DNA of 64,000 nucleotides. Origin: Devosia sp. (GTDB taxonomy: Bacteria > Pseudomonadota > Alphaproteobacteria > Rhizobiales > Devosiaceae). Under the pieces are notes generated by a model. It saw only the letters and a list, made by a program, of their open reading frames with translations, did no database searches and had not been told where the DNA came from. A program made the position numbers and the translations under genes. Shown here in pieces: positions 1 to 64,000 of this stretch (the stretch's first letter is position 1; every line of letters starts with the position of its first letter). The stretch spans positions 124,001 through 188,000 of the forward strand of contig NZ_JACZKG010000072.1 in assembly GCF_014860165.1 (NCBI RefSeq), written 5' to 3'.

Positions 1-40
1 GCCAGGCGTCATCAAAGGTTAGGCGGAGGCCTTTGCTCAT
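1..40 (-). CDS. N-terminus of an unidentified protein (cut by window edge)
   Basis: An ATG on the minus strand opens one base after the stop codon of the synthetase gene and reads MSKGLRLTFDDAW to the window edge. An AAAGG ribosome site sits about 8 bases upstream, inside the end of the preceding gene. The tight spacing suggests the operon continues. With only 13 residues the family cannot be recognised; an aromatic catabolism enzyme would fit the neighbour, but that is a guess. Confidence 0.45.
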   Translation of the reverse strand, partial: MSKGLRLTFDDAW

Positions 41-41
41 G

Positions 42-1904
42 TCAGGCGCCTTTGCGGTTGAGGATGAAGATATCGGGGCCGGGCGCGTCACTATGGAGCG
101 CGGCCACCAGGTCGGCACGATGCGTGCGCACCGCGCGCTGGTTGATCGAGCCCTTGTCGGTGATCTCGCCTTTGTCGATGTCGGGCGCCGCCGCCATGAG
201 CAGGGCGCGGGCAACATGATTGGAGCTACCCGTCGATTTCTCTGCGAGTGCCGCAAGATTTCCGGCAAATTTCTCGCGGACTGCCGGGTGATCGACGATG
301 GCCTGGGCTTCGCTGCCCGGCGGCAGGCCGGCCAGGCGGGCGCAGGCATCGAGGTCCGGGATGATCATCGCGCCGATGAAGTTGTGATCGAGGCCGGTCA
401 GCACGACGTCGCGGATCAGTGGCGCGCAGGCGCCGATGACGGAAGCGCGTACCGCCGAGAAATTGACCCAGGTGCCGGTCGAGAGCTTGAAGTCCTCGGT
501 GACACGTCCGTCGAAGACCAGGCCCTTGGACAGATCGTCGGGATCGGCATAGCGAACGGCGTCACCGATTTTGTAGAAGCCCTCCTCATCGAAGGCTTCG
601 GCGGTCTTTTCGGCGTCGCGCCAGTAGCCGGGGGTGACGTTGGGGCCCTTGAGGCGCAATTCGGTCTTGTCGCCATTGGGCACCAGCTTCACCGTCATGC
701 CGGCGGCGGGCAGGCCGATATGGCCGGCGGCTTCCACCGGCCAGGTGGTGGTGAAGGCAAAGGGCGCCGTCTCGGTCGAACCATAGCCGGTGATGATCAG
801 GATGCGCTCGCCGGTTTCGGCGCGGGCGGCATGGTCGAGCCCGTCGAAGACATGCTGCGACAGCCCCGCCCCGGCATATTGCAGCAGCTTCAGCCGCGCG
901 AACAGGTTGCGCCGCGCTTCTGGATGATCATCGAAGGCGGCGACGAGGAATTCATAGGCCTTGGGCACGTTGGTGAAGAAGGTGGGCTGCACATGGCGCA
1001 GGTTTTCCAGCGTGCGGCCGATGCGCGCCGGGGTGGGCTGGCCATCATCGATGTAGAAACTGCCGCCGTTGTAGATGGCGATGCCGGTATTGTGGCTGCC
1101 GCCGGCCACGTGGTTCCACGGCATCCAGTCCAGCAGTACCGGCGGCTCATCTTCCAGGAAGGCCAGGGCGGTGCGGATCATCTGCTGGTTGCAGGCCATC
1201 ATCCGGTTGGTGGTGATCACCCCCTTGGGCAGGCCCGTCGAGCCGGATGTGAACAGCACCTTGGCCACCGTATCGGCCGTGATGGCGTCATGCGCCGCGG
1301 CAACCGCGGGGGTCACCATCGTCTTGAGCAGGTCGTCGAACAGCCGCACCGGACGCCCTGACGGCGGCGGATTGCTGCGCACGATCAGCGGAATGTCCGA
1401 GGCGAAGGTAGCCTCGATCGCCGGAGCAAAGCGGGCGCCATCGCTGGCATAGACCATGCCGGGCGTCAGCAGGCCGGCAATGTGCTTGAGCTTGCCATAG
1501 TCGGTCGAGACCAGCGAATAGGCCGGCGATATGGGCGCATAGGGAATGCCCACCCAGATGGCGGCCATGCCGAGCAGGAAATGCTCGATCTCGTTGCCGG
1601 AAATGATCATGAGCGGGCGCTCGGGCGAGAGGCCCGCATCGAGCAGCGCCTGGCCCAAAGGCTGGATACGCTCGAACACCTGGGCGAAGGTAAGCTTGCG
1701 CCAGCCCTCGCCTTCGCGGTCGGCGATCAGCACGGTGTCCGGCGTCTTGATGGCCCAGGCTTCCAGCGCGTCGACGATGGCGCGCGGATAGGCGCCCAAC
1801 GTCTCGACAGAGCGCAGGATGGTCGTGCCGTCGGCGCGATGGTCGGCTGCGGCAGCCATGTTGCCCAGCCGGACCGGGCGCATGGGGGTGCCCAGATGGT
1901 TCAT
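42..1904 (-). CDS. Feruloyl-CoA synthase-like AMP-forming acyl-CoA synthetase
   Basis: A 620-residue ANL-superfamily enzyme that activates a carboxylic acid through an acyl-adenylate to its CoA thioester in the cytosol. The P-loop-like motif LFTSGSTGLPKG lies at about 217-228 and the adenylate motif GYGSTETAP at about 373-381. Length and the shape of the C-terminal half (FDGRVTEDFKLSTGTWV) resemble feruloyl-CoA synthases, which channel hydroxycinnamates from lignin breakdown; other aryl or acyl acids are possible. The start is supported by a GGGAGG ribosome site. A perfect palindrome lies just upstream, suggesting substrate-responsive repression. A second gene follows after one base, so this is probably the first gene of an operon. 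Confidence 0.85.
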   Translation of the reverse strand: MNHLGTPMRPVRLGNMAAAADHRADGTTILRSVETLGAYPRAIVDALEAWAIKTPDTVLIADREGEGWRKLTFAQVFERIQPLGQALLDAGLSPERPLMIISGNEIEHFLLGMAAIWVGIPYAPISPAYSLVSTDYGKLKHIAGLLTPGMVYASDGARFAPAIEATFASDIPLIVRSNPPPSGRPVRLFDDLLKTMVTPAVAAAHDAITADTVAKVLFTSGSTGLPKGVITTNRMMACNQQMIRTALAFLEDEPPVLLDWMPWNHVAGGSHNTGIAIYNGGSFYIDDGQPTPARIGRTLENLRHVQPTFFTNVPKAYEFLVAAFDDHPEARRNLFARLKLLQYAGAGLSQHVFDGLDHAARAETGERILIITGYGSTETAPFAFTTTWPVEAAGHIGLPAAGMTVKLVPNGDKTELRLKGPNVTPGYWRDAEKTAEAFDEEGFYKIGDAVRYADPDDLSKGLVFDGRVTEDFKLSTGTWVNFSAVRASVIGACAPLIRDVVLTGLDHNFIGAMIIPDLDACARLAGLPPGSEAQAIVDHPAVREKFAGNLAALAEKSTGSSNHVARALLMAAAPDIDKGEITDKGSINQRAVRTHRADLVAALHSDAPGPDIFILNRKGA

Positions 1905-1921
1905 GTCGTCCTCCCTTAATA

Positions 1922-1940
1922 TAGTTATGTCGCATAACTA
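1922..1940. promoter_or_regulatory. Perfect 19-bp palindrome, putative operator of the synthetase gene
   Basis: TAGTTATG-TCG-CATAACTA has perfect 8-bp arms around a 3-bp centre and starts 18 bases upstream of the synthetase ATG. It is AT-rich in a GC-rich background. Size and position fit a MarR-type operator, and MarR repressors often control hydroxycinnamate genes, but no MarR gene is in the window. It would overlap the -10/+1 region of the minus-strand promoter. Confidence 0.65.
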
Positions 1941-2054
1941 AGTTGGGCGCAAGAGGGCATGGCTTTGGCCGCTACCTTGCGGGCGGCGCGGCATGGTTCC
2001 ACGGAAGCATGCCGACAAGCCAGCGTCGAAGGTCCTATCGCACCTGGCGCAGAC

Positions 2055-2846
2055 TCATCGCGTGCGCAGCGGGATGCAGAGGGGGCGGCCATAGGCGGGA
2101 TCGGTGATGACCATGGCATCGACGTCGAACACCCGGGCGATGAGATCTTCGACCATCAGCTCCTCCGGCGGGCCGCTGGCCGCCACCACGCCGTCCCGCA
2201 GGAAGACCAGCTGGTCCGCATAGCGCGCGGCGAGATTGAGATCGTGCAACACCAGCACGATGGTGCGGCCGAACTGGGAATTGAGCTGGCGCACCAGATC
2301 GAGGCAATCGAGCTGGTGCGACATGTCGAGATGATTCACCGGCTCGTCGAGGCACACCACTTCGGTTTCCTGCGCCAGCACCATGGCGATCCACACCCGC
2401 TGCAGCTGCCCGCCTGACAGCGAGCCGAGGTGACGCTCGCGCAGGTGGGTGACGCCCGTCCCCGCCATCGCGGTTTCGAGCGCCCGCGTATCGTCGGGAC
2501 TCCAGGGCTGCAGCATGGACTGGTGCGGATAGCGGCCCAGCCGCACCAGTTCCTCCACGGTCATGTCCTCGGGCGCCGAGGGGCTTTGCGCCAGAAGCCC
2601 GATCTGGCGGGCCAGCATGCGCTCGCCCAGTTTCGCTATATCGGTGGTTTCGAGCAGGATGCGGCCGGCGCTCGGCTTGTGCAGCCGGCGGATCGCCCGC
2701 AGCAAAGTGGACTTGCCGCAGCCATTGGGTCCGGCCAGCACGGTGATCTTGCCGCGCGGAATGGCCAGGGACAGCGTGTCGAGAACGCTGGTATTGCCAT
2801 AGGCCAGGGTGAGGCCATCGACGGCAATGGCTGGACTATCCGTCAT
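2055..2846 (-). CDS. Iron-siderophore ABC transporter ATP-binding protein (FecE/FepC type)
   Basis: A 263-residue ABC ATPase powering import across the inner membrane. Walker A is GPNGCGKST near 38-46, the signature is LSGGQLQRV and Walker B is VVCLDEPVNHLD; the switch His lies in VLHDLNLAARYADQ. The sequence is typical of FepC/FecE-type ATPases of iron(III)-siderophore importers. The start overlaps the end of the upstream permease gene by 11 bases, so translation is probably coupled. It is the last gene of a three-gene minus-strand operon whose binding proteins lie divergently. Confidence 0.9.
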   Translation of the reverse strand: MTDSPAIAVDGLTLAYGNTSVLDTLSLAIPRGKITVLAGPNGCGKSTLLRAIRRLHKPSAGRILLETTDIAKLGERMLARQIGLLAQSPSAPEDMTVEELVRLGRYPHQSMLQPWSPDDTRALETAMAGTGVTHLRERHLGSLSGGQLQRVWIAMVLAQETEVVCLDEPVNHLDMSHQLDCLDLVRQLNSQFGRTIVLVLHDLNLAARYADQLVFLRDGVVAASGPPEELMVEDLIARVFDVDAMVITDPAYGRPLCIPLRTR

Positions 2847-3870
2847 GGCGTTGCCTGCTCATCAAGAGGAAAAGGAAATAGGGTGCGCCGATCACCGCGG
2901 TTACGGTTCCGGCCGGGACCTCGACCGGGCTGAACAGCACGCGCACGATCAGGTCCGCCCCGATGAGCATGATGGCGCCCAAGAGGAAACTGGCGAACAG
3001 TCCCGCATGGATGTTGCGGCCCACCACCAGCCGCGCCAGATGCGGCGCCATCAGCCCGATGAAGCCGACGCCGCCCACAAAAGCGACCGAAACCGCCGTA
3101 AGGCCCGCGGCGAGGGCAAAGATCAACACCCGGAATATCGGCAGGTCGAGCCCTATGCTGCGCGCCGACACTTCGTCGAGGTCGGCTGGCGGCATCTTGC
3201 GCGCGGCCAATACCGCCAGCGCCAGCAAGGGCAGCAGCATCAGCAGCGTGATCTGGATTTCGCTCCAGTTGATTTCGTTGACCGCCCCGGCAATCCAGCG
3301 CGCCGCCTGGCTGGTCCGATAGATCGGCCCGATCAGCATCATGACCATGACCAGCGCCTTGAACACCGCGGCAATGGCAATGCCGAACAGCAGCAGGCGC
3401 ACTGCCGATGCCGATTGCCGCCCGCTCAGCAGGAAGACCAGACCAATGCCCAGCACAGCGCCAGCCATCGCCGCCAGCGGCTGGTAGCCAATGGAGGTGA
3501 CGAGCGTATTGGATTCGTTCGACAGCACCGCGAGGAAGACAACGACGCCCAAAGCGGCCCCGTCGATGACCCCCAGCACGCCCGGCGATGCCAGGGCATT
3601 GCGGGTGATCTTCTGCAGCAGGAACCCGGCAACCGCCATGCCGCCACCGGCCAGCGCCGCGATCGCCACGCGCGGCAGGCGCAATTGCAGCACGATGAGT
3701 TTTTGCGTCTTCTCGCCGGCACCCAGAATGACTGAGGCGACCTGATCGAGGGGAATCCAGCTCGAACCAAAGGCCACGCCGCTCAAAGCCAGCAAGAGGC
3801 CGATCGAGCCGAGAACCGCCAAGGCAATGGGCGCGCGTGCGGTTGTCAGAGTTGAGGTCAAGCCGCTCAT
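2836..3870 (-). CDS. Iron-siderophore ABC transporter permease (FecCD family)
   Basis: A 344-residue integral membrane protein of the FecCD/BtuC family, with the usual length and a run of about nine or ten hydrophobic helices. The family motif GFIGLMAPHLARLVVG near the C-terminal third is the region that contacts the ATPase. It forms the transmembrane channel together with the next permease. The start codon overlaps the upstream stop (ATGA), indicating translational coupling. The sister permease shares the fold but is clearly diverged, consistent with a heterodimeric channel. Confidence 0.9.
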   Translation of the reverse strand: MSGLTSTLTTARAPIALAVLGSIGLLLALSGVAFGSSWIPLDQVASVILGAGEKTQKLIVLQLRLPRVAIAALAGGGMAVAGFLLQKITRNALASPGVLGVIDGAALGVVVFLAVLSNESNTLVTSIGYQPLAAMAGAVLGIGLVFLLSGRQSASAVRLLLFGIAIAAVFKALVMVMMLIGPIYRTSQAARWIAGAVNEINWSEIQITLLMLLPLLALAVLAARKMPPADLDEVSARSIGLDLPIFRVLIFALAAGLTAVSVAFVGGVGFIGLMAPHLARLVVGRNIHAGLFASFLLGAIMLIGADLIVRVLFSPVEVPAGTVTAVIGAPYFLFLLMSRQRHDG

Positions 3871-4901
3871 GCTGCCCTCCGGCGCAGCAGGGCCACCAGC
3901 ACGATGCCCCCCAGCACCGCCGTGATTGCCCCGACCGGCGCCTCGACCGGAAAGATCACGAAGCGCGCGGCAACATCGGCCAGGACAGCATAGATGGCGC
4001 CAATCAGCGCCGCGGCAATGATCTGCCGGCCATGCCGCAATCCGACCAGCCGCCGCGCCGCATGGGGCACGACCAGGCCCACGAAACTCACCGGCCCGGC
4101 CATGGCGACCGATGCGCCCGTCAGCAGCGAGACCGACACAAAGCAGCCAATCCGCACCAGGGTGAGAGGCACACCCAGCCCCTTGGCGGTTTCGTCATCC
4201 GCCTGCAGCGCATCGAGCGGCCGCGCCAGCAGCAGCGCCAGGGCCGCCCCGGCAAGGATGAACGGGCCGCCGCTGAGCGCCAGCGTCATGGGCCGGTCGA
4301 CGAACGACCCGGCCAGCCAGAACAGCAGGTTCTGCAGCTGCGCCTCGTTATTGGTGAGGATGATCTGGACGATCGATTGCCCCAGCCCCGCAATGGTGAC
4401 GCCGATCAGCACGATACGGATCGGCGACAGGCCGCCCGCCCCTGCCGCAATCGCAAAGACCACGAGGCTGGTGACCAGCGCCCCCAGAGCCGCCGTCAGC
4501 GACAGGCCGATCAGTGAGCCGACGCCAAAGACTGCGCTCGCCACCACCACGGCCAGGGAGGCGCCGGCATTGAGCCCGAGCGTATCGGGCGAGGCGATGC
4601 GGTTGCGCGCCAGGGTCTGCACCTGCACCCCGGCAATGGCGAGGCCCGCGCCCACCAGCGGCGCGATGATCGCACGCGGCAGCCTCAGGCTGGTGATGAC
4701 GGTCGCCGCCTCCGAACCATCGAAGGCAAACAGCGCCGCGAATGCCTGCGGCAGCGAATAGATGCGGTAGCCGACCGTGACGCTGAGCACCATCGCGGCC
4801 ACCAGCGTGATGAGCAGGCCGCCATAGACCAGCCCAAGCGACGTGGATCGCGGGAGCGGCGTGGCGTTGGACGAAACCTCGTGCAGAACGTTGGCTTGCA
4901 A
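3867..4901 (-). CDS. Iron-siderophore ABC transporter permease (FecCD family), first gene of the operon
   Basis: A 344-residue FecCD-family permease, partner of the downstream permease. Visible family features are LRLPRAIIAPLVGAGLAIAGVQ in the N-terminal third and the coupling segment SFVGLVVPHAARRLVG. The predicted start is a TTG with only a weak purine-rich site upstream; no ATG or GTG lies nearby in frame, so the exact start is uncertain. The gene is divergent from the binding-protein genes across an 81-bp AT-rich region that carries a candidate iron box. Confidence 0.88.
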   Translation of the reverse strand: MQANVLHEVSSNATPLPRSTSLGLVYGGLLITLVAAMVLSVTVGYRIYSLPQAFAALFAFDGSEAATVITSLRLPRAIIAPLVGAGLAIAGVQVQTLARNRIASPDTLGLNAGASLAVVVASAVFGVGSLIGLSLTAALGALVTSLVVFAIAAGAGGLSPIRIVLIGVTIAGLGQSIVQIILTNNEAQLQNLLFWLAGSFVDRPMTLALSGGPFILAGAALALLLARPLDALQADDETAKGLGVPLTLVRIGCFVSVSLLTGASVAMAGPVSFVGLVVPHAARRLVGLRHGRQIIAAALIGAIYAVLADVAARFVIFPVEAPVGAITAVLGGIVLVALLRRRAA

Positions 4902-4922
4902 AGTTGATCTTCAAAGTCAGGT

Positions 4923-4947
4923 TGACATCTCGCGCTTTCGAAGATCA
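4923..4947. promoter_or_regulatory. Candidate RirA iron-responsive (IRO-like) box
   Basis: The divergent promoter region contains TGA, exactly 19 bases, then TCA, matching the TGA-N9-X-N9-TCA pattern reported for the RirA repressor of rhizobia. Only six bases are fixed, so a chance match is quite possible. The support is positional: it sits between two divergent iron-uptake operons. Confidence 0.35.
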
Positions 4948-4982
4948 TTTTATGACTGTCACTGTCAAGTTCGAGAATTGTT

Positions 4983-5900
4983 ATGAAGCTTTTTCGCCGC
5001 GCGGTTCTGGCCGGTATTGCACTGGCCGCACTGCTCGCCATGCCAGCCATGGCCCGGGAAATCACCCATGCCATGGGCGTTACCGAGGTGCCTGATAATC
5101 CCCAGCGCATCGTTGTCCTGACCAATGAAGGCACCGAGGCCCTGCTTGCCGCCGGCATTACCCCTGTTGGTGCCGTTCGTTCCTGGCTGGGCGACCCCTG
5201 GTATGCTCACATCGCCGCCCAAATGGCCGACGTCACCGTGGTGGGCGAAGAATCGGCGGTCAATCTCGAAGCGATCGCCGCGCTCGAACCCGATCTGATC
5301 CTGGGCAACAAGACGCGCCAGGAAAAAATCTACGACCAGCTTTCCGCCATTGCCCCCACCGTCATGTCCGAGCGCCTGCGCGGGGACTGGAAGATCAACA
5401 TGGCGCTCTATACCGATGCCGCCGGCAAGGGCGCCGAAGGAGAGGCCGCCCTGGCGGCCTTCGACGCGCGCGTCGACAAGATTGCCGAAGCGGCAGGCCC
5501 GGCTCTCCAGGAGCGCATCTCGCTTGGCCGCTTCATGGCCTCGCTCACCCGCATCTACTACAAGGACACCTTTGCCGGGCTGATCCTCGGCGAAATCGGC
5601 TTTGCGCGACCGGCCGTGCAGGACAAGGACGAGTTTGCCGACGATGTCGGCAAGGAACGCATTCCCGACTTCGACGGCGATCGACTGTTTTACTTCGTCT
5701 ACGAGACCGGCGATGGCGCGGCGGAGGCCCAGGCCAATGACTGGACCAGCGACCCGCTCTGGCAGAACCTGCCGGTGGTGAAGGCCGGCAAGGCCCATGC
5801 CGTGGACGATGCTGTGTGGAACACCGCCGGTGGCATCATCGCCGCCAACCTGCTGCTCGACGACCTCGAAGAGATCTACGAGCTGGCGCCGACCCGCTGA
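4983..5900 (+). CDS. Iron-siderophore ABC transporter substrate-binding protein 1
   Basis: A 305-residue periplasmic binding protein of the FhuD/FepB class (PF01497). Residues 1-24 form a Sec signal peptide with an AMA-R cleavage site. The mature protein opens with EITHAMGVTEVPDNPQRIVVL, the usual first strand of the family, followed by NEGTEALLAAGITPVGA and LEPDLILGN. It would deliver the ferric chelate to the divergently encoded FecCD/FecE importer. It is followed 47 bases later by a clear paralogue with the same mature N-terminus, evidence of a tandem duplication. Confidence 0.9.
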   Translation: MKLFRRAVLAGIALAALLAMPAMAREITHAMGVTEVPDNPQRIVVLTNEGTEALLAAGITPVGAVRSWLGDPWYAHIAAQMADVTVVGEESAVNLEAIAALEPDLILGNKTRQEKIYDQLSAIAPTVMSERLRGDWKINMALYTDAAGKGAEGEAALAAFDARVDKIAEAAGPALQERISLGRFMASLTRIYYKDTFAGLILGEIGFARPAVQDKDEFADDVGKERIPDFDGDRLFYFVYETGDGAAEAQANDWTSDPLWQNLPVVKAGKAHAVDDAVWNTAGGIIAANLLLDDLEEIYELAPTR

Positions 5901-5906
5901 CACCAA

Positions 5907-5926
5907 GGGGTCGCTGCGGCGGCCCC
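5907..5926 (+). other. Stem-loop between the two binding-protein genes
   Basis: GGGGTCGC-TGCG-GCGGCCCC forms an 8-bp stem (one G-U pair) with a 4-base loop, just after the first binding-protein stop codon. There is no T-run, so an attenuator or 3'-end stabiliser is more likely than a full terminator. Confidence 0.45.
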
Positions 5927-5947
5927 TCCCCTTTCCGGATTTTCCCA

Positions 5948-6865
5948 ATGACCAACCGATTGCTTACCACGGCACTGCTTGCGCTTGCCCTCACCATCCC
6001 CGCTCAGGCCCGCGAAATCACCCATGCCATGGGCGTCACCGACGTGCCCGATGCGCCAGTACGGATCGCCATTCTCACCAATGAGGGGACAGAAGCCCTG
6101 CTGCATCTGGGCGTCGTGCCGGTCGGCGCCGCCCAGTCCTGGGAAGGCGACCCCTTCTATCCGCACCTGGCTGACAAGCTGGTCGATACCGTCTCGCTCG
6201 GCACCGAGACCGCCATCAATCTCGAAGTGCTGGCATCGCTCGAACCCGACCTGATCATCGGCACCATGGTCCGGCAGGAGAACATCTACGAGCAGCTCTC
6301 GGCCATTGCCCCCACCGTCATGTCGACCACCATTGGCTCGGCCTGGCTCGACAACTACCAGTTCTACGGCGACGTGGTCGGCCGTGGCGACGAGGCCAGG
6401 GCCAATGTCGCGGCGCTGCAGGCCAGGGGCGCTGAACTCGGCGCCGCCATTGGCGATGCGATCAATGAGAAAATCTCGCTGGTGCGTTTTGCGCCGGGCC
6501 GCACCCGCATCTATTCCGACCACTCCTTCCCCGGGGTGGTCCTCGATCTCGTCGGCTTCCAGCGCCCTGCTTTGCAGCGTAGCGCCGAGACCTTCGTGCA
6601 GATCGGCAAGGAGCGCATTCCCGAAATGGGCGGCGATAGGATTTTCTATTTCGCCCCTGACGACGACAATGCCGAATCCCTGGCCAATCTCGAAGAATGG
6701 CTGAATGATCCGCTGTTCCTGCAGCTTGAGGCGAGCAAGGCCGGCAAGGTTGCCCGCGTCGGTGAGCTGGCCTGGAACCTGGGCGGCGGCATCTATAGCG
6801 CCTATATGATGCTCGACGATCTGGCCGAAATCTACGGCGTCACCCTGCCGCCGCAGGCCGACTAG
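5948..6865 (+). CDS. Iron-siderophore ABC transporter substrate-binding protein 2
   Basis: A 305-residue paralogue of the preceding gene. The track ORF starts further upstream, inside the previous gene; the ATG at 5948 is chosen because it begins a signal peptide (MTNRLLTTALLALALTIPAQA) ending just before the conserved REITHAMGVTDVPD. The conserved blocks NEGTEALL, SLEPDLIIG and QLSAIAPTVMS match copy 1, while the ligand-facing middle parts differ. The two copies therefore probably bind different ferric chelates and share one permease/ATPase set. Confidence 0.9.
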   Translation: MTNRLLTTALLALALTIPAQAREITHAMGVTDVPDAPVRIAILTNEGTEALLHLGVVPVGAAQSWEGDPFYPHLADKLVDTVSLGTETAINLEVLASLEPDLIIGTMVRQENIYEQLSAIAPTVMSTTIGSAWLDNYQFYGDVVGRGDEARANVAALQARGAELGAAIGDAINEKISLVRFAPGRTRIYSDHSFPGVVLDLVGFQRPALQRSAETFVQIGKERIPEMGGDRIFYFAPDDDNAESLANLEEWLNDPLFLQLEASKAGKVARVGELAWNLGGGIYSAYMMLDDLAEIYGVTLPPQAD

Positions 6866-6870
6866 CACTC

Positions 6871-7737
6871 ATGCATAGGTTCTGCACCGATCACGCCATT
6901 GGCTGCGGCGAGCCGCTGCCTGGCACCGCGGCCCTGGCCGAACGGCACCTGTTCATGCGCTGGCCCAAAGGCAACTGGCGCCGCCCGCGCTTTGAGACCG
7001 TGGGACTGTCCTATGAGTTGCGGACCCAGATGCGGGCAGCGACCGGCGACGGCCGCTATGTCGGCCTGGTCGATACCGGTGACGGAGAGGCGCTGGAGCT
7101 CCTGTCCTTCCCCGATGCCACCAGCATCGTGCCGCGCGACCAGGCGCATGCGGCCGAGCTGATCGCCCGCTGGCGGGATGGTCACCCCCTGGGCGGCGAA
7201 CCCCTGCCGCGCCGCGTGATCCTGTGCTGCACCGACGCCAAGACCGATGCCTGCTGCGCGCGCTATGGCTTTCCGGTGTTCAAGGCCCTTGTGGCCGCCG
7301 CGCCCGCCTTCGATCTCGACGTGCTGCAATGCACCCATATCGGCGGCTGCCACTTCGCCCCCTCGGTCATCGTCATGCCGGACCGGCAGCGCTATGGCCG
7401 GCTGACCCCCGCTGCCGTTCCCGAATTCCTGGCCATGGTCGCCCGCCACGACATCTACCTGCCGGGCTACCGGGGAAATCCGGGGCTCAGCGAACTCGAA
7501 CAGTCCGCCGAAGCTGCGGCGCGCCGCTGGGCCGACGGTCGCTACCCCATCGAGCGGATCGAGGTCGCCGAGGTGAAGATGCTGGACGAGGACACGGCCA
7601 CCATCGAGGTCCGGCTCAACGCCGAACCCATCACCATCAATGCGCAGCGGCAGATATTCCCGGTCTATGGCAACTGCCGCGACATGGACGGCGAAGCGCC
7701 GGACAAGGCCCGGTGGGTCGCCTGGGCAAGCCCCTAG
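6871..7737 (+). CDS. Sucrase-ferredoxin-like (thioredoxin-fold [2Fe-2S]) protein
   Basis: A 288-residue protein recognised as Suc_Fer-like (PF06999). The thioredoxin-like ferredoxin motif is visible as CCTDAKTDACCARYG near 114-128 and CTHIGGCHFAPSV near 152-164, providing the Cys set expected to hold a [2Fe-2S] cluster. It starts only 5 bases after the second binding-protein gene, so it belongs to the iron operon. By context it may reduce ferric iron released from the chelate; that role is inferred. No signal peptide is seen, so it is probably cytosolic. Confidence 0.78.
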   Translation: MHRFCTDHAIGCGEPLPGTAALAERHLFMRWPKGNWRRPRFETVGLSYELRTQMRAATGDGRYVGLVDTGDGEALELLSFPDATSIVPRDQAHAAELIARWRDGHPLGGEPLPRRVILCCTDAKTDACCARYGFPVFKALVAAAPAFDLDVLQCTHIGGCHFAPSVIVMPDRQRYGRLTPAAVPEFLAMVARHDIYLPGYRGNPGLSELEQSAEAAARRWADGRYPIERIEVAEVKMLDEDTATIEVRLNAEPITINAQRQIFPVYGNCRDMDGEAPDKARWVAWASP

Positions 7738-7746
7738 AGGCTTGGG

Positions 7747-10212
7747 CTACGCCCGTGGCATCTGGTGAATGCTGACCTGCGGAATTGCCGACAGGTCCTG
7801 CGCGACCACCGGCTGGCCATCCAGGCTCAGGCCAGCCGACCAGTCCAGCATCAGCTCTGGCTTGCGCGGCATGGACAGCGACAGCCGCCCGGCCTGGGCA
7901 TCCAGAGACAGGCGGCAAGCCACCACCTGCTCGGTGAACGCCTCCAGGTCATCAGTCTCACTCACGATGACGGCCCATCCCTGCTGGTGCCCGTGGCACC
8001 GGTATTCGAGACCCGCGGCAGGCCCGGTCGTGATGGCCTCCAGGGCGCCGGTCGCCTTGTAGGCCACCAGGGCTTCGCCCGATTGCAGGATCAGCGTATC
8101 GCCATCGAGGCGATGCACGATGCCGCTGCGCGCGGCATAGGCATGGGTGAACTTCAGGCGGGCATCCGCTTCGAGCCGATAGAGCAGCATGGCCACATTG
8201 CCGGCCTGTCCGATCCGCGGCAGGGTGCCGTTTCCGGCCCAGTAGGACGGGCGCTGTTCGCCCCAAGGATCGTCCTCGCCCGGATGGTTGATCCAGCTGC
8301 GGGCCATTGGGTGAGCGGAAAAGCGCAGGTCGAGCACATGCTGCTGGTGGCCATAGCCTCCGGCCTTCGCACCGCTATTGGTGGAGAGCTGCACATGCCG
8401 GGTCTTGTAGAGGGTCAGCAGGCTCGCCGGACCGTAGCCCTGCAGATACCGCGCCGAGACCACCTCCCCCGCCGCCGGCTCCACATATTGCTCCAGCGCC
8501 GCCGGGGGTTCGTAGCGCCCCGCCGCAAACAGCGGCAGCGAGGCCACCCCACGGTTCAGCCAGCCCTTGCCAAAAGCCACCGCGGCAAACGGCGCCAGCT
8601 CGGTCAGCGGGCCGGCGCGCAACTCCTTGTCATAGGCGCGGCCCATCGAACCGGCCGGCACGCCGTTGAGGCTGTGCAGGGCCACCATGGTGAAGATGCG
8701 GTCGCATAGCACCCGCGCCCGTTGCGCCAGGGGCTCCGGAGCCAGTTCGGCCAGTGCGAGCAGCCCGATGAAGTCGACCGGGTAATAGGCCGACGAATTC
8801 CACTCGGCCAGCCCCTCTTCCTCCACGGCATCAAACCAGCGGCCCAGCCGCTCGGTGGCACGCTCCGCCTGTTCCCGGCCGGGGCGGCCCGACGCGGTGA
8901 ATATCCTCTCCGGCCAGGCGAGGCCGGCCAGCAATTGCGAGACGTGAAAGCACAAAGCGTGGTTCTCGCTCCAGAACCACATGACGTCATTGCCCTTCTC
9001 GTCCACCCAATAGCGAAAATCGAGCAGGGCCCTTTCACTGCGCAGGCGCAGATCGGCGGGCAGGCTGGCCGCGTGGCGCTGATAGGCCCATAGCAGCGGC
9101 ACCGATACGAAATCGGCGCAATCCCGCCTCTCCTCGATCGCCAATAGGGTTTCCTCGATGATCGGCCGCAGGCGCGGGTCATCGGCGCGGCCGGTTTCCA
9201 GCAGGGCGACCGCCGTCCCCATCCGCATTTCGCCATGCAGCGCCGCATGGTCGAGCGCGATCCGCTTTCGGGCCGCTAGGTCTCCGGGCAGCGGCTGTGG
9301 CACCGTCTCGTGCAGCACTGCACAGCCAATACTGCGCGCCACCCGCGATTCCCCGGCGATCAAGGTCAGCGGCAGCGTGTGATAGCCATCAGGCAGTTCC
9401 TGCCCCTGGCATAGCGGCAATTCGGTTGTGCCGGCCCTGAGGGTGAGCCGGCGATCGAGCAGCACCGCATGGGTATGGGAGGTCGATGTGACCTGGACAT
9501 GAATATCGACGTCGATGCTGGCGGGGGTATCGAACAGCAGGATCACCTGGCCGTCCCGATCGACCACATCGCCCTTGCATCGCGCCTGGCTGGCCAGGGT
9601 CTTGAGGGCATCGACCTGCTTGCCCATGCGCGCCCCGGGCAGAGTGACCGCGAGCGCCACATCGTCGAGCAGGACCATCTCGAAGAACCACTGCACGTCC
9701 CGCTCGGCCATGTCCTCGGTCAGGACGACGATCTCGCTGCCGCCAGCCTTGAGCGGCAGGTGCACGACCGTGTCTTGGGTGCTGTTGCGGGTGAACGGCT
9801 CGAACCGCCCGGCCAGTTCGCCATCGACCCAGATATGGACCCCACCACGGGTCGATAGCTGGAACGAGCAATATCGACTTTCGGCCGCTGTGACCCAGCT
9901 GCGGCACCAGCGCGCCAGGCGCGTGGGGCGGTGGCGGAACTGGGTGAATTCCACCCGCCGGTTGCTACCCGGGAGATAGAGGCTTTCCACCGGCCAGTCC
10001 GTTCTGAGGCGAACCCGGCGCGTGGCCACGTCGCGCCAGGTCGCCACCCGGCACGGCAGGTCGCCGACATCGACGAAACCGTTGACATAGCGGTAGTTCT
10101 GCTTGTCGTGCGCGACTGCCGGCTCGCCCGGAAAATACTGCGCCTCAACCGGCGAGAGCTCCCAGGCATTGAGGCTGTCGCCCTTGGAGATGGTAAGCAG
10201 GGGAGCGGGCAT
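7747..10212 (-). CDS. Large protein of unknown function, possibly carbohydrate-active
   Basis: About 821 residues. The track start is a TTG; the ATG at 10212 gives MPAPLLTISKGDSLNAW and is preferred. I do not recognise the family. The N-terminal 200 residues look beta-rich (GGVHIWVDGELAGRFEPFTRN suggests a jelly-roll-like domain). A central helical stretch, about 330-620, has WFWSENHALCFH and AEWNSSAYYPVDFIGLLAL, reminiscent of (alpha/alpha)6-barrel hydrolases or lyases. The C-terminal part is again beta-rich, similar to the layout of some polysaccharide lyases. No signal peptide is evident. It follows an oligosaccharide-like ABC importer and shares the locus with an alpha-mannosidase, so action on an imported glycan is a reasonable guess only. 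Confidence 0.6.
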   Translation of the reverse strand: MPAPLLTISKGDSLNAWELSPVEAQYFPGEPAVAHDKQNYRYVNGFVDVGDLPCRVATWRDVATRRVRLRTDWPVESLYLPGSNRRVEFTQFRHRPTRLARWCRSWVTAAESRYCSFQLSTRGGVHIWVDGELAGRFEPFTRNSTQDTVVHLPLKAGGSEIVVLTEDMAERDVQWFFEMVLLDDVALAVTLPGARMGKQVDALKTLASQARCKGDVVDRDGQVILLFDTPASIDVDIHVQVTSTSHTHAVLLDRRLTLRAGTTELPLCQGQELPDGYHTLPLTLIAGESRVARSIGCAVLHETVPQPLPGDLAARKRIALDHAALHGEMRMGTAVALLETGRADDPRLRPIIEETLLAIEERRDCADFVSVPLLWAYQRHAASLPADLRLRSERALLDFRYWVDEKGNDVMWFWSENHALCFHVSQLLAGLAWPERIFTASGRPGREQAERATERLGRWFDAVEEEGLAEWNSSAYYPVDFIGLLALAELAPEPLAQRARVLCDRIFTMVALHSLNGVPAGSMGRAYDKELRAGPLTELAPFAAVAFGKGWLNRGVASLPLFAAGRYEPPAALEQYVEPAAGEVVSARYLQGYGPASLLTLYKTRHVQLSTNSGAKAGGYGHQQHVLDLRFSAHPMARSWINHPGEDDPWGEQRPSYWAGNGTLPRIGQAGNVAMLLYRLEADARLKFTHAYAARSGIVHRLDGDTLILQSGEALVAYKATGALEAITTGPAAGLEYRCHGHQQGWAVIVSETDDLEAFTEQVVACRLSLDAQAGRLSLSMPRKPELMLDWSAGLSLDGQPVVAQDLSAIPQVSIHQMPRA

Positions 10213-10272
10213 GGCGATCAACCGGTCAGGATATTGTGGTCAAGGCGTGGGCGTGGCGGGTCGGCGCCGCCA

Positions 10273-11325
10273 CTACGCGACTGCGCCCACCAAGGATAGT
10301 TCCTCGGCGAAGTGGCAGCGCACCTGGCGACCGCCGGCGACCTCTCGCAGGGCCGGGACCTCGGCACTGCACCTGGGCTGGGCATAGGGGCAGCGCGGGT
10401 GAAAGCTGCAGCCGGAGGGCGGATTGGCGGCATTGGCGATCTCGCCCTTGAGCGGGACGCGCTTGCGGGTGCGATTGCCGCGCGGATCGGGCTGCGGCAC
10501 TGCCGCCATCAGGGCCTCGGTATAGGGGTGCAGCGGGTTCGAGAATAACTGCTCGGTGGGCGCCACTTCCATCATCCGCCCCAGATACATCACGCCCACA
10601 CGATCGGCGATATGCTCGACCATCCCCAGATCGTGGGTGATGAAAAGGTAGGTGAGGCCGAACTGCTCCTGCAGGTCCTGCAGCAGGTTGATATTCTGTG
10701 CCGCGACCGACACGTCCAGCGCCGACACAGCTTCGTCCGCAGCGATGAAGCTCGGATTGAGCGCGAGGGCCCGGGCAATGCCGATGCGCTGGCGCTGTCC
10801 GCCCGAAAAGGCATGGGGATAGCGATTGAGGAATTCGGGGCGAAGGCCGACCACCTTGAGCAGTTCCGCCACCCGGTCGCTGATCTCGCCGCGATTGCTG
10901 TTGCCATGGATCACCATGGGCTCGCCCACCAGCTCCAGCAGCGTCATGCGCGGATTGAGCGAGGAATAGGGATCCTGGAAGATCATCTGCATCTCGGCGC
11001 GCAGCGGCCGCATCTCGCGGTCGGAGAGGGCGGAAATATCCACCACCTTGCCGCTGGCCCGCCGAAACAGTATCTGCCCCTCGGAAAGCTCATAGGCCCG
11101 CAGCATCAGCCGCGCGACGGTAGACTTGCCCGAGCCGCTTTCACCCACCAGGCCCAGCGTTTCGCCGGTTCGGATATCGAGCGATACGTCATCGATCGCC
11201 TTGACGTTGCCAACATGGCGCTTGAGCCAGCCGGCATGGATGGGAAAATACTTCTTGAGCCCACGCACGGAGACCAGCACGTCGTCAGGCAGCGTCGCCG
11301 CCGAGGTTGCCGGAATATCAGACAT
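10273..11325 (-). CDS. Opp/Dpp-type ABC transporter ATP-binding protein (OppF-like)
   Basis: A 350-residue ATPase of the peptide/oligosaccharide class. Walker A is GESGSGKST near 60-68, the signature is FSGGQRQRIGIARAL and Walker B is FIAADEAVSALD. The C-terminal extension with CSFHPRCPYAQPRC is the four-cysteine cluster of OppD/OppF-type ATPases, known to hold an iron-sulfur centre in some members. It overlaps the upstream ATPase gene by 8 bases. Last gene of the transporter operon. Confidence 0.92.
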   Translation of the reverse strand: MSDIPATSAATLPDDVLVSVRGLKKYFPIHAGWLKRHVGNVKAIDDVSLDIRTGETLGLVGESGSGKSTVARLMLRAYELSEGQILFRRASGKVVDISALSDREMRPLRAEMQMIFQDPYSSLNPRMTLLELVGEPMVIHGNSNRGEISDRVAELLKVVGLRPEFLNRYPHAFSGGQRQRIGIARALALNPSFIAADEAVSALDVSVAAQNINLLQDLQEQFGLTYLFITHDLGMVEHIADRVGVMYLGRMMEVAPTEQLFSNPLHPYTEALMAAVPQPDPRGNRTRKRVPLKGEIANAANPPSGCSFHPRCPYAQPRCSAEVPALREVAGGRQVRCHFAEELSLVGAVA

Positions 11326-12358
11326 GGGCGGGCTCCTGGACTGCGGCGAACTGCTCGGCGATATGGCAACGCGACATCTGCAGCCCGAACATCTTCTCAG
11401 GCGGCACGGTCACGTCGCAGAGCCCGGGCACCATATGGGCGCAGCGCGGATTGAACGCACAGCCAGATGGTACGCTGAACGGGTCGGGCACCATGCCCGG
11501 AATTGTCGGCAGGCGGCGGCCCTGGTCGACGCCCAGGCGCGGGATGGAACGCAGCAGGGCCTGGGTATAGGGGTGCTTGGGCGCATAGAAGATGTCATCG
11601 ACCGTGGCAGTCTCGACCATCCGGCCCAGATACATGACCGACACGCGGTCGGCGATATCGGCCACCACACCGAAATTGTGGGTGATGAAGATGATGGCCA
11701 TGCCCAGCTCCGACTGGAGCTGCTTGAGCAGTTCGAGAATCTGCGCCTCGGTGGTTACATCAAGCGCCGTGGTGGGCTCGTCCGCAATCAACAGGCTGGG
11801 ATCGCAGCTGATGGCCAAAGCGATCATGGCCCGCTGCCGCATGCCGCCCGAAAGCTGATGGGGAAAGGCATCCACCATCTGCGCCGGGCGCGGCATCTGC
11901 ACCTTGGCGAGCAGGTCGATGGCCCGCTCGCGCGCGGCGGCACGGCTAAGCCCCTTGTGCAACTGCACTGTGCGCATGATCTGCGTGCCGATGGTGTGGA
12001 CCGGCGACAGCGCCGTCATCGGCTCCTGGAAGATCATGCCGATATGCTGGCCGCGCACCTGGCGGATAGCCCGGCTGTTGCGGTCGAGCGCCGACAGCTC
12101 GTATTGCTCGCCACTGCGGGGCCGGAAGCGAATGCTGCCTTCCGGCGCCACCGCCCGCTTGGGCAGGAGGCGCATGATGGCACGCGCCGTGATGGACTTG
12201 CCCGAGCCGCTCTCGCCCACGATGCCGAGCACTTCGCCCTTGTTCACATGGTATGAAACGCCGTTGACGGCCTTTACCAGCCCTTCCCGCAGCGGGAAGT
12301 GCACATGGACATTGTCGAGTTCGAGCAGGCGCTCGGGCGGCATGGTCTGAGAAGTCAT
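11318..12358 (-). CDS. Opp/Dpp-type ABC transporter ATP-binding protein (OppD-like)
   Basis: About 346 residues. The ORF track begins 15 codons upstream, inside the permease gene; the ATG at 12358 ([15 protein letters not shown]) follows the permease stop by 4 bases and matches family length. An alternative ATG at 12373 overlaps the permease end. Walker [14 protein letters not shown], signature [15 protein letters not shown] and Walker [14 protein letters not shown] are intact, and the C-terminal [16 protein letters not shown] cluster is present. It pairs with the OppF-like protein to energise the importer. Confidence 0.9.
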
Positions 12359-12362
12359 GGTT

Positions 12363-13490
12363 TTACTGCCCATAGGGATCGGCCGCGTCGCGCAGGCCAT
12401 CACCCAGGAAATTGAAGGCCAGCACGGTCACCACCACCGCAACGCCCGGCGACAGCAGCCACGGGGCCAGCGAGATGGAGCGCAGGTTCTGTGCGTCCTG
12501 CAGCAGCACGCCCCAGCTCACCACCGGTGGCCGCAAGCCCAGGCCGAGGAAGCTCAGCGCCGTTTCGCCCAGGATCATTTCGGGGACGGCCAGCGTCAGC
12601 GCCGCGATGATATAGGACGTCATCGAAGGCAGCATATGCTTGGTGATGATGCGATATTCACTGGCGCCGGCGAGCCGGGCGGCAAGCACGTAATCCTCGT
12701 TGCGGATGGCGAGGAACTGTCCGCGCACCACCCGCGCCAGGTAAGTCCAGCCGATCAGCGCCAGGATGAAGGTGATCAGCACATAGACAAAGATGGGATC
12801 CCAGGCGATCGGCAGCGCCGCAGCCAGACCCATCCAGAGCGGGATAGTGGGGATGGAGCGGATGAACTCCATCAGCCGCTGAATAGAGCTGTCGATCCAT
12901 CCCCCGAAATAGCCCGAGATGGAGCCCAGGGCCAGGCCGAGCACGAAGGCGAAAGCTACGCCCACCAGACCCGCCGACAACGAGACGCGCGCGCCATGAA
13001 TGAGACGCGAGAACACATCGCGCCCCAGATCGTCCGTACCCAGAAGATTGACCTGCTGGCGGCGACCCTCGACGCCGAAGAGATGGATTTCGGTCGTGAA
13101 CAGGCCGAACATGGAATAGGCATCGCCGGCAAAGAAGAAGCGTATCGGCAGCACTTCCTCCGTATCGTGCACATAGGTGACGCGCGTGGTCTCTGCATCG
13201 CGCGTCCGTTCCAGAGCATAGACGAACGGGCCGACAAACTGTCCCTCGTGGAACAGATGCACGCCGGTGGGCGGCGCCAGGGTGCGCAGGCGCTCGAACG
13301 TCACCGGATCATAGGGGGCCACGAATTCGGCAAACAGGGCGCTGACCCCAAGCAGGATCAGGAACCACATGGACACGACCGCCAGGACGTGTTTGCGGAA
13401 CCGGCGCCAGATGAGCTGCCAGGGACGCGCGCTGTAGAGCTCTTCCTTGCGCTTGTTGATCGGTTCGTCGGCGATGGATTGTTCGGTCAT
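12363..13490 (-). CDS. Opp/Dpp-type ABC transporter permease (OppC-like)
   Basis: A 375-residue inner-membrane protein. The cytosolic N-terminus precedes a first helix (AVVSMWFLILLGVSALFAEFV) and the family motif LLGTDDLGRDVFSRLIHGARVSL. The EAA-type coupling loop reads AARLAGASEYRIITKHMLPS. It is longer than typical DppC (about 300) because of an insertion of roughly 80 residues in the first periplasmic region, a feature seen in some oligosaccharide-type members of this family. Confidence 0.9.
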   Translation of the reverse strand: MTEQSIADEPINKRKEELYSARPWQLIWRRFRKHVLAVVSMWFLILLGVSALFAEFVAPYDPVTFERLRTLAPPTGVHLFHEGQFVGPFVYALERTRDAETTRVTYVHDTEEVLPIRFFFAGDAYSMFGLFTTEIHLFGVEGRRQQVNLLGTDDLGRDVFSRLIHGARVSLSAGLVGVAFAFVLGLALGSISGYFGGWIDSSIQRLMEFIRSIPTIPLWMGLAAALPIAWDPIFVYVLITFILALIGWTYLARVVRGQFLAIRNEDYVLAARLAGASEYRIITKHMLPSMTSYIIAALTLAVPEMILGETALSFLGLGLRPPVVSWGVLLQDAQNLRSISLAPWLLSPGVAVVVTVLAFNFLGDGLRDAADPYGQ

Positions 13491-13499
13491 GGCCCGGCC

Positions 13500-14486
13500 T
13501 CAAGCGTAGCGGATGCGCGGATCGAACCACGCCAGCAGGATGTCGGAGAAGAGCGTGCCCACCACGGTGAACAGGCTCAGGATGAGAATGAAGCTGCCGG
13601 CAAGGTACATGTCCTGCATCTTGAGCGCCTGCAGCAGCAGAGGGCCCGTCGTCGGCAGGTTCAGCACCACGGCCGTGATGACGTCGCCCGAGAACAGCGC
13701 CGGCAGGGCCCAGCCCACCGTGGAAATGAAGGGATTGAGCGCCACACGGACGGGGTAGTTCCACACCACCTGTCGCTCCGACAGACCCTGTGCATAGGCG
13801 GTTTCGACATAGGGCTTGCCCATCTCGTCCAGCATGTTCGCCCGCATGACGCGGATCAGGCCTGCGGCGCCGCCGGTTGAGAGCACGACCAGCGGAATCC
13901 ACAGATGCTGGAGCAGGTTGATGACCTTGCCCATGCTCCAGGGCGCGTTCTGGTACTGCGTCGAAAACAGGCCCCCCACGTCCATGTTGAGATAGACAAA
14001 GCTGATCCACATCAGGATGAGCGCGAGCAGGAAATCGGGCGTTCCCTTGCCCAGGAATCCGAACACGGTGAAGACATAGTCCAGCACTGAATACTGCCTG
14101 GTGGCGGAATAGACGCCGACTGGGATGGCGATGGCCCAGGTGATGACCAGGCTGATTGACGACAAGGCCAGGGTGATGGCCAGGCGGTCCCAGATCAGGC
14201 TGGATACGGGCGCGTTCCATTCCAGCGAATAGCCAAAATCGCCGCGCAGCACGATGGCGGTGATCCAGCGCCAATATTGCAGCAGGATCGGATCGTTGAG
14301 GCCCATGCGGTCACGCAGGAGTGACTCCTGGACTGCTGTCAGGTGTTCCCCGGACTGTCGCAGCTGCGCGGCATAGGCGGTGACGTAGTCTCCCGGCGGG
14401 AGCTGAATGATGAGAAATGCAATCAGCGAGATAAAGATCAGCGTTGGAATCGCCAACAGGGTACGCCGAACGATGAAGGCGATCAT
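13500..14486 (-). CDS. Opp/Dpp-type ABC transporter permease (OppB-like)
   Basis: A 328-residue permease with the family N-terminus (first helix LAIPTLIFISLIAFLIIQLPPGDYV) and the DppB motif RDRMGLNDPILLQYWRWI in the first periplasmic loop. The coupling region is YVETAYAQGLSERQVVWNYPVRVALNPF. It forms the channel with the OppC-like protein encoded 9 bases downstream. It is separated from the binding-protein gene by 80 bases holding a strong stem-loop. Confidence 0.9.
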   Translation of the reverse strand: MIAFIVRRTLLAIPTLIFISLIAFLIIQLPPGDYVTAYAAQLRQSGEHLTAVQESLLRDRMGLNDPILLQYWRWITAIVLRGDFGYSLEWNAPVSSLIWDRLAITLALSSISLVITWAIAIPVGVYSATRQYSVLDYVFTVFGFLGKGTPDFLLALILMWISFVYLNMDVGGLFSTQYQNAPWSMGKVINLLQHLWIPLVVLSTGGAAGLIRVMRANMLDEMGKPYVETAYAQGLSERQVVWNYPVRVALNPFISTVGWALPALFSGDVITAVVLNLPTTGPLLLQALKMQDMYLAGSFILILSLFTVVGTLFSDILLAWFDPRIRYA

Positions 14487-14524
14487 GCACTGTCTCCTTG
14501 GTCACCGGCCTGAGACAGGCCGAT

Positions 14525-14554
14525 GCCGGCCACGGCATATTCACCGTGGCCGGC
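14525..14554 (-). other. Intercistronic stem-loop between binding-protein and permease genes
   Basis: GCCGGCCACGG and CCGTGGCCGGC form a perfect 11-bp stem with an 8-base loop, 12 bases after the binding-protein stop. No T-run follows on the minus strand. Such hairpins commonly raise binding-protein over permease transcript levels by 3'-end protection or partial termination; that role is inferred. Confidence 0.6.
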
Positions 14555-14566
14555 TTCTAGCTGCGA

Positions 14567-16471
14567 TCAGTTCTGGTCGAGCCAGTATTGCTGGGTACGG
14601 GACAGGCCGACCTCGCGGAAGATGTCGTCCATGACCAGGCCCGGCTGTACGTTGTGCATCTTGTTGGACACCACGTTGACCACGGTGCCCTCGCCATGGA
14701 CGCCAATCACATAGCCGCCCTCGACAAAGGTGCGGATCAGTTTGGCCATGGCAGCATCGGCTTCCTCGATCGTGCCGGCGCTGGAGGCGACATCCCACAG
14801 GTCGAACATGGTGCGGAAGTCACTGCCCTCGGGTGGCTCGATGCCGCTTTCGCCATTGGTCGTGTACCAGACATAGTGCTGAGCGGCGTAGGTGTCATTA
14901 CCCATCATCACCCGCGGATCGGCGGGAACATAGGTCAGCCGGTCGAACGCGATGTACTGCATGTCGAACGCATTGTTGGCACGATTGGTATCGAGCTGGG
15001 TGCGATCGATGATACGCGGCAGCAGCTCTACGCCTATTTCGACATAGGTTTCGGCCAGCAGCTCCAGCGTCTTGGCATGAGCCATGTCACCGGCTTCCAC
15101 TACGAGGGTCATCCGCTTGCCATCGGGGCGCAGGCGGAAGCCTTCGCTGTCGCGCTCAGCCAATCCCGCCGCGTCGAGCAGCTCGTTGGCCATGTCAGGA
15201 TCATATTCGGTCCAGTGGCTGGCCAGATCTTCCTGATAATAGGGAGAGCCGCTGACCGGTGCCGCCTGGATCGGCTTGGCCAGACCCGACTGGGTCAGCT
15301 CGATGACCAGTTCACGATCGACGCCGATCGAGAGGGCATGGCGCACATTCTCATCGGCATAGAGCGCGTTGAGGACCTCGTCGGTGGTGTTCATGTTGAG
15401 CACCATCGACCACACGGTCGAGCCCAGCCAGGGGACGACCTGGTAGTTCCCGCGCTCTTCGTTCTCCTTGTAGAAGTCGAAGGGCTGGGACATGCCGCGG
15501 TCCTGCGCGTCGATCTGGCCCTGGGCCACCATCAGCGCCAGCGTCTGCGGGTCCTGGAACAGTCGATGGTCGATGCGATCGATATAGGGGAGCTGATTGC
15601 CCTCCTGATCGACGGCCCAATAGTAGGGATTGCGCACCATGCTCACGGTTTCGGCCGGAGCAGGGGTCTCGATCTTCCAGGCGGTCAGCACTGGCAGGTC
15701 GGGATTGGCCCACCAGGCGGTGGCAACACCCTTGGAACCCCAGAGATCCTTCCAGCTCGCCACATTGAAGCTGGCTGCCGCAGCGGCCAGCTCGGCCTCG
15801 CTGGCATAGTTGTTGTTGAAGGCGCTGAGATAATGCTTGGGGAAGACGAAGCTGGGGCGGTCCAGGCTCGGCTCGCCAGTGGAGTCCTTGGCCAAGATCT
15901 GCAGGAAGTAGACATAGGGCTGGGCAAACTTCACCGTGAAGGTGCGCTCGTCCTTGATTTCGAGTTCCATCGGGACGCCGCCCGGCGCAAAGGTCGCGTC
16001 GATGGTGGGCACGATCTCGGGATTGAGGAAGACGTCCTTGTACCAGAACTCGACGTCTTCGGTGGTGACCGGATGGCCGTCTGACCACTTGAGCCCTTCA
16101 AGCAGGGTGAAGGTGAATTCGGTCGAGGATTCATTGACCGAATAGCTCTCGATATAGCCAGGGGTCAGCTGGGCAACGCCGTCGGGGCCGGCGGCCCATT
16201 TGAGCACCCGCTCTTCCATCAGCTTGGTCGGACCCCAGCGATCACCCGGGCCGCTATAGGCGCGATGCCAGGTGCCGCCATATTCGCCCACGGAAAGGGC
16301 ATTGACCACGGTAGGCTTGGCCGGCAGGCGCTCGTCGACCGGCGGCAGCGTGCCCGCCTCGACCAGCTCGGTGAGCATCGGAGCCTCCTGGAACGCCCAG
16401 GCAGAACCTGCCAGGGCCGTAGCCGACATGGCAGCGATCGCCAGGCGCGCGATCCACTTATTGGCACTCAT
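14567..16471 (-). CDS. Family-5 extracellular solute-binding protein of the carbohydrate-locus importer
   Basis: About 634 residues. The track ORF starts 16 codons upstream; the ATG at 16471 has an AGGGA site about 9 bases away and begins a clean signal peptide (MSANKWIARLAIAAMSATALAGSAWA). Family-5 (SBP_bac_5) features include LEGLKWSDGHPVTTEDVEFWYKD near 130-155. At about 610 mature residues it is larger than typical OppA/DppA. Large members of this class often bind oligosaccharides, which fits the adjacent alpha-mannosidase and LacI/ROK regulators better than peptides. The ligand is inferred, not shown. Confidence 0.88.
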   Translation of the reverse strand: MSANKWIARLAIAAMSATALAGSAWAFQEAPMLTELVEAGTLPPVDERLPAKPTVVNALSVGEYGGTWHRAYSGPGDRWGPTKLMEERVLKWAAGPDGVAQLTPGYIESYSVNESSTEFTFTLLEGLKWSDGHPVTTEDVEFWYKDVFLNPEIVPTIDATFAPGGVPMELEIKDERTFTVKFAQPYVYFLQILAKDSTGEPSLDRPSFVFPKHYLSAFNNNYASEAELAAAAASFNVASWKDLWGSKGVATAWWANPDLPVLTAWKIETPAPAETVSMVRNPYYWAVDQEGNQLPYIDRIDHRLFQDPQTLALMVAQGQIDAQDRGMSQPFDFYKENEERGNYQVVPWLGSTVWSMVLNMNTTDEVLNALYADENVRHALSIGVDRELVIELTQSGLAKPIQAAPVSGSPYYQEDLASHWTEYDPDMANELLDAAGLAERDSEGFRLRPDGKRMTLVVEAGDMAHAKTLELLAETYVEIGVELLPRIIDRTQLDTNRANNAFDMQYIAFDRLTYVPADPRVMMGNDTYAAQHYVWYTTNGESGIEPPEGSDFRTMFDLWDVASSAGTIEEADAAMAKLIRTFVEGGYVIGVHGEGTVVNVVSNKMHNVQPGLVMDDIFREVGLSRTQQYWLDQN

Positions 16472-16751
16472 TGATTTCGTCCCTCGTGCTTCTGCCGAAA
16501 CTGCACCCGCGGGTGACATGCGGCATCGTGAACCCTTTTAGGGTAGGCTGATCCAAATTGAAAAATTTGCATGATCACCTCCCTGTCATCCTCTGTTCCA
16601 GCGTTCGCTTGTACAATTGGCTTGTCTCATTGGCGCGTTTTGTGCTGTTACATGTACAGTCTATGCGCCAGTTTCTCCGTGGCGCAATATGAAATAATTT
16701 GCATTGCAGCCATTGTCGGAAGTGAGCGAGGGGGCCTCGCGGGAAACTTGA
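16472..16751. promoter_or_regulatory. Divergent promoter region between transporter operon and ROK regulator
   Basis: This 280-bp AT-rich stretch separates the binding-protein gene from the divergent ROK gene. It holds two same-orientation AATTTGCAT copies (16564-16572 and 16696-16704), a TTGTACAA palindrome and an imperfect palindrome around CTGTTACATGTACAG. These are candidate regulator sites but none is assigned. No convincing small gene was seen. Confidence 0.4.
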
Positions 16752-17963
16752 ATGGAAGATTGGCAATTGAATCAAGGTCGTAGCGGCGTGTCGCGTCGTG
16801 CTGACACAGCGCCACTTTCGGCACGAAAAAATTCACAAGCCGGTTACTTACGCCTGCTGGCCGAGGCGATGATGGGGGGCGAATCCCTGCAGCGACCCGC
16901 CCTGGCCCAAAGGATCGGCCTGTCCAAGCTGGCAGTCTCGGAGCTTCTGGCAGGCCTTGAGGTCCGTGGCCTTGTGCAGGTGGAGGGCAAGCTGGGCGGT
17001 GCGCCGGGCCGCTCGCAATTGTCCTATGCGCTCAAGGCCGATGCCGCGCTGGTGCTGGGCTTCGATGTCGGCGGCACCAAGATCGCCGGTGCCATCGCCG
17101 ATCTGCGTGGACAGGTGCTTGCAGAGACAACCGAACCGACCGTGCAGTCCGGTGCGGCCGATCTTGTCGCCCAACTGGGCAGCATGGCGGACACGCTGTG
17201 TGCACAGGCGGGCGTGCCTAGATTCCGCCTGCGCGCAGGCGCTGTCGGCATCCCGGCGGCCGTCCACCCGATCACCGCCGACTTGAGCCTTGCCGGCAAT
17301 CTTCCGGGGCTGGAGGGTGGCAATCTGCGTTCGAGTCTGCGCGACGCACTGGGCGTCAACGTTCTCATCGACAACGATGTCAACCTGGCTCTTCTCGCCG
17401 AAATCGGCCAGGGCACCGACCCGCGCCGGGGAAATGCCGCCTTCATTGCCCTGGGAACCGGCATCGGCGGCGCGCTGATGATCAACGGCCACCTGTTGCG
17501 CGGTGCGCATGGTGGCGCCGGCGAGCTTGGCTATATGCCCCTGTGGCAGATCGACGGGCCGGGCGTCCCATCGCTCGAAGAAAGGGTTGGCGAGGCAGGC
17601 ATTCGTCGCGACTATGTGAGCCGGGGCGGTGACGCTGCCCATACCGTGCGCGATATCTTTGCCGCTGCAGAGCACGGCAACAAGACTGCCCGGGACGTCC
17701 TGGACGCTGCCGCCCACCACGTGGCGCGGGCCGCCCTCGCCCTCTTGGCATTGCTCGACCCCGATCTGCTCATCTTCGGCGGCAGCATCGGATCCCGCCC
17801 AGAATTCATCGAGCGCGTCGAGCGCCTGGTGTCCGCCACCTGGTTGCGACCGATCCAGGTTGTCCGCAGTCGCAGCGGCGGCAGGGCCGGCCTGCTCGGG
17901 GCGCTGGACCTAGCCCGGGGGGCCCTGCTGGAAGAGCTGTTCGGAACCCTTCCGACGCGCTGA
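16752..17963 (+). CDS. ROK-family transcriptional regulator (NagC/Mlc-like)
   Basis: A 403-residue protein with an N-terminal winged helix-turn-helix (about 25-90; QRIGLSKLAVSELLAGLEVRG) followed by a ROK sugar-kinase-like domain. The nucleotide/sugar signatures FDVGGTKIAGAIADL near 103-117 and ALGTGIGGALMINGHLLRGAHGGAGELG near 234-261 are present. The Zn-binding CxCGxxGCxE motif usual in ROK proteins is missing; the segment after GELG reads YMPLWQIDGPGVPSLEE. Divergent orientation to the ABC importer suggests it controls that operon in response to a sugar. Confidence 0.88.
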   Translation: MEDWQLNQGRSGVSRRADTAPLSARKNSQAGYLRLLAEAMMGGESLQRPALAQRIGLSKLAVSELLAGLEVRGLVQVEGKLGGAPGRSQLSYALKADAALVLGFDVGGTKIAGAIADLRGQVLAETTEPTVQSGAADLVAQLGSMADTLCAQAGVPRFRLRAGAVGIPAAVHPITADLSLAGNLPGLEGGNLRSSLRDALGVNVLIDNDVNLALLAEIGQGTDPRRGNAAFIALGTGIGGALMINGHLLRGAHGGAGELGYMPLWQIDGPGVPSLEERVGEAGIRRDYVSRGGDAAHTVRDIFAAAEHGNKTARDVLDAAAHHVARAALALLALLDPDLLIFGGSIGSRPEFIERVERLVSATWLRPIQVVRSRSGGRAGLLGALDLARGALLEELFGTLPTR

Positions 17964-19010
17964 TCAGCCGATCCGGCGCACGCTGCCACGCACGGTCAGC
18001 CGGCATCCGAGCTCGAGCCGGTGGGCCGGCGGATTGAGCGCCACGTTCACGATACGCTGTTCGAGCAGGTGCAGGGCCGCCGACCCCATATATTCGAGCG
18101 GCACGCTGACAGTCGTCAGTGCGGGCGCAGTGAACTCGCCGATCGCCACGCCGTCAAAGCCCACGATCGAAACCTCCTCGGGCATCTTCACACCGGCCCG
18201 GTCCAGCGCCGTCATCACGCCCAGCGCCAGGTTATCCGCCGCGCAGAAGATCGCCGTGATCCCCCCCATGCCGCCGTGCTGGTCGAGCCAGTCATCGATG
18301 GCCTTGGCGCCCAGTTCCGGCAGGTAGCCTTCCGCCAGATGTACGTAGGCTGTGTCGAGGGGCAGTCCATTGGCGCGGAAGGCATCCAGAAAGCCGTCGC
18401 GGCGGCGCCGAATGGTGGAGCGCCCCTCCCAGGTCAGATGCATGATCGACCGGTGCCCCTGGCCGATCAGCCAGTTGGTGGCGTAGCGCGCCCCGAAGCG
18501 ATTGCCCGGCGTCACGCTGTCGATTTGCATTTCGTGGTCTTCGCCATTCATCAGCACCGCCGGAATGCGGGAGGCGGCTATTTCATGCAGCAGGTCGGGG
18601 CGGTCCTCGTTGAGCAGCAGGATGCCATCCACCTCGGCCGAGCGCGCCACGTCAACCACATGGGAACCACCCACCGACGGCTTGTCGACCTCCAGGGGGA
18701 TCACGCGGATGGCGCGCCGCTCGCATTCACGGGTCAGTGCACTGAGCAGCGTCCAGGAATAGAGGTTGTGCTCGTTATGGGGCAGCGTATCGCTGGGCAC
18801 CGCCAACAGCACGCTGCGCAACACGGCGATGGCGGCCTTCTCCCGCCGCCGCGCCAGATAGCCCAGCGTATTGGCTGCGTTCAGGACGCGTTCGCGCACA
18901 TCCGCGGAAATGGGCGCCGTGCCATTGAGCACATGCGACACGGTCGAGACCGCCACATCGGCCGCCTCGGCAATGTCCTTGATGCCCACTTTGCGGCTCG
19001 GATCACGCAC
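17964..19010 (-). CDS. LacI-family transcriptional regulator
   Basis: A 348-residue repressor-type protein. The N-terminal LacI HTH reads VGIKDIAEAADVAVSTVSHVLNG, with hinge helix RVLNAANTLGYLARRR, followed by a periplasmic-binding-protein-like effector domain (LLLNEDRPDLLHEIA, VSIVGFDGVAIGEFTAPALTTV). The start is a GTG with an AGGA site upstream. It is transcribed in the same direction as the PHP and alpha-mannosidase genes, convergent with the ROK gene, and probably regulates the glycan genes. Two different sugar regulators in one locus is notable. Confidence 0.9.
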   Translation of the reverse strand: MRDPSRKVGIKDIAEAADVAVSTVSHVLNGTAPISADVRERVLNAANTLGYLARRREKAAIAVLRSVLLAVPSDTLPHNEHNLYSWTLLSALTRECERRAIRVIPLEVDKPSVGGSHVVDVARSAEVDGILLLNEDRPDLLHEIAASRIPAVLMNGEDHEMQIDSVTPGNRFGARYATNWLIGQGHRSIMHLTWEGRSTIRRRRDGFLDAFRANGLPLDTAYVHLAEGYLPELGAKAIDDWLDQHGGMGGITAIFCAADNLALGVMTALDRAGVKMPEEVSIVGFDGVAIGEFTAPALTTVSVPLEYMGSAALHLLEQRIVNVALNPPAHRLELGCRLTVRGSVRRIG

Positions 19011-19065
19011 GCTCTGTCCTGTCCAATGCCTGCCCGCACAGTGCGAGGCAGCGATGCCGCCTCAG

Positions 19066-20172
19066 CTAGAAATGCGGATCATAGTTGAAATAGAGCGGAT
19101 TGGACAAAGCCACCATGTTCTGGCTTTGCGCCATCGAATTGGGCACTTCCGGATAGGGCGCCTGCGGCCCTTCGATCTCCACCCGATAGTAGGACCGCTC
19201 ATCCGGTGCCGGCGTGTCCGTGAAGCGGACAGACCGGCTCGCGGCATCGGTAACCAGGCTCGCGAACTCGCCCCGGTTCTTGATCACGCGCACCCGGTAA
19301 GCGGCGCCCGGAATGCCGCCTCCGACCAGGCGCACCTCGAAGGTAACCGGGCCGCCAGTGGGCCTGGCATTGTCCCCCATCATCATGTCGAACTGCCCGC
19401 TGCCGAGATCGGCATAGAACTCGACACGGGGATTGTAGGGATTGGAGCTGACCGAGGCCCGCCCGCCCTGGAGCGCGGCGAGGATAGCCGGCTTGGTGCG
19501 GGCCGTGGCGAAAATCCAGGTCGTGGGTGTGCCGACATAGTTGGCCGAGCCCTCTATGGTCTGCGGCACGATGAGCGCGGGGTCGTTCGGGATGCCGTGA
19601 TGCGCATCGCTACCGCCGCGCGCGCCGATCATGCGGCCCGACAGCAGCTGGTCGTCCCACATGCGGACGCTTAGGACGTTCTTGGGCCAGATGCTGGTAT
19701 TCCAGATCTCGACGGAATCGGCGAGGTCCCATGAAAAGCCATAGTGGTTCTTGTGGTTGGGGTGGTTGGCGGACCAATGCACGCCCAGCTCCTGCTTGAG
19801 CCGAAGCAGGTCCCAATCCCGCGCATTGCGGGCGTCGAAGATGCGCTGATGGTCATAGGGTTCCGCCGACAGGATATTGACGTGGCCGCGCGGCGCCGTC
19901 AGTTCGGCGCCGTAGAACAGCAGCAGCCGGTCCGAGACATAATCCGGGTCGGCCCAGGTATGCTGGGCGACCGAGCCACTGACATGCACGTCATGGTCCG
20001 TTACCACGAGATAATCGAACCCCAGCCGCTCGGCAAAATCGATGATCCTTGATTGCGGATTGTTGGTGGAATCGGTGCTGTGCCGGGAATGCATGTGCCA
20101 ATCGCCCTTGAGCCACATGCCAACTGTCCGCTGGGCAAAGGGGGGCAGGGCATCCGGAATGGCGGGGATCAT
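19066..20172 (-). CDS. CehA/McbA-type PHP-domain metal-dependent phosphoesterase
   Basis: A 368-residue protein with the four PHP metal-binding motifs: GDWHMHSRHSTDS near 22-34, VVTDHDVH near 55-62, GAELTAPRG near 89-97, SANHPNHKNH near 134-143 and GGSDAHHG near 185-192. PHP proteins hydrolyse phosphoesters using a di- or trimetal centre. The C-terminal beta-sandwich-like part fits the CehA/McbA subgroup. No signal peptide is visible. It lies between the LacI regulator and the alpha-mannosidase, so a phosphorylated glycan intermediate is a conceivable substrate, not demonstrated. Confidence 0.8.
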   Translation of the reverse strand: MIPAIPDALPPFAQRTVGMWLKGDWHMHSRHSTDSTNNPQSRIIDFAERLGFDYLVVTDHDVHVSGSVAQHTWADPDYVSDRLLLFYGAELTAPRGHVNILSAEPYDHQRIFDARNARDWDLLRLKQELGVHWSANHPNHKNHYGFSWDLADSVEIWNTSIWPKNVLSVRMWDDQLLSGRMIGARGGSDAHHGIPNDPALIVPQTIEGSANYVGTPTTWIFATARTKPAILAALQGGRASVSSNPYNPRVEFYADLGSGQFDMMMGDNARPTGGPVTFEVRLVGGGIPGAAYRVRVIKNRGEFASLVTDAASRSVRFTDTPAPDERSYYRVEIEGPQAPYPEVPNSMAQSQNMVALSNPLYFNYDPHF

Positions 20173-20287
20173 GGCGTCGTCCTGGCAGTGGGTTGGAACC
20201 GGCTTCGGCGCTCAGCGAAGCGGGTCGGGATATCTGGCGCAAACGGTAGGTGAGGTCGCCCCCCGCCGCAAGCGGGAGGCCTGCCCC

Positions 20288-23200
20288 CTACCCCTCCTGG
20301 TCGATCTTGAGGGTGCGGATCTGGAACGGGCGGAATGACAGGGTCACGCTGCTATCGTCTTGCGCCAGCACTGACGTGACGGCTTCGTGCAGGTCCGTCT
20401 CGCTGATCCGCGCGGCGCGCGGCAGCGACAGGGTGACGACCCCCGCTTTGCCCTGCGTCTCCCACAGCCGCAGGATCGTTCCGGTTCCCGACTGGCAGGC
20501 CTTGACGGTCTCGATCGTCACCTGATCCGAGTTCAGCGCCACGACGGGCAGCACGTCCGGCTGGCTCTCCGCCGCTCCGGCGAGCAGTTGCAGCGGCTGG
20601 TTGAAAGCCGTCGCCGCATTGTGGACCGCCTGCAGGTCGCCATCATGCACCAGCAGTGCATAGCGGAAGCGATGCTCGCCCCGATCCGCCTCCGGCCAGG
20701 GAAAGATCGGCGACTTGATCAGCGTCAGCCGCAGCACGCTGCCCTTGGCATCATACCCATACTTGCAGTCATTCAGCGCGGCGACGCCGAAGCCGGCTTC
20801 GCTGAGGTCGACCCAGCGATGCATCGACGTCTCGAAGCGCGCGCGCTCCCATCTGGTATTGGCATGGGTGGGGCGCGAGACGTGGCCGAACTGGGTTTCG
20901 GCCCGGCTGGTATCGGTACGGATATCGAGCGGGAAGCCGACCTTGAGCAGGGTCTGGCTCTCGCGCCAATCGACAAAGCTATCGAATTCGAGCTGGCCCG
21001 AACCGGCCGCCAGCGAGACGACCTGCACGATGCGGGACTGCTCATAGGTCCATTCGAAGCGGATGGCCGCGCGGTAGGGTCCGCGCTCGACCACCTCGGC
21101 GCTGACCAAGGCATCGACCGGCCAGCTGCGATCCTCGAAATAGTCGTCGATATCCCAGGCATCGAAATCGATCGGAATATCCTGGTGCGCGACAAAGGCA
21201 TTGCCCGCCTTGCCGGGCATGATGGCTTCGCGGCCGCGGCGCTTGTCGAACAGCGACACCAGTTGCCCCTTCCGGTTGAACACGGCGCGCAGCACCGCAT
21301 TTTCCAGCAGGGTGGAGGACACCGAGAGACTCGATGGCGGCAAGGGCGCTTCGATGTCGGTCAGCGTGACGTCCAGCGTCGAGAACCCGGCAATCCCCGC
21401 GATCGGCACCGCGCAGGCCTGGGTGCCATCGGCCAATTCCAGCGCCTGCGCGGCAATGTCGATACCCCCGACGTGCGCCGCCTTGGTGCCAGCAGGCAGA
21501 TGCAGCAGACCTGACCGCGTCTGGCTGGCAGCATTGAATACGAGATGCCGGCCCTGTTCGGCCAGGGCCCCGGCCAGCCGCTGCAGCAACGCCTCCGCCT
21601 GCGCGAAGAAGCCGGCATATTCGGCGTCGCTGTCATCATAGACCGGCCCGATCGACGTGCCCGGAAGGATATCGTGGAACTGGTTGAGGAGGACCACCTC
21701 CCAGAGCTGCTCAATCTCGTCATGGGGATAGGCCACGCCCTGCTGGCGGGCCATCACAGCAAGCAGTTCCAGCCGATGCAGCATCTGTTCGGCGCGGCGA
21801 TTGTTCCGCTTGTTCTTGGCCACCGAGGTCAGCGTACCGCGATGGTATTCCAGATAGAGTTCGCCCACCCAGCGCGGGAACGCCTCCGGTTCCTGGCGCA
21901 TGCGCGCCACCAGGCGCTCGAAATAGGGCGCCATGGGCTCGTGGCGAATCTTGGGGCAGCCGGGAATGCCGCGCTCCATCCGGCGCACATTTTCCAGCAT
22001 GCCGCGGGTCGGGCCGCCGCCGCCGTCACCATGGCCATAGACCAGGAACAGCTCGTCATGCAGCCCCTGCTGGCTGAACCGCTTCCAGGTCCCCATGACG
22101 TGGCTGGGAACGAGATCGGGGCAATAGGTGGTGTTGATCCCGTCATATTCGTAGCGCTGCGTGGTCAGGAAATAGGTGGGCACCTGCGTGCCATCCAATC
22201 CCTGCCAGAAGAAGATCTCATGCGGCATGCGGTTGGTGTCGTTCCAGCTCATCTTGTGGGTGATGAAGATGTCCAGACCCGCCTGCGTCATTAGCTGCGG
22301 CAGCGCGGCAGTGTAGCCAAATGTGTCCGGCAGCCAGACGATGCGCGGCTTCACGCCGAATTTTTCCTGGTGGTAGCGGGAGCCCTTGACGATATGCCGG
22401 ACGAGGCTCTCGCCGGACGCGATCACCACATCGGGCTCGAGCCAGAGTGCGCCTTCGATCTCGAAGCGCCCTGCCTTGACCTGGCCGGACAGCCGGTCGA
22501 ACAGCTCGGGATAGTCCCTGTCCAGATAGTCCAGCAGAACGCCCTGATTATACATGAAGCGGTAATCTTCATATTCGTCCATCAGCGCGAGCGCATTGGC
22601 CATGGACCGCGCCATCTTCTGGCGGGTCTCGCGCACGCGCCACAGCCAGGCCACGTCGATATGGGTATGGCCGGTGGCGACAATCTCGGGCATGGCGTCG
22701 GCATCGGCCTCCGCATAGATCGCGTCGGCCCGCGCCCGCGCCGCCTCGAGGCTGGCGGCGAAACGTGCCGGGTCGCCCGGCCGAAAATCGATCAAGTCGA
22801 GCGCCTCGTCGATATAGCGCAGCAGCCGGGCCCGGCGGGCGTCGTCGGGCTTGAGCAGCCGGGCCACATCCAGCGGCACCTTGAGGTCGTAATAGACAAT
22901 TTCGGCCAGCCGATCGTGGATCACCAGCTCAACGCCAAAGCCGAGCTGCCGCCGGTCCTCGATCGTCCCGGCCTCGATCAGGATGTCGAAGACCTGTCCG
23001 GCCGCGGCATGGTCGGTCAACCTGAATTCGCGGTGATTGCCATCGCCGCCCTGGGCAATCCGGCCGTCGATCCGCACCAGCAGTTGCGGATCGCTGCGTC
23101 CCATCACCGAGCCGAACTGGGCGTGGATCCGGCCGAACAGGGCCTTTCCGGCAAGTGCGTCGGGCACGACGAGTTGCCCGCCAAACCAGTAATAGCCATC

Positions 23201-23383
23201 CGGCTCGCCCCAGATCAGGTCGCGATCGACCCTGGTCCAGGCAGAGCGATCCTCAACGGGCACGGTCCCGCGCTCGCCATTGCCGGCGGGACGATAGTGC
23301 AACGATGCAAAAACAGCAGATGGCGAAAAGATGCGCTCGCGCAGAACGGCGAGCAGACGATCGAGCTTGGCGAGGCGGGGCAT
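20288..23383 (-). CDS. Alpha-mannosidase, glycoside hydrolase family 38
   Basis: A 1031-residue cytosolic retaining alpha-mannosidase. Zinc ligands lie in GHTHIDVAWLWR (about H241 and D243), and the predicted nucleophile is the Asp of WLPDTFGYTAALPQ (about D353). The N-terminal beta domain (1-220), catalytic barrel (about 230-520), helical linker with EQLWEVVLLNQFHDILPGTSIGPVY (about 570-590) and the large C-terminal beta-sandwich follow the GH38 order. No signal peptide, so it would act on imported mannosides supplied by the neighbouring importer. Spacing of 115 bases to the PHP gene suggests one transcriptional unit. Confidence 0.95.
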   Translation of the reverse strand: MPRLAKLDRLLAVLRERIFSPSAVFASLHYRPAGNGERGTVPVEDRSAWTRVDRDLIWGEPDGYYWFGGQLVVPDALAGKALFGRIHAQFGSVMGRSDPQLLVRIDGRIAQGGDGNHREFRLTDHAAAGQVFDILIEAGTIEDRRQLGFGVELVIHDRLAEIVYYDLKVPLDVARLLKPDDARRARLLRYIDEALDLIDFRPGDPARFAASLEAARARADAIYAEADADAMPEIVATGHTHIDVAWLWRVRETRQKMARSMANALALMDEYEDYRFMYNQGVLLDYLDRDYPELFDRLSGQVKAGRFEIEGALWLEPDVVIASGESLVRHIVKGSRYHQEKFGVKPRIVWLPDTFGYTAALPQLMTQAGLDIFITHKMSWNDTNRMPHEIFFWQGLDGTQVPTYFLTTQRYEYDGINTTYCPDLVPSHVMGTWKRFSQQGLHDELFLVYGHGDGGGGPTRGMLENVRRMERGIPGCPKIRHEPMAPYFERLVARMRQEPEAFPRWVGELYLEYHRGTLTSVAKNKRNNRRAEQMLHRLELLAVMARQQGVAYPHDEIEQLWEVVLLNQFHDILPGTSIGPVYDDSDAEYAGFFAQAEALLQRLAGALAEQGRHLVFNAASQTRSGLLHLPAGTKAAHVGGIDIAAQALELADGTQACAVPIAGIAGFSTLDVTLTDIEAPLPPSSLSVSSTLLENAVLRAVFNRKGQLVSLFDKRRGREAIMPGKAGNAFVAHQDIPIDFDAWDIDDYFEDRSWPVDALVSAEVVERGPYRAAIRFEWTYEQSRIVQVVSLAAGSGQLEFDSFVDWRESQTLLKVGFPLDIRTDTSRAETQFGHVSRPTHANTRWERARFETSMHRWVDLSEAGFGVAALNDCKYGYDAKGSVLRLTLIKSPIFPWPEADRGEHRFRYALLVHDGDLQAVHNAATAFNQPLQLLAGAAESQPDVLPVVALNSDQVTIETVKACQSGTGTILRLWETQGKAGVVTLSLPRAARISETDLHEAVTSVLAQDDSSVTLSFRPFQIRTLKIDQEG

Positions 23384-23536
23384 GGAACATTCGCTGGTTG
23401 ATACTCTCGCCTTCTAGCCAAGATCGCGCCGCATCGCCAGACGTTCGGGCAGCGCCATGCAACCGAATCCGCAGCGAAAGCAGGCCGCGGCTTCGGATGC
23501 GACGATGAATGAATGCGGACGCATATCGAGGCTGCG

Positions 23537-26079
23537 CTAACCGTCTTCTCGCAATCGGTCTGCGGGCCTTGCAGACATGGCGGACCAGGTCGTGGCGGCC
23601 CCCGTGGCGGTCGTCACGATGACGATGCTGGCCGCCAGCAGGCTCAGTTGCAGGGGCTGAACGGCAAAGCCGATTTCGAGCAGGAAGGTGGAGGCAGCCC
23701 AGGCGCCGGCGAGTGCGATCAGGCCCGCCAGGAGCGCGGCAATGGCGCCCAGGAGGGCATATTCAACCAGAAACGCCAGGATCACGAAGGAGCGCCGGGC
23801 ACCCAGCACTTTCATGACAACCGCATCGGCCTCCCGCTGTTGGCGACCGACACTGAGTGCGCCTGCCAGCACCAGCACGCCGGCGATGACGGCCGTTCCG
23901 CTGACCAGCGCGATAGCGCTGATCAGCCCGTCGAACACCGACTGCACGCGGGCCAGCGCGTCCCCCACGGGCACGAAGGTCAATTGCGGCAGGGCTGCTA
24001 TCAGCCCCGCTTCAACGGCCGATGCCGCGCCGGGCGACGCCTTGATGGTGCCGAAATAGGATTGCGGTGCGCGCTCGATCAGGCCGGGCGAGACGATAAT
24101 GCGGAAATTGAAATCTGGGCTACGCCAGTCGATGGCGCGGAAGCTGGCAAGGGTCACCGTCAAAGGCCGCCCGGCAATCGACAGGGTAATGGTGTCACCC
24201 AGCTCAAGGTTCAGAGCGTCTCGCATTTCGGTGCTGAGGGAGGCTTGGGGCTCGCCCGCATAGTCGGTCGGCCACCAGACGCCTTCGTCGATCACCGTGC
24301 CACCTGGAACCTCGGCAGACCAGGTCAGGGCCGTATCACCTCGGAACATGTCGGCGACGTCGCGGCGAACGTCTTCGCTCGATGGCGCTGGCACGCCGTT
24401 CAGTTCGGTAATGGTTCCTCGCAGCATGGGAATGGTCGTCAGCGTATCAACCTGCGGCGTTTCGGCGACGAAGGTGTCGAGCGCTGCCCGTTCGTCGCGG
24501 TCCATATCCAGCAGCACGAAATCGGGCGCCTCGGCACTGACCTCGGTGGCGATCTGGCCATTGATGTTGGACTGGGTGGTTACGATGAGCAGAAGCAGGG
24601 ACAGCCCCATGCCCATCGAGACCAGGACGGTGGTGGTCGGCGCGCCGGGGCGGATGATCGCCGAGATTGCCTGGCGCAACAGGCGTTGACGCGGCGCCGG
24701 CGCCTTGACCAGGAAGCGCCGCAGCAGGGCCGCCGCGAGACGCAGCACAGCAAAGGCAACCAGTGTGCCGGCAAAGTAGATGGCCACCAGCCGAAGATCG
24801 CTGGCGATGAGCAGGGTCAGGCCGAACAGTGCGGCAAAGCCTGCCAGGAGCGGCGCGACAAAGCCGGGCCTGAGCAGGGCCCGCCACGCAAGACCCTCCA
24901 TCGCGCTGCTCGATCCGGCGCGGAACAGCAGGGCGGGCCGGACGGCGCGTGCCTGCAGCAATGGCACCCAGGAAAAGATCAGTGCCGTGACCAGGCCGAT
25001 GACCCCGGCGACCAGCATGGACCGGAAGTCCAGCATCGGCGGCAGATCGATGCCGATCAGGCCCGAGAGCAAGGGCAGCAGTGCCAGGGTCGCCGCTGCG
25101 ACGATCACCAGGCCAATGCCAACGGCGATGAGCGAAAGGAGAACAATCTGCACCAGGAAGTGGAACAGCACGCGGCCGCCGTTGGCGCCGAGGGAACGCA
25201 TGGTGGCAATGGCCCCCTGGCGTTCGCCGATATAGGCCGCCACGGCATTGGCCGCCCCCAGACCACCCACCACCATGGAAGAGAGGGCCACCAGCAGCAT
25301 GAAATTGCCGAACACACCGATGAAGCGCGCGATTGTTGCCGTGGCCTGGCGGGGCGAGCGGATCTGCCAGTCGCCCTCCGGGAAAGCCTCATCCAGCGCA
25401 GTGCGCGCAGCCTCGAAATCGCTATCGTCCAGCAGGACCTTGTAGCGGAACTGGCTAAGTACGCCCTCCTCGCGCAAGCCGGCCGGTGCCAGCGCCGAGC
25501 TCGAAATCAGGGCCGGCGCCCCAAGCTGGAAGCCCGCCGTCGCCTGGTCGGGCAGCGCTGCGATAATGCCGCGCAGTTCGACATCGAGGGCCCCGATGCG
25601 GACGGTCTCCCCGACTTGCGCCCCAAGACGTAGCGCCGCCTGTTGGGATAGGAGCAATCCGAAGCTTCCATTCCGCTCGGCCAGCAGGTCGGCAATGTTC
25701 CCCTCCAGCGCGCCAGCAACCAGGCTGACCTCTCCCACCAGGGGGTAGGCGTCGGTTACCGCCCGAAGCGCGAGGAACACGCTCTTGCCATTGGCCACAG
25801 CCTGCGAATTGAGCTCGACTTCCCGGCTGACCGTCCCTAGCCCGTCGAGCGCCGCGACCAGCAGGTCGCCGACATCGCTGCGCTGGGACCGCAATTCCAG
25901 GTCGCCCCCTAGGATGAGCCGGGCATCACGTTCGATCGCTGCCTCGACGCTGCTGCGCACGGCACTGACGGTGCCAATGGCGGCCACGCCCAGAGCGAGG
26001 CAGGCAATCAGGATGACGAACCGCTGGACGCTGCCGCGCAGATCGATCAGCGCCACGCGTAACCAGCCTTGCAGGCGCC

Positions 26080-26083
<4 letters not shown>
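23537..26083 (-). CDS. FtsX-like ABC transporter permease (YbbP type)
   Basis: An 848-residue membrane protein with one N-terminal helix (FVILIACLALGVAAIGTV), a large periplasmic domain, and two FtsX-type four-helix blocks (about 250-400 and 700-840), as in YbbP. The partner ATPase gene ends inside its start codon (ATGA), so the two are translationally coupled. The YbbAP class is thought to export or extract lipophilic or membrane-linked compounds; the substrate here is unknown. The divergent TesA-like gene reproduces the E. coli tesA-ybbA-ybbP arrangement. Confidence 0.88.
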
Positions 26084-26781
<698 letters not shown>

Positions 26782-26820
26782 GGGCGGGGCCGGGGATTGG
26801 TCGGAACGGAAGGGTTCGAA

Positions 26821-27474
26821 GTGCAGCACGTGAGGACAAGATGGTGGCAGCGCGCGGCTGGCGCAATGGTGCTGACCGCCGCGATGTCGGCACTGGCTCC
26901 GCCGGTTGCGGCCGAAGATATCAGGATAATGCTCTACGGCGACTCCCTGCTCGCCGGGCTGGGCCTGTCGGCCGAAGAAAGCCTCATGGGTCAATTGCAG
27001 GCGGCGATGGATGCGGAGCGGATCCAGGCGACGCTGGTCAATGCCAGCGTTTCCGGGGACACCACGGCCGATGGGTTGGCGCGGCTGGACTGGACACTGG
27101 GTGACGCCCCCGATGCGGTGATCCTGGGGCTCGGCGCCAACGATATGCTGCAGGGCTTCCCGGCAACCGATGCCCGGGCGAACCTTGACGCGATAATGGC
27201 CCGGCTTGATCAGCTCGGCGTGCCAGTATTGCTTTTGGGTATGAAGGCCAATCGCGGCCTGGGCAGCGACTATGTGGACGAGTTTGACGCCATCTATCCC
27301 GACCTGGCCCAGGAGCATGGGACCCTGCTCTATCCGTTCTTCCTTGGGGGCGTGGCGCTCGATCCTGACCTCAACCAGCGCGATCTGCTCCACCCCAACG
27401 CCGAGGGTGTCGCGGTGATCGTGGCTGGCATGATGCCGCTGGTGGAACAACTGGTCCAAAGCGTGGAGCCGTGA
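26821..27474 (+). CDS. tesA: SGNH/GDSL arylesterase or lysophospholipase (TesA-like)
   Basis: About 217 residues. The track ORF runs upstream through the ABC gene; GTG at 26821 is chosen because a GGAAGGG site lies 6 bases ahead and a signal peptide (RTRWWQRAAGAMVLTAAMSALAPPVAA) follows. SGNH blocks are intact: GDSLLAG (nucleophile Ser), SVSGDTT (Gly), LGANDMLQG (Asn) and DLLHPN (Asp-His). It is expected to be a periplasmic hydrolase of acyl esters or thioesters. Its divergent pairing with a YbbA/YbbP exporter is conserved in many proteobacteria. Confidence 0.88.
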   Translation: MQHVRTRWWQRAAGAMVLTAAMSALAPPVAAEDIRIMLYGDSLLAGLGLSAEESLMGQLQAAMDAERIQATLVNASVSGDTTADGLARLDWTLGDAPDAVILGLGANDMLQGFPATDARANLDAIMARLDQLGVPVLLLGMKANRGLGSDYVDEFDAIYPDLAQEHGTLLYPFFLGGVALDPDLNQRDLLHPNAEGVAVIVAGMMPLVEQLVQSVEP

Positions 27475-27547
27475 CGGATCACGGAAGGCCTGTCAGATAT
27501 CGGTACCATCCATGCCCAGATGCCCCTTGGCGATCGCGGTGTCGAAC

Positions 27548-27778
27548 CTATGACTTTCCCAGAGCATCACGAAAGGCTTCGATGACGCGGGGATCCGGTT
27601 CGGAACGCTCGGCCTGCCCTGACTTCAGCAGCGCGACTGTCTTGGCGAGCTGATCGATATAGGCGCGGCAATGCTTGCACATGAGCAGGTGCATCTTGAC
27701 GCCGGCGCGCTGGCGCAGGGTCAGGGTGCCTTCCAGGTAATCGGTCGCGGTCTCGCTGAGTTCGCGGCAACTAAGCAT
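27548..27778 (-). CDS. Small zinc-finger anti-sigma factor (zf-HC2 type)
   Basis: A 76-residue protein whose centre has HLLMCKHCRAYI; with Cys4, the first conserved Cys, this gives the H-x3-C-x2-C pattern of zinc-binding anti-sigma domains. There is no membrane segment, so it is a soluble, minimal anti-sigma factor. It lies downstream of the ECF sigma gene in the same direction, with 90 bases between. It probably holds the sigma factor inactive until metal or thiol stress alters the zinc site; that trigger is inferred. Confidence 0.8.
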   Translation of the reverse strand: MLSCRELSETATDYLEGTLTLRQRAGVKMHLLMCKHCRAYIDQLAKTVALLKSGQAERSEPDPRVIEAFRDALGKS

Positions 27779-27868
27779 GGTCAGGTCTCCGGGGCGCAGA
27801 CGGAAACGCCCGATCGTGATCGAATATGTAGGTGAGTGGCGCTAGTGCGCAAACTGTTACAGTCATGC

Positions 27869-28495
27869 TCAAGAGTTTCCCATCAGCGCTTCCAGTGCTG
27901 CCCGGATGCGGGCGCGCCCACGATGCAGCAGGATGCGATGGTTGGCTTCGCTGACCTCCAGGATAGCGCAGGCTTCCTCGGGAGAAAGACCTTCGAGATC
28001 ACGCAGGGTGACCACGGCGCGCTGATTGGCCGGCAGCGTTTCGAGCACGGCCATGGCATGTGCGAGCAGTTGCTTGCCACCCACGATGCGTTCCGGGTTG
28101 ATCTCGGACCACCGCCCCGGTGGAGATAGCCAGGAGCCGTCGCCCGAAAACCGATCGGGATCGACCGCCGGGTCATTATAGCCCATGTCCGAGAACGACA
28201 CCGAGCGACCGTTGCGCTTGGCCTTGGCGCGGGCGATGTTGGCGAGAACGGCGAACGTCCAGCTCTTGAGGGATGAGCGCTCCTCAAACCGCGCTATGCC
28301 CGATATGAGCGCAAGCCAGGTATCCTGCACCGCTTCTTCCGCCGCTGCGGGATCGCGCAGGAATGTCCGGGCAAAGGCCAGCATGGACTTTTGTTGTTCG
28401 GCCACGAGCTGGCGAAAGGCCTGCTCGTCTCCGCGCTTCAGCGCCTGGATCAATGCCCGCTCGTCGCGCCCGGACCCAGCAGCGCCCAAAACCAT
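27869..28495 (-). CDS. ECF RNA polymerase sigma factor controlling the bufferin locus
   Basis: About 208 residues from the ATG at 28495 (MVLGAAGSGRDERALIQALKRGD). The longer track start at 28630 is rejected because a strong promoter lies inside that extension. Sigma2 is seen as AFARTFLRDPAAAEEAVQDTWLALI and sigma4 as LRDLEGLSPEEACAILEVSEANHRILLHRGRARI. It would direct transcription from GTAAC/CGAA promoters found before its own gene and the divergent bufferin operon. Downstream lies its likely anti-sigma factor. Inducer not known; copper, gold or chromate/cadmium stress are known for related loci. Confidence 0.9.
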   Translation of the reverse strand: MVLGAAGSGRDERALIQALKRGDEQAFRQLVAEQQKSMLAFARTFLRDPAAAEEAVQDTWLALISGIARFEERSSLKSWTFAVLANIARAKAKRNGRSVSFSDMGYNDPAVDPDRFSGDGSWLSPPGRWSEINPERIVGGKQLLAHAMAVLETLPANQRAVVTLRDLEGLSPEEACAILEVSEANHRILLHRGRARIRAALEALMGNS

Positions 28496-28553
28496 GCATG
28501 CCCCCGGAATCCTTGGCCCGTGGGTAGCGGCCTTTTCCCGGATTCCGTTCCCA

Positions 28554-28579
28554 TTCGCAGGATTGCGACCGGCGGTTAC
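28554..28579 (-). promoter_or_regulatory. ECF-sigma promoter of the sigma gene (GTAACC-N16-CGAA)
   Basis: On the minus strand GTAACC (28579-28574), 16 bases and CGAA (28557-28554) match the motif I recall for SigF of Caulobacter. The predicted transcript starts about 50 bases before the chosen ATG, which supports both autoregulation and the shorter coding sequence. Confidence 0.7.
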
Positions 28580-28770
28580 AGAAATGTCTCCTGATCTGTA
28601 ACGCTGACTGCTGCCGACGGACGTGAGCACATGGGGCCGATCAGCACTCCTCGGTCCCTTTCCGTCACCGGTATCGTCCCTTCGCCGCGCGCAGATTGTT
28701 CGTGTGGCCAGGCGTCCATTCGTGCGCTTCGCCGCTTCGATCTGCTCACTATTCTGTGAAGAGCCACGTC

Positions 28771-28795
28771 GTAACGGTAATGCCCGTCAACCGAA
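28771..28795 (+). promoter_or_regulatory. ECF-sigma promoter of the bufferin operon (GTAACG-N15-CGAA)
   Basis: GTAACG (28771-28776) and CGAA (28792-28795) lie about 50 bases upstream of the precursor ATG. Relative to the sigma gene promoter the spacer is one base shorter and the sixth -35 base differs. Position and shared elements indicate coregulation. Confidence 0.65.
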
Positions 28796-28846
28796 CTATA
28801 GGGCACGGAGCCCTTCTGGTTCCGCCTCTGAAAGGGAGAACTCACC

Positions 28847-29140
28847 ATGAACCGTCGGACCTCGCTCGCTCTCGCCGCCTCGCTGCTCACCGCCGTCGCC
28901 GGTCTGTCCGTGCAGGGCGCTGTCGCTCAGGACGCCACCGAAAAGTGCTACGGCGTTGCCCTTGCGGGCCAGAATGACTGCGCCGCCGGCCCCGGCACCA
29001 CCTGCGCCGGCACATCTGTCATCGACTACCAGGGCAACGCCTGGAAGGCAGTTCCGGCAGGAACCTGTCTGACCATGTCCTTTGAAGGCGACCGCATGGG
29101 CTCGCTTGAAGCCCTCGATCGCGACCTGCCCCAGGCCTGA
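28847..29140 (+). CDS. bufA: Bufferin-type RiPP precursor peptide (DUF2282)
   Basis: A 97-residue precursor. Residues 1-28 form a signal peptide ([20 protein letters not shown], cleavage after AVAQ), so the product goes to the periplasm. The core holds four cysteines (34, 45, 53, 74) in the DUF2282/BufA1 context [17 protein letters not shown] and [18 protein letters not shown]. In described bufferins the two central cysteines are converted to thiooxazole heterocycles by the BufB/BufC pair and the product binds copper; the match here is by pattern. AAGGGAG site 8 bases upstream. First gene of a four-gene operon. Confidence 0.9.
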
Positions 29141-29160
29141 TCGACGTCGCCCCCAAAGCA

Positions 29161-29188
29161 CCGGAGATCCGTCCCCTCGGATCTCCGG
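29161..29188 (+). terminator. Stem-loop between precursor and modification genes (partial terminator or attenuator)
   Basis: CCGGAGATCCG-TCCCCT-CGGATCTCCGG is a perfect 11-bp stem with a 6-base loop, 20 bases after the precursor stop, followed by CCTTCCCC rather than a strong T-run. It would give more precursor than enzyme transcript, as expected for a stoichiometric RiPP product. Confidence 0.6.
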
Positions 29189-29211
29189 CCTTCCCCAAAG
29201 GGAGATCGAGA

Positions 29212-30081
29212 ATGGACGCACCGCACCTTCCCCCACGCGCCGGTCTGGGACTCAAGCCCCAGCACTATGCCGAGATTCTTGAAAGCCGCCCCGATATCGG
29301 ATTTTTCGAGGTACACGCCGAAAACTATATGGGTGACGGGGGACCACCGCATCGGTACCTCGCAGCGATCGTTGATCGATATCCGCTCTCGCTGCATGGT
29401 GTCGGCCTGTCGATCGGCGGCGAGGCTCCGCTCAACCGGGACCATCTGCGCCGCCTGCGGTCATTGGTCGACCGCTACAAGCCACAATCGTTTTCCGAGC
29501 ATCTGGCCTGGTCGTCGCATGAGGAGACAAGCCTCAACGACCTGCTGCCGCTGCCCTATACCAATGCCACGCTGGACCGGGTGGTCGCCCATGTCGAAGA
29601 GGTCCAGCAGGCGCTGGGCCGCACCATGCTGCTCGAAAACCCGTCCACCTATGTGCTGTTCGCCGAAAGCACGATCGACGAGATCGATTTTCTGGCGGCC
29701 ATCGCCGAACGGACGGGCTGCGGGCTGCTGCTGGACGTCAACAATGTCATGGTCTCCTCGGTCAATCACCGGCTCGACCCCTTCACCTATGTCGAGCGCT
29801 TCCCCGTGCATGCTGTGGGCGAGATCCATCTGGCCGGCTATGACGAGACCACCGACGCCGCTGGCGAGCGGCTGCTGATCGATGCCCATGCCTCGCGGGT
29901 CAGCCAGGACGTCTTCGCGCTCTTTCGGCATACGCTGGGCCGAACAGGACCGGTGCCGACGCTGGTGGAGTGGGACAATAACGTGCCCGCCTTTTCGGTG
30001 CTGGCGGACGAGGCGCGCATTGTCGATCTTGCCATCACGGAGGTCTCCGCTCGCGGCGACCGCCAGGAGCGCGTTGCATGA
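29212..30081 (+). CDS. bufB: Bufferin modification enzyme, DUF692 multinuclear iron oxygenase-like (BufB/MbnB family)
   Basis: A 289-residue cytosolic TIM-barrel-type protein of DUF692. Metal ligands typical of the family are visible: H62 (LHGVGLSIGG), H97 (SEHLAW), E142 (LLENPS), D175/N178 (LLDVNN), H206 (EIHLAG), D224/H226 and E253 (LVEWD). Family members such as MbnB use a multi-iron centre with a DUF2063 or MbnC partner to oxidise peptide cysteines to heterocycles. A GGGAG site lies 7 bases before the ATG. The stop overlaps the next start (ATGA), coupling BufB and BufC synthesis. Confidence 0.93.
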   Translation: MDAPHLPPRAGLGLKPQHYAEILESRPDIGFFEVHAENYMGDGGPPHRYLAAIVDRYPLSLHGVGLSIGGEAPLNRDHLRRLRSLVDRYKPQSFSEHLAWSSHEETSLNDLLPLPYTNATLDRVVAHVEEVQQALGRTMLLENPSTYVLFAESTIDEIDFLAAIAERTGCGLLLDVNNVMVSSVNHRLDPFTYVERFPVHAVGEIHLAGYDETTDAAGERLLIDAHASRVSQDVFALFRHTLGRTGPVPTLVEWDNNVPAFSVLADEARIVDLAITEVSARGDRQERVA

Positions 30082-30836
30082 CGATCGGGTCCGTTCGTCA
30101 GGCAGACTTTGTCGCCGCGCTGGTCGACCCGGCAAGGGCGGTACCATCAGGCATCGTCTCCTACCGCGGCGACAGCGACACCAAGCGCTTCGCGGTCTAT
30201 CGCAACAATGTCCATGTCGGACTGGTTGGCGTGCTGGCCGCCAAGTACCCGGTTTGTGCGCAGCTGGTGGGCGAAGAGTTTTTCACCGTCATGGCGCGCA
30301 TCTATGTGGCCGACCACAAACCCACCTCACCCATCATGATGCAATATGGTGCCGATTTCCCTGCCTTTATCGCCGACTTCGCCGGCGCGCGCTCGGTGCC
30401 ATATCTTTCCGACATGGCGGCGCTCGAGGAGGCATGGAGCATCGCGTACAATGCGGCAGATGACAGCCCGGCCGGCTTGGCCGAGATCGCTGCGATCGAT
30501 CCGGAAGTCTTGCCGGACCTGACTTTGAAGCCCCATGCGGCGACCGGCCTGCTCCGATCGGACTACCCGATCGGCTCCATCTGGTCCGCGCATCAGGCGC
30601 CGGGGGTAGCCGTTCGGGCGGGCGCAGAGGCCGTATTGATCACGCGGCCTGCACTGGACGTGAAAGTGACGGTCATCCCCACCGCAGATGCTGTCTTTGC
30701 GCATGACCTGCTGCAGGGCTCGGCTGTCGGCGACGCAGTGGAGCGCACACTGATCAGCCACCCCGAATTTGATTTCGGAAGCGCCTTGGTGGGGCTTTGT
30801 TCCCTTGGCGCATTTTCCCAACCGGCGTTGACGTAG
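30078..30836 (+). CDS. bufC: Bufferin modification partner protein, DUF2063 (BufC/MbnC-like)
   Basis: A 252-residue protein. The DUF2063 domain spans the N-terminal part: KRFAVYRNNVHVGLVGVL near 35-52, KYPVCAQLVGEEFF near 55-68, and SPIMMQYGADFPAFIADF near 84-101. It starts within the stop of the DUF692 gene. The family acts as recognition partner of the DUF692 enzyme, presenting the precursor; this is family knowledge. The C-terminal half is a less conserved domain. Confidence 0.9.
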   Translation: MTIGSVRQADFVAALVDPARAVPSGIVSYRGDSDTKRFAVYRNNVHVGLVGVLAAKYPVCAQLVGEEFFTVMARIYVADHKPTSPIMMQYGADFPAFIADFAGARSVPYLSDMAALEEAWSIAYNAADDSPAGLAEIAAIDPEVLPDLTLKPHAATGLLRSDYPIGSIWSAHQAPGVAVRAGAEAVLITRPALDVKVTVIPTADAVFAHDLLQGSAVGDAVERTLISHPEFDFGSALVGLCSLGAFSQPALT

Positions 30837-30850
30837 AAAGCAGGCTCATC

Positions 30851-31351
30851 ATGCTGCAGAAAATTGGAAGTCTCTGTCAGGCTGCGGATCGGCTGATTGC
30901 GGCCATCCCCCACTCCATTAGCCTCCTGGTCTTGCGCGTGGCACTTGCCATTCCGTTCTGGCGCTCTGGCATGACCAAGTGGGACGGATTTCTCAATCTC
31001 TCGAGCGGAGCGCGCTACCTGTTCGAGCAGGAGTTCAAGCTCCACATCTTCGGGCAAGCCATAGCCTATCCGTTTCCCCTCACTGCTGCATTTCTGGCAG
31101 GCCTAGGCGAGGTCGTGCTGCCAGTGCTGCTCGTGCTGGGCCTGGGCACCCGATTTGCCGCGGCGGGCATTCTGCTCATGACCTTGGTGATACAGCTGAC
31201 CATTCCCGATGGTCTGATCAACTTCCATTTGCCCTGGGCCGCCATGGCGCTCGCGCTGATGGCCTTTGGCGGCGGACGGCTATCTGTCGATGCCCTCGCA
31301 ATGGGGATGATGCGGCAGACGCCAGCCCAGCGCGCACTCCACCCCTTGTGA
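30851..31351 (+). CDS. bufD: DoxX-family membrane protein of the bufferin operon
   Basis: About 166 residues from the ATG at 30851; the longer track start overlaps the previous gene. Four hydrophobic helices are visible: SISLLVLRVALAIPFWRSGM, ITYPF-type second segment, FLAGLGEVVLPVLLVLGLG, and a C-terminal pair ending before LSVDAL. It belongs to DoxX, often fourth in bufferin and gold-induced (gig) operons, 14 bases after the DUF2063 gene. Its task may be redox- or membrane-linked support of peptide maturation; not established. Confidence 0.88.
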   Translation: MLQKIGSLCQAADRLIAAIPHSISLLVLRVALAIPFWRSGMTKWDGFLNLSSGARYLFEQEFKLHIFGQAIAYPFPLTAAFLAGLGEVVLPVLLVLGLGTRFAAAGILLMTLVIQLTIPDGLINFHLPWAAMALALMAFGGGRLSVDALAMGMMRQTPAQRALHPL

Positions 31352-31412
31352 CGTGCGAGGCCTCGCGACCCGGTGTTACGGCCGTACAGCTGTTGCTCGC
31401 GCCCGAACGACC

Positions 31413-31859
31413 CTATCGCACGACCAGAACGGGGATGGTCGTATGGGCGAGCACCTCGGATGTCTGGCTGCCGAGAAGCACCTTCTGCACGCCGCGCCGG
31501 CCGTGCGAAGCCATGACGATGAGATCGCAGCCATTGAGCCTGGCATATCTGACGATTGCCTCGGCCGGAGCTTCATCAATTTCGTGGGCAAGCTCGGCAG
31601 TGATGCCAAATTCGGAGGTGCGTCGCTCGATATCGGCGAACCGCTCCTTCATGATCGCATCTATCTGCTGATCGTAGCGCGACACCGGATCATCGATCCC
31701 GCCCATGCGCGCGGCATTGACCATGTCGAGCCGCAATGGTTCTGAGACAGTCAACACGGTAACCTTGGCATTCAGAGGCCGAGCCAGCGCCAATCCATGT
31801 TCGAGCCCCTTGCTGGCAAGTTCAGAGCCATCGGTAGCGATCAGCACGTGCTTGTACAT
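31413..31859 (-). CDS. Universal stress protein (UspA family)
   Basis: A 148-residue single-domain Usp. It begins MYKHVLIATDGSELASKG and ends with the nucleotide-binding G-2x-G-9x-G-S/T pattern (ASHGRRGVQKVLLGSQTSEVL), so it is the ATP-binding type. Convergent with the bufferin operon; the 61-bp gap contains no obvious strong terminator. Possibly a general stress function; direct involvement with the bufferin system is not implied. Confidence 0.92.
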   Translation of the reverse strand: MYKHVLIATDGSELASKGLEHGLALARPLNAKVTVLTVSEPLRLDMVNAARMGGIDDPVSRYDQQIDAIMKERFADIERRTSEFGITAELAHEIDEAPAEAIVRYARLNGCDLIVMASHGRRGVQKVLLGSQTSEVLAHTTIPVLVVR

Positions 31860-32220
31860 TGCTTTCCCCCTGGTCTTGTTCCGCTATCCTGCACGGGAGT
31901 GACCCGAAGACAAGCAGCTTCACGACGGTTACGGACGGTGCCGTCTGGCCCTTGAGCAGCATTCAACCAGCCTGGATGGCGACGAGGCCCACGCGGCTTT
32001 TGCGCGACCGACACGGCGAAGCCCTTCCACAGAATGCGATCGGGTTCTGAGGGGCATCGCAAACGTTGTATTCGCACCACAAAATCGGCTCACAACATTG
32101 CGAGCGATTGCTCCCGTTAAGGTTTGCAGAGTATTGAGTTTTTGGTGCGGAACGGCCCACCGAGTCTGTTGCAAGACGCGGTGAGTTGGTCGTCACAGCG
32201 TCGCCGTGCATGGAGCTCAG
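31860..32220. other. 361-bp intergenic region
   Basis: Separates the divergent Usp and L,D-transpeptidase genes. ORFs here in the track lack ribosome sites and family resemblance. TTGCGA and AT-rich stretches near 32097-32140 may hold the transpeptidase promoter, but no clear box can be fixed. No RNA gene or repeat was recognised. Confidence 0.4.
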
Positions 32221-33921
32221 ATGAACAAGATCGTGGTTTGCCTCGCCGTCGCCCTTGCCGGCTTTGGCGGTGCATTGCCTGCTTCGGCGCAGGACATTGC
32301 CGGCCTGGCGCTGAGCCCGGTCATCATCGCGCCGCCGCAGACGCCGCTCGCCCAGACCATAAAATCCGGGCTCGGCGCCGTCTATTATGGCGCGGCCAAG
32401 GACAGTCGCGCCTATCTCGAAGCCCAGAAGCTGTACTTCTTTTATGGCAACCGCCATTTCGAGCCGATCTGGCTCGATGAGGCCGCCAGTGGCGAAGTGG
32501 TGTTTTCCGAGCCGGCCCGCAAGATCCTGAAGCTCTTCGAGACCGCTGCCAGCGAAGGTCTGCGCCCCTCGGATTACCTGACGCCAGACCTCGACCCGGC
32601 CGGCGCCAAGGGCGACCCTCTCAAGATGGCCGCGCTCGAGACCGCCTTTTCCGGCGCCACCCTGCGCTATGCCAGCCATATCTATAACGGCCGCATCGAT
32701 CCGCAATCGGTGAGCGCCCTGCTCGACATCGCGCCCAAGCCGCTCGATACCACCGCGCTGCTGGTCGAACTGGCCTCGAGCCCTGACCCCGTGGCCGTGC
32801 TGGCGGCACTGGAGCCGGCTCACCCCGAATTCCTCGCCCTCAAGGCCGCGCTGGCAACCTTTGACGATGTCAATCTCGATCGTCCCACGCCCGTGGCCGA
32901 GGGGCCAACCTTGCGCCCCGGCATGACCGATCCGCGCGTGCCGGCGCTGCGCGACCGTCTCGGCATCCCTGCGCAGGATGGCCTGGTTTATGACGATGTG
33001 CTGGTCGACGCCATGAAGGCGTTCCAGGGCACGCTCGATCTGGACGTTGACGGCGTCATGGGCCCCGCCACACTGGCCGCGCTCAATGGCGGCGTCCCGG
33101 TGACACGCGCCGACATCATCGCCAATATGGAACGCTGGCGCTGGATGCCGCGTGAGCTGGGCACGTTCAACGTCCTGGTCAACATCCCCGAGTTCCGCCT
33201 GGCCATCAGCCGCGACGGCGTCGAGGAATACACCACCCGCGTTGTGGTCGGCACCACCAAGAACCAGACGCCGGTCTTCTCGGACAATATCCGCCACATC
33301 GTGGTGAACCCTTACTGGAACGTGCCCAGCTCCATCATCCGCGGCGAGGTCGCTCCGGCGGTGATGCGCAATCCGGGCTACATCGATAACCAGAACATGG
33401 ACCTGCTCTATAACGGCTCACCAGTCAGCCCCTGGCAGGTCGACTGGAGCCAGGTCAGCTCGACCAACTTCCCGTTCCGTGTGCGCCAGCGCCCCGGCCC
33501 CGGCAATGCGCTGGGCCAGATCAAGTTCCTTTTCCCCAACAAGCATGACGTGTATCTGCACGATACGCCGTCCAAGTCGCTGTTCGCCCGCTCCTTCCGC
33601 GCCTATAGCCACGGCTGCGTGCGCGTGCAGAACCCGATGGAATTTGCCGAGGCACTGATGGCCAACGAGCCCAATATCTCGCGGGCCTCGCTCGAAGCGA
33701 TGTTCGGCTCCTCCGAGCGCTGGGTCAATCCGGACCACCAGATCCCGGTGCACATCGCCTATTTCACCATCCGCGTCGACGCCGATGGGTCGCTCAAGTC
33801 CTTTGGCGACGTCTATGGCCACAATGCCAAGCTCATTGCGGCTATGGACCTGGTACAGCCCGAAATCGCCCCCGAGATCGTGGCCGAAGCCGCGCCGGTA
33901 GTGGACGCGCTGTCGCCGTAG
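32221..33921 (+). CDS. L,D-transpeptidase, YcbB (LdtD)-like
   Basis: A 566-residue periplasmic enzyme. The ATG at 32221 has a GGAG site and starts a signal peptide (MNKIVVCLAVALAGFGGALPASAQ). The N-terminal scaffold (about 60-220) is followed by a peptidoglycan-binding helix set (LRDRLGI...DGVMGPATLAALNGG, about 235-291) and the YkuD catalytic domain, with catalytic Cys466 in YSHGCVRVQNP. Such enzymes make 3-3 meso-Dap crosslinks in peptidoglycan. The domain order matches YcbB, including the capping loop region (NPGYIDNQNMDLLYNG). Confidence 0.92.
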   Translation: MNKIVVCLAVALAGFGGALPASAQDIAGLALSPVIIAPPQTPLAQTIKSGLGAVYYGAAKDSRAYLEAQKLYFFYGNRHFEPIWLDEAASGEVVFSEPARKILKLFETAASEGLRPSDYLTPDLDPAGAKGDPLKMAALETAFSGATLRYASHIYNGRIDPQSVSALLDIAPKPLDTTALLVELASSPDPVAVLAALEPAHPEFLALKAALATFDDVNLDRPTPVAEGPTLRPGMTDPRVPALRDRLGIPAQDGLVYDDVLVDAMKAFQGTLDLDVDGVMGPATLAALNGGVPVTRADIIANMERWRWMPRELGTFNVLVNIPEFRLAISRDGVEEYTTRVVVGTTKNQTPVFSDNIRHIVVNPYWNVPSSIIRGEVAPAVMRNPGYIDNQNMDLLYNGSPVSPWQVDWSQVSSTNFPFRVRQRPGPGNALGQIKFLFPNKHDVYLHDTPSKSLFARSFRAYSHGCVRVQNPMEFAEALMANEPNISRASLEAMFGSSERWVNPDHQIPVHIAYFTIRVDADGSLKSFGDVYGHNAKLIAAMDLVQPEIAPEIVAEAAPVVDALSP

Positions 33922-33932
33922 GGCCGTCTTCA

Positions 33933-33957
33933 ACCTCTCCCTTTGGGGGGGAGAGGT
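33933..33957 (+). terminator. Stem-loop after the L,D-transpeptidase gene
   Basis: ACCTCTCCC and GGGAGAGGT form a perfect 9-bp stem with a 7-base loop starting 12 bases after the stop codon. No T-run follows (GTGCCCCCC), so it may be a weak terminator or a dispersed palindrome remnant. Confidence 0.45.
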
Positions 33958-34059
33958 GTGCCCCCCTTAACACCGCGTTTACAATTTCGCCTTGGTTGCG
34001 CCCGTTTTTGCCCTTAGTGTTCTAGGGATGAGGGGTCCGGCAAAGGCCAATTGTGTTCT

Positions 34060-34098
34060 CGTTAGCGTTAATCAATTCGATGATGTTTCGCGCTAACG
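34060..34098. promoter_or_regulatory. Inverted repeat upstream of the DUF882 gene
   Basis: CGTTAGCG and CGCTAACG are exact 8-bp inverted arms separated by 23 bases, in an AT-rich patch ending 37 bases before the gene. Could be a pair of operator half-sites or a 5'UTR stem; no regulator is identified. Confidence 0.3.
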
Positions 34099-34135
34099 TC
34101 CTACGACAACTGGCAATAACCGGGCAGAGTTTGGC

Positions 34136-35824
34136 GTGGCGGGGACATCCTTTTTGATACGGCACCATATCGCGCGGCTGTTTGTTGCCGCCCTTATGAG
34201 CATCACCGTCATCCTGCCGCAGGCCGTCGTGCCCGCCGCGGCCGCCAGCGAGCGTGCGCTCTACCTCTATTATACCCACACCAAGGAAACCGCCCGTATC
34301 GTCTTCAAGCGCAACGGGCAATATGTCCAGTCGGGGCTCAACGAGCTCAACCAGTTCCTGCGTGACTGGCGCCGCAATGAGCCCACCAAGATGGACCCGC
34401 GCCTGTTCGACCTGGTCTGGGAAGTCTATCAGGAGGTTGGCGGCAGCCAGCCGGTCAATATCGTTTCGGCCTATCGTTCGCCCGCCACCAACGCCATGCT
34501 GGCCGCCAATTCCAATGGCGTTGCCGACAATTCCCAGCACATGCGCGGCACGGCGATGGACTTCTTCATCCCCGGCGTGCCGCTGGCCAAGCTCCGTGCC
34601 GCTGCCATGCGCAAGCAGGTCGGTGGCGTCGGCTATTATCCGACCTCGGGCAGCCCCTTCGTGCATCTCGATACCGGTTCGGTGCGCGCCTGGCCGCGCA
34701 TGACCCGCGCCCAGCTCAAGGAAATCTTCCCTGACGGCAAGACCATGCATCTGCCCACCGACGGCACGCCGCTGTCGCAGGAGGGCTATCAGGTCGCCAT
34801 GGCTGAGTGGAAGCGCTGCCACGCCTATCCCTGCAATGGCAGCAGTTCGGGCACCCAGGTCGCCGAGGGCGGCAGCGGCCGCTCGCTGATGGACCTGTTC
34901 TTCGGCGGTGGCGACGATCAGCCGGCGCCGGCCGCTGCTGCGGCGCCTGCTCCCGTACAGGTCGCCTCCGCCGCGCCACAACCCGTCACGCCGCAGGCTG
35001 CCCCGATGCCCGCCCTGCGCCCAGCCTCGCTGGGTGGCGTCGCTGCCCCGATCGAGGTCGCGGCGGCCCCGGCCATGGGCGCCATCCCATTTTCCACCGT
35101 TGGCAGCATGCCTCTCGATCCCGCCGAACTGGCCCCGGCCAGGATCGCGCCGATGCCTGTGATGAAGTCCAATGCGCTGCAGGTGGCGACCGCCGCCGCC
35201 CTGCCCTCCGGCGACGCCGTCACGGCCCTCGCCGCGCTGACCGCCCCGGTGCCGCAGCCGCGACTGATCATGACCGAGCCGCCCCGTCCCGAGATCATGA
35301 CGGCATACCTGCCGACCACGCCGCAGGACCCGGGTGCGCAGCGCGCCCTCGAAATGATCATCCAGCGCGAGACCACGGCCGCCGTCCCGCCACCATCGCC
35401 GACCACGCGCCTGCCCATCCTGCCCTCGCTCACCGCGGCCACTGGCCTGCGGACGGCATCGCTGGGCGGCCAGCAGGCCAATGCCCTTGCCGGCCTGTTC
35501 AGCGGTACCTTTGGCGCAGCGCAACAGAACGAACCCATCGCCGCAGCCCTGGCCGAGCATATCGCCAAACGCCCGGCGCCAGGAGATATGCGCAACCCCG
35601 ACCTGATCACTCCCGATCTCGAACACGTGGCCGAAGTCTTCATGGCCCCCGACGCCATGACCTCGTCCCACTTCGCGATCATCTGGGATCACGACGAGGC
35701 CGATTTCGACCCCACCGCCGAGATGGGCCGTTACGTCACCGTCATGGCCGTTGGCGACTTCCCGGCAGGCCTGCCGCATACGCGCTTCGTCGCCGCCCGC
35801 CCCGTAGCCCTCGCATCCAACTAG
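34136..35824 (+). CDS. DUF882 (YcbK-like, M15 superfamily) cell-wall peptidase-like protein
   Basis: A 562-residue protein from a GTG start. A hydrophobic segment (LFVAALMSITVILPQAVVPAAAA, about 15-37) is a signal peptide or anchor. The DUF882 domain, about 40-190, shows the zinc set of the M15-type fold: H135 and D142 in SQHMRGTAMDFF and H177 in FVHLDTG. The remaining 350 residues are Ala/Pro-rich and low complexity. By family it probably trims peptidoglycan peptides; with the upstream L,D-transpeptidase it forms a cell-wall pair. The start is uncertain because the ribosome site is weak. Confidence 0.82.
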   Translation: MAGTSFLIRHHIARLFVAALMSITVILPQAVVPAAAASERALYLYYTHTKETARIVFKRNGQYVQSGLNELNQFLRDWRRNEPTKMDPRLFDLVWEVYQEVGGSQPVNIVSAYRSPATNAMLAANSNGVADNSQHMRGTAMDFFIPGVPLAKLRAAAMRKQVGGVGYYPTSGSPFVHLDTGSVRAWPRMTRAQLKEIFPDGKTMHLPTDGTPLSQEGYQVAMAEWKRCHAYPCNGSSSGTQVAEGGSGRSLMDLFFGGGDDQPAPAAAAAPAPVQVASAAPQPVTPQAAPMPALRPASLGGVAAPIEVAAAPAMGAIPFSTVGSMPLDPAELAPARIAPMPVMKSNALQVATAAALPSGDAVTALAALTAPVPQPRLIMTEPPRPEIMTAYLPTTPQDPGAQRALEMIIQRETTAAVPPPSPTTRLPILPSLTAATGLRTASLGGQQANALAGLFSGTFGAAQQNEPIAAALAEHIAKRPAPGDMRNPDLITPDLEHVAEVFMAPDAMTSSHFAIIWDHDEADFDPTAEMGRYVTVMAVGDFPAGLPHTRFVAARPVALASN

Positions 35825-35945
35825 TCAACAGCAGGCACCGTCTGCGGCGGGAACCTCTGGCTGGCTGGGGCATTGGCACGGAAGCCACAACCCTGCGTGG
35901 CAACGGCACGACTATGGAACCCACCTGCCCTAATTCAGGCATCTT

Positions 35946-35987
35946 GCCCGCCTAGCAGTCCCATGCCGCAGTTTGGCGCAGGCGGGC
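35946..35987. other. Long stem-loop in the DUF882-dxs gap
   Basis: GCCCGCCT and AGGCGGGC form an 8-bp stem around 26 bases, 122 bases after the DUF882 stop and 75 bases before dxs. No T-run. The rest of this 237-bp gap shows nothing convincing. Confidence 0.3.
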
Positions 35988-36061
35988 TGCTGTTATTGCA
36001 AAGCACTGGCCTGAGGCCTAAAGAACTGAGTTAGCGCCGTATTTGGCAAAGGACCGCCCGC

Positions 36062-37993
36062 TTGGCCGACAAGCCCTCCACGCCCCTTCTCGACACTGTC
36101 CGCTCACCCGCCGACCTGCGCGCCATGCCGCGCGAAGACCTGCGGCAGCTGGCCGATGAATTGCGCGCCGAGATGATCGACGCGGTCTCGGTGACGGGCG
36201 GCCACCTGGGCGCCGGACTGGGCGTGGTCGAGCTGACCGTGGCCCTCCATGCCATCTTCGATACCCCGCATGATCGCATCATCTGGGATGTCGGCCACCA
36301 GGCCTATCCGCACAAGATCCTGACCGGCCGCCGCGACCGCATCCGCACCCTGCGCCAGAAGAATGGCCTGTCTGGCTTCACCCGTCGCGCCGAAAGCGAA
36401 TACGACCCGTTCGGCGCCGGCCATTCCTCGACCTCCATTTCTGCCGGCCTCGGCATGGCGGTGGCCAGCGAATTGCTGGACAAGCCGCGCAACGTAGTCG
36501 CGGTCATCGGCGATGGCGCCATGTCGGCTGGCATGGCCTATGAGGCGATGAACAATGCCGGCGCCATGGATGCCCGGCTGATCGTCGTGCTCAACGACAA
36601 CGACATGTCGATCGCCCCGCCCACCGGCGCGCTGCGGACCTACCTGGCGCGGCTGGTCTCGGGGCCGGTCTATCGCGGCACGCGCGAAGCCGCCAAGACC
36701 GTTGTCAGCAAGCTGCCAGCTTTCCTGCATGAACCCGCAAGAAGGACCGAGGAATTCGCGCGCTCCTTCTTCACCGGCGGCACCCTGTTCGAGGAGCTGG
36801 GCTTCTACTATGTCGGCCCCATCGACGGGCATGACCTTGAAAGCCTGTTGCCCATCTTCGAGAATGTGCGCGACGCCGCCGAGGGTCCGATCCTGGTCCA
36901 TCTGGTGACCCAGAAGGGCAAGGGCTATGCCCCGGCCGAGGATTCTGCCGACAAGTATCACGGCGTTTCCAAGTTTAATGTCATCACCGGCGCACAGGCC
37001 AAGGCGGCGTCCAACGCCCCCTCCTACACCTCGGTCTTCGCCGATAGCCTGATCCAGGAAGCCAATGACGATCCACGCATCGTCGCCATCACCGCTGCCA
37101 TGCCTTCGGGTACCGGCCTCGACAAGTTCGCCGAGATCCATCCCAGCCGCATCTTCGACGTCGGCATTGCCGAGCAGCATGCCGTAACCTTCGCGGCGGG
37201 CATGGCCAGCGAGGGCATGCGCCCGTTCTGCGCCATCTATTCCACCTTCCTGCAGCGCGCCTATGACCAGGTCGTGCATGACGTGGCCATCCAGCATCTG
37301 CCGGTGCGCTTCGCCATCGACCGGGCCGGCTATGTCGGCGCCGATGGTCCCACCCATGCCGGCAATTATGACGCCGCCTATCTGGGCGCCATCCCCGGTA
37401 TCGTGCAGATGGCTGCCGCCGACGAGGCCGAGCTGCGCCACATGGTGGCCACCGCCGCTGCCTATGACAATGGCCCCATCGCCTTCCGCTATCCGCGTGG
37501 CGAAGGCCTGGGCGTCGACATGCCGGCCCGCGGCCAGAAGCTCGCCATCGGCAAGGGCCGCATTGTCAGGCAGGGCGCCACCATCGCCATCCTCAGCTAT
37601 GGCACGCGTTTGGGCGAAGTCCTCGCCGCCGCCGACAAACTCGCGGCCCTGGGCCTCAATCCCACCGTCGCCGATGCCCGCTTCCTCAAGCCACTCGACG
37701 AGGAGCTGATCGCGAAACTGGCCACCACCCATGATGTGCTGCTGACCACCGAGGAGAGCTCCATCGGCGGCTTCGGCAGCCATGTCGCCACCTTCCTCGC
37801 GTCCAATGGCCTGCTCGATGGCAAGCTGCGTTTCCGCCCGCTGATGATCCCGGATCGTTTCGTCGAACATTCGAGCCAGGCCGACATGTATGCCGATGCC
37901 GGGCTCGACCGGGCCGGCATCGTCGCCACGGCGCTGACCACGCTGGGCTATGACAAGGCCGCCATGGCTGCGGCCCTGGGCCAGAGCAGCTAG
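36062..37993 (+). CDS. dxs: 1-Deoxy-D-xylulose-5-phosphate synthase
   Basis: A 643-residue thiamine-diphosphate enzyme that condenses pyruvate and glyceraldehyde 3-phosphate, the first step of the MEP isoprenoid pathway. Motifs seen are [18 protein letters not shown] (about 44-61), the ThDP motif [18 protein letters not shown] (about 154-171) and the transketolase pyrimidine domain from about 315 ([17 protein letters not shown]). The start is a TTG with AAAGGA 9 bases upstream; the protein length is normal for Dxs. The usual neighbours (xseB, tlyA) are not adjacent. Confidence 0.96.
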
Positions 37994-39577
37994 TCAGCCC
38001 TTCCGCACGCTGGTCGAGAGCGCAATATCGGCCTCGAACACGGTGCCGCCCTCATTGCGGAACGTGTGCGTGCCGTCCATCTGCGCCACCACCCCCTTGA
38101 TCAGCCGCATCCCCATGCTGCTGCCCGCGTCGCGCTCGGCCTCGATACCGCCGCCACTATCGCGCACCGTAAGCTTAGCCCGGCCGTTCTCGCCGCGGCG
38201 CAGCCCGATGGTGATCGTGCCGCCGCCATCGGCAAAGGCATATTTGCAGGCATTGGTCACCAGTTCGCTCAGCAGCAGCGCCAGCGGCGTGGCGTGATCG
38301 CGATCCACCGGTATATGGGCGACCTCGTAATTGACCGCGGCATCGCAGCCATAGGCCGCCAGGACTTCGTCGACCACCGCCGGGATGAAGTCATGCGCGT
38401 CGATATCCTCATAGCGATCGTGCTTGTAGATATGTTCGTGCATGGCCGCCATGGCGGCGAACCGGCTCTGCAGGTCGAGCTTGGCGGCCTGCGGAATGTC
38501 CTGCATGCGCACCAGTGACTGCACCGATTGCAGGTTGTTCTTCACCCGATGGTGGATTTCGCGGAACAGCATGGTGTTGGCCTCGAGCGAGGCCTGCAGC
38601 GCCCGGGCCTGCGCCGCATCACGATAGAGCAGCCGCACGATCCAGGCGCAACCCAGCACCAGCCCGAGCACGATGGGCGAAACGATGATGAACACCGCCA
38701 CCACGGCGCCGTTGAAGTTCGCCCAGGTCTGCGCCGATCCCACCGAGGCGATGGCGATGATATTGGACCCCGGCACCTGGCGATAGCTCACCACCCGAGC
38801 CACCCCGTCGACCGGCGAACGCTCCGACGTATAGGTGCCCGTAGGAGCCTTGTTGAAGTGTTCGGTGAACAACGGCGTCTGGCTGAGATCGACCGGGCCC
38901 TCGGTCTGCGGAAAACGGGCGATCAACTGGCCATCGGTCCGGACCAGGCTGATCGTCGAACTCTCCTCGAAATCGAGGTTCTGCCACAGATCCTGCAGCA
39001 GCGATTCCGGGAACGACACCATGATGGCGCCGGCAAACTCCCGCTCCCGCTCCACCCGCTTGCTGAACACGAAAATGCGCTCCCCGGTTAGGCGGCTGAC
39101 CAGCAGTGGCGACGTGTAGAACGGCGCTCCGTCCCGCACCGCGAGGAAGTAATCGCGGTCCGCCACCGAGACTGCGTCCGCTCCGTCCACCGTCGAGTAA
39201 ATGGTCCTGGCCTGCGCATCGATGATATAGACCTGCGTGACCGACGGCAGCCCCTCCAGCACCGGTCCGAGGTCATCAATGCTGCCCGACATTGCCGGAC
39301 CGAGCGCCGCATCGACGCGCCGCAAGGTCTGGTGCGCCACCTCCGCAATCCAGAAGGCATTGCTCGACACCACCTGCGCCGCCGCGCTCGATCGCTCGAC
39401 CAGGCGCTCCTCGGTCTGCCTGATGCCGGTAGCAAGGAAGTAGCCGAATATAGCGGCAAAGGCCGCCAGAAAAACCAACATCAGGCCGATTGCGGCCGGG
39501 ATCGCGGAGATCGTCCGGCGGGCGATACGTGGCTGCTCCAGTCTGGCCTCCCCCAGTGCCGGATATGCCCGGCCCAC
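37994..39577 (-). CDS. Membrane sensor histidine kinase (HisKA_2/HWE-like) with extracytoplasmic sensor domain
   Basis: A 527-residue kinase. One TM helix (IPAAIGLMLVFLAAFAAIFGYFLATG, about 25-50), a periplasmic dCache-like domain (about 55-285; SVTQVYIIDAQARTIYSTVDG) and a second TM helix (AVVAVFIIVSPIVLGLVLGCAWIV) precede the phosphoacceptor motif FREIHHRVKNNLQSVQSL, which defines HisKA_2. The ATPase part shows LSELVTNACKYAF and SGGGIEAERDAGSSMGMRLI. No response regulator lies next to it. The start is a GTG and uncertain. It is convergent with dxs, with no intergenic bases. Confidence 0.9.
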   Translation of the reverse strand: MGRAYPALGEARLEQPRIARRTISAIPAAIGLMLVFLAAFAAIFGYFLATGIRQTEERLVERSSAAAQVVSSNAFWIAEVAHQTLRRVDAALGPAMSGSIDDLGPVLEGLPSVTQVYIIDAQARTIYSTVDGADAVSVADRDYFLAVRDGAPFYTSPLLVSRLTGERIFVFSKRVEREREFAGAIMVSFPESLLQDLWQNLDFEESSTISLVRTDGQLIARFPQTEGPVDLSQTPLFTEHFNKAPTGTYTSERSPVDGVARVVSYRQVPGSNIIAIASVGSAQTWANFNGAVVAVFIIVSPIVLGLVLGCAWIVRLLYRDAAQARALQASLEANTMLFREIHHRVKNNLQSVQSLVRMQDIPQAAKLDLQSRFAAMAAMHEHIYKHDRYEDIDAHDFIPAVVDEVLAAYGCDAAVNYEVAHIPVDRDHATPLALLLSELVTNACKYAFADGGGTITIGLRRGENGRAKLTVRDSGGGIEAERDAGSSMGMRLIKGVVAQMDGTHTFRNEGGTVFEADIALSTSVRKG

Positions 39578-39611
39578 CTTAGCAACGATCGGCGAGGTGG
39601 CCAGTTGCAGT

Positions 39612-40076
39612 CTAGTCGACGTAATTTGTCGGCACGCCGGTGGCCAGCTTCACGGTTTCCATCGAAATATAGGCCGACATGTCGAACAGTTCGATCCTGC
39701 CGACCAGGCGCCGATAGATCACGTCGTAATGCTCGACATTGGGCAAGACCAGCTTGAGGATGTAGTCGAAATTGCCGGTGAGCCGATGCACCTCGACGAT
39801 CTCGGGGATGGCACTCACCGCCGCATGGAACTGGTCGAGCCAGCCCGCCTCGTGCTTGCCGGTACGGACGATCACGAACACCGTGGTCGGCAGGCCCATC
39901 TTCTTGCGATCGAGCAGCGCCACGCTGCGGGCAATATAGCCCTCCTCGCGCAGCCGCGTGATCCGTCGCGAGCAGGCCGAAGCCGACAGCGCCACTACGT
40001 CGGCAATGTCGTTCACCGCCATCTCGGCATTGGCCTGCAACAGGTCGAGAATTCTGCGGTCACGATCATCAAGCAT
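39612..40076 (-). CDS. Lrp/AsnC-family transcriptional regulator
   Basis: About 154 residues from the ATG at 40076 ([21 protein letters not shown]); the track's longer form uses TTG. The N-terminal HTH ([28 protein letters not shown]) is followed by the RAM/AsnC ligand domain ([44 protein letters not shown]). It is divergent from an Asp/Glu racemase across 160 bases and probably regulates it in response to an amino acid. Confidence 0.92.
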
Positions 40077-40236
40077 GCGCCATTTCTGCACGATCAAGCG
40101 CAATGACGCAATTGCTAAGCGTGTTTCCCCGCAGAGTCACCCACGATCTGCACAATCCGTGAGAGCAGCGACCCTTTTCGCACGCCGCTTGCGCGCGGTC
40201 TGCAGCACACTGATGCCAACAAGAGGAGCCAGGGAC

Positions 40237-40947
40237 ATGAAGACAATCGGCCTGATCGGCGGCATGAGCTGGGAATCCACCGCCGTCTATTACCGCCTCA
40301 TCAACGAGGCAGTTCGCCGGCAGTGCGGCGGCCTGCACTCCGCCGAGATCGCCATGCGCTCGCTCGATTTTGTCCGCGTCGTCGAGCTGCAGCAGGCCGG
40401 CAAATGGGACGATGCGGGGCGTCTCCTCGGCGAGGCAGGAGCTGGCTTGGCGCGCGCGGGCGCGGCTTGCGTGCTGATCTGCACCAATACCATGCATCTG
40501 GTGGCCGACCCTGTCGCCGCCATGAGCGGCGTGCCCCTGATCGACATCATCGACGAGACCGCCGCTGCCCTGCGCGCCGATGGCCGCCGCCGGCCGCTGC
40601 TGCTCGCCACCCGCTACACCATGGAACACGGCTTCTACGCCCAGCGCATGGCCCGCCATGGCATCGATGTGGTCGTGCCCGACGGCGATGACCGTGGCCT
40701 CGTGCATGATGTCATCTTCAACGAGCTCTGCCAGGGCCAGGTGCGCGACGGCTCGCGCGCCCGCTATCTCTCCATTGTCGAGGCCGCCCGGGGCCGGGGC
40801 ATCGACTCGGTCATCCTCGGCTGCACGGAAATCTCGCTGCTGGTCGATCCCGTCGCCCTGCCGCTTCCCGGCTATGACTCCACCGCCATCCACGCCGCGG
40901 CGGCGGTCCGCTTCGCACTGGCCGACGAGTTGGAACGGGCTGCGTAA
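40237..40947 (+). CDS. Aspartate/glutamate racemase-family protein
   Basis: A 236-residue cofactor-independent racemase. The start at 40237 (MKTIGLIGGMSWESTAVYY) has an AGGGA site; the track extends too far upstream. The two catalytic cysteine regions CTNTMHLVAD (about 85-94) and LGCTEISLLV (about 191-200) are present. Members interconvert L- and D-aspartate or related acids. Divergent from the Lrp regulator and followed with a one-base gap by an amidotransferase gene, with which it forms an operon. Confidence 0.92.
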   Translation: MKTIGLIGGMSWESTAVYYRLINEAVRRQCGGLHSAEIAMRSLDFVRVVELQQAGKWDDAGRLLGEAGAGLARAGAACVLICTNTMHLVADPVAAMSGVPLIDIIDETAAALRADGRRRPLLLATRYTMEHGFYAQRMARHGIDVVVPDGDDRGLVHDVIFNELCQGQVRDGSRARYLSIVEAARGRGIDSVILGCTEISLLVDPVALPLPGYDSTAIHAAAAVRFALADELERAA

Positions 40948-40948
40948 C

Positions 40949-41719
40949 ATGTGCCGCTTCCTCGCCTACATGGGGGAGCCGGTCTTCCTCGATACCCTCC
41001 TGATCGAGCCGGCCTCTTCGCTGGTCAGCCAGTCGCTCGCTGCGCGCCAGGCCAAGACGACGGTCAACGGTGACGGCTGCGGCGTCGGGTGGTATGGCGC
41101 CCGCCCCGACCCGGGCATCTATCGCGGTACACTGCCGGCCTGGTCCGATGCCAATCTCGCCTCGCTCTGCCGGCAGGTCAGCGCCCCGATGTTCCTGGCC
41201 CATGTCCGCTCAGCCACGTCGGGCGAAGTATCGATGGCCAACTGCCATCCCTTTGCCGCCGGCCGCCACCTGTTCATGCACAACGGCCAGATCGGCGGCT
41301 ACGACCGCATCCGCCGCCCGGTGGAAGCCATGATTCCCGACGATCTCTATGCCCGCCGCCGCGGCAATGGCGACAGCGAAGCCATCTTCCTTGCCGCCCT
41401 GGGCCATGGTCTCGACGCCGACCCGGTGGCAGCGATCGCCCGCACGCTCGGCAACTGCCTGCGTATCATGCAGGCGGACGGCGTCGACCAGGCGCTGCGT
41501 TTCACTGCCATCCTGGCCGATGGCGAGAAGCTCCTGGCCATGCGCTGGGCCAGTGATGACCGTCCGCCCTCGCTCTATTGGCGGCGTTTCACCACGGGCA
41601 TCGCCATCGCCTCCGAGCCCTTCGGCGACAGCGGGGACACCTGGCAAGCCGTGCCGCCGGGCACCGCGTTGACCGCCACGCAGGACGATGTCTCATTCGC
41701 TGAATTCGCCGTCGCCTGA
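40949..41719 (+). CDS. Class II glutamine amidotransferase (EgtC/YafJ-like)
   Basis: A 256-residue Ntn-hydrolase. The ATG at 40949 places the catalytic Cys at position 2 (MCRFLAYMGEPVFLD), as needed after Met removal; the track start is 123 codons too early. NGDGCGVGWYG (about 40-50) and HNGQIGGYDRIR (about 111-122) match the glutaminase family. The acceptor reaction is unknown; ergothioneine-type EgtC is similar but no egt genes are here. It begins one base after the racemase gene. Confidence 0.9.
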   Translation: MCRFLAYMGEPVFLDTLLIEPASSLVSQSLAARQAKTTVNGDGCGVGWYGARPDPGIYRGTLPAWSDANLASLCRQVSAPMFLAHVRSATSGEVSMANCHPFAAGRHLFMHNGQIGGYDRIRRPVEAMIPDDLYARRRGNGDSEAIFLAALGHGLDADPVAAIARTLGNCLRIMQADGVDQALRFTAILADGEKLLAMRWASDDRPPSLYWRRFTTGIAIASEPFGDSGDTWQAVPPGTALTATQDDVSFAEFAVA

Positions 41720-41816
41720 CCCATTTCAACGGCCTTTGAGCGGCTTTGACCGCTTCACCCTAAGACATTGTCAAGCACTTGCTGGCTTGGTGACTGCAAC
41801 AGAAGAAGGGCCGTTC

Positions 41817-42047
41817 ATGAGCATCTCTGCCATCAACATCGGCACCAGCGCCATGCACCGGGCCGCCGACCGTTTCGAAGCCAGCGCTGGCCGGGTGGCC
41901 CGCTTCGGCACCGGCCTGGGCGGCGAGGTTGACCTCGCCACCGAGATGGTCGACGTCATGATGGCCGAAACCGACTTCAAGGCCGCCACCAAGATCGTCC
42001 GTGTTGCCGACGAAATGGCCGGATCGCTGCTCGATATCTTGGCCTAG
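41817..42047 (+). CDS. Small flagellar basal-body rod C-terminal-domain-like protein
   Basis: A 76-residue protein from the ATG at 41817; the track start lies in the preceding gene. MSISAINIGTSAMHRA resembles the start of rod and hook proteins, and EVDLATEMVDVMMAETDFKAATKIVRVADEM matches the C-terminal helix of FlgB/C/E/F/G-type axial proteins, whose ends form a coiled coil. The middle domain is absent, so this is a miniature rather than a normal rod protein. No flagellar genes surround it. Function unknown. Confidence 0.7.
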   Translation: MSISAINIGTSAMHRAADRFEASAGRVARFGTGLGGEVDLATEMVDVMMAETDFKAATKIVRVADEMAGSLLDILA

Positions 42048-42051
42048 GCCC

Positions 42052-42870
42052 TCACGGATCCCGAGACTGCTGGCGCAGCCAGTCGCAGAAGCTGCGCGGC
42101 GCCGGGCGTTGGTCGCCTTCGCGGATCAGTGCGAAATACCAGTCGGGTCCCCTCAATACCGTGTCCAGCGGCGCCACCAGCAAGCCGGCCTCCAGCAACG
42201 GCCGGAACAGCGTCGGCGACAGCAAGGCCACGCCCTGCCCGTTCACCGCCGCATTGGCGATGAGCTCGAAGATCGAGTAGTCGACGCCGACAAAGCGCAG
42301 GCCATCAGGCATCGACCGCTCGGCCCTGGCGAACCACTTGCTCCAATCGGGATGCGGCAGGAGATCGAATTCCGTCAGGTCCTCGGGCTTGGCCAGCGTC
42401 CTTGCGCCAAGCAGCCCGGGCGCCAGCATCGGCGTGACGTCGACCGGCGTCAGCGCATATTCGTCGAGCCCGTCCCATCCCCCGCGCCCGGTCCGGATCG
42501 CGACATCGAACTCCGTCGGGTCACGCAGGTCCGAGGATATGTCGAGTTCGATCGCAGCCCCTCCCGGTGCGCGATAGTCCGACAGTCGCGGCGCCAGCCA
42601 ACGCGAGGCAAAGGTCGGCGGTGCCGTCACCCGCAGGGGCGCGGCCGATGCCCGAAAGGCATCGACAGCATCGTTGACGCCATCCAGCGCATGCCGGACC
42701 CGGCTTGCCAGTGCCACCGCTGCCGGCGTGGGCACCACCCCCCGGCCGACGCGCGTGAACAGGGCCTGGCCAAGCTCGGCTTCCAGCGTGCGAATGCGCA
42801 GGCTGACGGCGGCAGGGGTGAGAGCCAGGCGATCCGCCGCGCCGGCAAAGCTGCCCGCGCTGACGCACAT
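42052..42870 (-). CDS. LysR-family transcriptional regulator
   Basis: The ORF from ATG 42870 (272 residues) begins inside the HTH (MCVSAGSFAGAADRLALTPAAVSLRIRTLEAELG). The reading frame continues upstream as IIRPSLESLRILE, which completes the first helix of a LysR HTH, with an AAGGGA site just before ATC/ATT codons at 42904-42909. The true start is therefore probably a rare ATT or ATC. The effector domain (about 80-270) is typical of the GcvA-like subgroup (DFDVAIRTGRGGW-like pattern). Divergent from a PhzF-family gene. Confidence 0.85.
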   Translation of the reverse strand: MCVSAGSFAGAADRLALTPAAVSLRIRTLEAELGQALFTRVGRGVVPTPAAVALASRVRHALDGVNDAVDAFRASAAPLRVTAPPTFASRWLAPRLSDYRAPGGAAIELDISSDLRDPTEFDVAIRTGRGGWDGLDEYALTPVDVTPMLAPGLLGARTLAKPEDLTEFDLLPHPDWSKWFARAERSMPDGLRFVGVDYSIFELIANAAVNGQGVALLSPTLFRPLLEAGLLVAPLDTVLRGPDWYFALIREGDQRPAPRSFCDWLRQQSRDP

Positions 42871-43002
42871 TTCGAGAATTCGCAGCGATTCAAGCGACGG
42901 ACGAATGATCAGTTTCCCTTGTCATAGGGGCAAGGAATGCGCGTTTTATGCCGAAGGCGCCCTGGTGCAGAGTCACCTTCGTCAAACGATAGGAGCTCTG
43001 CC

Positions 43003-43890
43003 ATGCCACCGCAATCGAGCAATGCGGCCTTGACAGCCGGACTGATCGACGTGTTCGCCGATACCGCATTGAGCGGCAATCCCCTGGCAGTCGTCGAGGG
43101 TGCCGATGCCCTGTCGGAAGCCCAGATGCGTCGCATAGCCGGTGAATTCAACCAGGCCGAAACCACCTTCATCATGCGCAGCGACCGCGCCGATCTGAAA
43201 CTGCGATCCTTCACCGCCGCCGGGGCGGAAGTCGGCGGCGCCGGCCACAATGCGCTAGGTGCCTGGCTCTGGCTGGCCGAGGACGGCAAGCTCGGCCCGA
43301 TCGAGGGGCCCCGGCTGTTCCAGCAGGAGATTGGCGGCGAGGTGCTCCCCATCGAACTGCGTCCGGTGGATGGACGCATCTTCGGACGCATGAACCAGTC
43401 CGCCCTCAAGCTCGGGCCGGACCTGACCGACGTCGCCGCCCTGACGGCGGCTCTGGGCCTTGCTCCCGAGGACGTTCTCTCTGAGCCCGCACCGCGCGTC
43501 GGCGATACCGGCGTGGCACACCTGCTGGTCCGCCTGCGTGATGCTGCGGCCGTCGATCGCGCCGAACCTTCCGCCAAGGGGCTTCTCAAGGTCCTGGGCG
43601 CAGCGGCCGCAGAGGGGTGTTATGTCTACGCCTTCGATCCCGCCGCGCCAGCGCACGCCTATGCCAGGTTCTTCAACCCCACCGTAGGATTGTGGGAAGA
43701 CGCCGCCACCGGCACCGCCGCCGGCCCGCTCGCCGCCTATCTGGCAAGCCAGGGCCTGATCTCTGGCCCCATCGACATTGAGCAGGGCACCCGGATGGGC
43801 CGAAAGAGCATCCTGCGCGTCAGCCTCGCCCCGGAGCCCCAGATTTCGGGAGCCGGCATCATCGTCATGCGCGGGACACTGACTCTCTAG
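43003..43890 (+). CDS. PhzF-family isomerase/epimerase-like protein
   Basis: A 295-residue protein from the ATG at 43003 with AGGAG upstream. The family hallmark FADTALSGNPLAVVEG is at about 18-33, and the general-base Glu is in FNQAETTFI (about 51-59). SFTAAGAEVGGAGHNALGAW and DAATGTAAGPLAAYL are the two conserved loops; in classical PhzF the first reads TP-x-x-E. PhzF proteins isomerise or epimerise small acids. No phenazine genes lie nearby, so the substrate is unknown. The divergent LysR is its likely regulator. Confidence 0.9.
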   Translation: MPPQSSNAALTAGLIDVFADTALSGNPLAVVEGADALSEAQMRRIAGEFNQAETTFIMRSDRADLKLRSFTAAGAEVGGAGHNALGAWLWLAEDGKLGPIEGPRLFQQEIGGEVLPIELRPVDGRIFGRMNQSALKLGPDLTDVAALTAALGLAPEDVLSEPAPRVGDTGVAHLLVRLRDAAAVDRAEPSAKGLLKVLGAAAAEGCYVYAFDPAAPAHAYARFFNPTVGLWEDAATGTAAGPLAAYLASQGLISGPIDIEQGTRMGRKSILRVSLAPEPQISGAGIIVMRGTLTL

Positions 43891-43904
43891 AGCCCAACGT
43901 CCAA

Positions 43905-43934
43905 GAAAACGCCGGGCGAGGCACCTCGTCCGGC
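43905..43934 (-). terminator. Rho-independent terminator for gapR
   Basis: On the minus strand GCCGGACGAG-GTGC-CTCGCCCGGC (one wobble pair) forms a 10-bp stem with a 4-base loop and is followed by GTTTTCTT. It lies 60 bases after the gapR stop and 15 bases after the convergent PhzF gene. Confidence 0.7.
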
Positions 43935-43993
43935 AGGATAACTTGCTATCTCAGGGCTGCGGGCGAATGACCGCCTGCGGACCAGCCGGGACC

Positions 43994-44257
43994 TCAGTCT
44001 TCCGGCGGCGCTGCCACCATGCCCAGTGCCGCCATATACAGCTCCAGGATCGCCTCCTGTTCGGCCCGCTCATTGGCGTCCTGCTTGCGGATGGCCACGA
44101 TCTTGCGCAGGATCTTGGTATCAAAGCCATTGCCCTTGGCCTCGGCATAGATTTCCTTGATGTCGGCTGATATCGCCGCCTTTTCTTCTTCCATGCGCTC
44201 GATACGCTCGATGAACGCCCTGAGCTGATCCTGGGCAACGCTGTCTTCGACGGCCAT
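43994..44257 (-). CDS. gapR: GapR family nucleoid-associated protein (DUF2312)
   Basis: An 87-residue protein from the ATG at 44257 with AAGGAAG upstream; the longer track start is not used. The coiled-coil segment [50 protein letters not shown] matches DUF2312, almost restricted to Alphaproteobacteria. GapR binds overtwisted AT-rich DNA ahead of replication and transcription and stimulates topoisomerases. It is one of the best taxonomic markers in the window. Confidence 0.93.
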
Positions 44258-44430
44258 GGCACTTCCTTTGAGTTTGCTGGCCCCGTTCAATCGCACCCGG
44301 ACCGATGGTTCAACCCCTTTGTCCGCCAATCCACATGGCTGCGACCACGCATGGCCGCAATTCCGTCAAATCGCCCCTTTTGCCATTGACCAATGCCTTA
44401 CCATGGGCTCAAAGAAGGCACGTTTTTCCG

Positions 44431-45000
44431 ATGTTTGCTGGCACCACATTGCATATCCCCCGTCTCGGCATGACCCTGATCGGCGCGATGCTCGCAAGCC
44501 TCGCCTTTTTCGCCACGCCCGCCCGTGCCGACCTGCGCGTCTGCAACGAGAGCAGCAATCTGGTGTCGGTCGCCCTGGGCTATCGTGCCGAGCGCGGCTG
44601 GATGAGCGAAGGCTGGTGGCAGACCCCGCCCGGCGATTGCCGCGTGCTCTACCAGGGCGACCTCGAGCGGCGCTTCTACTATCTCTTCGCGGTCGACGAT
44701 ATCGGCGGCGGCGCCTGGGACGGTTCGGTCTTCATGTGCACGCGTGACGAAACCTTCACAATATTCGGGGTTGAGGATTGCCTCGCCCGCGGTTATGAGC
44801 GCACCGGTTTCTTTGAAATCGATACTCAAAACCGCACCGACTGGACCTTGCAGCTCACCGAGAGTGCCGATGGCCCGGCCGTCGTGGGCCCGGACGGTAG
44901 CGAAGACCTCGAAGATCCCACATTCCTTGTCGATCCCAACGACGTCACCACAGACGCTCCGCAGGACGACATAACGACGCAAGAAACGGACACGCAATGA
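44431..45000 (+). CDS. DUF1036 secreted protein
   Basis: About 189 residues. The track ORF starts at 44305, but the chosen ATG at 44431 (MFAGTTLHIPRLGMTLIGAML) or the next at 44470 gives a signal peptide ending ATPARA. The DUF1036 domain follows (DLRVCNESSNLVSVALGYRAERGW, about 32-55; LFAVDDIGGGAWDGSVFMCT). The C-terminal 45 residues are acidic and Asp/Thr-rich. The stop overlaps the pyruvate kinase start (ATGA). The adjacency to pyk is common in this order; function unknown. Confidence 0.82.
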   Translation: MFAGTTLHIPRLGMTLIGAMLASLAFFATPARADLRVCNESSNLVSVALGYRAERGWMSEGWWQTPPGDCRVLYQGDLERRFYYLFAVDDIGGGAWDGSVFMCTRDETFTIFGVEDCLARGYERTGFFEIDTQNRTDWTLQLTESADGPAVVGPDGSEDLEDPTFLVDPNDVTTDAPQDDITTQETDTQ

Positions 45001-46436
45001 GACGCATGAGACGCGCGAAGATCATCGCCACGCTCGGGCCCGCCAGCCACGAAGAAAAGATGATCGAGGAACTGGCCAAGGCCGGCGCGGACGTGTTCCG
45101 CATCAATATGAGCCATGCCAGCCACGATCTGCTCAAGCAGACCGTCGAGCGCATCCGCAATGTCGAGAAGCGCCTCAACCATCCGCTGGGCATCCTGGTC
45201 GATCTGCAGGGTCCCAAGCTGCGCGTCTGGAAGTTCGCCGACGGCGCCGTAAATCTGGTTGCCGGGCAGAAATTCACGCTCGACAGCACCAAGGACGACA
45301 ACGGCAATGCCGAGCGCGTCTACCTGCCCCACCCCGAAATCATCGAGAGCGTCTCGGTCGGCGATCGCCTGCTGCTCGACGACGGCAAGATCGCGCTCAA
45401 GGCCACCAAGGTGGGCAACGGCGCCATCGAGACCGAGGTCATCTATGGCGGCAAGCTTTCCGACAAGAAGGGCGTCAGCCTCCCCGATACGCTGCTGCCA
45501 ACAGGCGCGCTGACCGAGAAGGACCATGCCGATCTGCTGGCAGGCCTGGCCGTCGAAGCCGACTGGATTGCCCTCTCCTTCGTGCAGCGCCCCGAGGACA
45601 TCATCGATGTCCGCAAGATCGTGCAGGGCCGCGCCGGCGTCATGGCCAAGATCGAAAAGCCCCAGGCCATCGATCGCCTCGAGGAAATCATCAAGCTGTG
45701 CGACGCCATCATGGTGGCGCGCGGCGATCTGGGCGTCGAACTGCCGCTCGAAACCGTGCCGGGCCTGCAGAAGCGCATGATCCGCATGGCGCGCCGCTAT
45801 GGCAAGCCGGTGGTCGTCGCCACCCAGATGCTGGAATCGATGATCTCGGCCCCCGTCCCCACCCGCGCCGAAGTCTCGGACGTTTCGATCGCCGTGTTCG
45901 AAGGTGCCGACGCTATCATGCTCTCGGCTGAATCGGCCTCCGGCCAGTATCCGGTCGAGGCCGTCGCCACCATGAACAAGGTGGCCGTGGCCGTTGAGGG
46001 CGACGCCAATTATCGCGGTATCATCCGCGCTGCCCAGACCGAGCCGGAGGCCACCGCTGCCGACGCCATCTCGGCGGCGACGCGCCAGGTTGCCGAAACA
46101 CTCGACCTGGCCGCCATCGTCACCTACACCGCCTCGGGCTCCACCGGCATCCGCGCCGCCCGCGAGCGGCCATCCAAGCCCATCATCGTGCTCTCGCCCA
46201 ATATGCGCACCATCCGCCGCATGTCGGTGGTCTGGGGCGTCCACTGCGTGCAGACCGAGGATGCGGTGAGCCTGGAAGACATGGTCGACCGCGCCTGCGT
46301 CATCGCCTACCAGGAAGGCTTTGCCCGCCCCGGCGACCGCATCGCCATCACCGCCGGCATCCCGCTGGGCACGCCCGGCGCCACCAACATGCTGCGCATC
46401 GCCTTCGTCCGCCAGGACGGCGCCGGCTCCAGCTGA
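44997..46436 (+). CDS. pyk: Pyruvate kinase
   Basis: A 479-residue glycolytic enzyme making ATP and pyruvate from PEP. It starts with MRRMRRAKIIATLGPASHEEK, has VFRINMSHASHDL (about 34-46), VDLQGPKLRVW and the signature MAKIEKPQAIDRLEEI plus MVARGDLGVELPLE, with the C-terminal allosteric domain from about 350. The start overlaps the DUF1036 stop. A clear terminator follows. Length is normal. Confidence 0.97.
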   Translation: MRRMRRAKIIATLGPASHEEKMIEELAKAGADVFRINMSHASHDLLKQTVERIRNVEKRLNHPLGILVDLQGPKLRVWKFADGAVNLVAGQKFTLDSTKDDNGNAERVYLPHPEIIESVSVGDRLLLDDGKIALKATKVGNGAIETEVIYGGKLSDKKGVSLPDTLLPTGALTEKDHADLLAGLAVEADWIALSFVQRPEDIIDVRKIVQGRAGVMAKIEKPQAIDRLEEIIKLCDAIMVARGDLGVELPLETVPGLQKRMIRMARRYGKPVVVATQMLESMISAPVPTRAEVSDVSIAVFEGADAIMLSAESASGQYPVEAVATMNKVAVAVEGDANYRGIIRAAQTEPEATAADAISAATRQVAETLDLAAIVTYTASGSTGIRAARERPSKPIIVLSPNMRTIRRMSVVWGVHCVQTEDAVSLEDMVDRACVIAYQEGFARPGDRIAITAGIPLGTPGATNMLRIAFVRQDGAGSS

Positions 46437-46460
46437 GCCGGAACGCGACGCAAACCCAGA

Positions 46461-46482
46461 AAGGCCCGCGCAAGCGGGCCTT
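46461..46482 (+). terminator. Rho-independent terminator after pyk
   Basis: AAGGCCCGC-GCAA-GCGGGCCTT with a T-run (TTTT) directly after; begins 25 bases past the pyk stop. Nearly ideal hairpin. Confidence 0.85.
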
Positions 46483-46529
46483 TTGCATTTCGCGATCTTC
46501 CTGTCATGGTGCCGACAGGAGGAGAGGGC

Positions 46530-47594
46530 ATGCAGGGCATCGACCTATCGCGCGGCTTCTATGCCGACATCGTGCGGCCCTGGCTGAACGAGGCTGCACC
46601 CGGCCTCCGCCATTCCGCGGCCCTGATGGGCTATGGCTCGGAACTGCTTGGCTTTGACGATGAGACCTCTAGGGACCACAATTGGGGACCTCGCGTCCAT
46701 ATCTTCGTAGCCCCGGAAGTGTTCGCCGAGCACGCGCGACGCCTGGTCGACGACTTTTCCAGGGTCGCGCCAAGCAACTATCTTGGGGAACCCATCGGCT
46801 GGCGCAGCCGGCCTCACCCACCGGCCAATGGCCCTCAATCGGCGGGTGCGCTTGGGGACGGGTTGGAGGTCCATACGATCGAGGCGCTGTTGGAGGGCCA
46901 TTTCGCCATTGGGTCGACCGAGAACCTCACCCCGGCGCAATGGCTTGGCTTCGCCGAACAGAAGCTCCTCGCCTTCACCTCGGGAGCTGCGTTTCACGAT
47001 GACGATAACCGCCTTGGCGAGGTCCGCGCGCGCCTGGGCTACTTTCCCGATGACGTGTGGTTCTACAAGATTGCCTGTCAGTGGCGCCGCATCGCCGAGG
47101 AGCAGGCCTTTGTCGGCCGCGCCGGTCAGGTCGGGGACGACCTCGGCTCGCGGGTCATTGCCGCGCGGCTGGCCCGGGACGTGATGCGGATGGGCTTCCT
47201 GCTCGAGCGACGCTACGCCCCCTATTCGAAATGGCTCGGCAGCGGCTTTGCCCGCCTCCCCATCGCCCAGCCCCTCCTTCCACACCTGCAGCAGGCCTTG
47301 CTTGCAGGCCATTGGCCGGAGCGACAGGATGCCCTCGCCGCGGCCTATCTCGAGCTGGCGCGCTGGCAAAATGCCATTGGCGTCGCCGCCTTTGAACCCG
47401 TCCTGGGTCCCTACCACGAACGGCCATTTACAACGATCAACGCCGATGACGCCGTGGCGGCGGCACATGCTGCCATCGAGGACGTCTGGATCGGCCAGTT
47501 GCCAATCATCGGCGCCCTCGATCAGGTCAGCGACCTCACACCACTGCTCGAAGACCCCCGCCGGTCCCAAAGCCTGATGGCCGCCATCACCTGA
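46530..47594 (+). CDS. DUF4037 nucleotidyltransferase-like protein
   Basis: About 354 residues from the ATG at 46530, which has AGGAGG 9 bases ahead; the track start at 46506 is less likely. LMGYGSELLGFDDETSRDHNWGPRVHIFV (about 29-57) is the DUF4037-type nucleotidyltransferase-like motif with G-S...D-x-D spacing. The rest is helical (YFPDDVWFYKIACQWRRIAEEQAF near 170-193). Members are widespread but of unknown target. A separate transcript follows the pyk terminator. Confidence 0.75.
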   Translation: MQGIDLSRGFYADIVRPWLNEAAPGLRHSAALMGYGSELLGFDDETSRDHNWGPRVHIFVAPEVFAEHARRLVDDFSRVAPSNYLGEPIGWRSRPHPPANGPQSAGALGDGLEVHTIEALLEGHFAIGSTENLTPAQWLGFAEQKLLAFTSGAAFHDDDNRLGEVRARLGYFPDDVWFYKIACQWRRIAEEQAFVGRAGQVGDDLGSRVIAARLARDVMRMGFLLERRYAPYSKWLGSGFARLPIAQPLLPHLQQALLAGHWPERQDALAAAYLELARWQNAIGVAAFEPVLGPYHERPFTTINADDAVAAAHAAIEDVWIGQLPIIGALDQVSDLTPLLEDPRRSQSLMAAIT

Positions 47595-47603
47595 CGGCCA
47601 GGC

Positions 47604-48002
47604 CTATCGTTCCATCAGCGTCTTGAGCACCAGTAGGTCCGACATCATCCATTCCTCTTCCGACGCGAACATTTCGTCCGACACCAGCGGCTGTTGTACC
47701 GATGTATGGGTCAGCACGGTGCCCGCTCCGTTGCGGATGACCCGGACAAAGGCGGCGTGGATCACCTGCGGACCCACCTGCATGCGATAGTCCAGCACGA
47801 AGAACGGATTGGGTGCCGTGAAGTGGACCAGCACCTTGCCGCGGGGGCCGTCATAGGCCCAGCTATGGGGGCCTGCCGCTGGTTCAGGGCGTCCGTTCTG
47901 CACCAGGGTCCAGCCCGCCAGATTGGCCGGGTCGGCCAGGAATTTATAGACATCATCGGGCGGACGGGCGATCTCGACCGTTAGCGTTCGGGCCTTGAGC
48001 AA
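47604..48002 (-). CDS. SRPBCC-fold (START-like) protein 1
   Basis: About 132 residues. The track start is a GTG; a TTG at 48002 is preferred because a GAGAGG site lies 7 bases upstream and the protein then aligns from residue 1 with the adjacent paralogue (LKARTLTVEIARPPDDVYKFLADPANLAGW versus RRSHTISVSINHPYEATYRYLAEPRNYGEW). The fold is a ligand-binding helix-grip. It is probably the second gene of a duplicated pair; ligand unknown. Confidence 0.7.
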   Translation of the reverse strand: MLKARTLTVEIARPPDDVYKFLADPANLAGWTLVQNGRPEPAAGPHSWAYDGPRGKVLVHFTAPNPFFVLDYRMQVGPQVIHAAFVRVIRNGAGTVLTHTSVQQPLVSDEMFASEEEWMMSDLLVLKTLMER

Positions 48003-48087
48003 CCGTGTACCTCTCACTCAGCGGCCGGCACACTTGCGCAATTAACGTGCATTATCAAGCGCTTCCGCAGTTCCGAGCCTGATATGG

Positions 48088-48495
48088 CTAACGGCGCCGC
48101 GACTCCAGCAACGCCTTGAGGGCCAGAAAATCTGTGGTGATCCATTCGATGGCCGACGCAAATGCTTCATCATCCATGCCCGGCCGCTGGAAGAAGGTGA
48201 AGGACAGTTCGGTCCCCTCCTGGTTGGGCATGACGCGCATGGGCGTCCAGAGCAGCTCATCGCCCGGCACGAACATGGCATGGTCGAGCACCCCGAAGGG
48301 ATTCAGCGGCGTGAAGCGGAAGTGCCGCATGCCGCCGACATTGGTCATGCCCTCCCAGTCGCCATTCTCAAGCGGGCGGTAGCTATGCCTGTCCACCGCC
48401 GCCCATTCGCCATAATTCCGCGGCTCGGCCAGATAGCGGTAGGTCGCCTCATAGGGGTGGTTGATCGAAACCGAAATCGTATGCGAGCGCCGCAT
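48088..48495 (-). CDS. SRPBCC-fold (START-like) protein 2
   Basis: A 135-residue paralogue of the preceding gene, from an ATG with a GGGGAGG site. The same pattern of N-terminal beta hairpin, helix EATYRYLAEPRNYGEWAAV and long C-terminal helix (FASAIEWITTDFLALKALLESR) is visible. The two genes lie 85 bases apart in the same direction, a tandem duplication. No catalytic motif is evident, so binding or transport of a hydrophobic ligand is only a possibility. Confidence 0.75.
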   Translation of the reverse strand: MRRSHTISVSINHPYEATYRYLAEPRNYGEWAAVDRHSYRPLENGDWEGMTNVGGMRHFRFTPLNPFGVLDHAMFVPGDELLWTPMRVMPNQEGTELSFTFFQRPGMDDEAFASAIEWITTDFLALKALLESRRR

Positions 48496-48532
48496 CGGTC
48501 CTCCCCGGCAACGCCTGACGGTAGAAAAACAA

Positions 48533-48552
48533 AAGCCCGCTTTCGCGGGCTT
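48533..48552 (-). terminator. Rho-independent terminator after rpmJ
   Basis: On the minus strand AAGCCCGC-GAAA-GCGGGCTT is followed by TTGTTTTTC. It lies 28 bases past the rpmJ stop and also isolates the SRPBCC genes downstream. Confidence 0.85.
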
Positions 48553-48580
48553 CAGTCAACAGCGCAGACATACGTCGCGT

Positions 48581-48706
48581 TCAGCCCTGGCGGGCCTTGT
48601 AGCGCTTGTCCACCTTGTTGATGATGTAAACCCGGCCGCGACGGCGGACGAGCTTGTTCGCGCGGTGGCGAGTCATCAGCGCCTTCAGCGAGTTACGGAC
48701 TTTCAT
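48581..48706 (-). CDS. rpmJ: 50S ribosomal protein L36 (bL36), zinc-free form
   Basis: A 41-residue gene missing from the ORF track because of its length. It reads [20 protein letters not shown] and continues [26 protein letters not shown] lies about 7 bases before the ATG. It is very basic and lacks the zinc-binding cysteines of classic L36, like YkgO-type paralogues usual in Alphaproteobacteria. A strong terminator follows. Confidence 0.95.
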
Positions 48707-48885
48707 CGGTCATTCCTCAACGTCAAATAAAAGAGGCGCCAAGGCGCCCGGAAACTTGGGGGCATACATAGGGAAATTGCCCCAGCCTGTCAACGCAGCA
48801 AAACCAGGCTTTTTGCCCCGGCGCCGCGCTTTCCCACACCGGCCTTGCCCGCCCTCCATTAACCCCTCATACGCAAAGCCGGGCT

Positions 48886-49431
48886 ATGCTGAAAGGCCCG
48901 AAACAGTCACCCAGCGATATCGTCATGGCCATCGAGGAAATTACCAAGCGCGGCGTTCTGGTCGCCGACTCCTCTGCCCATATGGCATCCCTGGTTGCAG
49001 TCATGCTGCGCAGCCTGGGCCGCAAGGATATCCGCGAAGCCTATGATGCCAGCAAGGCGATGATCGAGCTGAAACGCCGCGCCTTCGACATCGTCATCAT
49101 CGATGATGCCCTGGACGGCATGGACGGCGTCGCCTTTACGCGCAGGCTCCGTGCCATGACCGATTGCCAGAACCGCCTGGTCCCCGTCATCATGATGAGC
49201 GCGGCCCCCGACGCCAAGCGCATTGCCGAGGCGCGCGATGCCGGCGTCACCGAATTCCTGCGCAAACCCTTTGCCGCCAACCACCTGCAATCGCGGCTGG
49301 CCAATATCGAGGCCAATCCGCGCGGCTTCATCGAAGCGGCCGAATACAAGGGACCCGACCGCCGCCGCAAGGTGGTCGATGTCGGCGGCAAGGACCGTCG
49401 CGAAGGCGAGAAGGTTCCAAAGGCCGGGTAG
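48886..49431 (+). CDS. Stand-alone receiver-domain protein
   Basis: A 181-residue CheY-like protein. The REC domain, about 22-140, has the acidic pocket in VLVADSSAH (D28), the phosphoacceptor Asp in DIVIIDDALDGMDG (D68-69 region), the Ser of VIMMSAAPDA and the Lys of FLRKPFAANH, so it is probably phosphorylated. The last 40 residues (YKGPDRRRKVVDVGGKDRREG) are basic and contain the PDRRR-type tail typical of alphaproteobacterial receivers. The start may instead be the ATG at 48925. No kinase is adjacent. Confidence 0.82.
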   Translation: MLKGPKQSPSDIVMAIEEITKRGVLVADSSAHMASLVAVMLRSLGRKDIREAYDASKAMIELKRRAFDIVIIDDALDGMDGVAFTRRLRAMTDCQNRLVPVIMMSAAPDAKRIAEARDAGVTEFLRKPFAANHLQSRLANIEANPRGFIEAAEYKGPDRRRKVVDVGGKDRREGEKVPKAG

Positions 49432-49478
49432 TGCCGCTACCGCGCGGACCGCGCGCCGGGCGTCCCAACAAACGCGAT

Positions 49479-49564
49479 CGTCACCCTCGGGCCTGACCCG
49501 GGGGCTCTGTACTGACCGAACGTGCAGCAAGTGTAGGGCCCTCGGGTCAAGCCCGAGGGTGACG
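49479..49564. repeat. Large inverted repeat (dispersed palindromic element)
   Basis: Two 26-bp arms (49479-49504 and 49539-49564) of consensus GTCACCCTCGGG[C/T]TTGACCCG pair with two mismatches, and partial pairing continues into the loop. Each arm contains its own small palindrome. This looks like a REP/dispersed palindrome inserted between convergent genes. Confidence 0.6.
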
Positions 49565-49576
49565 TCCGGCGGGTGA

Positions 49577-49592
49577 CCGGCGCAAGCGCCGG
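49577..49592. terminator. Hairpin between receiver and oppF genes
   Basis: CCGGCGC-AA-GCGCCGG is a perfect 7-bp hairpin within GACCGGCGCAAGCGCCGGCCC, ending 8 bases from the ABC ATPase stop. No T-run; could be a bidirectional weak terminator or another repeat unit. Confidence 0.4.
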
Positions 49593-49600
49593 CCCCAAGG

Positions 49601-50620
49601 CTAGACCCCCAACACCGCCTCAACCGGCACTTCGATTTCGCGCCAGCGGTGGCAGGCCACCAGCCGCCCGTCTTCGATCCGCTCCAGCGGCGGCCGCGTC
49701 TCGGCGCAGAACGGCTTGGCGAACCGGCATCGCGTCCGGAACGTGCACCCCGATGGCGGGTTGATCGGCGACGGAATTTCGCCCTTGAGCGCGTCGATAT
49801 TGCGCTGTCGTGCCAGGCGCGGATCGGGGATCGGTACCGCCGTCAGCAGCGCCCGCGTATAGGGATGCTTGGGGTCTTCATAAATCTCGTCGCCCGTGGC
49901 CAGCTCGACGATGCGGCCCAGATAGAGCACCAGGATACGGTCCGACACGTGCCGCACCACGCTCAGGTTATGAGAGATGAAGATCAACGTCAGCCCGAAC
50001 TCGTCCTTGAGCTCGGCGAGCAGATTGAGGATCTGCGCCTGGATCGACACGTCTAGCGCCGAGACCGGCTCGTCGCAGACGATGAGCTTTGGTTCGGTGA
50101 TCAGCGCCCGGGCGATGCCGATACGCTGCGCCTGCCCGCCTGAGAACTCGTGCGGGTAGCGGTTGATCATCTCGGGCAGCAGCCCCACCGCCTCCATGGT
50201 CTTGAGCACGCGGGCGCGGCGCTCGTCCTTGTTCAGCTCCGGCCGCAGCGTGCGCAGCGGATCGGCGATGATTTCGCCCACCGTCATACGCGGGTTGAGC
50301 GAGGCCAGCGGGTCCTGGAAGATGATCTGCAGGTCCGCCCGGCGCTGGCGCATCTCCTCGGCCGGCAGCCGGGTCAGGTCCTGCCCCAGCCACAGCACCT
50401 GCCCCTCATCGGGCGCCAGCAGCTGCAGGATGCAGCGGCCCAGCGTGGACTTGCCGCAGCCGCTCTCGCCCACAATGCCCAGCGTCTCGCCCTGGCGAAT
50501 GGTGAAGTTGATATTCTCCAGCGCGGTCAGCGTCAGTCGCCGGCTGAACAGGCCGCCTGAAATCGAAAAGGTCTTCTTGAGATCCTTGATCTCGAGCAGG
50601 TTGATCGGGGTCTGGTCCAT
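49601..50620 (-). CDS. oppF: Oligopeptide ABC transporter ATP-binding protein (OppF-like)
   Basis: About 339 residues from the ATG at 50620 (the track adds one GTG codon). Walker A GESGCGKSTLGRC (about 54-66), signature FSGGQAQRIGIARALI and Walker B LIVCDEPVSALDV are intact, with the C-terminal CTFRTRCRFAKPFC cysteine motif. The start overlaps the upstream stop (TGATG). Last gene of the second opp operon. Confidence 0.93.
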   Translation of the reverse strand: MDQTPINLLEIKDLKKTFSISGGLFSRRLTLTALENINFTIRQGETLGIVGESGCGKSTLGRCILQLLAPDEGQVLWLGQDLTRLPAEEMRQRRADLQIIFQDPLASLNPRMTVGEIIADPLRTLRPELNKDERRARVLKTMEAVGLLPEMINRYPHEFSGGQAQRIGIARALITEPKLIVCDEPVSALDVSIQAQILNLLAELKDEFGLTLIFISHNLSVVRHVSDRILVLYLGRIVELATGDEIYEDPKHPYTRALLTAVPIPDPRLARQRNIDALKGEIPSPINPPSGCTFRTRCRFAKPFCAETRPPLERIEDGRLVACHRWREIEVPVEAVLGV

Positions 50621-51603
50621 CACGCGACCTTTCCATAGGCCATCGGGCCTTCATAATGGCAGGCCTTCTCGCGGCCATTGCCGGTATCGGCCAGCGGCGG
50701 CCGTTCGACCAGGCACCGATCGAAGGCAAAAGCGCAGCGCGGATTGAACGAGCAGCCCTTGGGCAGGTGTTCGAGGCTCGGCGGCAATCCCTGGATCGGG
50801 TCGAGCCGCTCGGCCCGCTTGGCGATATGCGGCGTCGAATGCAGTAGGCCCAGCGTATAGGGGTGGCGCGGATCGTAGAACAGGTCGTCGACACTGCCCT
50901 TCTCCACCGCCCTGCCGCCATACATCACCATCATGCGGTCGGCCACGCCGGCCACCACGCCCAGGTCATGGGTGATCAGCACCAGCGAAGTCCCGAAATC
51001 CTGGGTCAGCGTCTTGAACAGGTCGAGCATCTGCGCCTGCACGGTCACGTCGAGCGCCGTGGTCGGTTCGTCCGCGATCAGGATCTTGGGCTGGCACAGC
51101 AACGCCATGGCGATCATCACCCGCTGCCGCATGCCGCCGCTCAGCTCGTGCGGATAGGCATTGGCGCGTTTGACCGGTTCGGGAATGCCGACCCGCTCCA
51201 GCATCTCGATCGAGGTCATAACCGCCTTCTGCTGGTCGAAGCCGCGATGCTTGACCAGCACTTCGCTGAGCTGCGTCTTGACCTTGAGCGTGGGGTTGAG
51301 CGACGTCATCGGATCCTGGAAGATCATCGCGATATCCTTGCCGCGATGCGTATCCAGCTGGCTGGGTGCCATGCCGATGAGGTTGATATCCCCCATCATG
51401 GCCCTGCCGCCGGCCCGGCCGTTCTTGGCCAGCAGGCCCATGATCGCGAGGAAGGCCTGGCTCTTGCCCGAGCCGGATTCCCCGACCACGGCCAGCGTCT
51501 CGCCTTCCGACAGCGAAAAGCTCATGTCGCGCACCGCATGCACCTCACTCTGGTGCAGCTCGAACGTGACCGACATGTCTTCGACTTTGAGGACTTGTTT
51601 CAT
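50620..51603 (-). CDS. oppD: Oligopeptide ABC transporter ATP-binding protein (OppD-like)
   Basis: About 327 residues from the ATG at 51603 ([16 protein letters not shown]), which has AAGGA 9 bases upstream and lies just after the permease stop; the track adds 9 codons. Walker [14 protein letters not shown], signature [15 protein letters not shown], Walker [13 protein letters not shown] and the [14 protein letters not shown] cluster are visible. It pairs with OppF to energise the importer. Confidence 0.92.
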
Positions 51604-51604
51604 C

Positions 51605-52525
51605 TCAGCGATCCTTGGGGTCGAGGGCATCGCGCAGGCCGTCGCCGATATAGGTGAGGCAGAGCAGCAGGCTCACCAGCACCACGGCCGGCCCGATCAG
51701 CATCCAGGGCAGCGTCTCGGCTACGGGCGCGCCGAACGAGATCAGCGTACCCAGCGATGTCTGTGGCTCCTGCACGCCCAGGCCCAGATAGGAGAGGAAG
51801 CTCTCCGTGAGGATGATCTCGGGCACCGTCAGGGTGGCGTAGATCACCACCGGGCCGGTGAGATTGGGCACGATATGGCGGAAGATGATGGTCCAGGGCT
51901 TGGCGCCACCGGCCTTGGCCGCCTCGACGAATTCCCGCTCCTTGATCGACATGGTCTGCCCGCGCACGATGCGCGCCATGGTCAGCCATTCCAGGCACCC
52001 GATGCCCACGAACAGCAGCACCGGATTGCGCCCGAAAATCACCACCAGGATGATCACGAACAGGATGTAGGGCAGCGCATACATGATATCGACGAAGCGC
52101 ATCATCACCGCATCGACCTTGCCGCCGAAATAGCCGGCAATGGCGCCGTAGCAGACCCCGATAAACACCGAGACCAGCGTCGCCACGCCCGCCACGATCA
52201 GGCTCATCTGCGTGCCTTGCATGATGCGGGCCAGCATGTCGCGACCATTCTGGTCGGTGCCGGCAAAATGCCCGGCCTCGAAATTGGGCGGCTTGCGAAT
52301 GCCGCTCCAGTCGATCTTGTCATAGGTCCAGGGCAGGAAATATGGGCCCACAAACGCGAACAGGATGATGAAGCCGACCACGAAGATCGACAGCACCGCC
52401 GCCTTGTTCCGCGCCAGCCGCCTGATGGCGTCCTGCGTCAGCGACCGGCCCTTGGGCGCGTCGAGGGTTTCGAGCTTGCGCGCATACTCGCTGAGAACAG
52501 CGTCCTTGCCAGTAATGCCGGCCAT
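51605..52525 (-). CDS. oppC: Oligopeptide ABC transporter permease (OppC-like)
   Basis: About 306 residues from the ATG at 52525; the track ORF extends upstream through the other permease. The first helix is AAVLSIFVVGFIILFAFVG and the family motif is HFAGTDQNGRDMLARIMQGTQMSL. The coupling loop is FVEAAKAGGAKPWTIIFRHIVPN. Start and upstream stop overlap (TGATG). Normal size, unlike the enlarged OppC of the first importer. Confidence 0.93.
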   Translation of the reverse strand: MAGITGKDAVLSEYARKLETLDAPKGRSLTQDAIRRLARNKAAVLSIFVVGFIILFAFVGPYFLPWTYDKIDWSGIRKPPNFEAGHFAGTDQNGRDMLARIMQGTQMSLIVAGVATLVSVFIGVCYGAIAGYFGGKVDAVMMRFVDIMYALPYILFVIILVVIFGRNPVLLFVGIGCLEWLTMARIVRGQTMSIKEREFVEAAKAGGAKPWTIIFRHIVPNLTGPVVIYATLTVPEIILTESFLSYLGLGVQEPQTSLGTLISFGAPVAETLPWMLIGPAVVLVSLLLCLTYIGDGLRDALDPKDR

Positions 52526-53448
52526 CAGCGGTACCTCACCTTGGGGTCGAGCCATGCATAGAGCACGTCGACGATCAGGTTCACCGCCAGGATGATGAAC
52601 ATGTACAGAATGGTCGTCCCCAGCACGAGACCGTAGTCCCGGTTGAGCGCGGCGCTGATGAAATACTTGCCGATGCCCGGCAGGGCGAACACCTGCTCCA
52701 CCACCAGAGAACCGGTGAGCAGATAGCTCAGCCCCGGCCCGAGATAGGAGACCACAGGCAGCAGCGCCGGCTTGATGGCGTGCCGCGCCAGGATCAGCCG
52801 CGTCCCCAGGCCCTTGGAGCGGGCGGTCCGCACATAATTGGTGCCCAGTACCTCGATCATCGAACCGCGCATCAGCCGCGCCGTGCGCCCGGCATGGGGC
52901 AGAACAAGCACCGTGATGGGCAGCACCAGATGGGGGATCGACCCCGCCTGCCAGCCGCCGGCCGGGAACCAGTCGAGATAGACGCCGAACACCAGTTGCA
53001 TGATGGCCGCCATCAGGAAGTTGGGGACCACCAGGCCCACCATCACCAGCAGCACCAGCACATAATCGGGCCACTTGTTCTGGTTGACCGCGCTGAGTGC
53101 CCCGGCAACGAGGCCGACAATGGTGCCGATGACAAAGGCCGAAAAGCCCAGCATCAGCGTGAAGGGCAGGCCGATCCACAGCATCTCGGCGACGGTGAAG
53201 TCGTTATAGACCATCGAAGGTCCGAAATCGCCCTGCAGCAGCCGTCCGACATAGATGAAATATTGCTGGATCAGCGGCAGGTCGAGATTGTAGTGCGCCC
53301 GCAGGTTGGCCAGCGTGGTCGGCGGCAGCGCGCGTTCACCGTCAAAGGGACCGCCGGGCGCCAGCCGCAGGATGAAGAAACAGGCAGTAACGGCAATCAG
53401 CGCTATCGGAATCGCCGACAGCACGCGCCGCGTCACATATCCAAACAT
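52525..53448 (-). CDS. oppB: Oligopeptide ABC transporter permease (OppB-like)
   Basis: About 307 residues from the ATG at 53448 (MFGYVTRRVLSAIPIALIAV), 8 codons inside the track start and preceded by AAAGG. Signature elements are FILRLAPGGPFDGERALPP and the coupling region NYVRTARSKGLGTRLILARHAIKPALLPV. Length and helix pattern match OppB. Follows the binding-protein gene after about 110 bases with a stem-loop. Confidence 0.93.
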   Translation of the reverse strand: MFGYVTRRVLSAIPIALIAVTACFFILRLAPGGPFDGERALPPTTLANLRAHYNLDLPLIQQYFIYVGRLLQGDFGPSMVYNDFTVAEMLWIGLPFTLMLGFSAFVIGTIVGLVAGALSAVNQNKWPDYVLVLLVMVGLVVPNFLMAAIMQLVFGVYLDWFPAGGWQAGSIPHLVLPITVLVLPHAGRTARLMRGSMIEVLGTNYVRTARSKGLGTRLILARHAIKPALLPVVSYLGPGLSYLLTGSLVVEQVFALPGIGKYFISAALNRDYGLVLGTTILYMFIILAVNLIVDVLYAWLDPKVRYR

Positions 53449-53512
53449 GGATTTAGGACCTTTCACATCCACTTCGGCGCGGCGTCAGCGCGTCATCGGG
53501 TGGATAAAATAA

Positions 53513-53542
53513 CGGCGCCGCCCCTCCCAAGGGGCGACGCCG
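53513..53542 (-). other. Intercistronic stem-loop between oppA and oppB
   Basis: CGGCGcCGCCCC and GGGGCGaCGCCG pair with one internal mismatch around a short loop, starting 16 bases past the oppA stop. It parallels the hairpin in the first importer and likely sets binding-protein excess. Confidence 0.6.
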
Positions 53543-53557
53543 CAGGGTTCTGGAAGC

Positions 53558-55174
53558 TTACTCGGACTTGCTCAGCCAGCGCGTGCGGTGAATGTCCGCA
53601 GCGTTGCTGACGAAGCCGGTGACCTTCGGCGACACCACGTTCTGGGCGATGTACCAGTAGATGGGCATGGCGCCAGTTTCATCCATGGCGATCTTCTCGG
53701 CATCGCCGAGCAGCTTGGCGCGAACGGCCAGATCCTGCTCGGTGGTCGCCTGGTCCATCAGGGCATCAAACTCGTCGTTCGAATAGCGGCCGTAGTTGTT
53801 GCCCCAGTTCATCGTGCCTTCCTGCTCGATGCCCTGGCGCAGCAGGTCGAGCGTATTGGACGGATCCGAGTAGTCGAGCAGCCAGCCGGCACGGCCGATC
53901 TCGAAGTCACCGGCACGCAGGCTGTCGTAGTGCACGGCGGTTTCCGAGTTGAACAGTTCGGCCTTGACGCCAATCTGCTCCCACATCGAGCTGATCGCCA
54001 CGGCGATACGCTGGTGGTTGTCGTTGGTATTGTACTTGAGCTGGACGGCCAGCGGGGTCTCGGCCGTGTAGCCGAGGCCTTCCATGATCGCCTTGGCTTC
54101 TGCCACGCGCTCTTCATAGGAGAGGCCAATCCATTCGGGCTGGTAGGGCTCGACGCCCTCGTAGTTGGCCGTGCCCGGGGGGACCCAGCCATAGGCCGGC
54201 ACTTCGCCGGTGCCCAGCACGTCCGGACCGATCACATCGCGGTTGATGGCCATGGACAGCGCCTTGCGGACGTCTGCATTGTCGAATGGCGGCTTTTCCT
54301 GGTTGATGACGTAGTAGTAGACGCCCAGGAACGGAGCGAAGTAGTCCTGGCCGGGCAGGTTGGTCTTGATCCATTCGGCCTGGTCCGACGGAATGTCGGT
54401 CAGGATGTCATATTCACCGGCGCGATAGCGCGACAGGGCTGCGGCCAGGTCGTCCTGCACGAAGTAGTTCACTTCGTCGATCTGGACGTTTGCAGCATCC
54501 CAGTAGGTCTCAGACTTGACCGACTTGATGTAGCTGCCCGGGACCCATTCCTTGGGCGTATAAGGGCCGTTCGAAACGATGTTCTCGACCTTGGTCCAAT
54601 CGTCGCCGACCTTGTCGATCACGTGCTTTGGCACGGGATAGGCGGTGTAGTGGGTCAGCGCCTGGAGAAAGAACGGGGTCGGACCTTCGAGCGTGATTTC
54701 GACAGTCTTGTCGTCGATGGCCTTGACGCCCAGCTCGTTGAAGTCCGTCACAGTGCCTTCGGCGATTTCCGAACCGTTCTTGATCGGGAACTGCAGATAG
54801 GCATAGTCCGAAGCCGTTGCCGGGTTGAACAGGCGCTGGAAGGCAAAGACGAAATCGCCGGCGGTCACCGGAGTGCCGTCGCTCCACTGGATGCCATCGC
54901 GCAGCTTGAACGTATAGACCAGGCCATCGTCGGAAATGGTGTAGCTCTCGGCCTGGCCCGGAATGGCCTCGGCATTGGCGTCTTCGGCCATCAGGCCTTC
55001 AATATAGTCGCCGATGATGCGGTTTTCCCAGTCGCCCGACGCCTGATGCGGGTCGATCGAGCCCGGCTCGGAGCCGTTCATCATGTTGAGCGTCACGGCG
55101 GAAGCCGCACTGCTCATCAGCAGCGCCATCGCGCCGGCCGTCGTTACGGCTTTGAGGGTTTGAGTGATTTTCAT
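53558..55174 (-). CDS. oppA: Oligopeptide-binding protein (OppA/MppA-like, family 5)
   Basis: About 538 residues from the ATG at 55174 (MKITQTLKAVTTAGAMALLM), with AAGGAG about 11 bases upstream; the track start is too long. A signal peptide precedes VTLNMMNGSEPGSIDPHQASGDWENRI (about 25-51). The SBP_bac_5 motif is FKLRDGIQWSDGTPVTAGDF (about 91-110). Length and motifs are like OppA, suggesting peptides, possibly murein peptides. It is the first gene of the five-gene operon. Confidence 0.92.
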   Translation of the reverse strand: MKITQTLKAVTTAGAMALLMSSAASAVTLNMMNGSEPGSIDPHQASGDWENRIIGDYIEGLMAEDANAEAIPGQAESYTISDDGLVYTFKLRDGIQWSDGTPVTAGDFVFAFQRLFNPATASDYAYLQFPIKNGSEIAEGTVTDFNELGVKAIDDKTVEITLEGPTPFFLQALTHYTAYPVPKHVIDKVGDDWTKVENIVSNGPYTPKEWVPGSYIKSVKSETYWDAANVQIDEVNYFVQDDLAAALSRYRAGEYDILTDIPSDQAEWIKTNLPGQDYFAPFLGVYYYVINQEKPPFDNADVRKALSMAINRDVIGPDVLGTGEVPAYGWVPPGTANYEGVEPYQPEWIGLSYEERVAEAKAIMEGLGYTAETPLAVQLKYNTNDNHQRIAVAISSMWEQIGVKAELFNSETAVHYDSLRAGDFEIGRAGWLLDYSDPSNTLDLLRQGIEQEGTMNWGNNYGRYSNDEFDALMDQATTEQDLAVRAKLLGDAEKIAMDETGAMPIYWYIAQNVVSPKVTGFVSNAADIHRTRWLSKSE

Positions 55175-55326
55175 GCTCGTCCCATCTCCTTGTGGAATTC
55201 CTGAAATCGTTTGTTCCCGCAATCTTGCTGCTGCGGAGTTCAATAGTCTTGCGGCCGGGAGTTTTGACCCCCCGGTCAAGATTGATGGACGGTATTACGC
55301 AATTCCGTCCACTGACAAGCAAAAGA

Positions 55327-55342
55327 TTGACCTAAACGTCAA
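55327..55342 (-). promoter_or_regulatory. Third copy of the fad-type operator motif, upstream of oppA
   Basis: TTGACGTTTAGGTCAA (minus strand) is an inverted repeat TTGAC-N6-GTCAA that matches 13 of 16 bases with the operator at the fadE promoter. It sits about 150 bases upstream of oppA. It may be a stray site or link peptide uptake to the fad regulator. Confidence 0.35.
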
Positions 55343-55426
55343 GCCCGGCGGAATTATCAACACACTGCGCCACCCCCTTGGGGCAGAACAGCTTTGCCTT
55401 GTGGTTACGATTGAGAGAATGGCGTG

Positions 55427-55585
55427 CTAGGCGCCCAGCAATCCGGCCTGCTGTGCCAGGTAGATGACGACCGCGACCGCGACCAGTCCCAGCCATGGCG
55501 CCCAGCCGGGCAAGCCCGGCTTGCGCGGCGGCTTGGGCTCGGGCTTCTTTTCCGGGCGACGGAACTTGACGACATTCTCGGTCAT
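55427..55585 (-). CDS. Small proline/lysine-rich single-pass membrane protein
   Basis: A 52-residue gene absent from the track. It reads MTENVVKFRRPEKKPEPKPP and then a KPGLPGWAPWL linker leading to one hydrophobic helix (LGLVAVAVVIYLAQQ). Its ATG overlaps the fadI stop codon (ATGA), so it is translationally coupled. A cytosolic basic tail and a C-terminal membrane anchor are predicted. Small proteins of this build occur in the order; function unknown. It could be a beta-oxidation complex anchor. Confidence 0.7.
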   Translation of the reverse strand: MTENVVKFRRPEKKPEPKPPRKPGLPGWAPWLGLVAVAVVIYLAQQAGLLGA

Positions 55586-56865
55586 GCGGCGCTTTCCACC
55601 AGGGCAGCGACACCCATGCCGCCAGCCGTACAGACGCTGAGCAAAGCGCGTTTCCCTGGCTTCGTCGAGAGCAACTTGGCGGTCAGGCCCAGAATGCGCG
55701 CGCCGGTCGCCGCGAAGGGGTGGCCATAGGCCAGGCTCGACCCCTTGATGTTGATCTTGTCCGGATCGATCAGCCCCAGCACGCTGTCACGCCCGAGTAC
55801 TGTTTTGCAGTATTCCGCATCGTTCCAGGCCTTGAGCGTGCACAGCACCTGCGCGGCAAAGGCCTCATGCAATTCGAAATAGTCGATGTCGGCAAAGCCC
55901 AGGTTCCGTCGCGCCAGCATTTCGCTGACCGCAATGGTCGGCGCCATCAGCAGACCCTCGCCATGGGCAAAGTCATTGCCCGCCACCCGCCCGGTGGTGA
56001 GATAGGCCAGCACCGGCAGACCGCGCGCCTTGGCCCATTCCTCGCTCGCCAGCAGCACTGACGAGGCGCCATCGGTCAGTGGCGTCGAATTGCCCGCTGT
56101 CAGCGTGCCATGGCCGGAATTCTTGTCGAAGGCGGGCTTCAGTGTCGCCATCTTTTCGATATTGGCATCGGCCCGCACATTATTGTCGCGCACCAGACCG
56201 GCACACTGCACCAGCAGGTCGTCGTGGAAGCCTTCGTCATAGGCCTTGGCGGCGTTGCGATGGCTGGCCACGGCCAGCGCATCCTGCGCCTCGCGGGTAA
56301 TGCCCCATTCGCGCGCCATCAATTCGCAATGCTGGCCCATCGACATACCGGTGCGTGGCTCGTTGACCGACGGCGCCACCGGCGTCAGCTCGCCAAACGA
56401 AAACCCCTTGAACGCCTTGAACTTCTCGCCGGTCGACCGCGCCTTGTTCACATCGAGCAGCCGGTGCTGGAACTTGTTGCCGAAGACGATCGGGCTGTCG
56501 CTGACCGTATCGGACCCAGCGGCAATGCCGCTGTCGATTTCGCCGCTGGCAATCTTGGCGGCCAGCGCCAGCGCCGCCTGCAGGCTCGTGCCGCAGGCAA
56601 TCTGCATCGTCGTCCCCGGCGTCCGCGGCGAGAAACCCGCATCGAGCGTCGCCTCGCGGGCGATGTTGAAGTCGCGCGAATGGCCGACGACAGACCCCGC
56701 CATCACCTCGTCGATCTTCTCACCCTTGAGCCCATATTTGTCGGCCAGCCCGCCCAGCACGGTGCCGAGCATGGAGAGGTTGGTCTCTTCCACATAGGCG
56801 GTATTGCCCCGCGCAAAGGGAATGCGCGCCGAACCGACGATGGCGACTTTGCGAAGTTCAGTCAT
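55582..56865 (-). CDS. fadI: Acetyl-CoA C-acyltransferase (3-ketoacyl-CoA thiolase)
   Basis: A 427-residue thiolase. Catalytic Cys lies in MQIACGTSLQAA (about 90); the GHP His is in LAYGHPFAATGARI and the second Cys in SVCTAGGMGVAALVES. FadI-like length and start (MTELRKVAIVGSARIPFARG) fit the trifunctional complex. It cleaves 3-ketoacyl-CoA to acetyl-CoA plus a shortened acyl-CoA. It begins one base after the fadJ stop, so fadJ-fadI-small protein form one unit. Confidence 0.95.
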   Translation of the reverse strand: MTELRKVAIVGSARIPFARGNTAYVEETNLSMLGTVLGGLADKYGLKGEKIDEVMAGSVVGHSRDFNIAREATLDAGFSPRTPGTTMQIACGTSLQAALALAAKIASGEIDSGIAAGSDTVSDSPIVFGNKFQHRLLDVNKARSTGEKFKAFKGFSFGELTPVAPSVNEPRTGMSMGQHCELMAREWGITREAQDALAVASHRNAAKAYDEGFHDDLLVQCAGLVRDNNVRADANIEKMATLKPAFDKNSGHGTLTAGNSTPLTDGASSVLLASEEWAKARGLPVLAYLTTGRVAGNDFAHGEGLLMAPTIAVSEMLARRNLGFADIDYFELHEAFAAQVLCTLKAWNDAEYCKTVLGRDSVLGLIDPDKINIKGSSLAYGHPFAATGARILGLTAKLLSTKPGKRALLSVCTAGGMGVAALVESAA

Positions 56866-56866
56866 A

Positions 56867-58828
56867 TCAAGCTTTCCCGTCCTTGCGCGCCTTCATCGGA
56901 CCACCCAGGAACGGCGCGAAGCCCGTGCCCATGATCACCCCGATATCGGCCAGTCCGTCATTGGCAACGACGCCCTCGGCCACCACCACCTCGGTCATGT
57001 CGACCAGCGGCTTGACCAGTTCACGCCCAAGCCCGGCAAGATCGGCATGGCTGGGCGCCTCGCCCTTCTGCGCCTTGCCATCCACCCATTTGTAGAAGCC
57101 CTCGCCGGTCTTGCGACCGAGCTTGCCCTCCTTGATCAGCGTGTCGAACTTCGACCCCTCGGGCACGGCATGCCCCAGTTCGGTCGCCACCGACCGGCCG
57201 ACATCCAGCCCCACCGTGTCCATCAGCTCGATCGGCCCCATCGGCATGCCGAAGGCCACCGCGGCGGCATCGAGCAATTCCTTGCTCTCGCCGGCCTCTA
57301 CCCGCTGCACCGCGCCCAGCATGTAGGGCATCAGCACCCGGTTCACGAGGAAGCCCGGCGCCGATTTCACCACCACCGGCGACTTGCCGATGGCCAATGC
57401 AAAGGCCGCGCCCTTGCCGATTTCGGCATCGGTATTGAAAGTCGAACGGATCACTTCCACCAGCGGCAGTTGCGCCACCGGGTTGAAGAAATGCAGCCCG
57501 ATCAGCCGCTCCGGCGCCTTGAGCTTCTCCGCAATGCGTTCGAGCTCGATCGATGATGTATTGGTCGCCAGGATCGCCCCCGGCTTGAGCTTGTCTTCCA
57601 GCCCGCCAAAGATCGCCTGCTTGACCTCGAGCTTTTCCACCACCGCCTCGATGATCACATCGGCCCTGGAAACACCCTTGCCCGTGGGATCAGCCTCGAG
57701 GCGCAGCACCGCCGCATCGATCTCGTGCTTCTTCTTGAGCCGCTTCTTGAACAGCTTCTTGCCGCGATCCAGAGCCGGCTTGATGCGTTCCATGTCGAGG
57801 TCCTGCAGCGTCACGCTCATGCCGCGCAGCGCGCACCAGGCGGCAATATCGCCCCCCATCACGCCCGCGCCGATCACATGCACCCGGGCAAACTTGGCGC
57901 CCTTGGTTCCCTGCTTCTTGAGCGCTTCGGAGGCAAAGAACACCCGGCGCAGATTGGTCGCCGTATCAGACCCCATCAAGGGTACGAAAGCGTCGATCTC
58001 GCCACGGCTCATCGCCTTCCAGTCATTGCCATGCTTCTCGAACAGGTCGATCAGGGCAAACGGCGCCGGATAGTGCTCCACCCGTGCCTTCTTGCCGGCC
58101 TGCTCCCGCATCTTGCTGGCGACATAGCCACGCAGTGGCCCCATCGCCATGATCTTCTTGGCAAGGCCCGCCTCGCTCGACCGGCGCTTGCCCAGCACCG
58201 CCTTGCGCGCTTCCCAGCGCAGCATGTCGCGATGGCGCACCAGCTTGTCGACGAGGTTCATGCCCCGCGCCGCCCCGGCCTTGAGCATGCGCCCGGTCAG
58301 CATGATCTGCATCGCGTCGACCGGCCCCGCCTGGCGGATCGACCGTCCTGTGCCGCCGAAGCCCGGAAAGATGCCCAGGTTCACTTCCGGGAAACCAATG
58401 CGCGTCTTGTCGTCATTGACAGCCACGCGATAGTGGCAGGCCAGCGCCAGCTCCAAGCCACCGCCAAGGCAAAAGCCATGGATGCCGGCCACGACCGGAA
58501 TCTTCAGCGCCTCGATCCGCGCGAACAGCGCATGCGTCCGCCGCAGCGCTTCGGGCAGCACCGAAAAATCGCTCATCGCGTCGAATTCGCTGACATCGGC
58601 CCCAGCGATGAAGCCGCTATCCTTGCCACTGAGCAGGATGACCCCGACCAGTTCCCCGGTTTGCGCCAGTTCCTCGAACCGCTCGACAAGCTGTTCGAGC
58701 TCCATGATCGCCGCCCGGCTCAGCGTATTGACCGGGGCGCCCGGCGTATTGATCGTGAGCCAGCCCAGATTCTCCACGTCGCGGTGGAAACTCCAGTTCT
58801 TCGTCTCAGGCATCTGCGGCTGGATCAT
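56867..58828 (-). CDS. fadJ: Fatty-acid oxidation protein: enoyl-CoA hydratase/3-hydroxyacyl-CoA dehydrogenase
   Basis: A 653-residue bifunctional enzyme. N-terminal crotonase domain with HGFCLGGGLELALACHYR (about 107-124), then an NAD-binding Rossmann motif VHVIGAGVMGGDIAAWCALRG near 318-338 and the catalytic LIGLHFFNPVAQLP (His near 440). An AGAGGAG site lies 6 bases before the ATG at 58828. It supplies the thiolase encoded directly downstream. It is somewhat shorter than E. coli FadJ (714). Confidence 0.93.
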   Translation of the reverse strand: MIQPQMPETKNWSFHRDVENLGWLTINTPGAPVNTLSRAAIMELEQLVERFEELAQTGELVGVILLSGKDSGFIAGADVSEFDAMSDFSVLPEALRRTHALFARIEALKIPVVAGIHGFCLGGGLELALACHYRVAVNDDKTRIGFPEVNLGIFPGFGGTGRSIRQAGPVDAMQIMLTGRMLKAGAARGMNLVDKLVRHRDMLRWEARKAVLGKRRSSEAGLAKKIMAMGPLRGYVASKMREQAGKKARVEHYPAPFALIDLFEKHGNDWKAMSRGEIDAFVPLMGSDTATNLRRVFFASEALKKQGTKGAKFARVHVIGAGVMGGDIAAWCALRGMSVTLQDLDMERIKPALDRGKKLFKKRLKKKHEIDAAVLRLEADPTGKGVSRADVIIEAVVEKLEVKQAIFGGLEDKLKPGAILATNTSSIELERIAEKLKAPERLIGLHFFNPVAQLPLVEVIRSTFNTDAEIGKGAAFALAIGKSPVVVKSAPGFLVNRVLMPYMLGAVQRVEAGESKELLDAAAVAFGMPMGPIELMDTVGLDVGRSVATELGHAVPEGSKFDTLIKEGKLGRKTGEGFYKWVDGKAQKGEAPSHADLAGLGRELVKPLVDMTEVVVAEGVVANDGLADIGVIMGTGFAPFLGGPMKARKDGKA

Positions 58829-58877
58829 GCTGTCTCCTCTTTGGATGTGCGGCTAGCTCAACCTGCCTGACCACCCT

Positions 58878-58963
58878 CCGGGTCATTCCCGCGAAGGCGG
58901 GAATCTCCGCTTTCTTTTCTTGCATCGCCAACAGGGATTCCCGCCTTCGCGGGAATGACCCGG
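58878..58963. repeat. Dispersed inverted repeat GGTCATTCCCGCGAAGGCGG type
   Basis: Perfect 28-bp arms (58878-58905 and 58936-58963) separated by 30 bases; each arm is itself a palindrome around CGCGAAGGCG. This sequence is a widely dispersed proteobacterial palindromic repeat. It sits between fadJ and fadE, where it would form a strong hairpin and may split transcript levels. Confidence 0.8.
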
Positions 58964-58971
58964 TGAAAGTC

Positions 58972-61440
58972 CTATTCCGCCGCCACCCGGTGCTTGCGCT
59001 CCGCCGCCAGTTCGTCGGCCGCGAAGTCATCCACCTGCACCACCCGGTTGGTCGCCTCATCCGCCGCCCGCATGATCCCGGCTTCGTTGCTGTTGAGCAC
59101 ACCGGCTGCCACCGCATCGTCGATTGCATCGCGATCCAGCCGCCGCTCGATCACACCCTTGCGCGCCGCCTTGACGAACTTGGCCTCGATCTCCTCGGCC
59201 TCGGTCACCTTGATCAGCGCATCCTCGAGAACGCCCGTCACATCCTGCGGGTCCATCGAAACATAGGTCCCCGTGGTCAGCCGGTCGCGGAAGGCGCCGG
59301 GTCGCAGCACGGCCCGCACGAAGCGATAGTTTACCCGGTCGCTCGCCGGCTTGGCATGCCGTCCCAGCGGGAAGCAAAGTACGCGCATCGCCCAGGCGAA
59401 GATGGCATTGGGGAAGTTGGCGAAGACTTCGCCAAACGTATGCTCGATGGCGGCAATCCGGTCCGCCATGATGGCGTCGACCAGCGGCTTGTCCTCGGCA
59501 ATGCGGCCCTCATCCTCGAACCGGCGCAGCGTCGCCGACATCAGGTAAAGATCGCCCAGGATATCGGCCATGCGGCCGGAAATCTTCTGCTTGCGCTTGA
59601 GCTGCCCGCCCAGGAACACCGTGGTCCAGTCGGCCGTCAGCGCAAAAGCCTGCGAATAGCGATGCAGCTTGCGATACCAGCCGGCCATCGGCCCGTGGTT
59701 GGGCGTCGAGGCGAAGGCGCCGTTCGAAACGCCATGCAGGAAGCTCGCCGCGATATTGCGCAGCATGAACTTGGTATGCCCACCAAATGCCACGTCGAAC
59801 TGGTCGAGGCCGACCTTCTTGTCCTTGTTCTGCGCCGCCTCGATTTCCTTGTAGAGGAACGGATGCGCCCGCAGCACGCCCTGGGCAAAGGTCATCAGCG
59901 TGCGCGTCAGGATATTGGCACCCTCGACGGTGATCGCCACCGGCGTCGCCATATAGCCGCCGAACAGGTAATTGCCCGGTCCGTCCTGGATGGCGCGGCC
60001 ACCATGGATGTCGAAACTGTCATCGACGCTGTCGCGCATCGCCTCGGTGGTGCGATATTTGAGCAGCGCCGAAATCACCGCCGGGCGCTGGCCTTCATCG
60101 ACCATCGACGCCGTCAGCCGCCGGCTCGCCTCATAGGTATAGGCGCGCTTGACCATCTCGCCGAGCGGCTCGGCCACGCCTTCCATGATGCCAACGGGAA
60201 TGCCGAACTGCCGCCGCACCCGCGCATAGGCCGAGGTGACGCGCAGAGCCTGCTTGATCGATGTGGTGCCGATCGCCGGCAGCGAAATGGCCCGCCCGGT
60301 CGACAGGCATTCCATCAGCATGCGCCAGCCCTGCCCGGCATAATCGATGCCGCCGATCAGGAACTCCATCGGCACGAACACATCCTTGCCGCGCACCGGG
60401 CCATTCATGAAGGCCTGCCGCGCCGGGAAATGCCGGCGGCCGATCTCGACGCCCGGATGGTCATGCGGCACCAGCGCCAGCGTGATGCCGATATTCTCGC
60501 CGCGACCCAGCAGGTTGTCCGGATCCTTGAGGATGAAGGCCAGGCCCACCAGCGTGGCGATCGGCGCCAGCGTGATGTAGCGCTTGTCAAAGCTCAGGCG
60601 GACGCCGAGCACTTCCTTGCCCTGATACATGCCCTTGCCGACAATGCCGATATCGCGCATGCCGCCGGCATCGGAACCCGAATGCACGCCTGTCAGCGCA
60701 AAGCATGGCACTTCCAGCCCCTTGGCGAGGCGGCCGAGATACTTTTCCTTCTGCTCATGCGTGCCGTATTTTTCCAGCAATTCGCCCGGTCCGAGCGAAT
60801 TGGGCACCATGACGGTAATGCCCGCCGCCACCGAGCGGCTGGCGATCTTGGAAACGATCATCGACTGCGCCTGCGCACCGAAGCCGAGCCCGCCATGCTC
60901 CTTGGCGATCAGCATGCCCAAAAAGCCCTTGTCCTTGAGGAACTGCCAGACCTCGGGGCTGAGGTCGGCGCGATTGTTGCGCGTATCCCAGTCGTCGATC
61001 ATGGCGCAGACCTCGTTGGTCGGGCCATCGATGAAGGCCTGCTCTTCCGCGGTGAGGGTCAGCGGGCGGATGGCATTGAGCTTGGTCCAGTCCGGACGGC
61101 CTGAGAACAGCTCGGCATCCCAGCCGACGGTGCCGGCATCCAGCGCTTCCTGCTCGGTGCGGCTCACCTTGGGCAATATGGATTTGACGGCGCCATAGAT
61201 GGGGGTGATCAGCAGTGGCTTGCGGATGGCTTCGACGCTGAGCACCAGCAGCACCGCGCCGATCACCAGCCATAGCCAGCTTCCGGCGCCCAGGCCATAG
61301 CTGATGCCATCATCAGGGAAACCGAGGCCCGACAGCAGCCCGATCGCCAGCGCCGCCAGGCCCCAATGCCAGAGCGGGCTTTCCCGCATGGCCAGCACGG
61401 CAAAGACGATGAGGCTGATCGCAATTAGCGCAAAGGTCAC
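58972..61440 (-). CDS. fadE: Acyl-CoA dehydrogenase
   Basis: An 822-residue enzyme catalysing the first oxidation step, length close to E. coli FadE (814). Three N-terminal hydrophobic segments (FALIAISLIVFAVLAM, HWGLAALAIGLLSGLGF, LWLVIGAVLLVLSVEA) would anchor it. The dehydrogenase core is seen as CFALTGVHSGSDAGGMRD (about 240-257) and DIHGGRAIQDGPGNYLFGGY near 485-504, the DUF1974 C-terminal extension following. First gene of the minus-strand fad unit, divergent from fadD. Confidence 0.93.
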   Translation of the reverse strand: MTFALIAISLIVFAVLAMRESPLWHWGLAALAIGLLSGLGFPDDGISYGLGAGSWLWLVIGAVLLVLSVEAIRKPLLITPIYGAVKSILPKVSRTEQEALDAGTVGWDAELFSGRPDWTKLNAIRPLTLTAEEQAFIDGPTNEVCAMIDDWDTRNNRADLSPEVWQFLKDKGFLGMLIAKEHGGLGFGAQAQSMIVSKIASRSVAAGITVMVPNSLGPGELLEKYGTHEQKEKYLGRLAKGLEVPCFALTGVHSGSDAGGMRDIGIVGKGMYQGKEVLGVRLSFDKRYITLAPIATLVGLAFILKDPDNLLGRGENIGITLALVPHDHPGVEIGRRHFPARQAFMNGPVRGKDVFVPMEFLIGGIDYAGQGWRMLMECLSTGRAISLPAIGTTSIKQALRVTSAYARVRRQFGIPVGIMEGVAEPLGEMVKRAYTYEASRRLTASMVDEGQRPAVISALLKYRTTEAMRDSVDDSFDIHGGRAIQDGPGNYLFGGYMATPVAITVEGANILTRTLMTFAQGVLRAHPFLYKEIEAAQNKDKKVGLDQFDVAFGGHTKFMLRNIAASFLHGVSNGAFASTPNHGPMAGWYRKLHRYSQAFALTADWTTVFLGGQLKRKQKISGRMADILGDLYLMSATLRRFEDEGRIAEDKPLVDAIMADRIAAIEHTFGEVFANFPNAIFAWAMRVLCFPLGRHAKPASDRVNYRFVRAVLRPGAFRDRLTTGTYVSMDPQDVTGVLEDALIKVTEAEEIEAKFVKAARKGVIERRLDRDAIDDAVAAGVLNSNEAGIMRAADEATNRVVQVDDFAADELAAERKHRVAAE

Positions 61441-61585
61441 GGCATGCCCTCCATGGCGTTGCTCGCGCCACGCGGGCCAAGCAACTCAATCCCCAGAACG
61501 CCAGACCATCAGCCGAATCATCAGGCTTGGTCGTTGGGCCTGCCGCGCCGGGATCATAGCGCGGAGCACCCTTATTGTTGAGACC

Positions 61586-61613
61586 AGTCTAGCAAGGTTT
61601 ACGTATACGTCAA
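61586..61613 (-). promoter_or_regulatory. fadE promoter with LiuR-like operator
   Basis: On the minus strand TTGACG (61613-61608), 16 bases and TAGACT (61591-61586) form a promoter. The -35 box is part of TTGACGTATACGTAAA (61613-61598), a near-palindrome centred on ACGTATACGT. The same operator type lies at the fadD promoter. The likely regulator is the MerR-family protein encoded after fadD. Confidence 0.55.
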
Positions 61614-61698
61614 CCAAGCGCCGTTTACGTCGTCGTGTTCAGTCCTCCAACTGTCCTGCACGTCAACGCAGCGACCCGCCAAAAGTTCGGGCAGCTGT

Positions 61699-61727
61699 TT
61701 GACGCTAACGTAAAGCCGTGAAATATT
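61699..61727 (+). promoter_or_regulatory. fadD promoter with LiuR-like operator
   Basis: TTGACG (61699-61704), 17 bases and AATATT (61722-61727) form a promoter about 57 bases before the fadD ATG. TTGACGCTAACGTAAA shares 13 of 16 bases with the fadE operator. The -35 box is embedded in the operator in both. The rest of the 343-bp fadE-fadD region holds extra ACGT half-sites and no gene. Confidence 0.55.
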
Positions 61728-61783
61728 CGTCACACTAAAGGGCCTCGAGCCCACAAGCCGAAAATCGGCACCCGGAGGAAATC

Positions 61784-63493
61784 ATGGCCACGCTTGAAAC
61801 CGCCGCCCCGCTTCGTCCCTGGATAGCCAGCTACCCTGAGGGCATCCTTTGGGATGTTCCGATCGATACGCGGCCGGTACACGAGCAGGTCCTCGCCGCC
61901 TGTGCGCGCAATCCCTCCGCGGTCGCCCTCGATTTCCTCGGGCACACCACCAGTTTCGGTGACCTGGCCAAAAAGATCATCGCCTTCGCCGGCGCCCTGC
62001 AGCACCAGTTCGGGGTCAAGAAGGGCTCGCGCGTCGCGCTGATGCTGCCCAATACGCCCTTCTACCCCATCGCCTATTACGCCGTGCTCCGCGCCGGCGG
62101 CACGGTGGTCAACTGCAACCCGCTCTATACGGTCCACGAGCTCAGCCACATCACCGCCAATGCCGGCGCCGACCTGATGGTCACGCTCGATCTGCAGCAG
62201 ATCTACGAAAAAGCCGAGAAGCTGGTTGAGGCCGGCCACGTCAAGTCGCTGGTGGTCTGCCACTTCCCCGACGCGCTGCCGCTGGTCAAGAAGGTCCTGT
62301 TCTCGGTCGTCAAGCGCAAGGATCTGGCCCGGCTCGGCGCCTCGCCCATTGCCGACCGCATCACCCATTTCAACGACATGATCGGGCGCGACGAAACCCC
62401 CGATGCCGTCGTCATCGATCCAATCAAGGACGTGGCGGTCCAGCAATATACCGGCGGCACCACCGGCATTCCCAAGGGCGCCCTGCTCACCCATGCCAAT
62501 ATCGCGGCCAATATGAGCCAGATCGACAAATGGGGCTGCGGGCTGTTCTATCCGCCCTCCAAGGTGGTCGCCGTCCTGCCCTTCTTCCATATCTTCGCCA
62601 TGACGGTCTGCATGAACGTGCCGCTCTGCAACGGCACCCAGGTGGTCATGCTGCCGCGCTTCGAGCTCAAGGCGCTGCTCAACGTCTTTGCCCGCACCCG
62701 CGCCAATGTGCTGCCCGCCGTGCCCACCTTGCTCAATGCCATTGCCCGCGCCGACAGCGTCAATACCGAGCAGCTGGCAAGCCTGGAAGTTGCCATTTCC
62801 GGCGGCGCCGCCTTGCCCGACGAAGTCCGCGCCGCCTTCGGCAAGAAATCCAAGGCCATCCTCGCCGAAGGCTATGGCCTCACCGAAGCCTCGCCCGTCG
62901 TCTGCTGCGCTGCCCTGCGCGTGCCGAGCAAGCCCATGTCCATCGGCCTGCCACTGCCCGGCACCGATATCCGTTTCGTCGACATCGACAGCGGCAAGGT
63001 GGTCGGAACAGGCGAAAATGGCGAGCTGCAGGTCAAGGGCCCGCAGGTCATGGCCGGCTATCACAATAACGAGGAAGCCAGCCGGGAAGCCTTCATGGAT
63101 GGCTGGCTGCGCACGGGCGATGTCGGCCACATGGACGAGGACGGCTATGTCTTCCTCGTCGACCGCATCAAGGACCTGATCATCTGCTCGGGCTTCAACG
63201 TCTATCCACGCGTCATCGAGGAGGCGCTGATGACCCATGAGGCGGTCGAGGAGACCAATGTCATCGGCGTGGCCGACGAATATCGGGGCGAAGCCCCGGT
63301 CGCCTTCGTCAAGCTCAAGGCCGGTCACGTGATCGGCGAGGAAGCGCTCAAGAAATTCCTCACCGAGCGCCTCAACAAGATCGAAATGCCCAAGCAGATC
63401 ATCTTCAAGGACGCGCTCCCCAAGACCCTCATCGGCAAGCTCAGCAAGAAAGAACTGCGTGAGGAATACGCGCAGACGAGAGCCAGAAAGTGA
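61784..63493 (+). CDS. fadD: Long-chain fatty acid-CoA ligase
   Basis: A 569-residue ANL-family ligase converting free fatty acids to acyl-CoA. The AMP-binding motif TGGTTGIPKGALLTH lies near 224-238; GYGLTEASPVV near 363-373 and DGWLRTGDVG near 444-453 complete the adenylate and hinge motifs. GGAGGAA-type site upstream of the ATG. It overlaps the following MerR gene by 4 bases (GTGA). Divergent from fadE, so degradation genes are jointly controlled. Confidence 0.94.
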   Translation: MATLETAAPLRPWIASYPEGILWDVPIDTRPVHEQVLAACARNPSAVALDFLGHTTSFGDLAKKIIAFAGALQHQFGVKKGSRVALMLPNTPFYPIAYYAVLRAGGTVVNCNPLYTVHELSHITANAGADLMVTLDLQQIYEKAEKLVEAGHVKSLVVCHFPDALPLVKKVLFSVVKRKDLARLGASPIADRITHFNDMIGRDETPDAVVIDPIKDVAVQQYTGGTTGIPKGALLTHANIAANMSQIDKWGCGLFYPPSKVVAVLPFFHIFAMTVCMNVPLCNGTQVVMLPRFELKALLNVFARTRANVLPAVPTLLNAIARADSVNTEQLASLEVAISGGAALPDEVRAAFGKKSKAILAEGYGLTEASPVVCCAALRVPSKPMSIGLPLPGTDIRFVDIDSGKVVGTGENGELQVKGPQVMAGYHNNEEASREAFMDGWLRTGDVGHMDEDGYVFLVDRIKDLIICSGFNVYPRVIEEALMTHEAVEETNVIGVADEYRGEAPVAFVKLKAGHVIGEEALKKFLTERLNKIEMPKQIIFKDALPKTLIGKLSKKELREEYAQTRARK

Positions 63494-63882
63494 ACCGTTC
63501 CGTCCCCGAAAACCGCGACCTCTTCGCCATTGCCGATCTCGCCAAGGAGTTCGGCATCTCGACCCGCGCCATTCGCTTCTACGAAGCCAAGGGCCTGCTG
63601 GCGCCCGAGCGCGTCGGCGCCACCCGTATCTTCCGCCGCCGCGACCGCGCCCGGCTGATCCTGATCCTGCGCGGCAAGCGCCTCGGCTTCTCGCTGCGCG
63701 ACATCTCCGACTATCTCAGCCTCTACGACGCCAATCGCAGCCAGCAGGTCCAGCTCCTGACGGCCAAGATCGACGAGCGTCTGGTGTCGCTCGAGGCGCA
63801 GTTGCAGGACCTGCAGACAACGATTTCCGAGCTGAAGGAGATCAAGAAGCTGGCGGATGAGCGACTGGTGAAGGCGGGGTAG
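63490..63882 (+). CDS. MerR-family regulator (LiuR-like) of fatty-acid degradation
   Basis: A 130-residue regulator from a GTG that overlaps the fadD stop. The MerR HTH reads LFAIADLAKEFGISTRAIRFYEAKGLLAPERVG (about 11-43), followed by a dimerisation coiled coil (VSLEAQLQDLQTTISELKEIKKLADERL). It lacks metal-binding cysteines. LiuR-type MerR proteins control branched-chain and fatty-acid catabolism; the gene position and the two operators support that role here. Confidence 0.8.
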   Translation: MNRSVPENRDLFAIADLAKEFGISTRAIRFYEAKGLLAPERVGATRIFRRRDRARLILILRGKRLGFSLRDISDYLSLYDANRSQQVQLLTAKIDERLVSLEAQLQDLQTTISELKEIKKLADERLVKAG

Positions 63883-63962
63883 TGACCGCTGGGCCCGCGG
63901 ACCGGCCGCTCCCCTGCCCTTTTTGCCCTTCCCCTGCCAACAAGGTCGTGCGCGCTGCCTAG

Positions 63963-64000
63963 CTAGCGCCCGCCCCGCGGCTTCACGTTCTTCGTCATCA
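63963..64000 (-). CDS. C-terminal end of an unidentified gene (window edge)
   Basis: On the minus strand a frame reads MTKNVKPRGGR and stops at 63965-63963. Only 12 codons are visible, so this may be a gene end or chance. The 80 bases between it and the MerR gene hold nothing recognisable. Confidence 0.25.
   Translation of the reverse strand, partial: MTKNVKPRGGR

Follow-up and report, generated by a model that had tools for sequence, protein, structure and literature searches.

The gene at 27548..27778 (minus strand) of the window, by which we mean the whole 64,000-nucleotide stretch of Devosia sp. DNA that was analysed, very probably encodes a soluble zinc-type (ZAS) anti-sigma factor for the ECF sigma factor of the adjacent gene. 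We consider it probable that the protein serves this local sigma factor and that the neighbouring bufferin operon is mainly controlled by SigF and its membrane anti-sigma factor NrsF, with at most a secondary local input. This reading would correct the premise that an ECF pair adjoining a bufferin operon controls that operon. Within this single locus, two sigma systems appear to be told apart by their promoter classes, which agree in the -35 element and differ in the -10 element (CGAA vs AGAC). For Devosiaceae this yields an assignment, open to test, for a zf-HC2-paired ECF subfamily that had not been studied before and for a small redox/membrane regulon. A literature search on sigma and anti-sigma factors of Devosia returned nothing relevant.

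The anti-sigma protein

The open reading frame starts with an ATG at 27778 and ends with a stop at 27548 on the minus strand (MLSCRELSETATDYLEGTLTLRQRAGVKMHLLMCKHCRAYIDQLAKTVALLKSGQAERSEPDPRVIEAFRDALGKS). Its 76-residue product matches PF13490 (zf-HC2; E 4.2e-8, 33.6 bits, cut-off 22.2) and the NCBIfam model NF052368 'antisigmaE' (58.5 bits, cut-off 50). The H-x3-C-x2-C site consists of H30, C34 and C37, and with Cys4, a fourth candidate ligand absent from the earlier note, the protein conforms to the ZAS motif C/H-x23-26-H-x3-C-x2-C (C4-x25-H30-x3-C34-x2-C37). These positions are kept in an alignment with 31 relatives, the rows of which were picked for a similar pattern, so that the invariance arises partly by construction. 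No membrane helix was detected in the protein, the hydrophobicity of 19-residue windows peaking at 0.42, compared with up to 2.03 and 22 windows above 1.6 in NrsF of the same genome, and no match to PF06532, the family of the multi-pass membrane protein NrsF, was obtained. The reading frame, both profile matches and the lack of a membrane window thus agree with the earlier note, which had described a soluble zf-HC2 protein of this length with an H-x3-C-x2-C site beside a sigma factor.

The AlphaFold model comprises four helices (mean pLDDT 92), and its nine best PDB matches in Foldseek are all anti-sigma domains (RslA, RskA, ChrR; probability 0.92-1.00), with weak E-values of 0.05-0.3, as expected for so short and helical a protein. 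Since orthologues occupy the same position beside orthologous sigma genes in many Devosiaceae, and since dN/dS against the nearest three relatives is low (0.12-0.18), the reading frame is not a chance one. From its sequence we infer that the protein binds zinc and inhibits the sigma factor.

The adjacent sigma factor

The anti-sigma gene lies directly downstream of the ECF sigma gene (27869..28495, minus strand), separated from it by 90 nt, and the sigma gene diverges from bufABC-doxX. The sigma factor has 208 residues, with a likely start at ATG 28495; a 253-residue reading frame from GTG 28630 is a mechanical extension. Its dN/dS against the nearest three relatives is 0.06, and the sigma/anti-sigma pair is under purifying selection. 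The nearest named relatives, from D. marina, D. subaequoris and Devosia sp. FKR38, are 88-92% identical.

The earlier note had expected a membrane anti-sigma factor at this place, an expectation that does not hold for this sigma factor. A zf-HC2 gene immediately follows the sigma gene in 27 of the 28 named relatives that reach 38% identity, in organisms spanning Devosia, Streptomyces, Acidimicrobiaceae and Planctomycetota, so that a soluble partner is the norm in this subfamily. SigF of the same genome shares only 33% identity with the window's sigma factor, over only 76 residues, and the best NCBIfam models of the two differ. In a tree built by a quick method, with some long branches, the sigma factor groups with those of Devosia, actinobacteria and planctomycetes (98) and apart from the NrsF-paired sigma factors (SH-aLRT 90). 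Family models, tree and identity together rule out a SigF with a swapped anti-sigma factor.

Two further arrangements were observed. In one genome (G130, L051 3056-7405) two zf-HC2 genes roughly 4 kb from each other point in opposite directions, with a recognisable sigma gene beside only one of them, and in L095 a low-complexity reading frame rich in Met, Lys and Asp precedes the zf-HC2-paired sigma gene.

Promoters and control of the bufferin operon

The bufferin operon is located on the plus strand and comprises bufA, the bufferin precursor (DUF2282, 28847..29140, profile match), bufB, the MNIO maturase (29212..30081; NF050167, 386 bits, cut-off 310), bufC, a DUF2063 partner protein (30078..30836, profile match), and a gene for a DoxX-family membrane protein (30845..31351, profile match). 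Upstream of bufA lies a SigF-type promoter, GTAAC-N16-CGAA (28771..28795, plus strand), and a second one, GTAACC-N16-CGAA (28554..28579, minus strand), is found 59 nt upstream of the sigma start; both resemble the SigF promoter of Caulobacter, GTAACC-N16-CGAA (PMC3511200). These are the only two GTAAC-N16/17-CGAA sites in the 64 kb, where 0.23 are expected, and since the bufA site is also conserved, chance was ruled out; the promoter type that the earlier note had ascribed to the locus is thereby confirmed. The site at the sigma gene also occurs in the three nearest relatives, while a full match is absent in more distant ones, which suggests that a SigF-to-sigma cascade was gained in the clade of these four genomes. 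Either SigF drives the sigma gene, or the sigma factor now reads CGAA too.

Across the family, 32 of 46 bufA regions have a CGAA-type promoter, irrespective of the presence of a zf-HC2-paired sigma factor, and none (0/46) has an AGAC promoter. The CGAA promoter follows NrsF instead, being present at 30 of the 34 bufA loci in NrsF-positive genomes vs 2 of the 12 in NrsF-negative ones (Fisher p 1.3e-5, which overstates the evidence because the loci are phylogenetically related). Of the two NrsF-negative exceptions, G243 is 84% complete and the other bufA-bearing genomes of its genus (g96) all have NrsF; G219 is 96% complete and contains a zf-HC2-paired sigma factor. The sigF-nrsF pair of the host genome is intact and lies on a contig other than the window's (C5; L001 440-2115), and SigF-type sites precede sigF operons, including that of the host. 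This pair diverges from a gene for a pentapeptide MxKDx repeat protein, with SigF-type promoters on both sides.

The zf-HC2-paired sigma factors appear to use a different promoter, GTAAC-N16/17-AGAC. In their loci within the family, the tetramer that most often follows GTAAC at a distance of 16-17 nt is AGAC (16 occurrences vs 1.5 expected; in 30 shuffles no tetramer exceeded 11), a motif that was found post hoc, after looking at the data. Most AGAC sites lie 29-138 nt upstream of genes for DUF6789, fatty acid hydroxylase and FAD oxidoreductase. Beyond the family, zf-sigma loci yielded no AGAC motif; the sole exception of any kind there is a planctomycete locus (L167) with GTAAC-N17-GGAC 87 nt upstream of the sigma reading frame.

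These distributions bear on the suggestion of the earlier note that the anti-sigma factor feeds the bufferin operon. In its full form, the zf-HC2 protein would sense the metal or thiol state of the cytoplasm and control bufABC-doxX mainly through the adjacent sigma factor, in place of SigF/NrsF. The adjacent, divergent position of sigma gene and bufA would fit this, as would the restriction of CGAA promoters in the window to these two genes, a pattern expected of an autoregulated sigma factor with one divergent target. Further support comes from the precedent of MseR (PMC2893595, PMC2954202) and HrsE/RpoE2 (PMC7907618) over bufferin-type genes, from zf-HC2 and bufA genes no more than 2 kb apart in 5 of 399 Pseudomonadota genomes, and from G219, which keeps the CGAA promoter at bufA while NrsF was not found in it. 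However, CGAA stands at bufA with or without a zf-HC2-paired sigma factor and is mostly missing where NrsF is absent, the cluster of the zf-HC2-paired sigma factor uses AGAC and not CGAA, and SigF/NrsF is intact in the host genome. We regard predominantly local control as unlikely. SigF/NrsF is favoured as the main controller of bufA because the CGAA promoter tracks NrsF, because zf-sigma loci use AGAC and because the C5 pair is intact. The earlier note had named, as a refutation of its reading, an NrsF-type gene elsewhere that controls the sigma factor; such a gene is indeed present, and its control of bufA is what we infer from the promoters.

In Devosia marina (G148, L052 10578-11216, minus strand) and in G213 (L055 128-811, minus strand) an orphan nrsF adjoins bufA divergently, with no sigF between them. 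Both were considered as intermediates of a sensor swap and are kept as observations only, since the promoters argue against a swap. The bufB gene beside the zf-sigma cluster of Devosia marina (L052 11761-12627) is split into two reading frames, and the bufA promoter there reads CGAC and not CGAA; a second bufA locus of the same genome (L121) retains an intact promoter.

History of the locus

In sister Devosia the sigma/zf-HC2 pair sits inside a larger gene cluster. On one side it is flanked by genes for an FAD disulfide oxidoreductase, a VTT-domain protein, a fatty acid hydroxylase and often an SDR, and on the other by genes for DUF6789, an AhpC-like protein, a CDP-alcohol transferase and an ABC transporter, after which the bufferin operon follows in L052, L053 and L054. 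In L059 the FAD oxidoreductase, VTT, fatty acid hydroxylase and SDR genes stand between a GDSL/TesA-like esterase gene and the anti-sigma gene. The left end of the locus is flanked in L054 and L059 by LolD/FtsX transporter genes that the window shares. In L052-L054 and L059 the cluster is still in place between the flanks; the window retains these flanks, the sigma/anti-sigma pair and the bufferin operon, with everything between gone. The best match in the host genome to the FAD oxidoreductase, the one cluster gene that was checked genome-wide, has 38% identity, too low for an orthologue. The gene order looks like the remnant of the cluster and is most simply read as the result of deletion to either side of the pair, with the esterase gene (26851..27474, plus strand) as its putative left flank.

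A conserved Devosiaceae ECF/zf-HC2 cluster with GTAAC-N16/17-AGAC promoters was also seen in L056, L057, L058, L059 and L060, with genes for DUF6789, CDP-alcohol transferase, fatty acid hydroxylase, VTT, FAD disulfide oxidoreductase and sometimes an AhpC-like protein. It has the appearance of a redox/membrane stress regulon that is so far uncharacterised.

Loss of the neighbours raises the question of whether the pair might be a leftover without present function, kept only because the loss is recent. The locus has lost the genes that ancestrally adjoined the pair, and an internal promoter that precedes the anti-sigma gene of L053 (GGAC, in the context GGACTAA) is not preserved in the window. 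Against this, both reading frames are intact with all four zinc-ligand positions, and the dN of the window's sigma factor to its relatives (0.049-0.061) is no larger than that between two of the relatives (0.061). We consider a functionless remnant very unlikely.

What the deletion may have left behind is a promoter. The element at 28598..28622 (plus strand), GTAAC-N16-GGAC, is probably a remnant promoter of the type that belongs to zf-HC2-paired sigma factors. It occupies the place from which the divergent DUF6789/CDP-alcohol transferase gene is driven in relatives, and it now lies 249 nt upstream of bufA. It therefore makes a secondary local control of the operon possible. Among the 46 family bufA regions, no other has such an element, GTAAC-N16-[AG]GAC, upstream. 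Control by two inputs, in which the deletion placed bufA behind the old promoter at 28598 while the SigF promoter at 28771 was kept, would let both cytoplasmic thiol or metal stress and envelope metal stress induce bufferin, and SigF might drive the sigma gene as well. The uniqueness of the element, the absence of a terminator-like site between it and bufA, purifying selection on the pair and the GGAC that precedes the anti-sigma gene of L053 are in line with this. The element, however, reads GGACGTG and not the usual AGACATA, and given also its distance from bufA it may be decaying. On balance we find two-input control rather unlikely, and note that it overlaps with the secondary contribution allowed for in our preferred reading of main control by SigF/NrsF. 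That the deletion rewired the operon to answer to two separate sigma systems, one being SigF with its membrane metal sensor and the other the soluble pair, which would sense thiols or zinc and formerly governed a redox/membrane cluster, seems doubtful; if true, regulatory capture would have taken place here naturally and recently, with its intermediates preserved in sister Devosia species.

Frequency of the arrangement

A DUF2282 precursor gene occurs in 102 members of a sample of 399 Pseudomonadota genomes. Counted from coordinate tables, with zf-HC2 defined by NF052368, a zf-HC2 gene lies within 2 kb of it in 5 genomes and within 10 kb in 7 of the 102, and NrsF within about 3 kb in 24 of the 102. 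At the level of the order, zf-HC2 stands beside the bufferin precursor in 1 of 71 (the host genome) vs 12 of 71 for NrsF. The family sample (136 genomes, 45 with DUF2282) gives 6 of 45 for zf-HC2 within 10 kb and 13 of 45 for NrsF within 3 kb. A conserved family operon of zf-HC2 and bufA is ruled out by these 6 of 45, usually with other genes between. The zf-HC2/bufferin adjacency is a minority yet recurrent arrangement. The text of a 2025 survey of MNIO clusters names NrsF, and not zf-HC2, among the partners of bufferin clusters (PMC12452194).

Proposed mechanism

We propose that in the resting cell the 76-residue protein would fold around one zinc ion, held by Cys4, His30, Cys34 and Cys37, and in this form keep the co-transcribed ECF sigma factor inactive in the cytoplasm. 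Oxidation of the cysteines or a thiol-binding metal would release the sigma factor, as judged from RsrA, MseR and HrsE. Its ancestral targets were probably the DUF6789, CDP-alcohol transferase, fatty acid hydroxylase, VTT and FAD disulfide oxidoreductase genes, read from AGAC promoters. Loss of this cluster from the host locus would have left the pair beside bufABC-doxX. The operon itself would be transcribed by SigF from the CGAA promoter at 28771, under the membrane anti-sigma factor NrsF encoded on C5, and the local sigma factor would contribute at most secondarily through the leftover promoter at 28598.

Comparison with known systems

A soluble zinc anti-sigma factor over bufferin-type genes is already known from MseR in Neisseria and HrsE in Haemophilus. 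In Neisseria meningitidis, MseR (NMB2145) represses the operon NMB2140-NMB2145 (PMC2893595), the gonococcal equivalent of which holds genes for DoxX, a putative periplasmic protein, DUF692/MNIO and DUF2063 (PMC2954202). MseR resembles the window's protein in having the same Cys4, His30, Cys34 and Cys37, in its small size and in its lack of a membrane segment (PMC2893595), and its gene likewise lies directly downstream of that of its sigma factor, meningococcal sigma-E. The latter, however, shares an operon with the bufferin-type genes and was shown to control them, whereas the window's sigma gene diverges from bufA, which has a SigF-class promoter. HrsE of Haemophilus influenzae is a cytoplasmic ZAS anti-sigma factor of 67 residues that co-purifies with the sigma factor RpoE2 and restrains it, RpoE2 being required for the HOCl induction of DoxX/COG3767/COG3220/DUF2063 genes (PMC7907618). 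This system differs from the window's pair in that it responds to hypochlorite and oxidants, in that its target operon is distant from rpoE2 and in its sigma subfamily. In the tree, in which the Neisseria sequence is not included, 13 beta- and gammaproteobacterial zf-HC2-paired sigma factors (MseR/HrsE-associated) form a group of their own (99), a clade apart from the window's sigma factor.

The Caulobacter SigF-NrsF system resembles the host genome in its GTAACC-N16-CGAA promoter and its bufferin operon targets (PMC3511200), the host's own pair being on C5. Caulobacter NrsF is a six-pass membrane protein, while the window's anti-sigma factor is soluble and its sigma factor is not SigF. With RsrA, ChrR and RslA the modelled protein has the fold of the zinc-binding anti-sigma domain in common. 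It does not reach the full-length family models of RsrA (21.8 of 62.5 bits) and ChrR (18.8 of 124.5 bits), and it has no additional sensor domain at its C-terminus.
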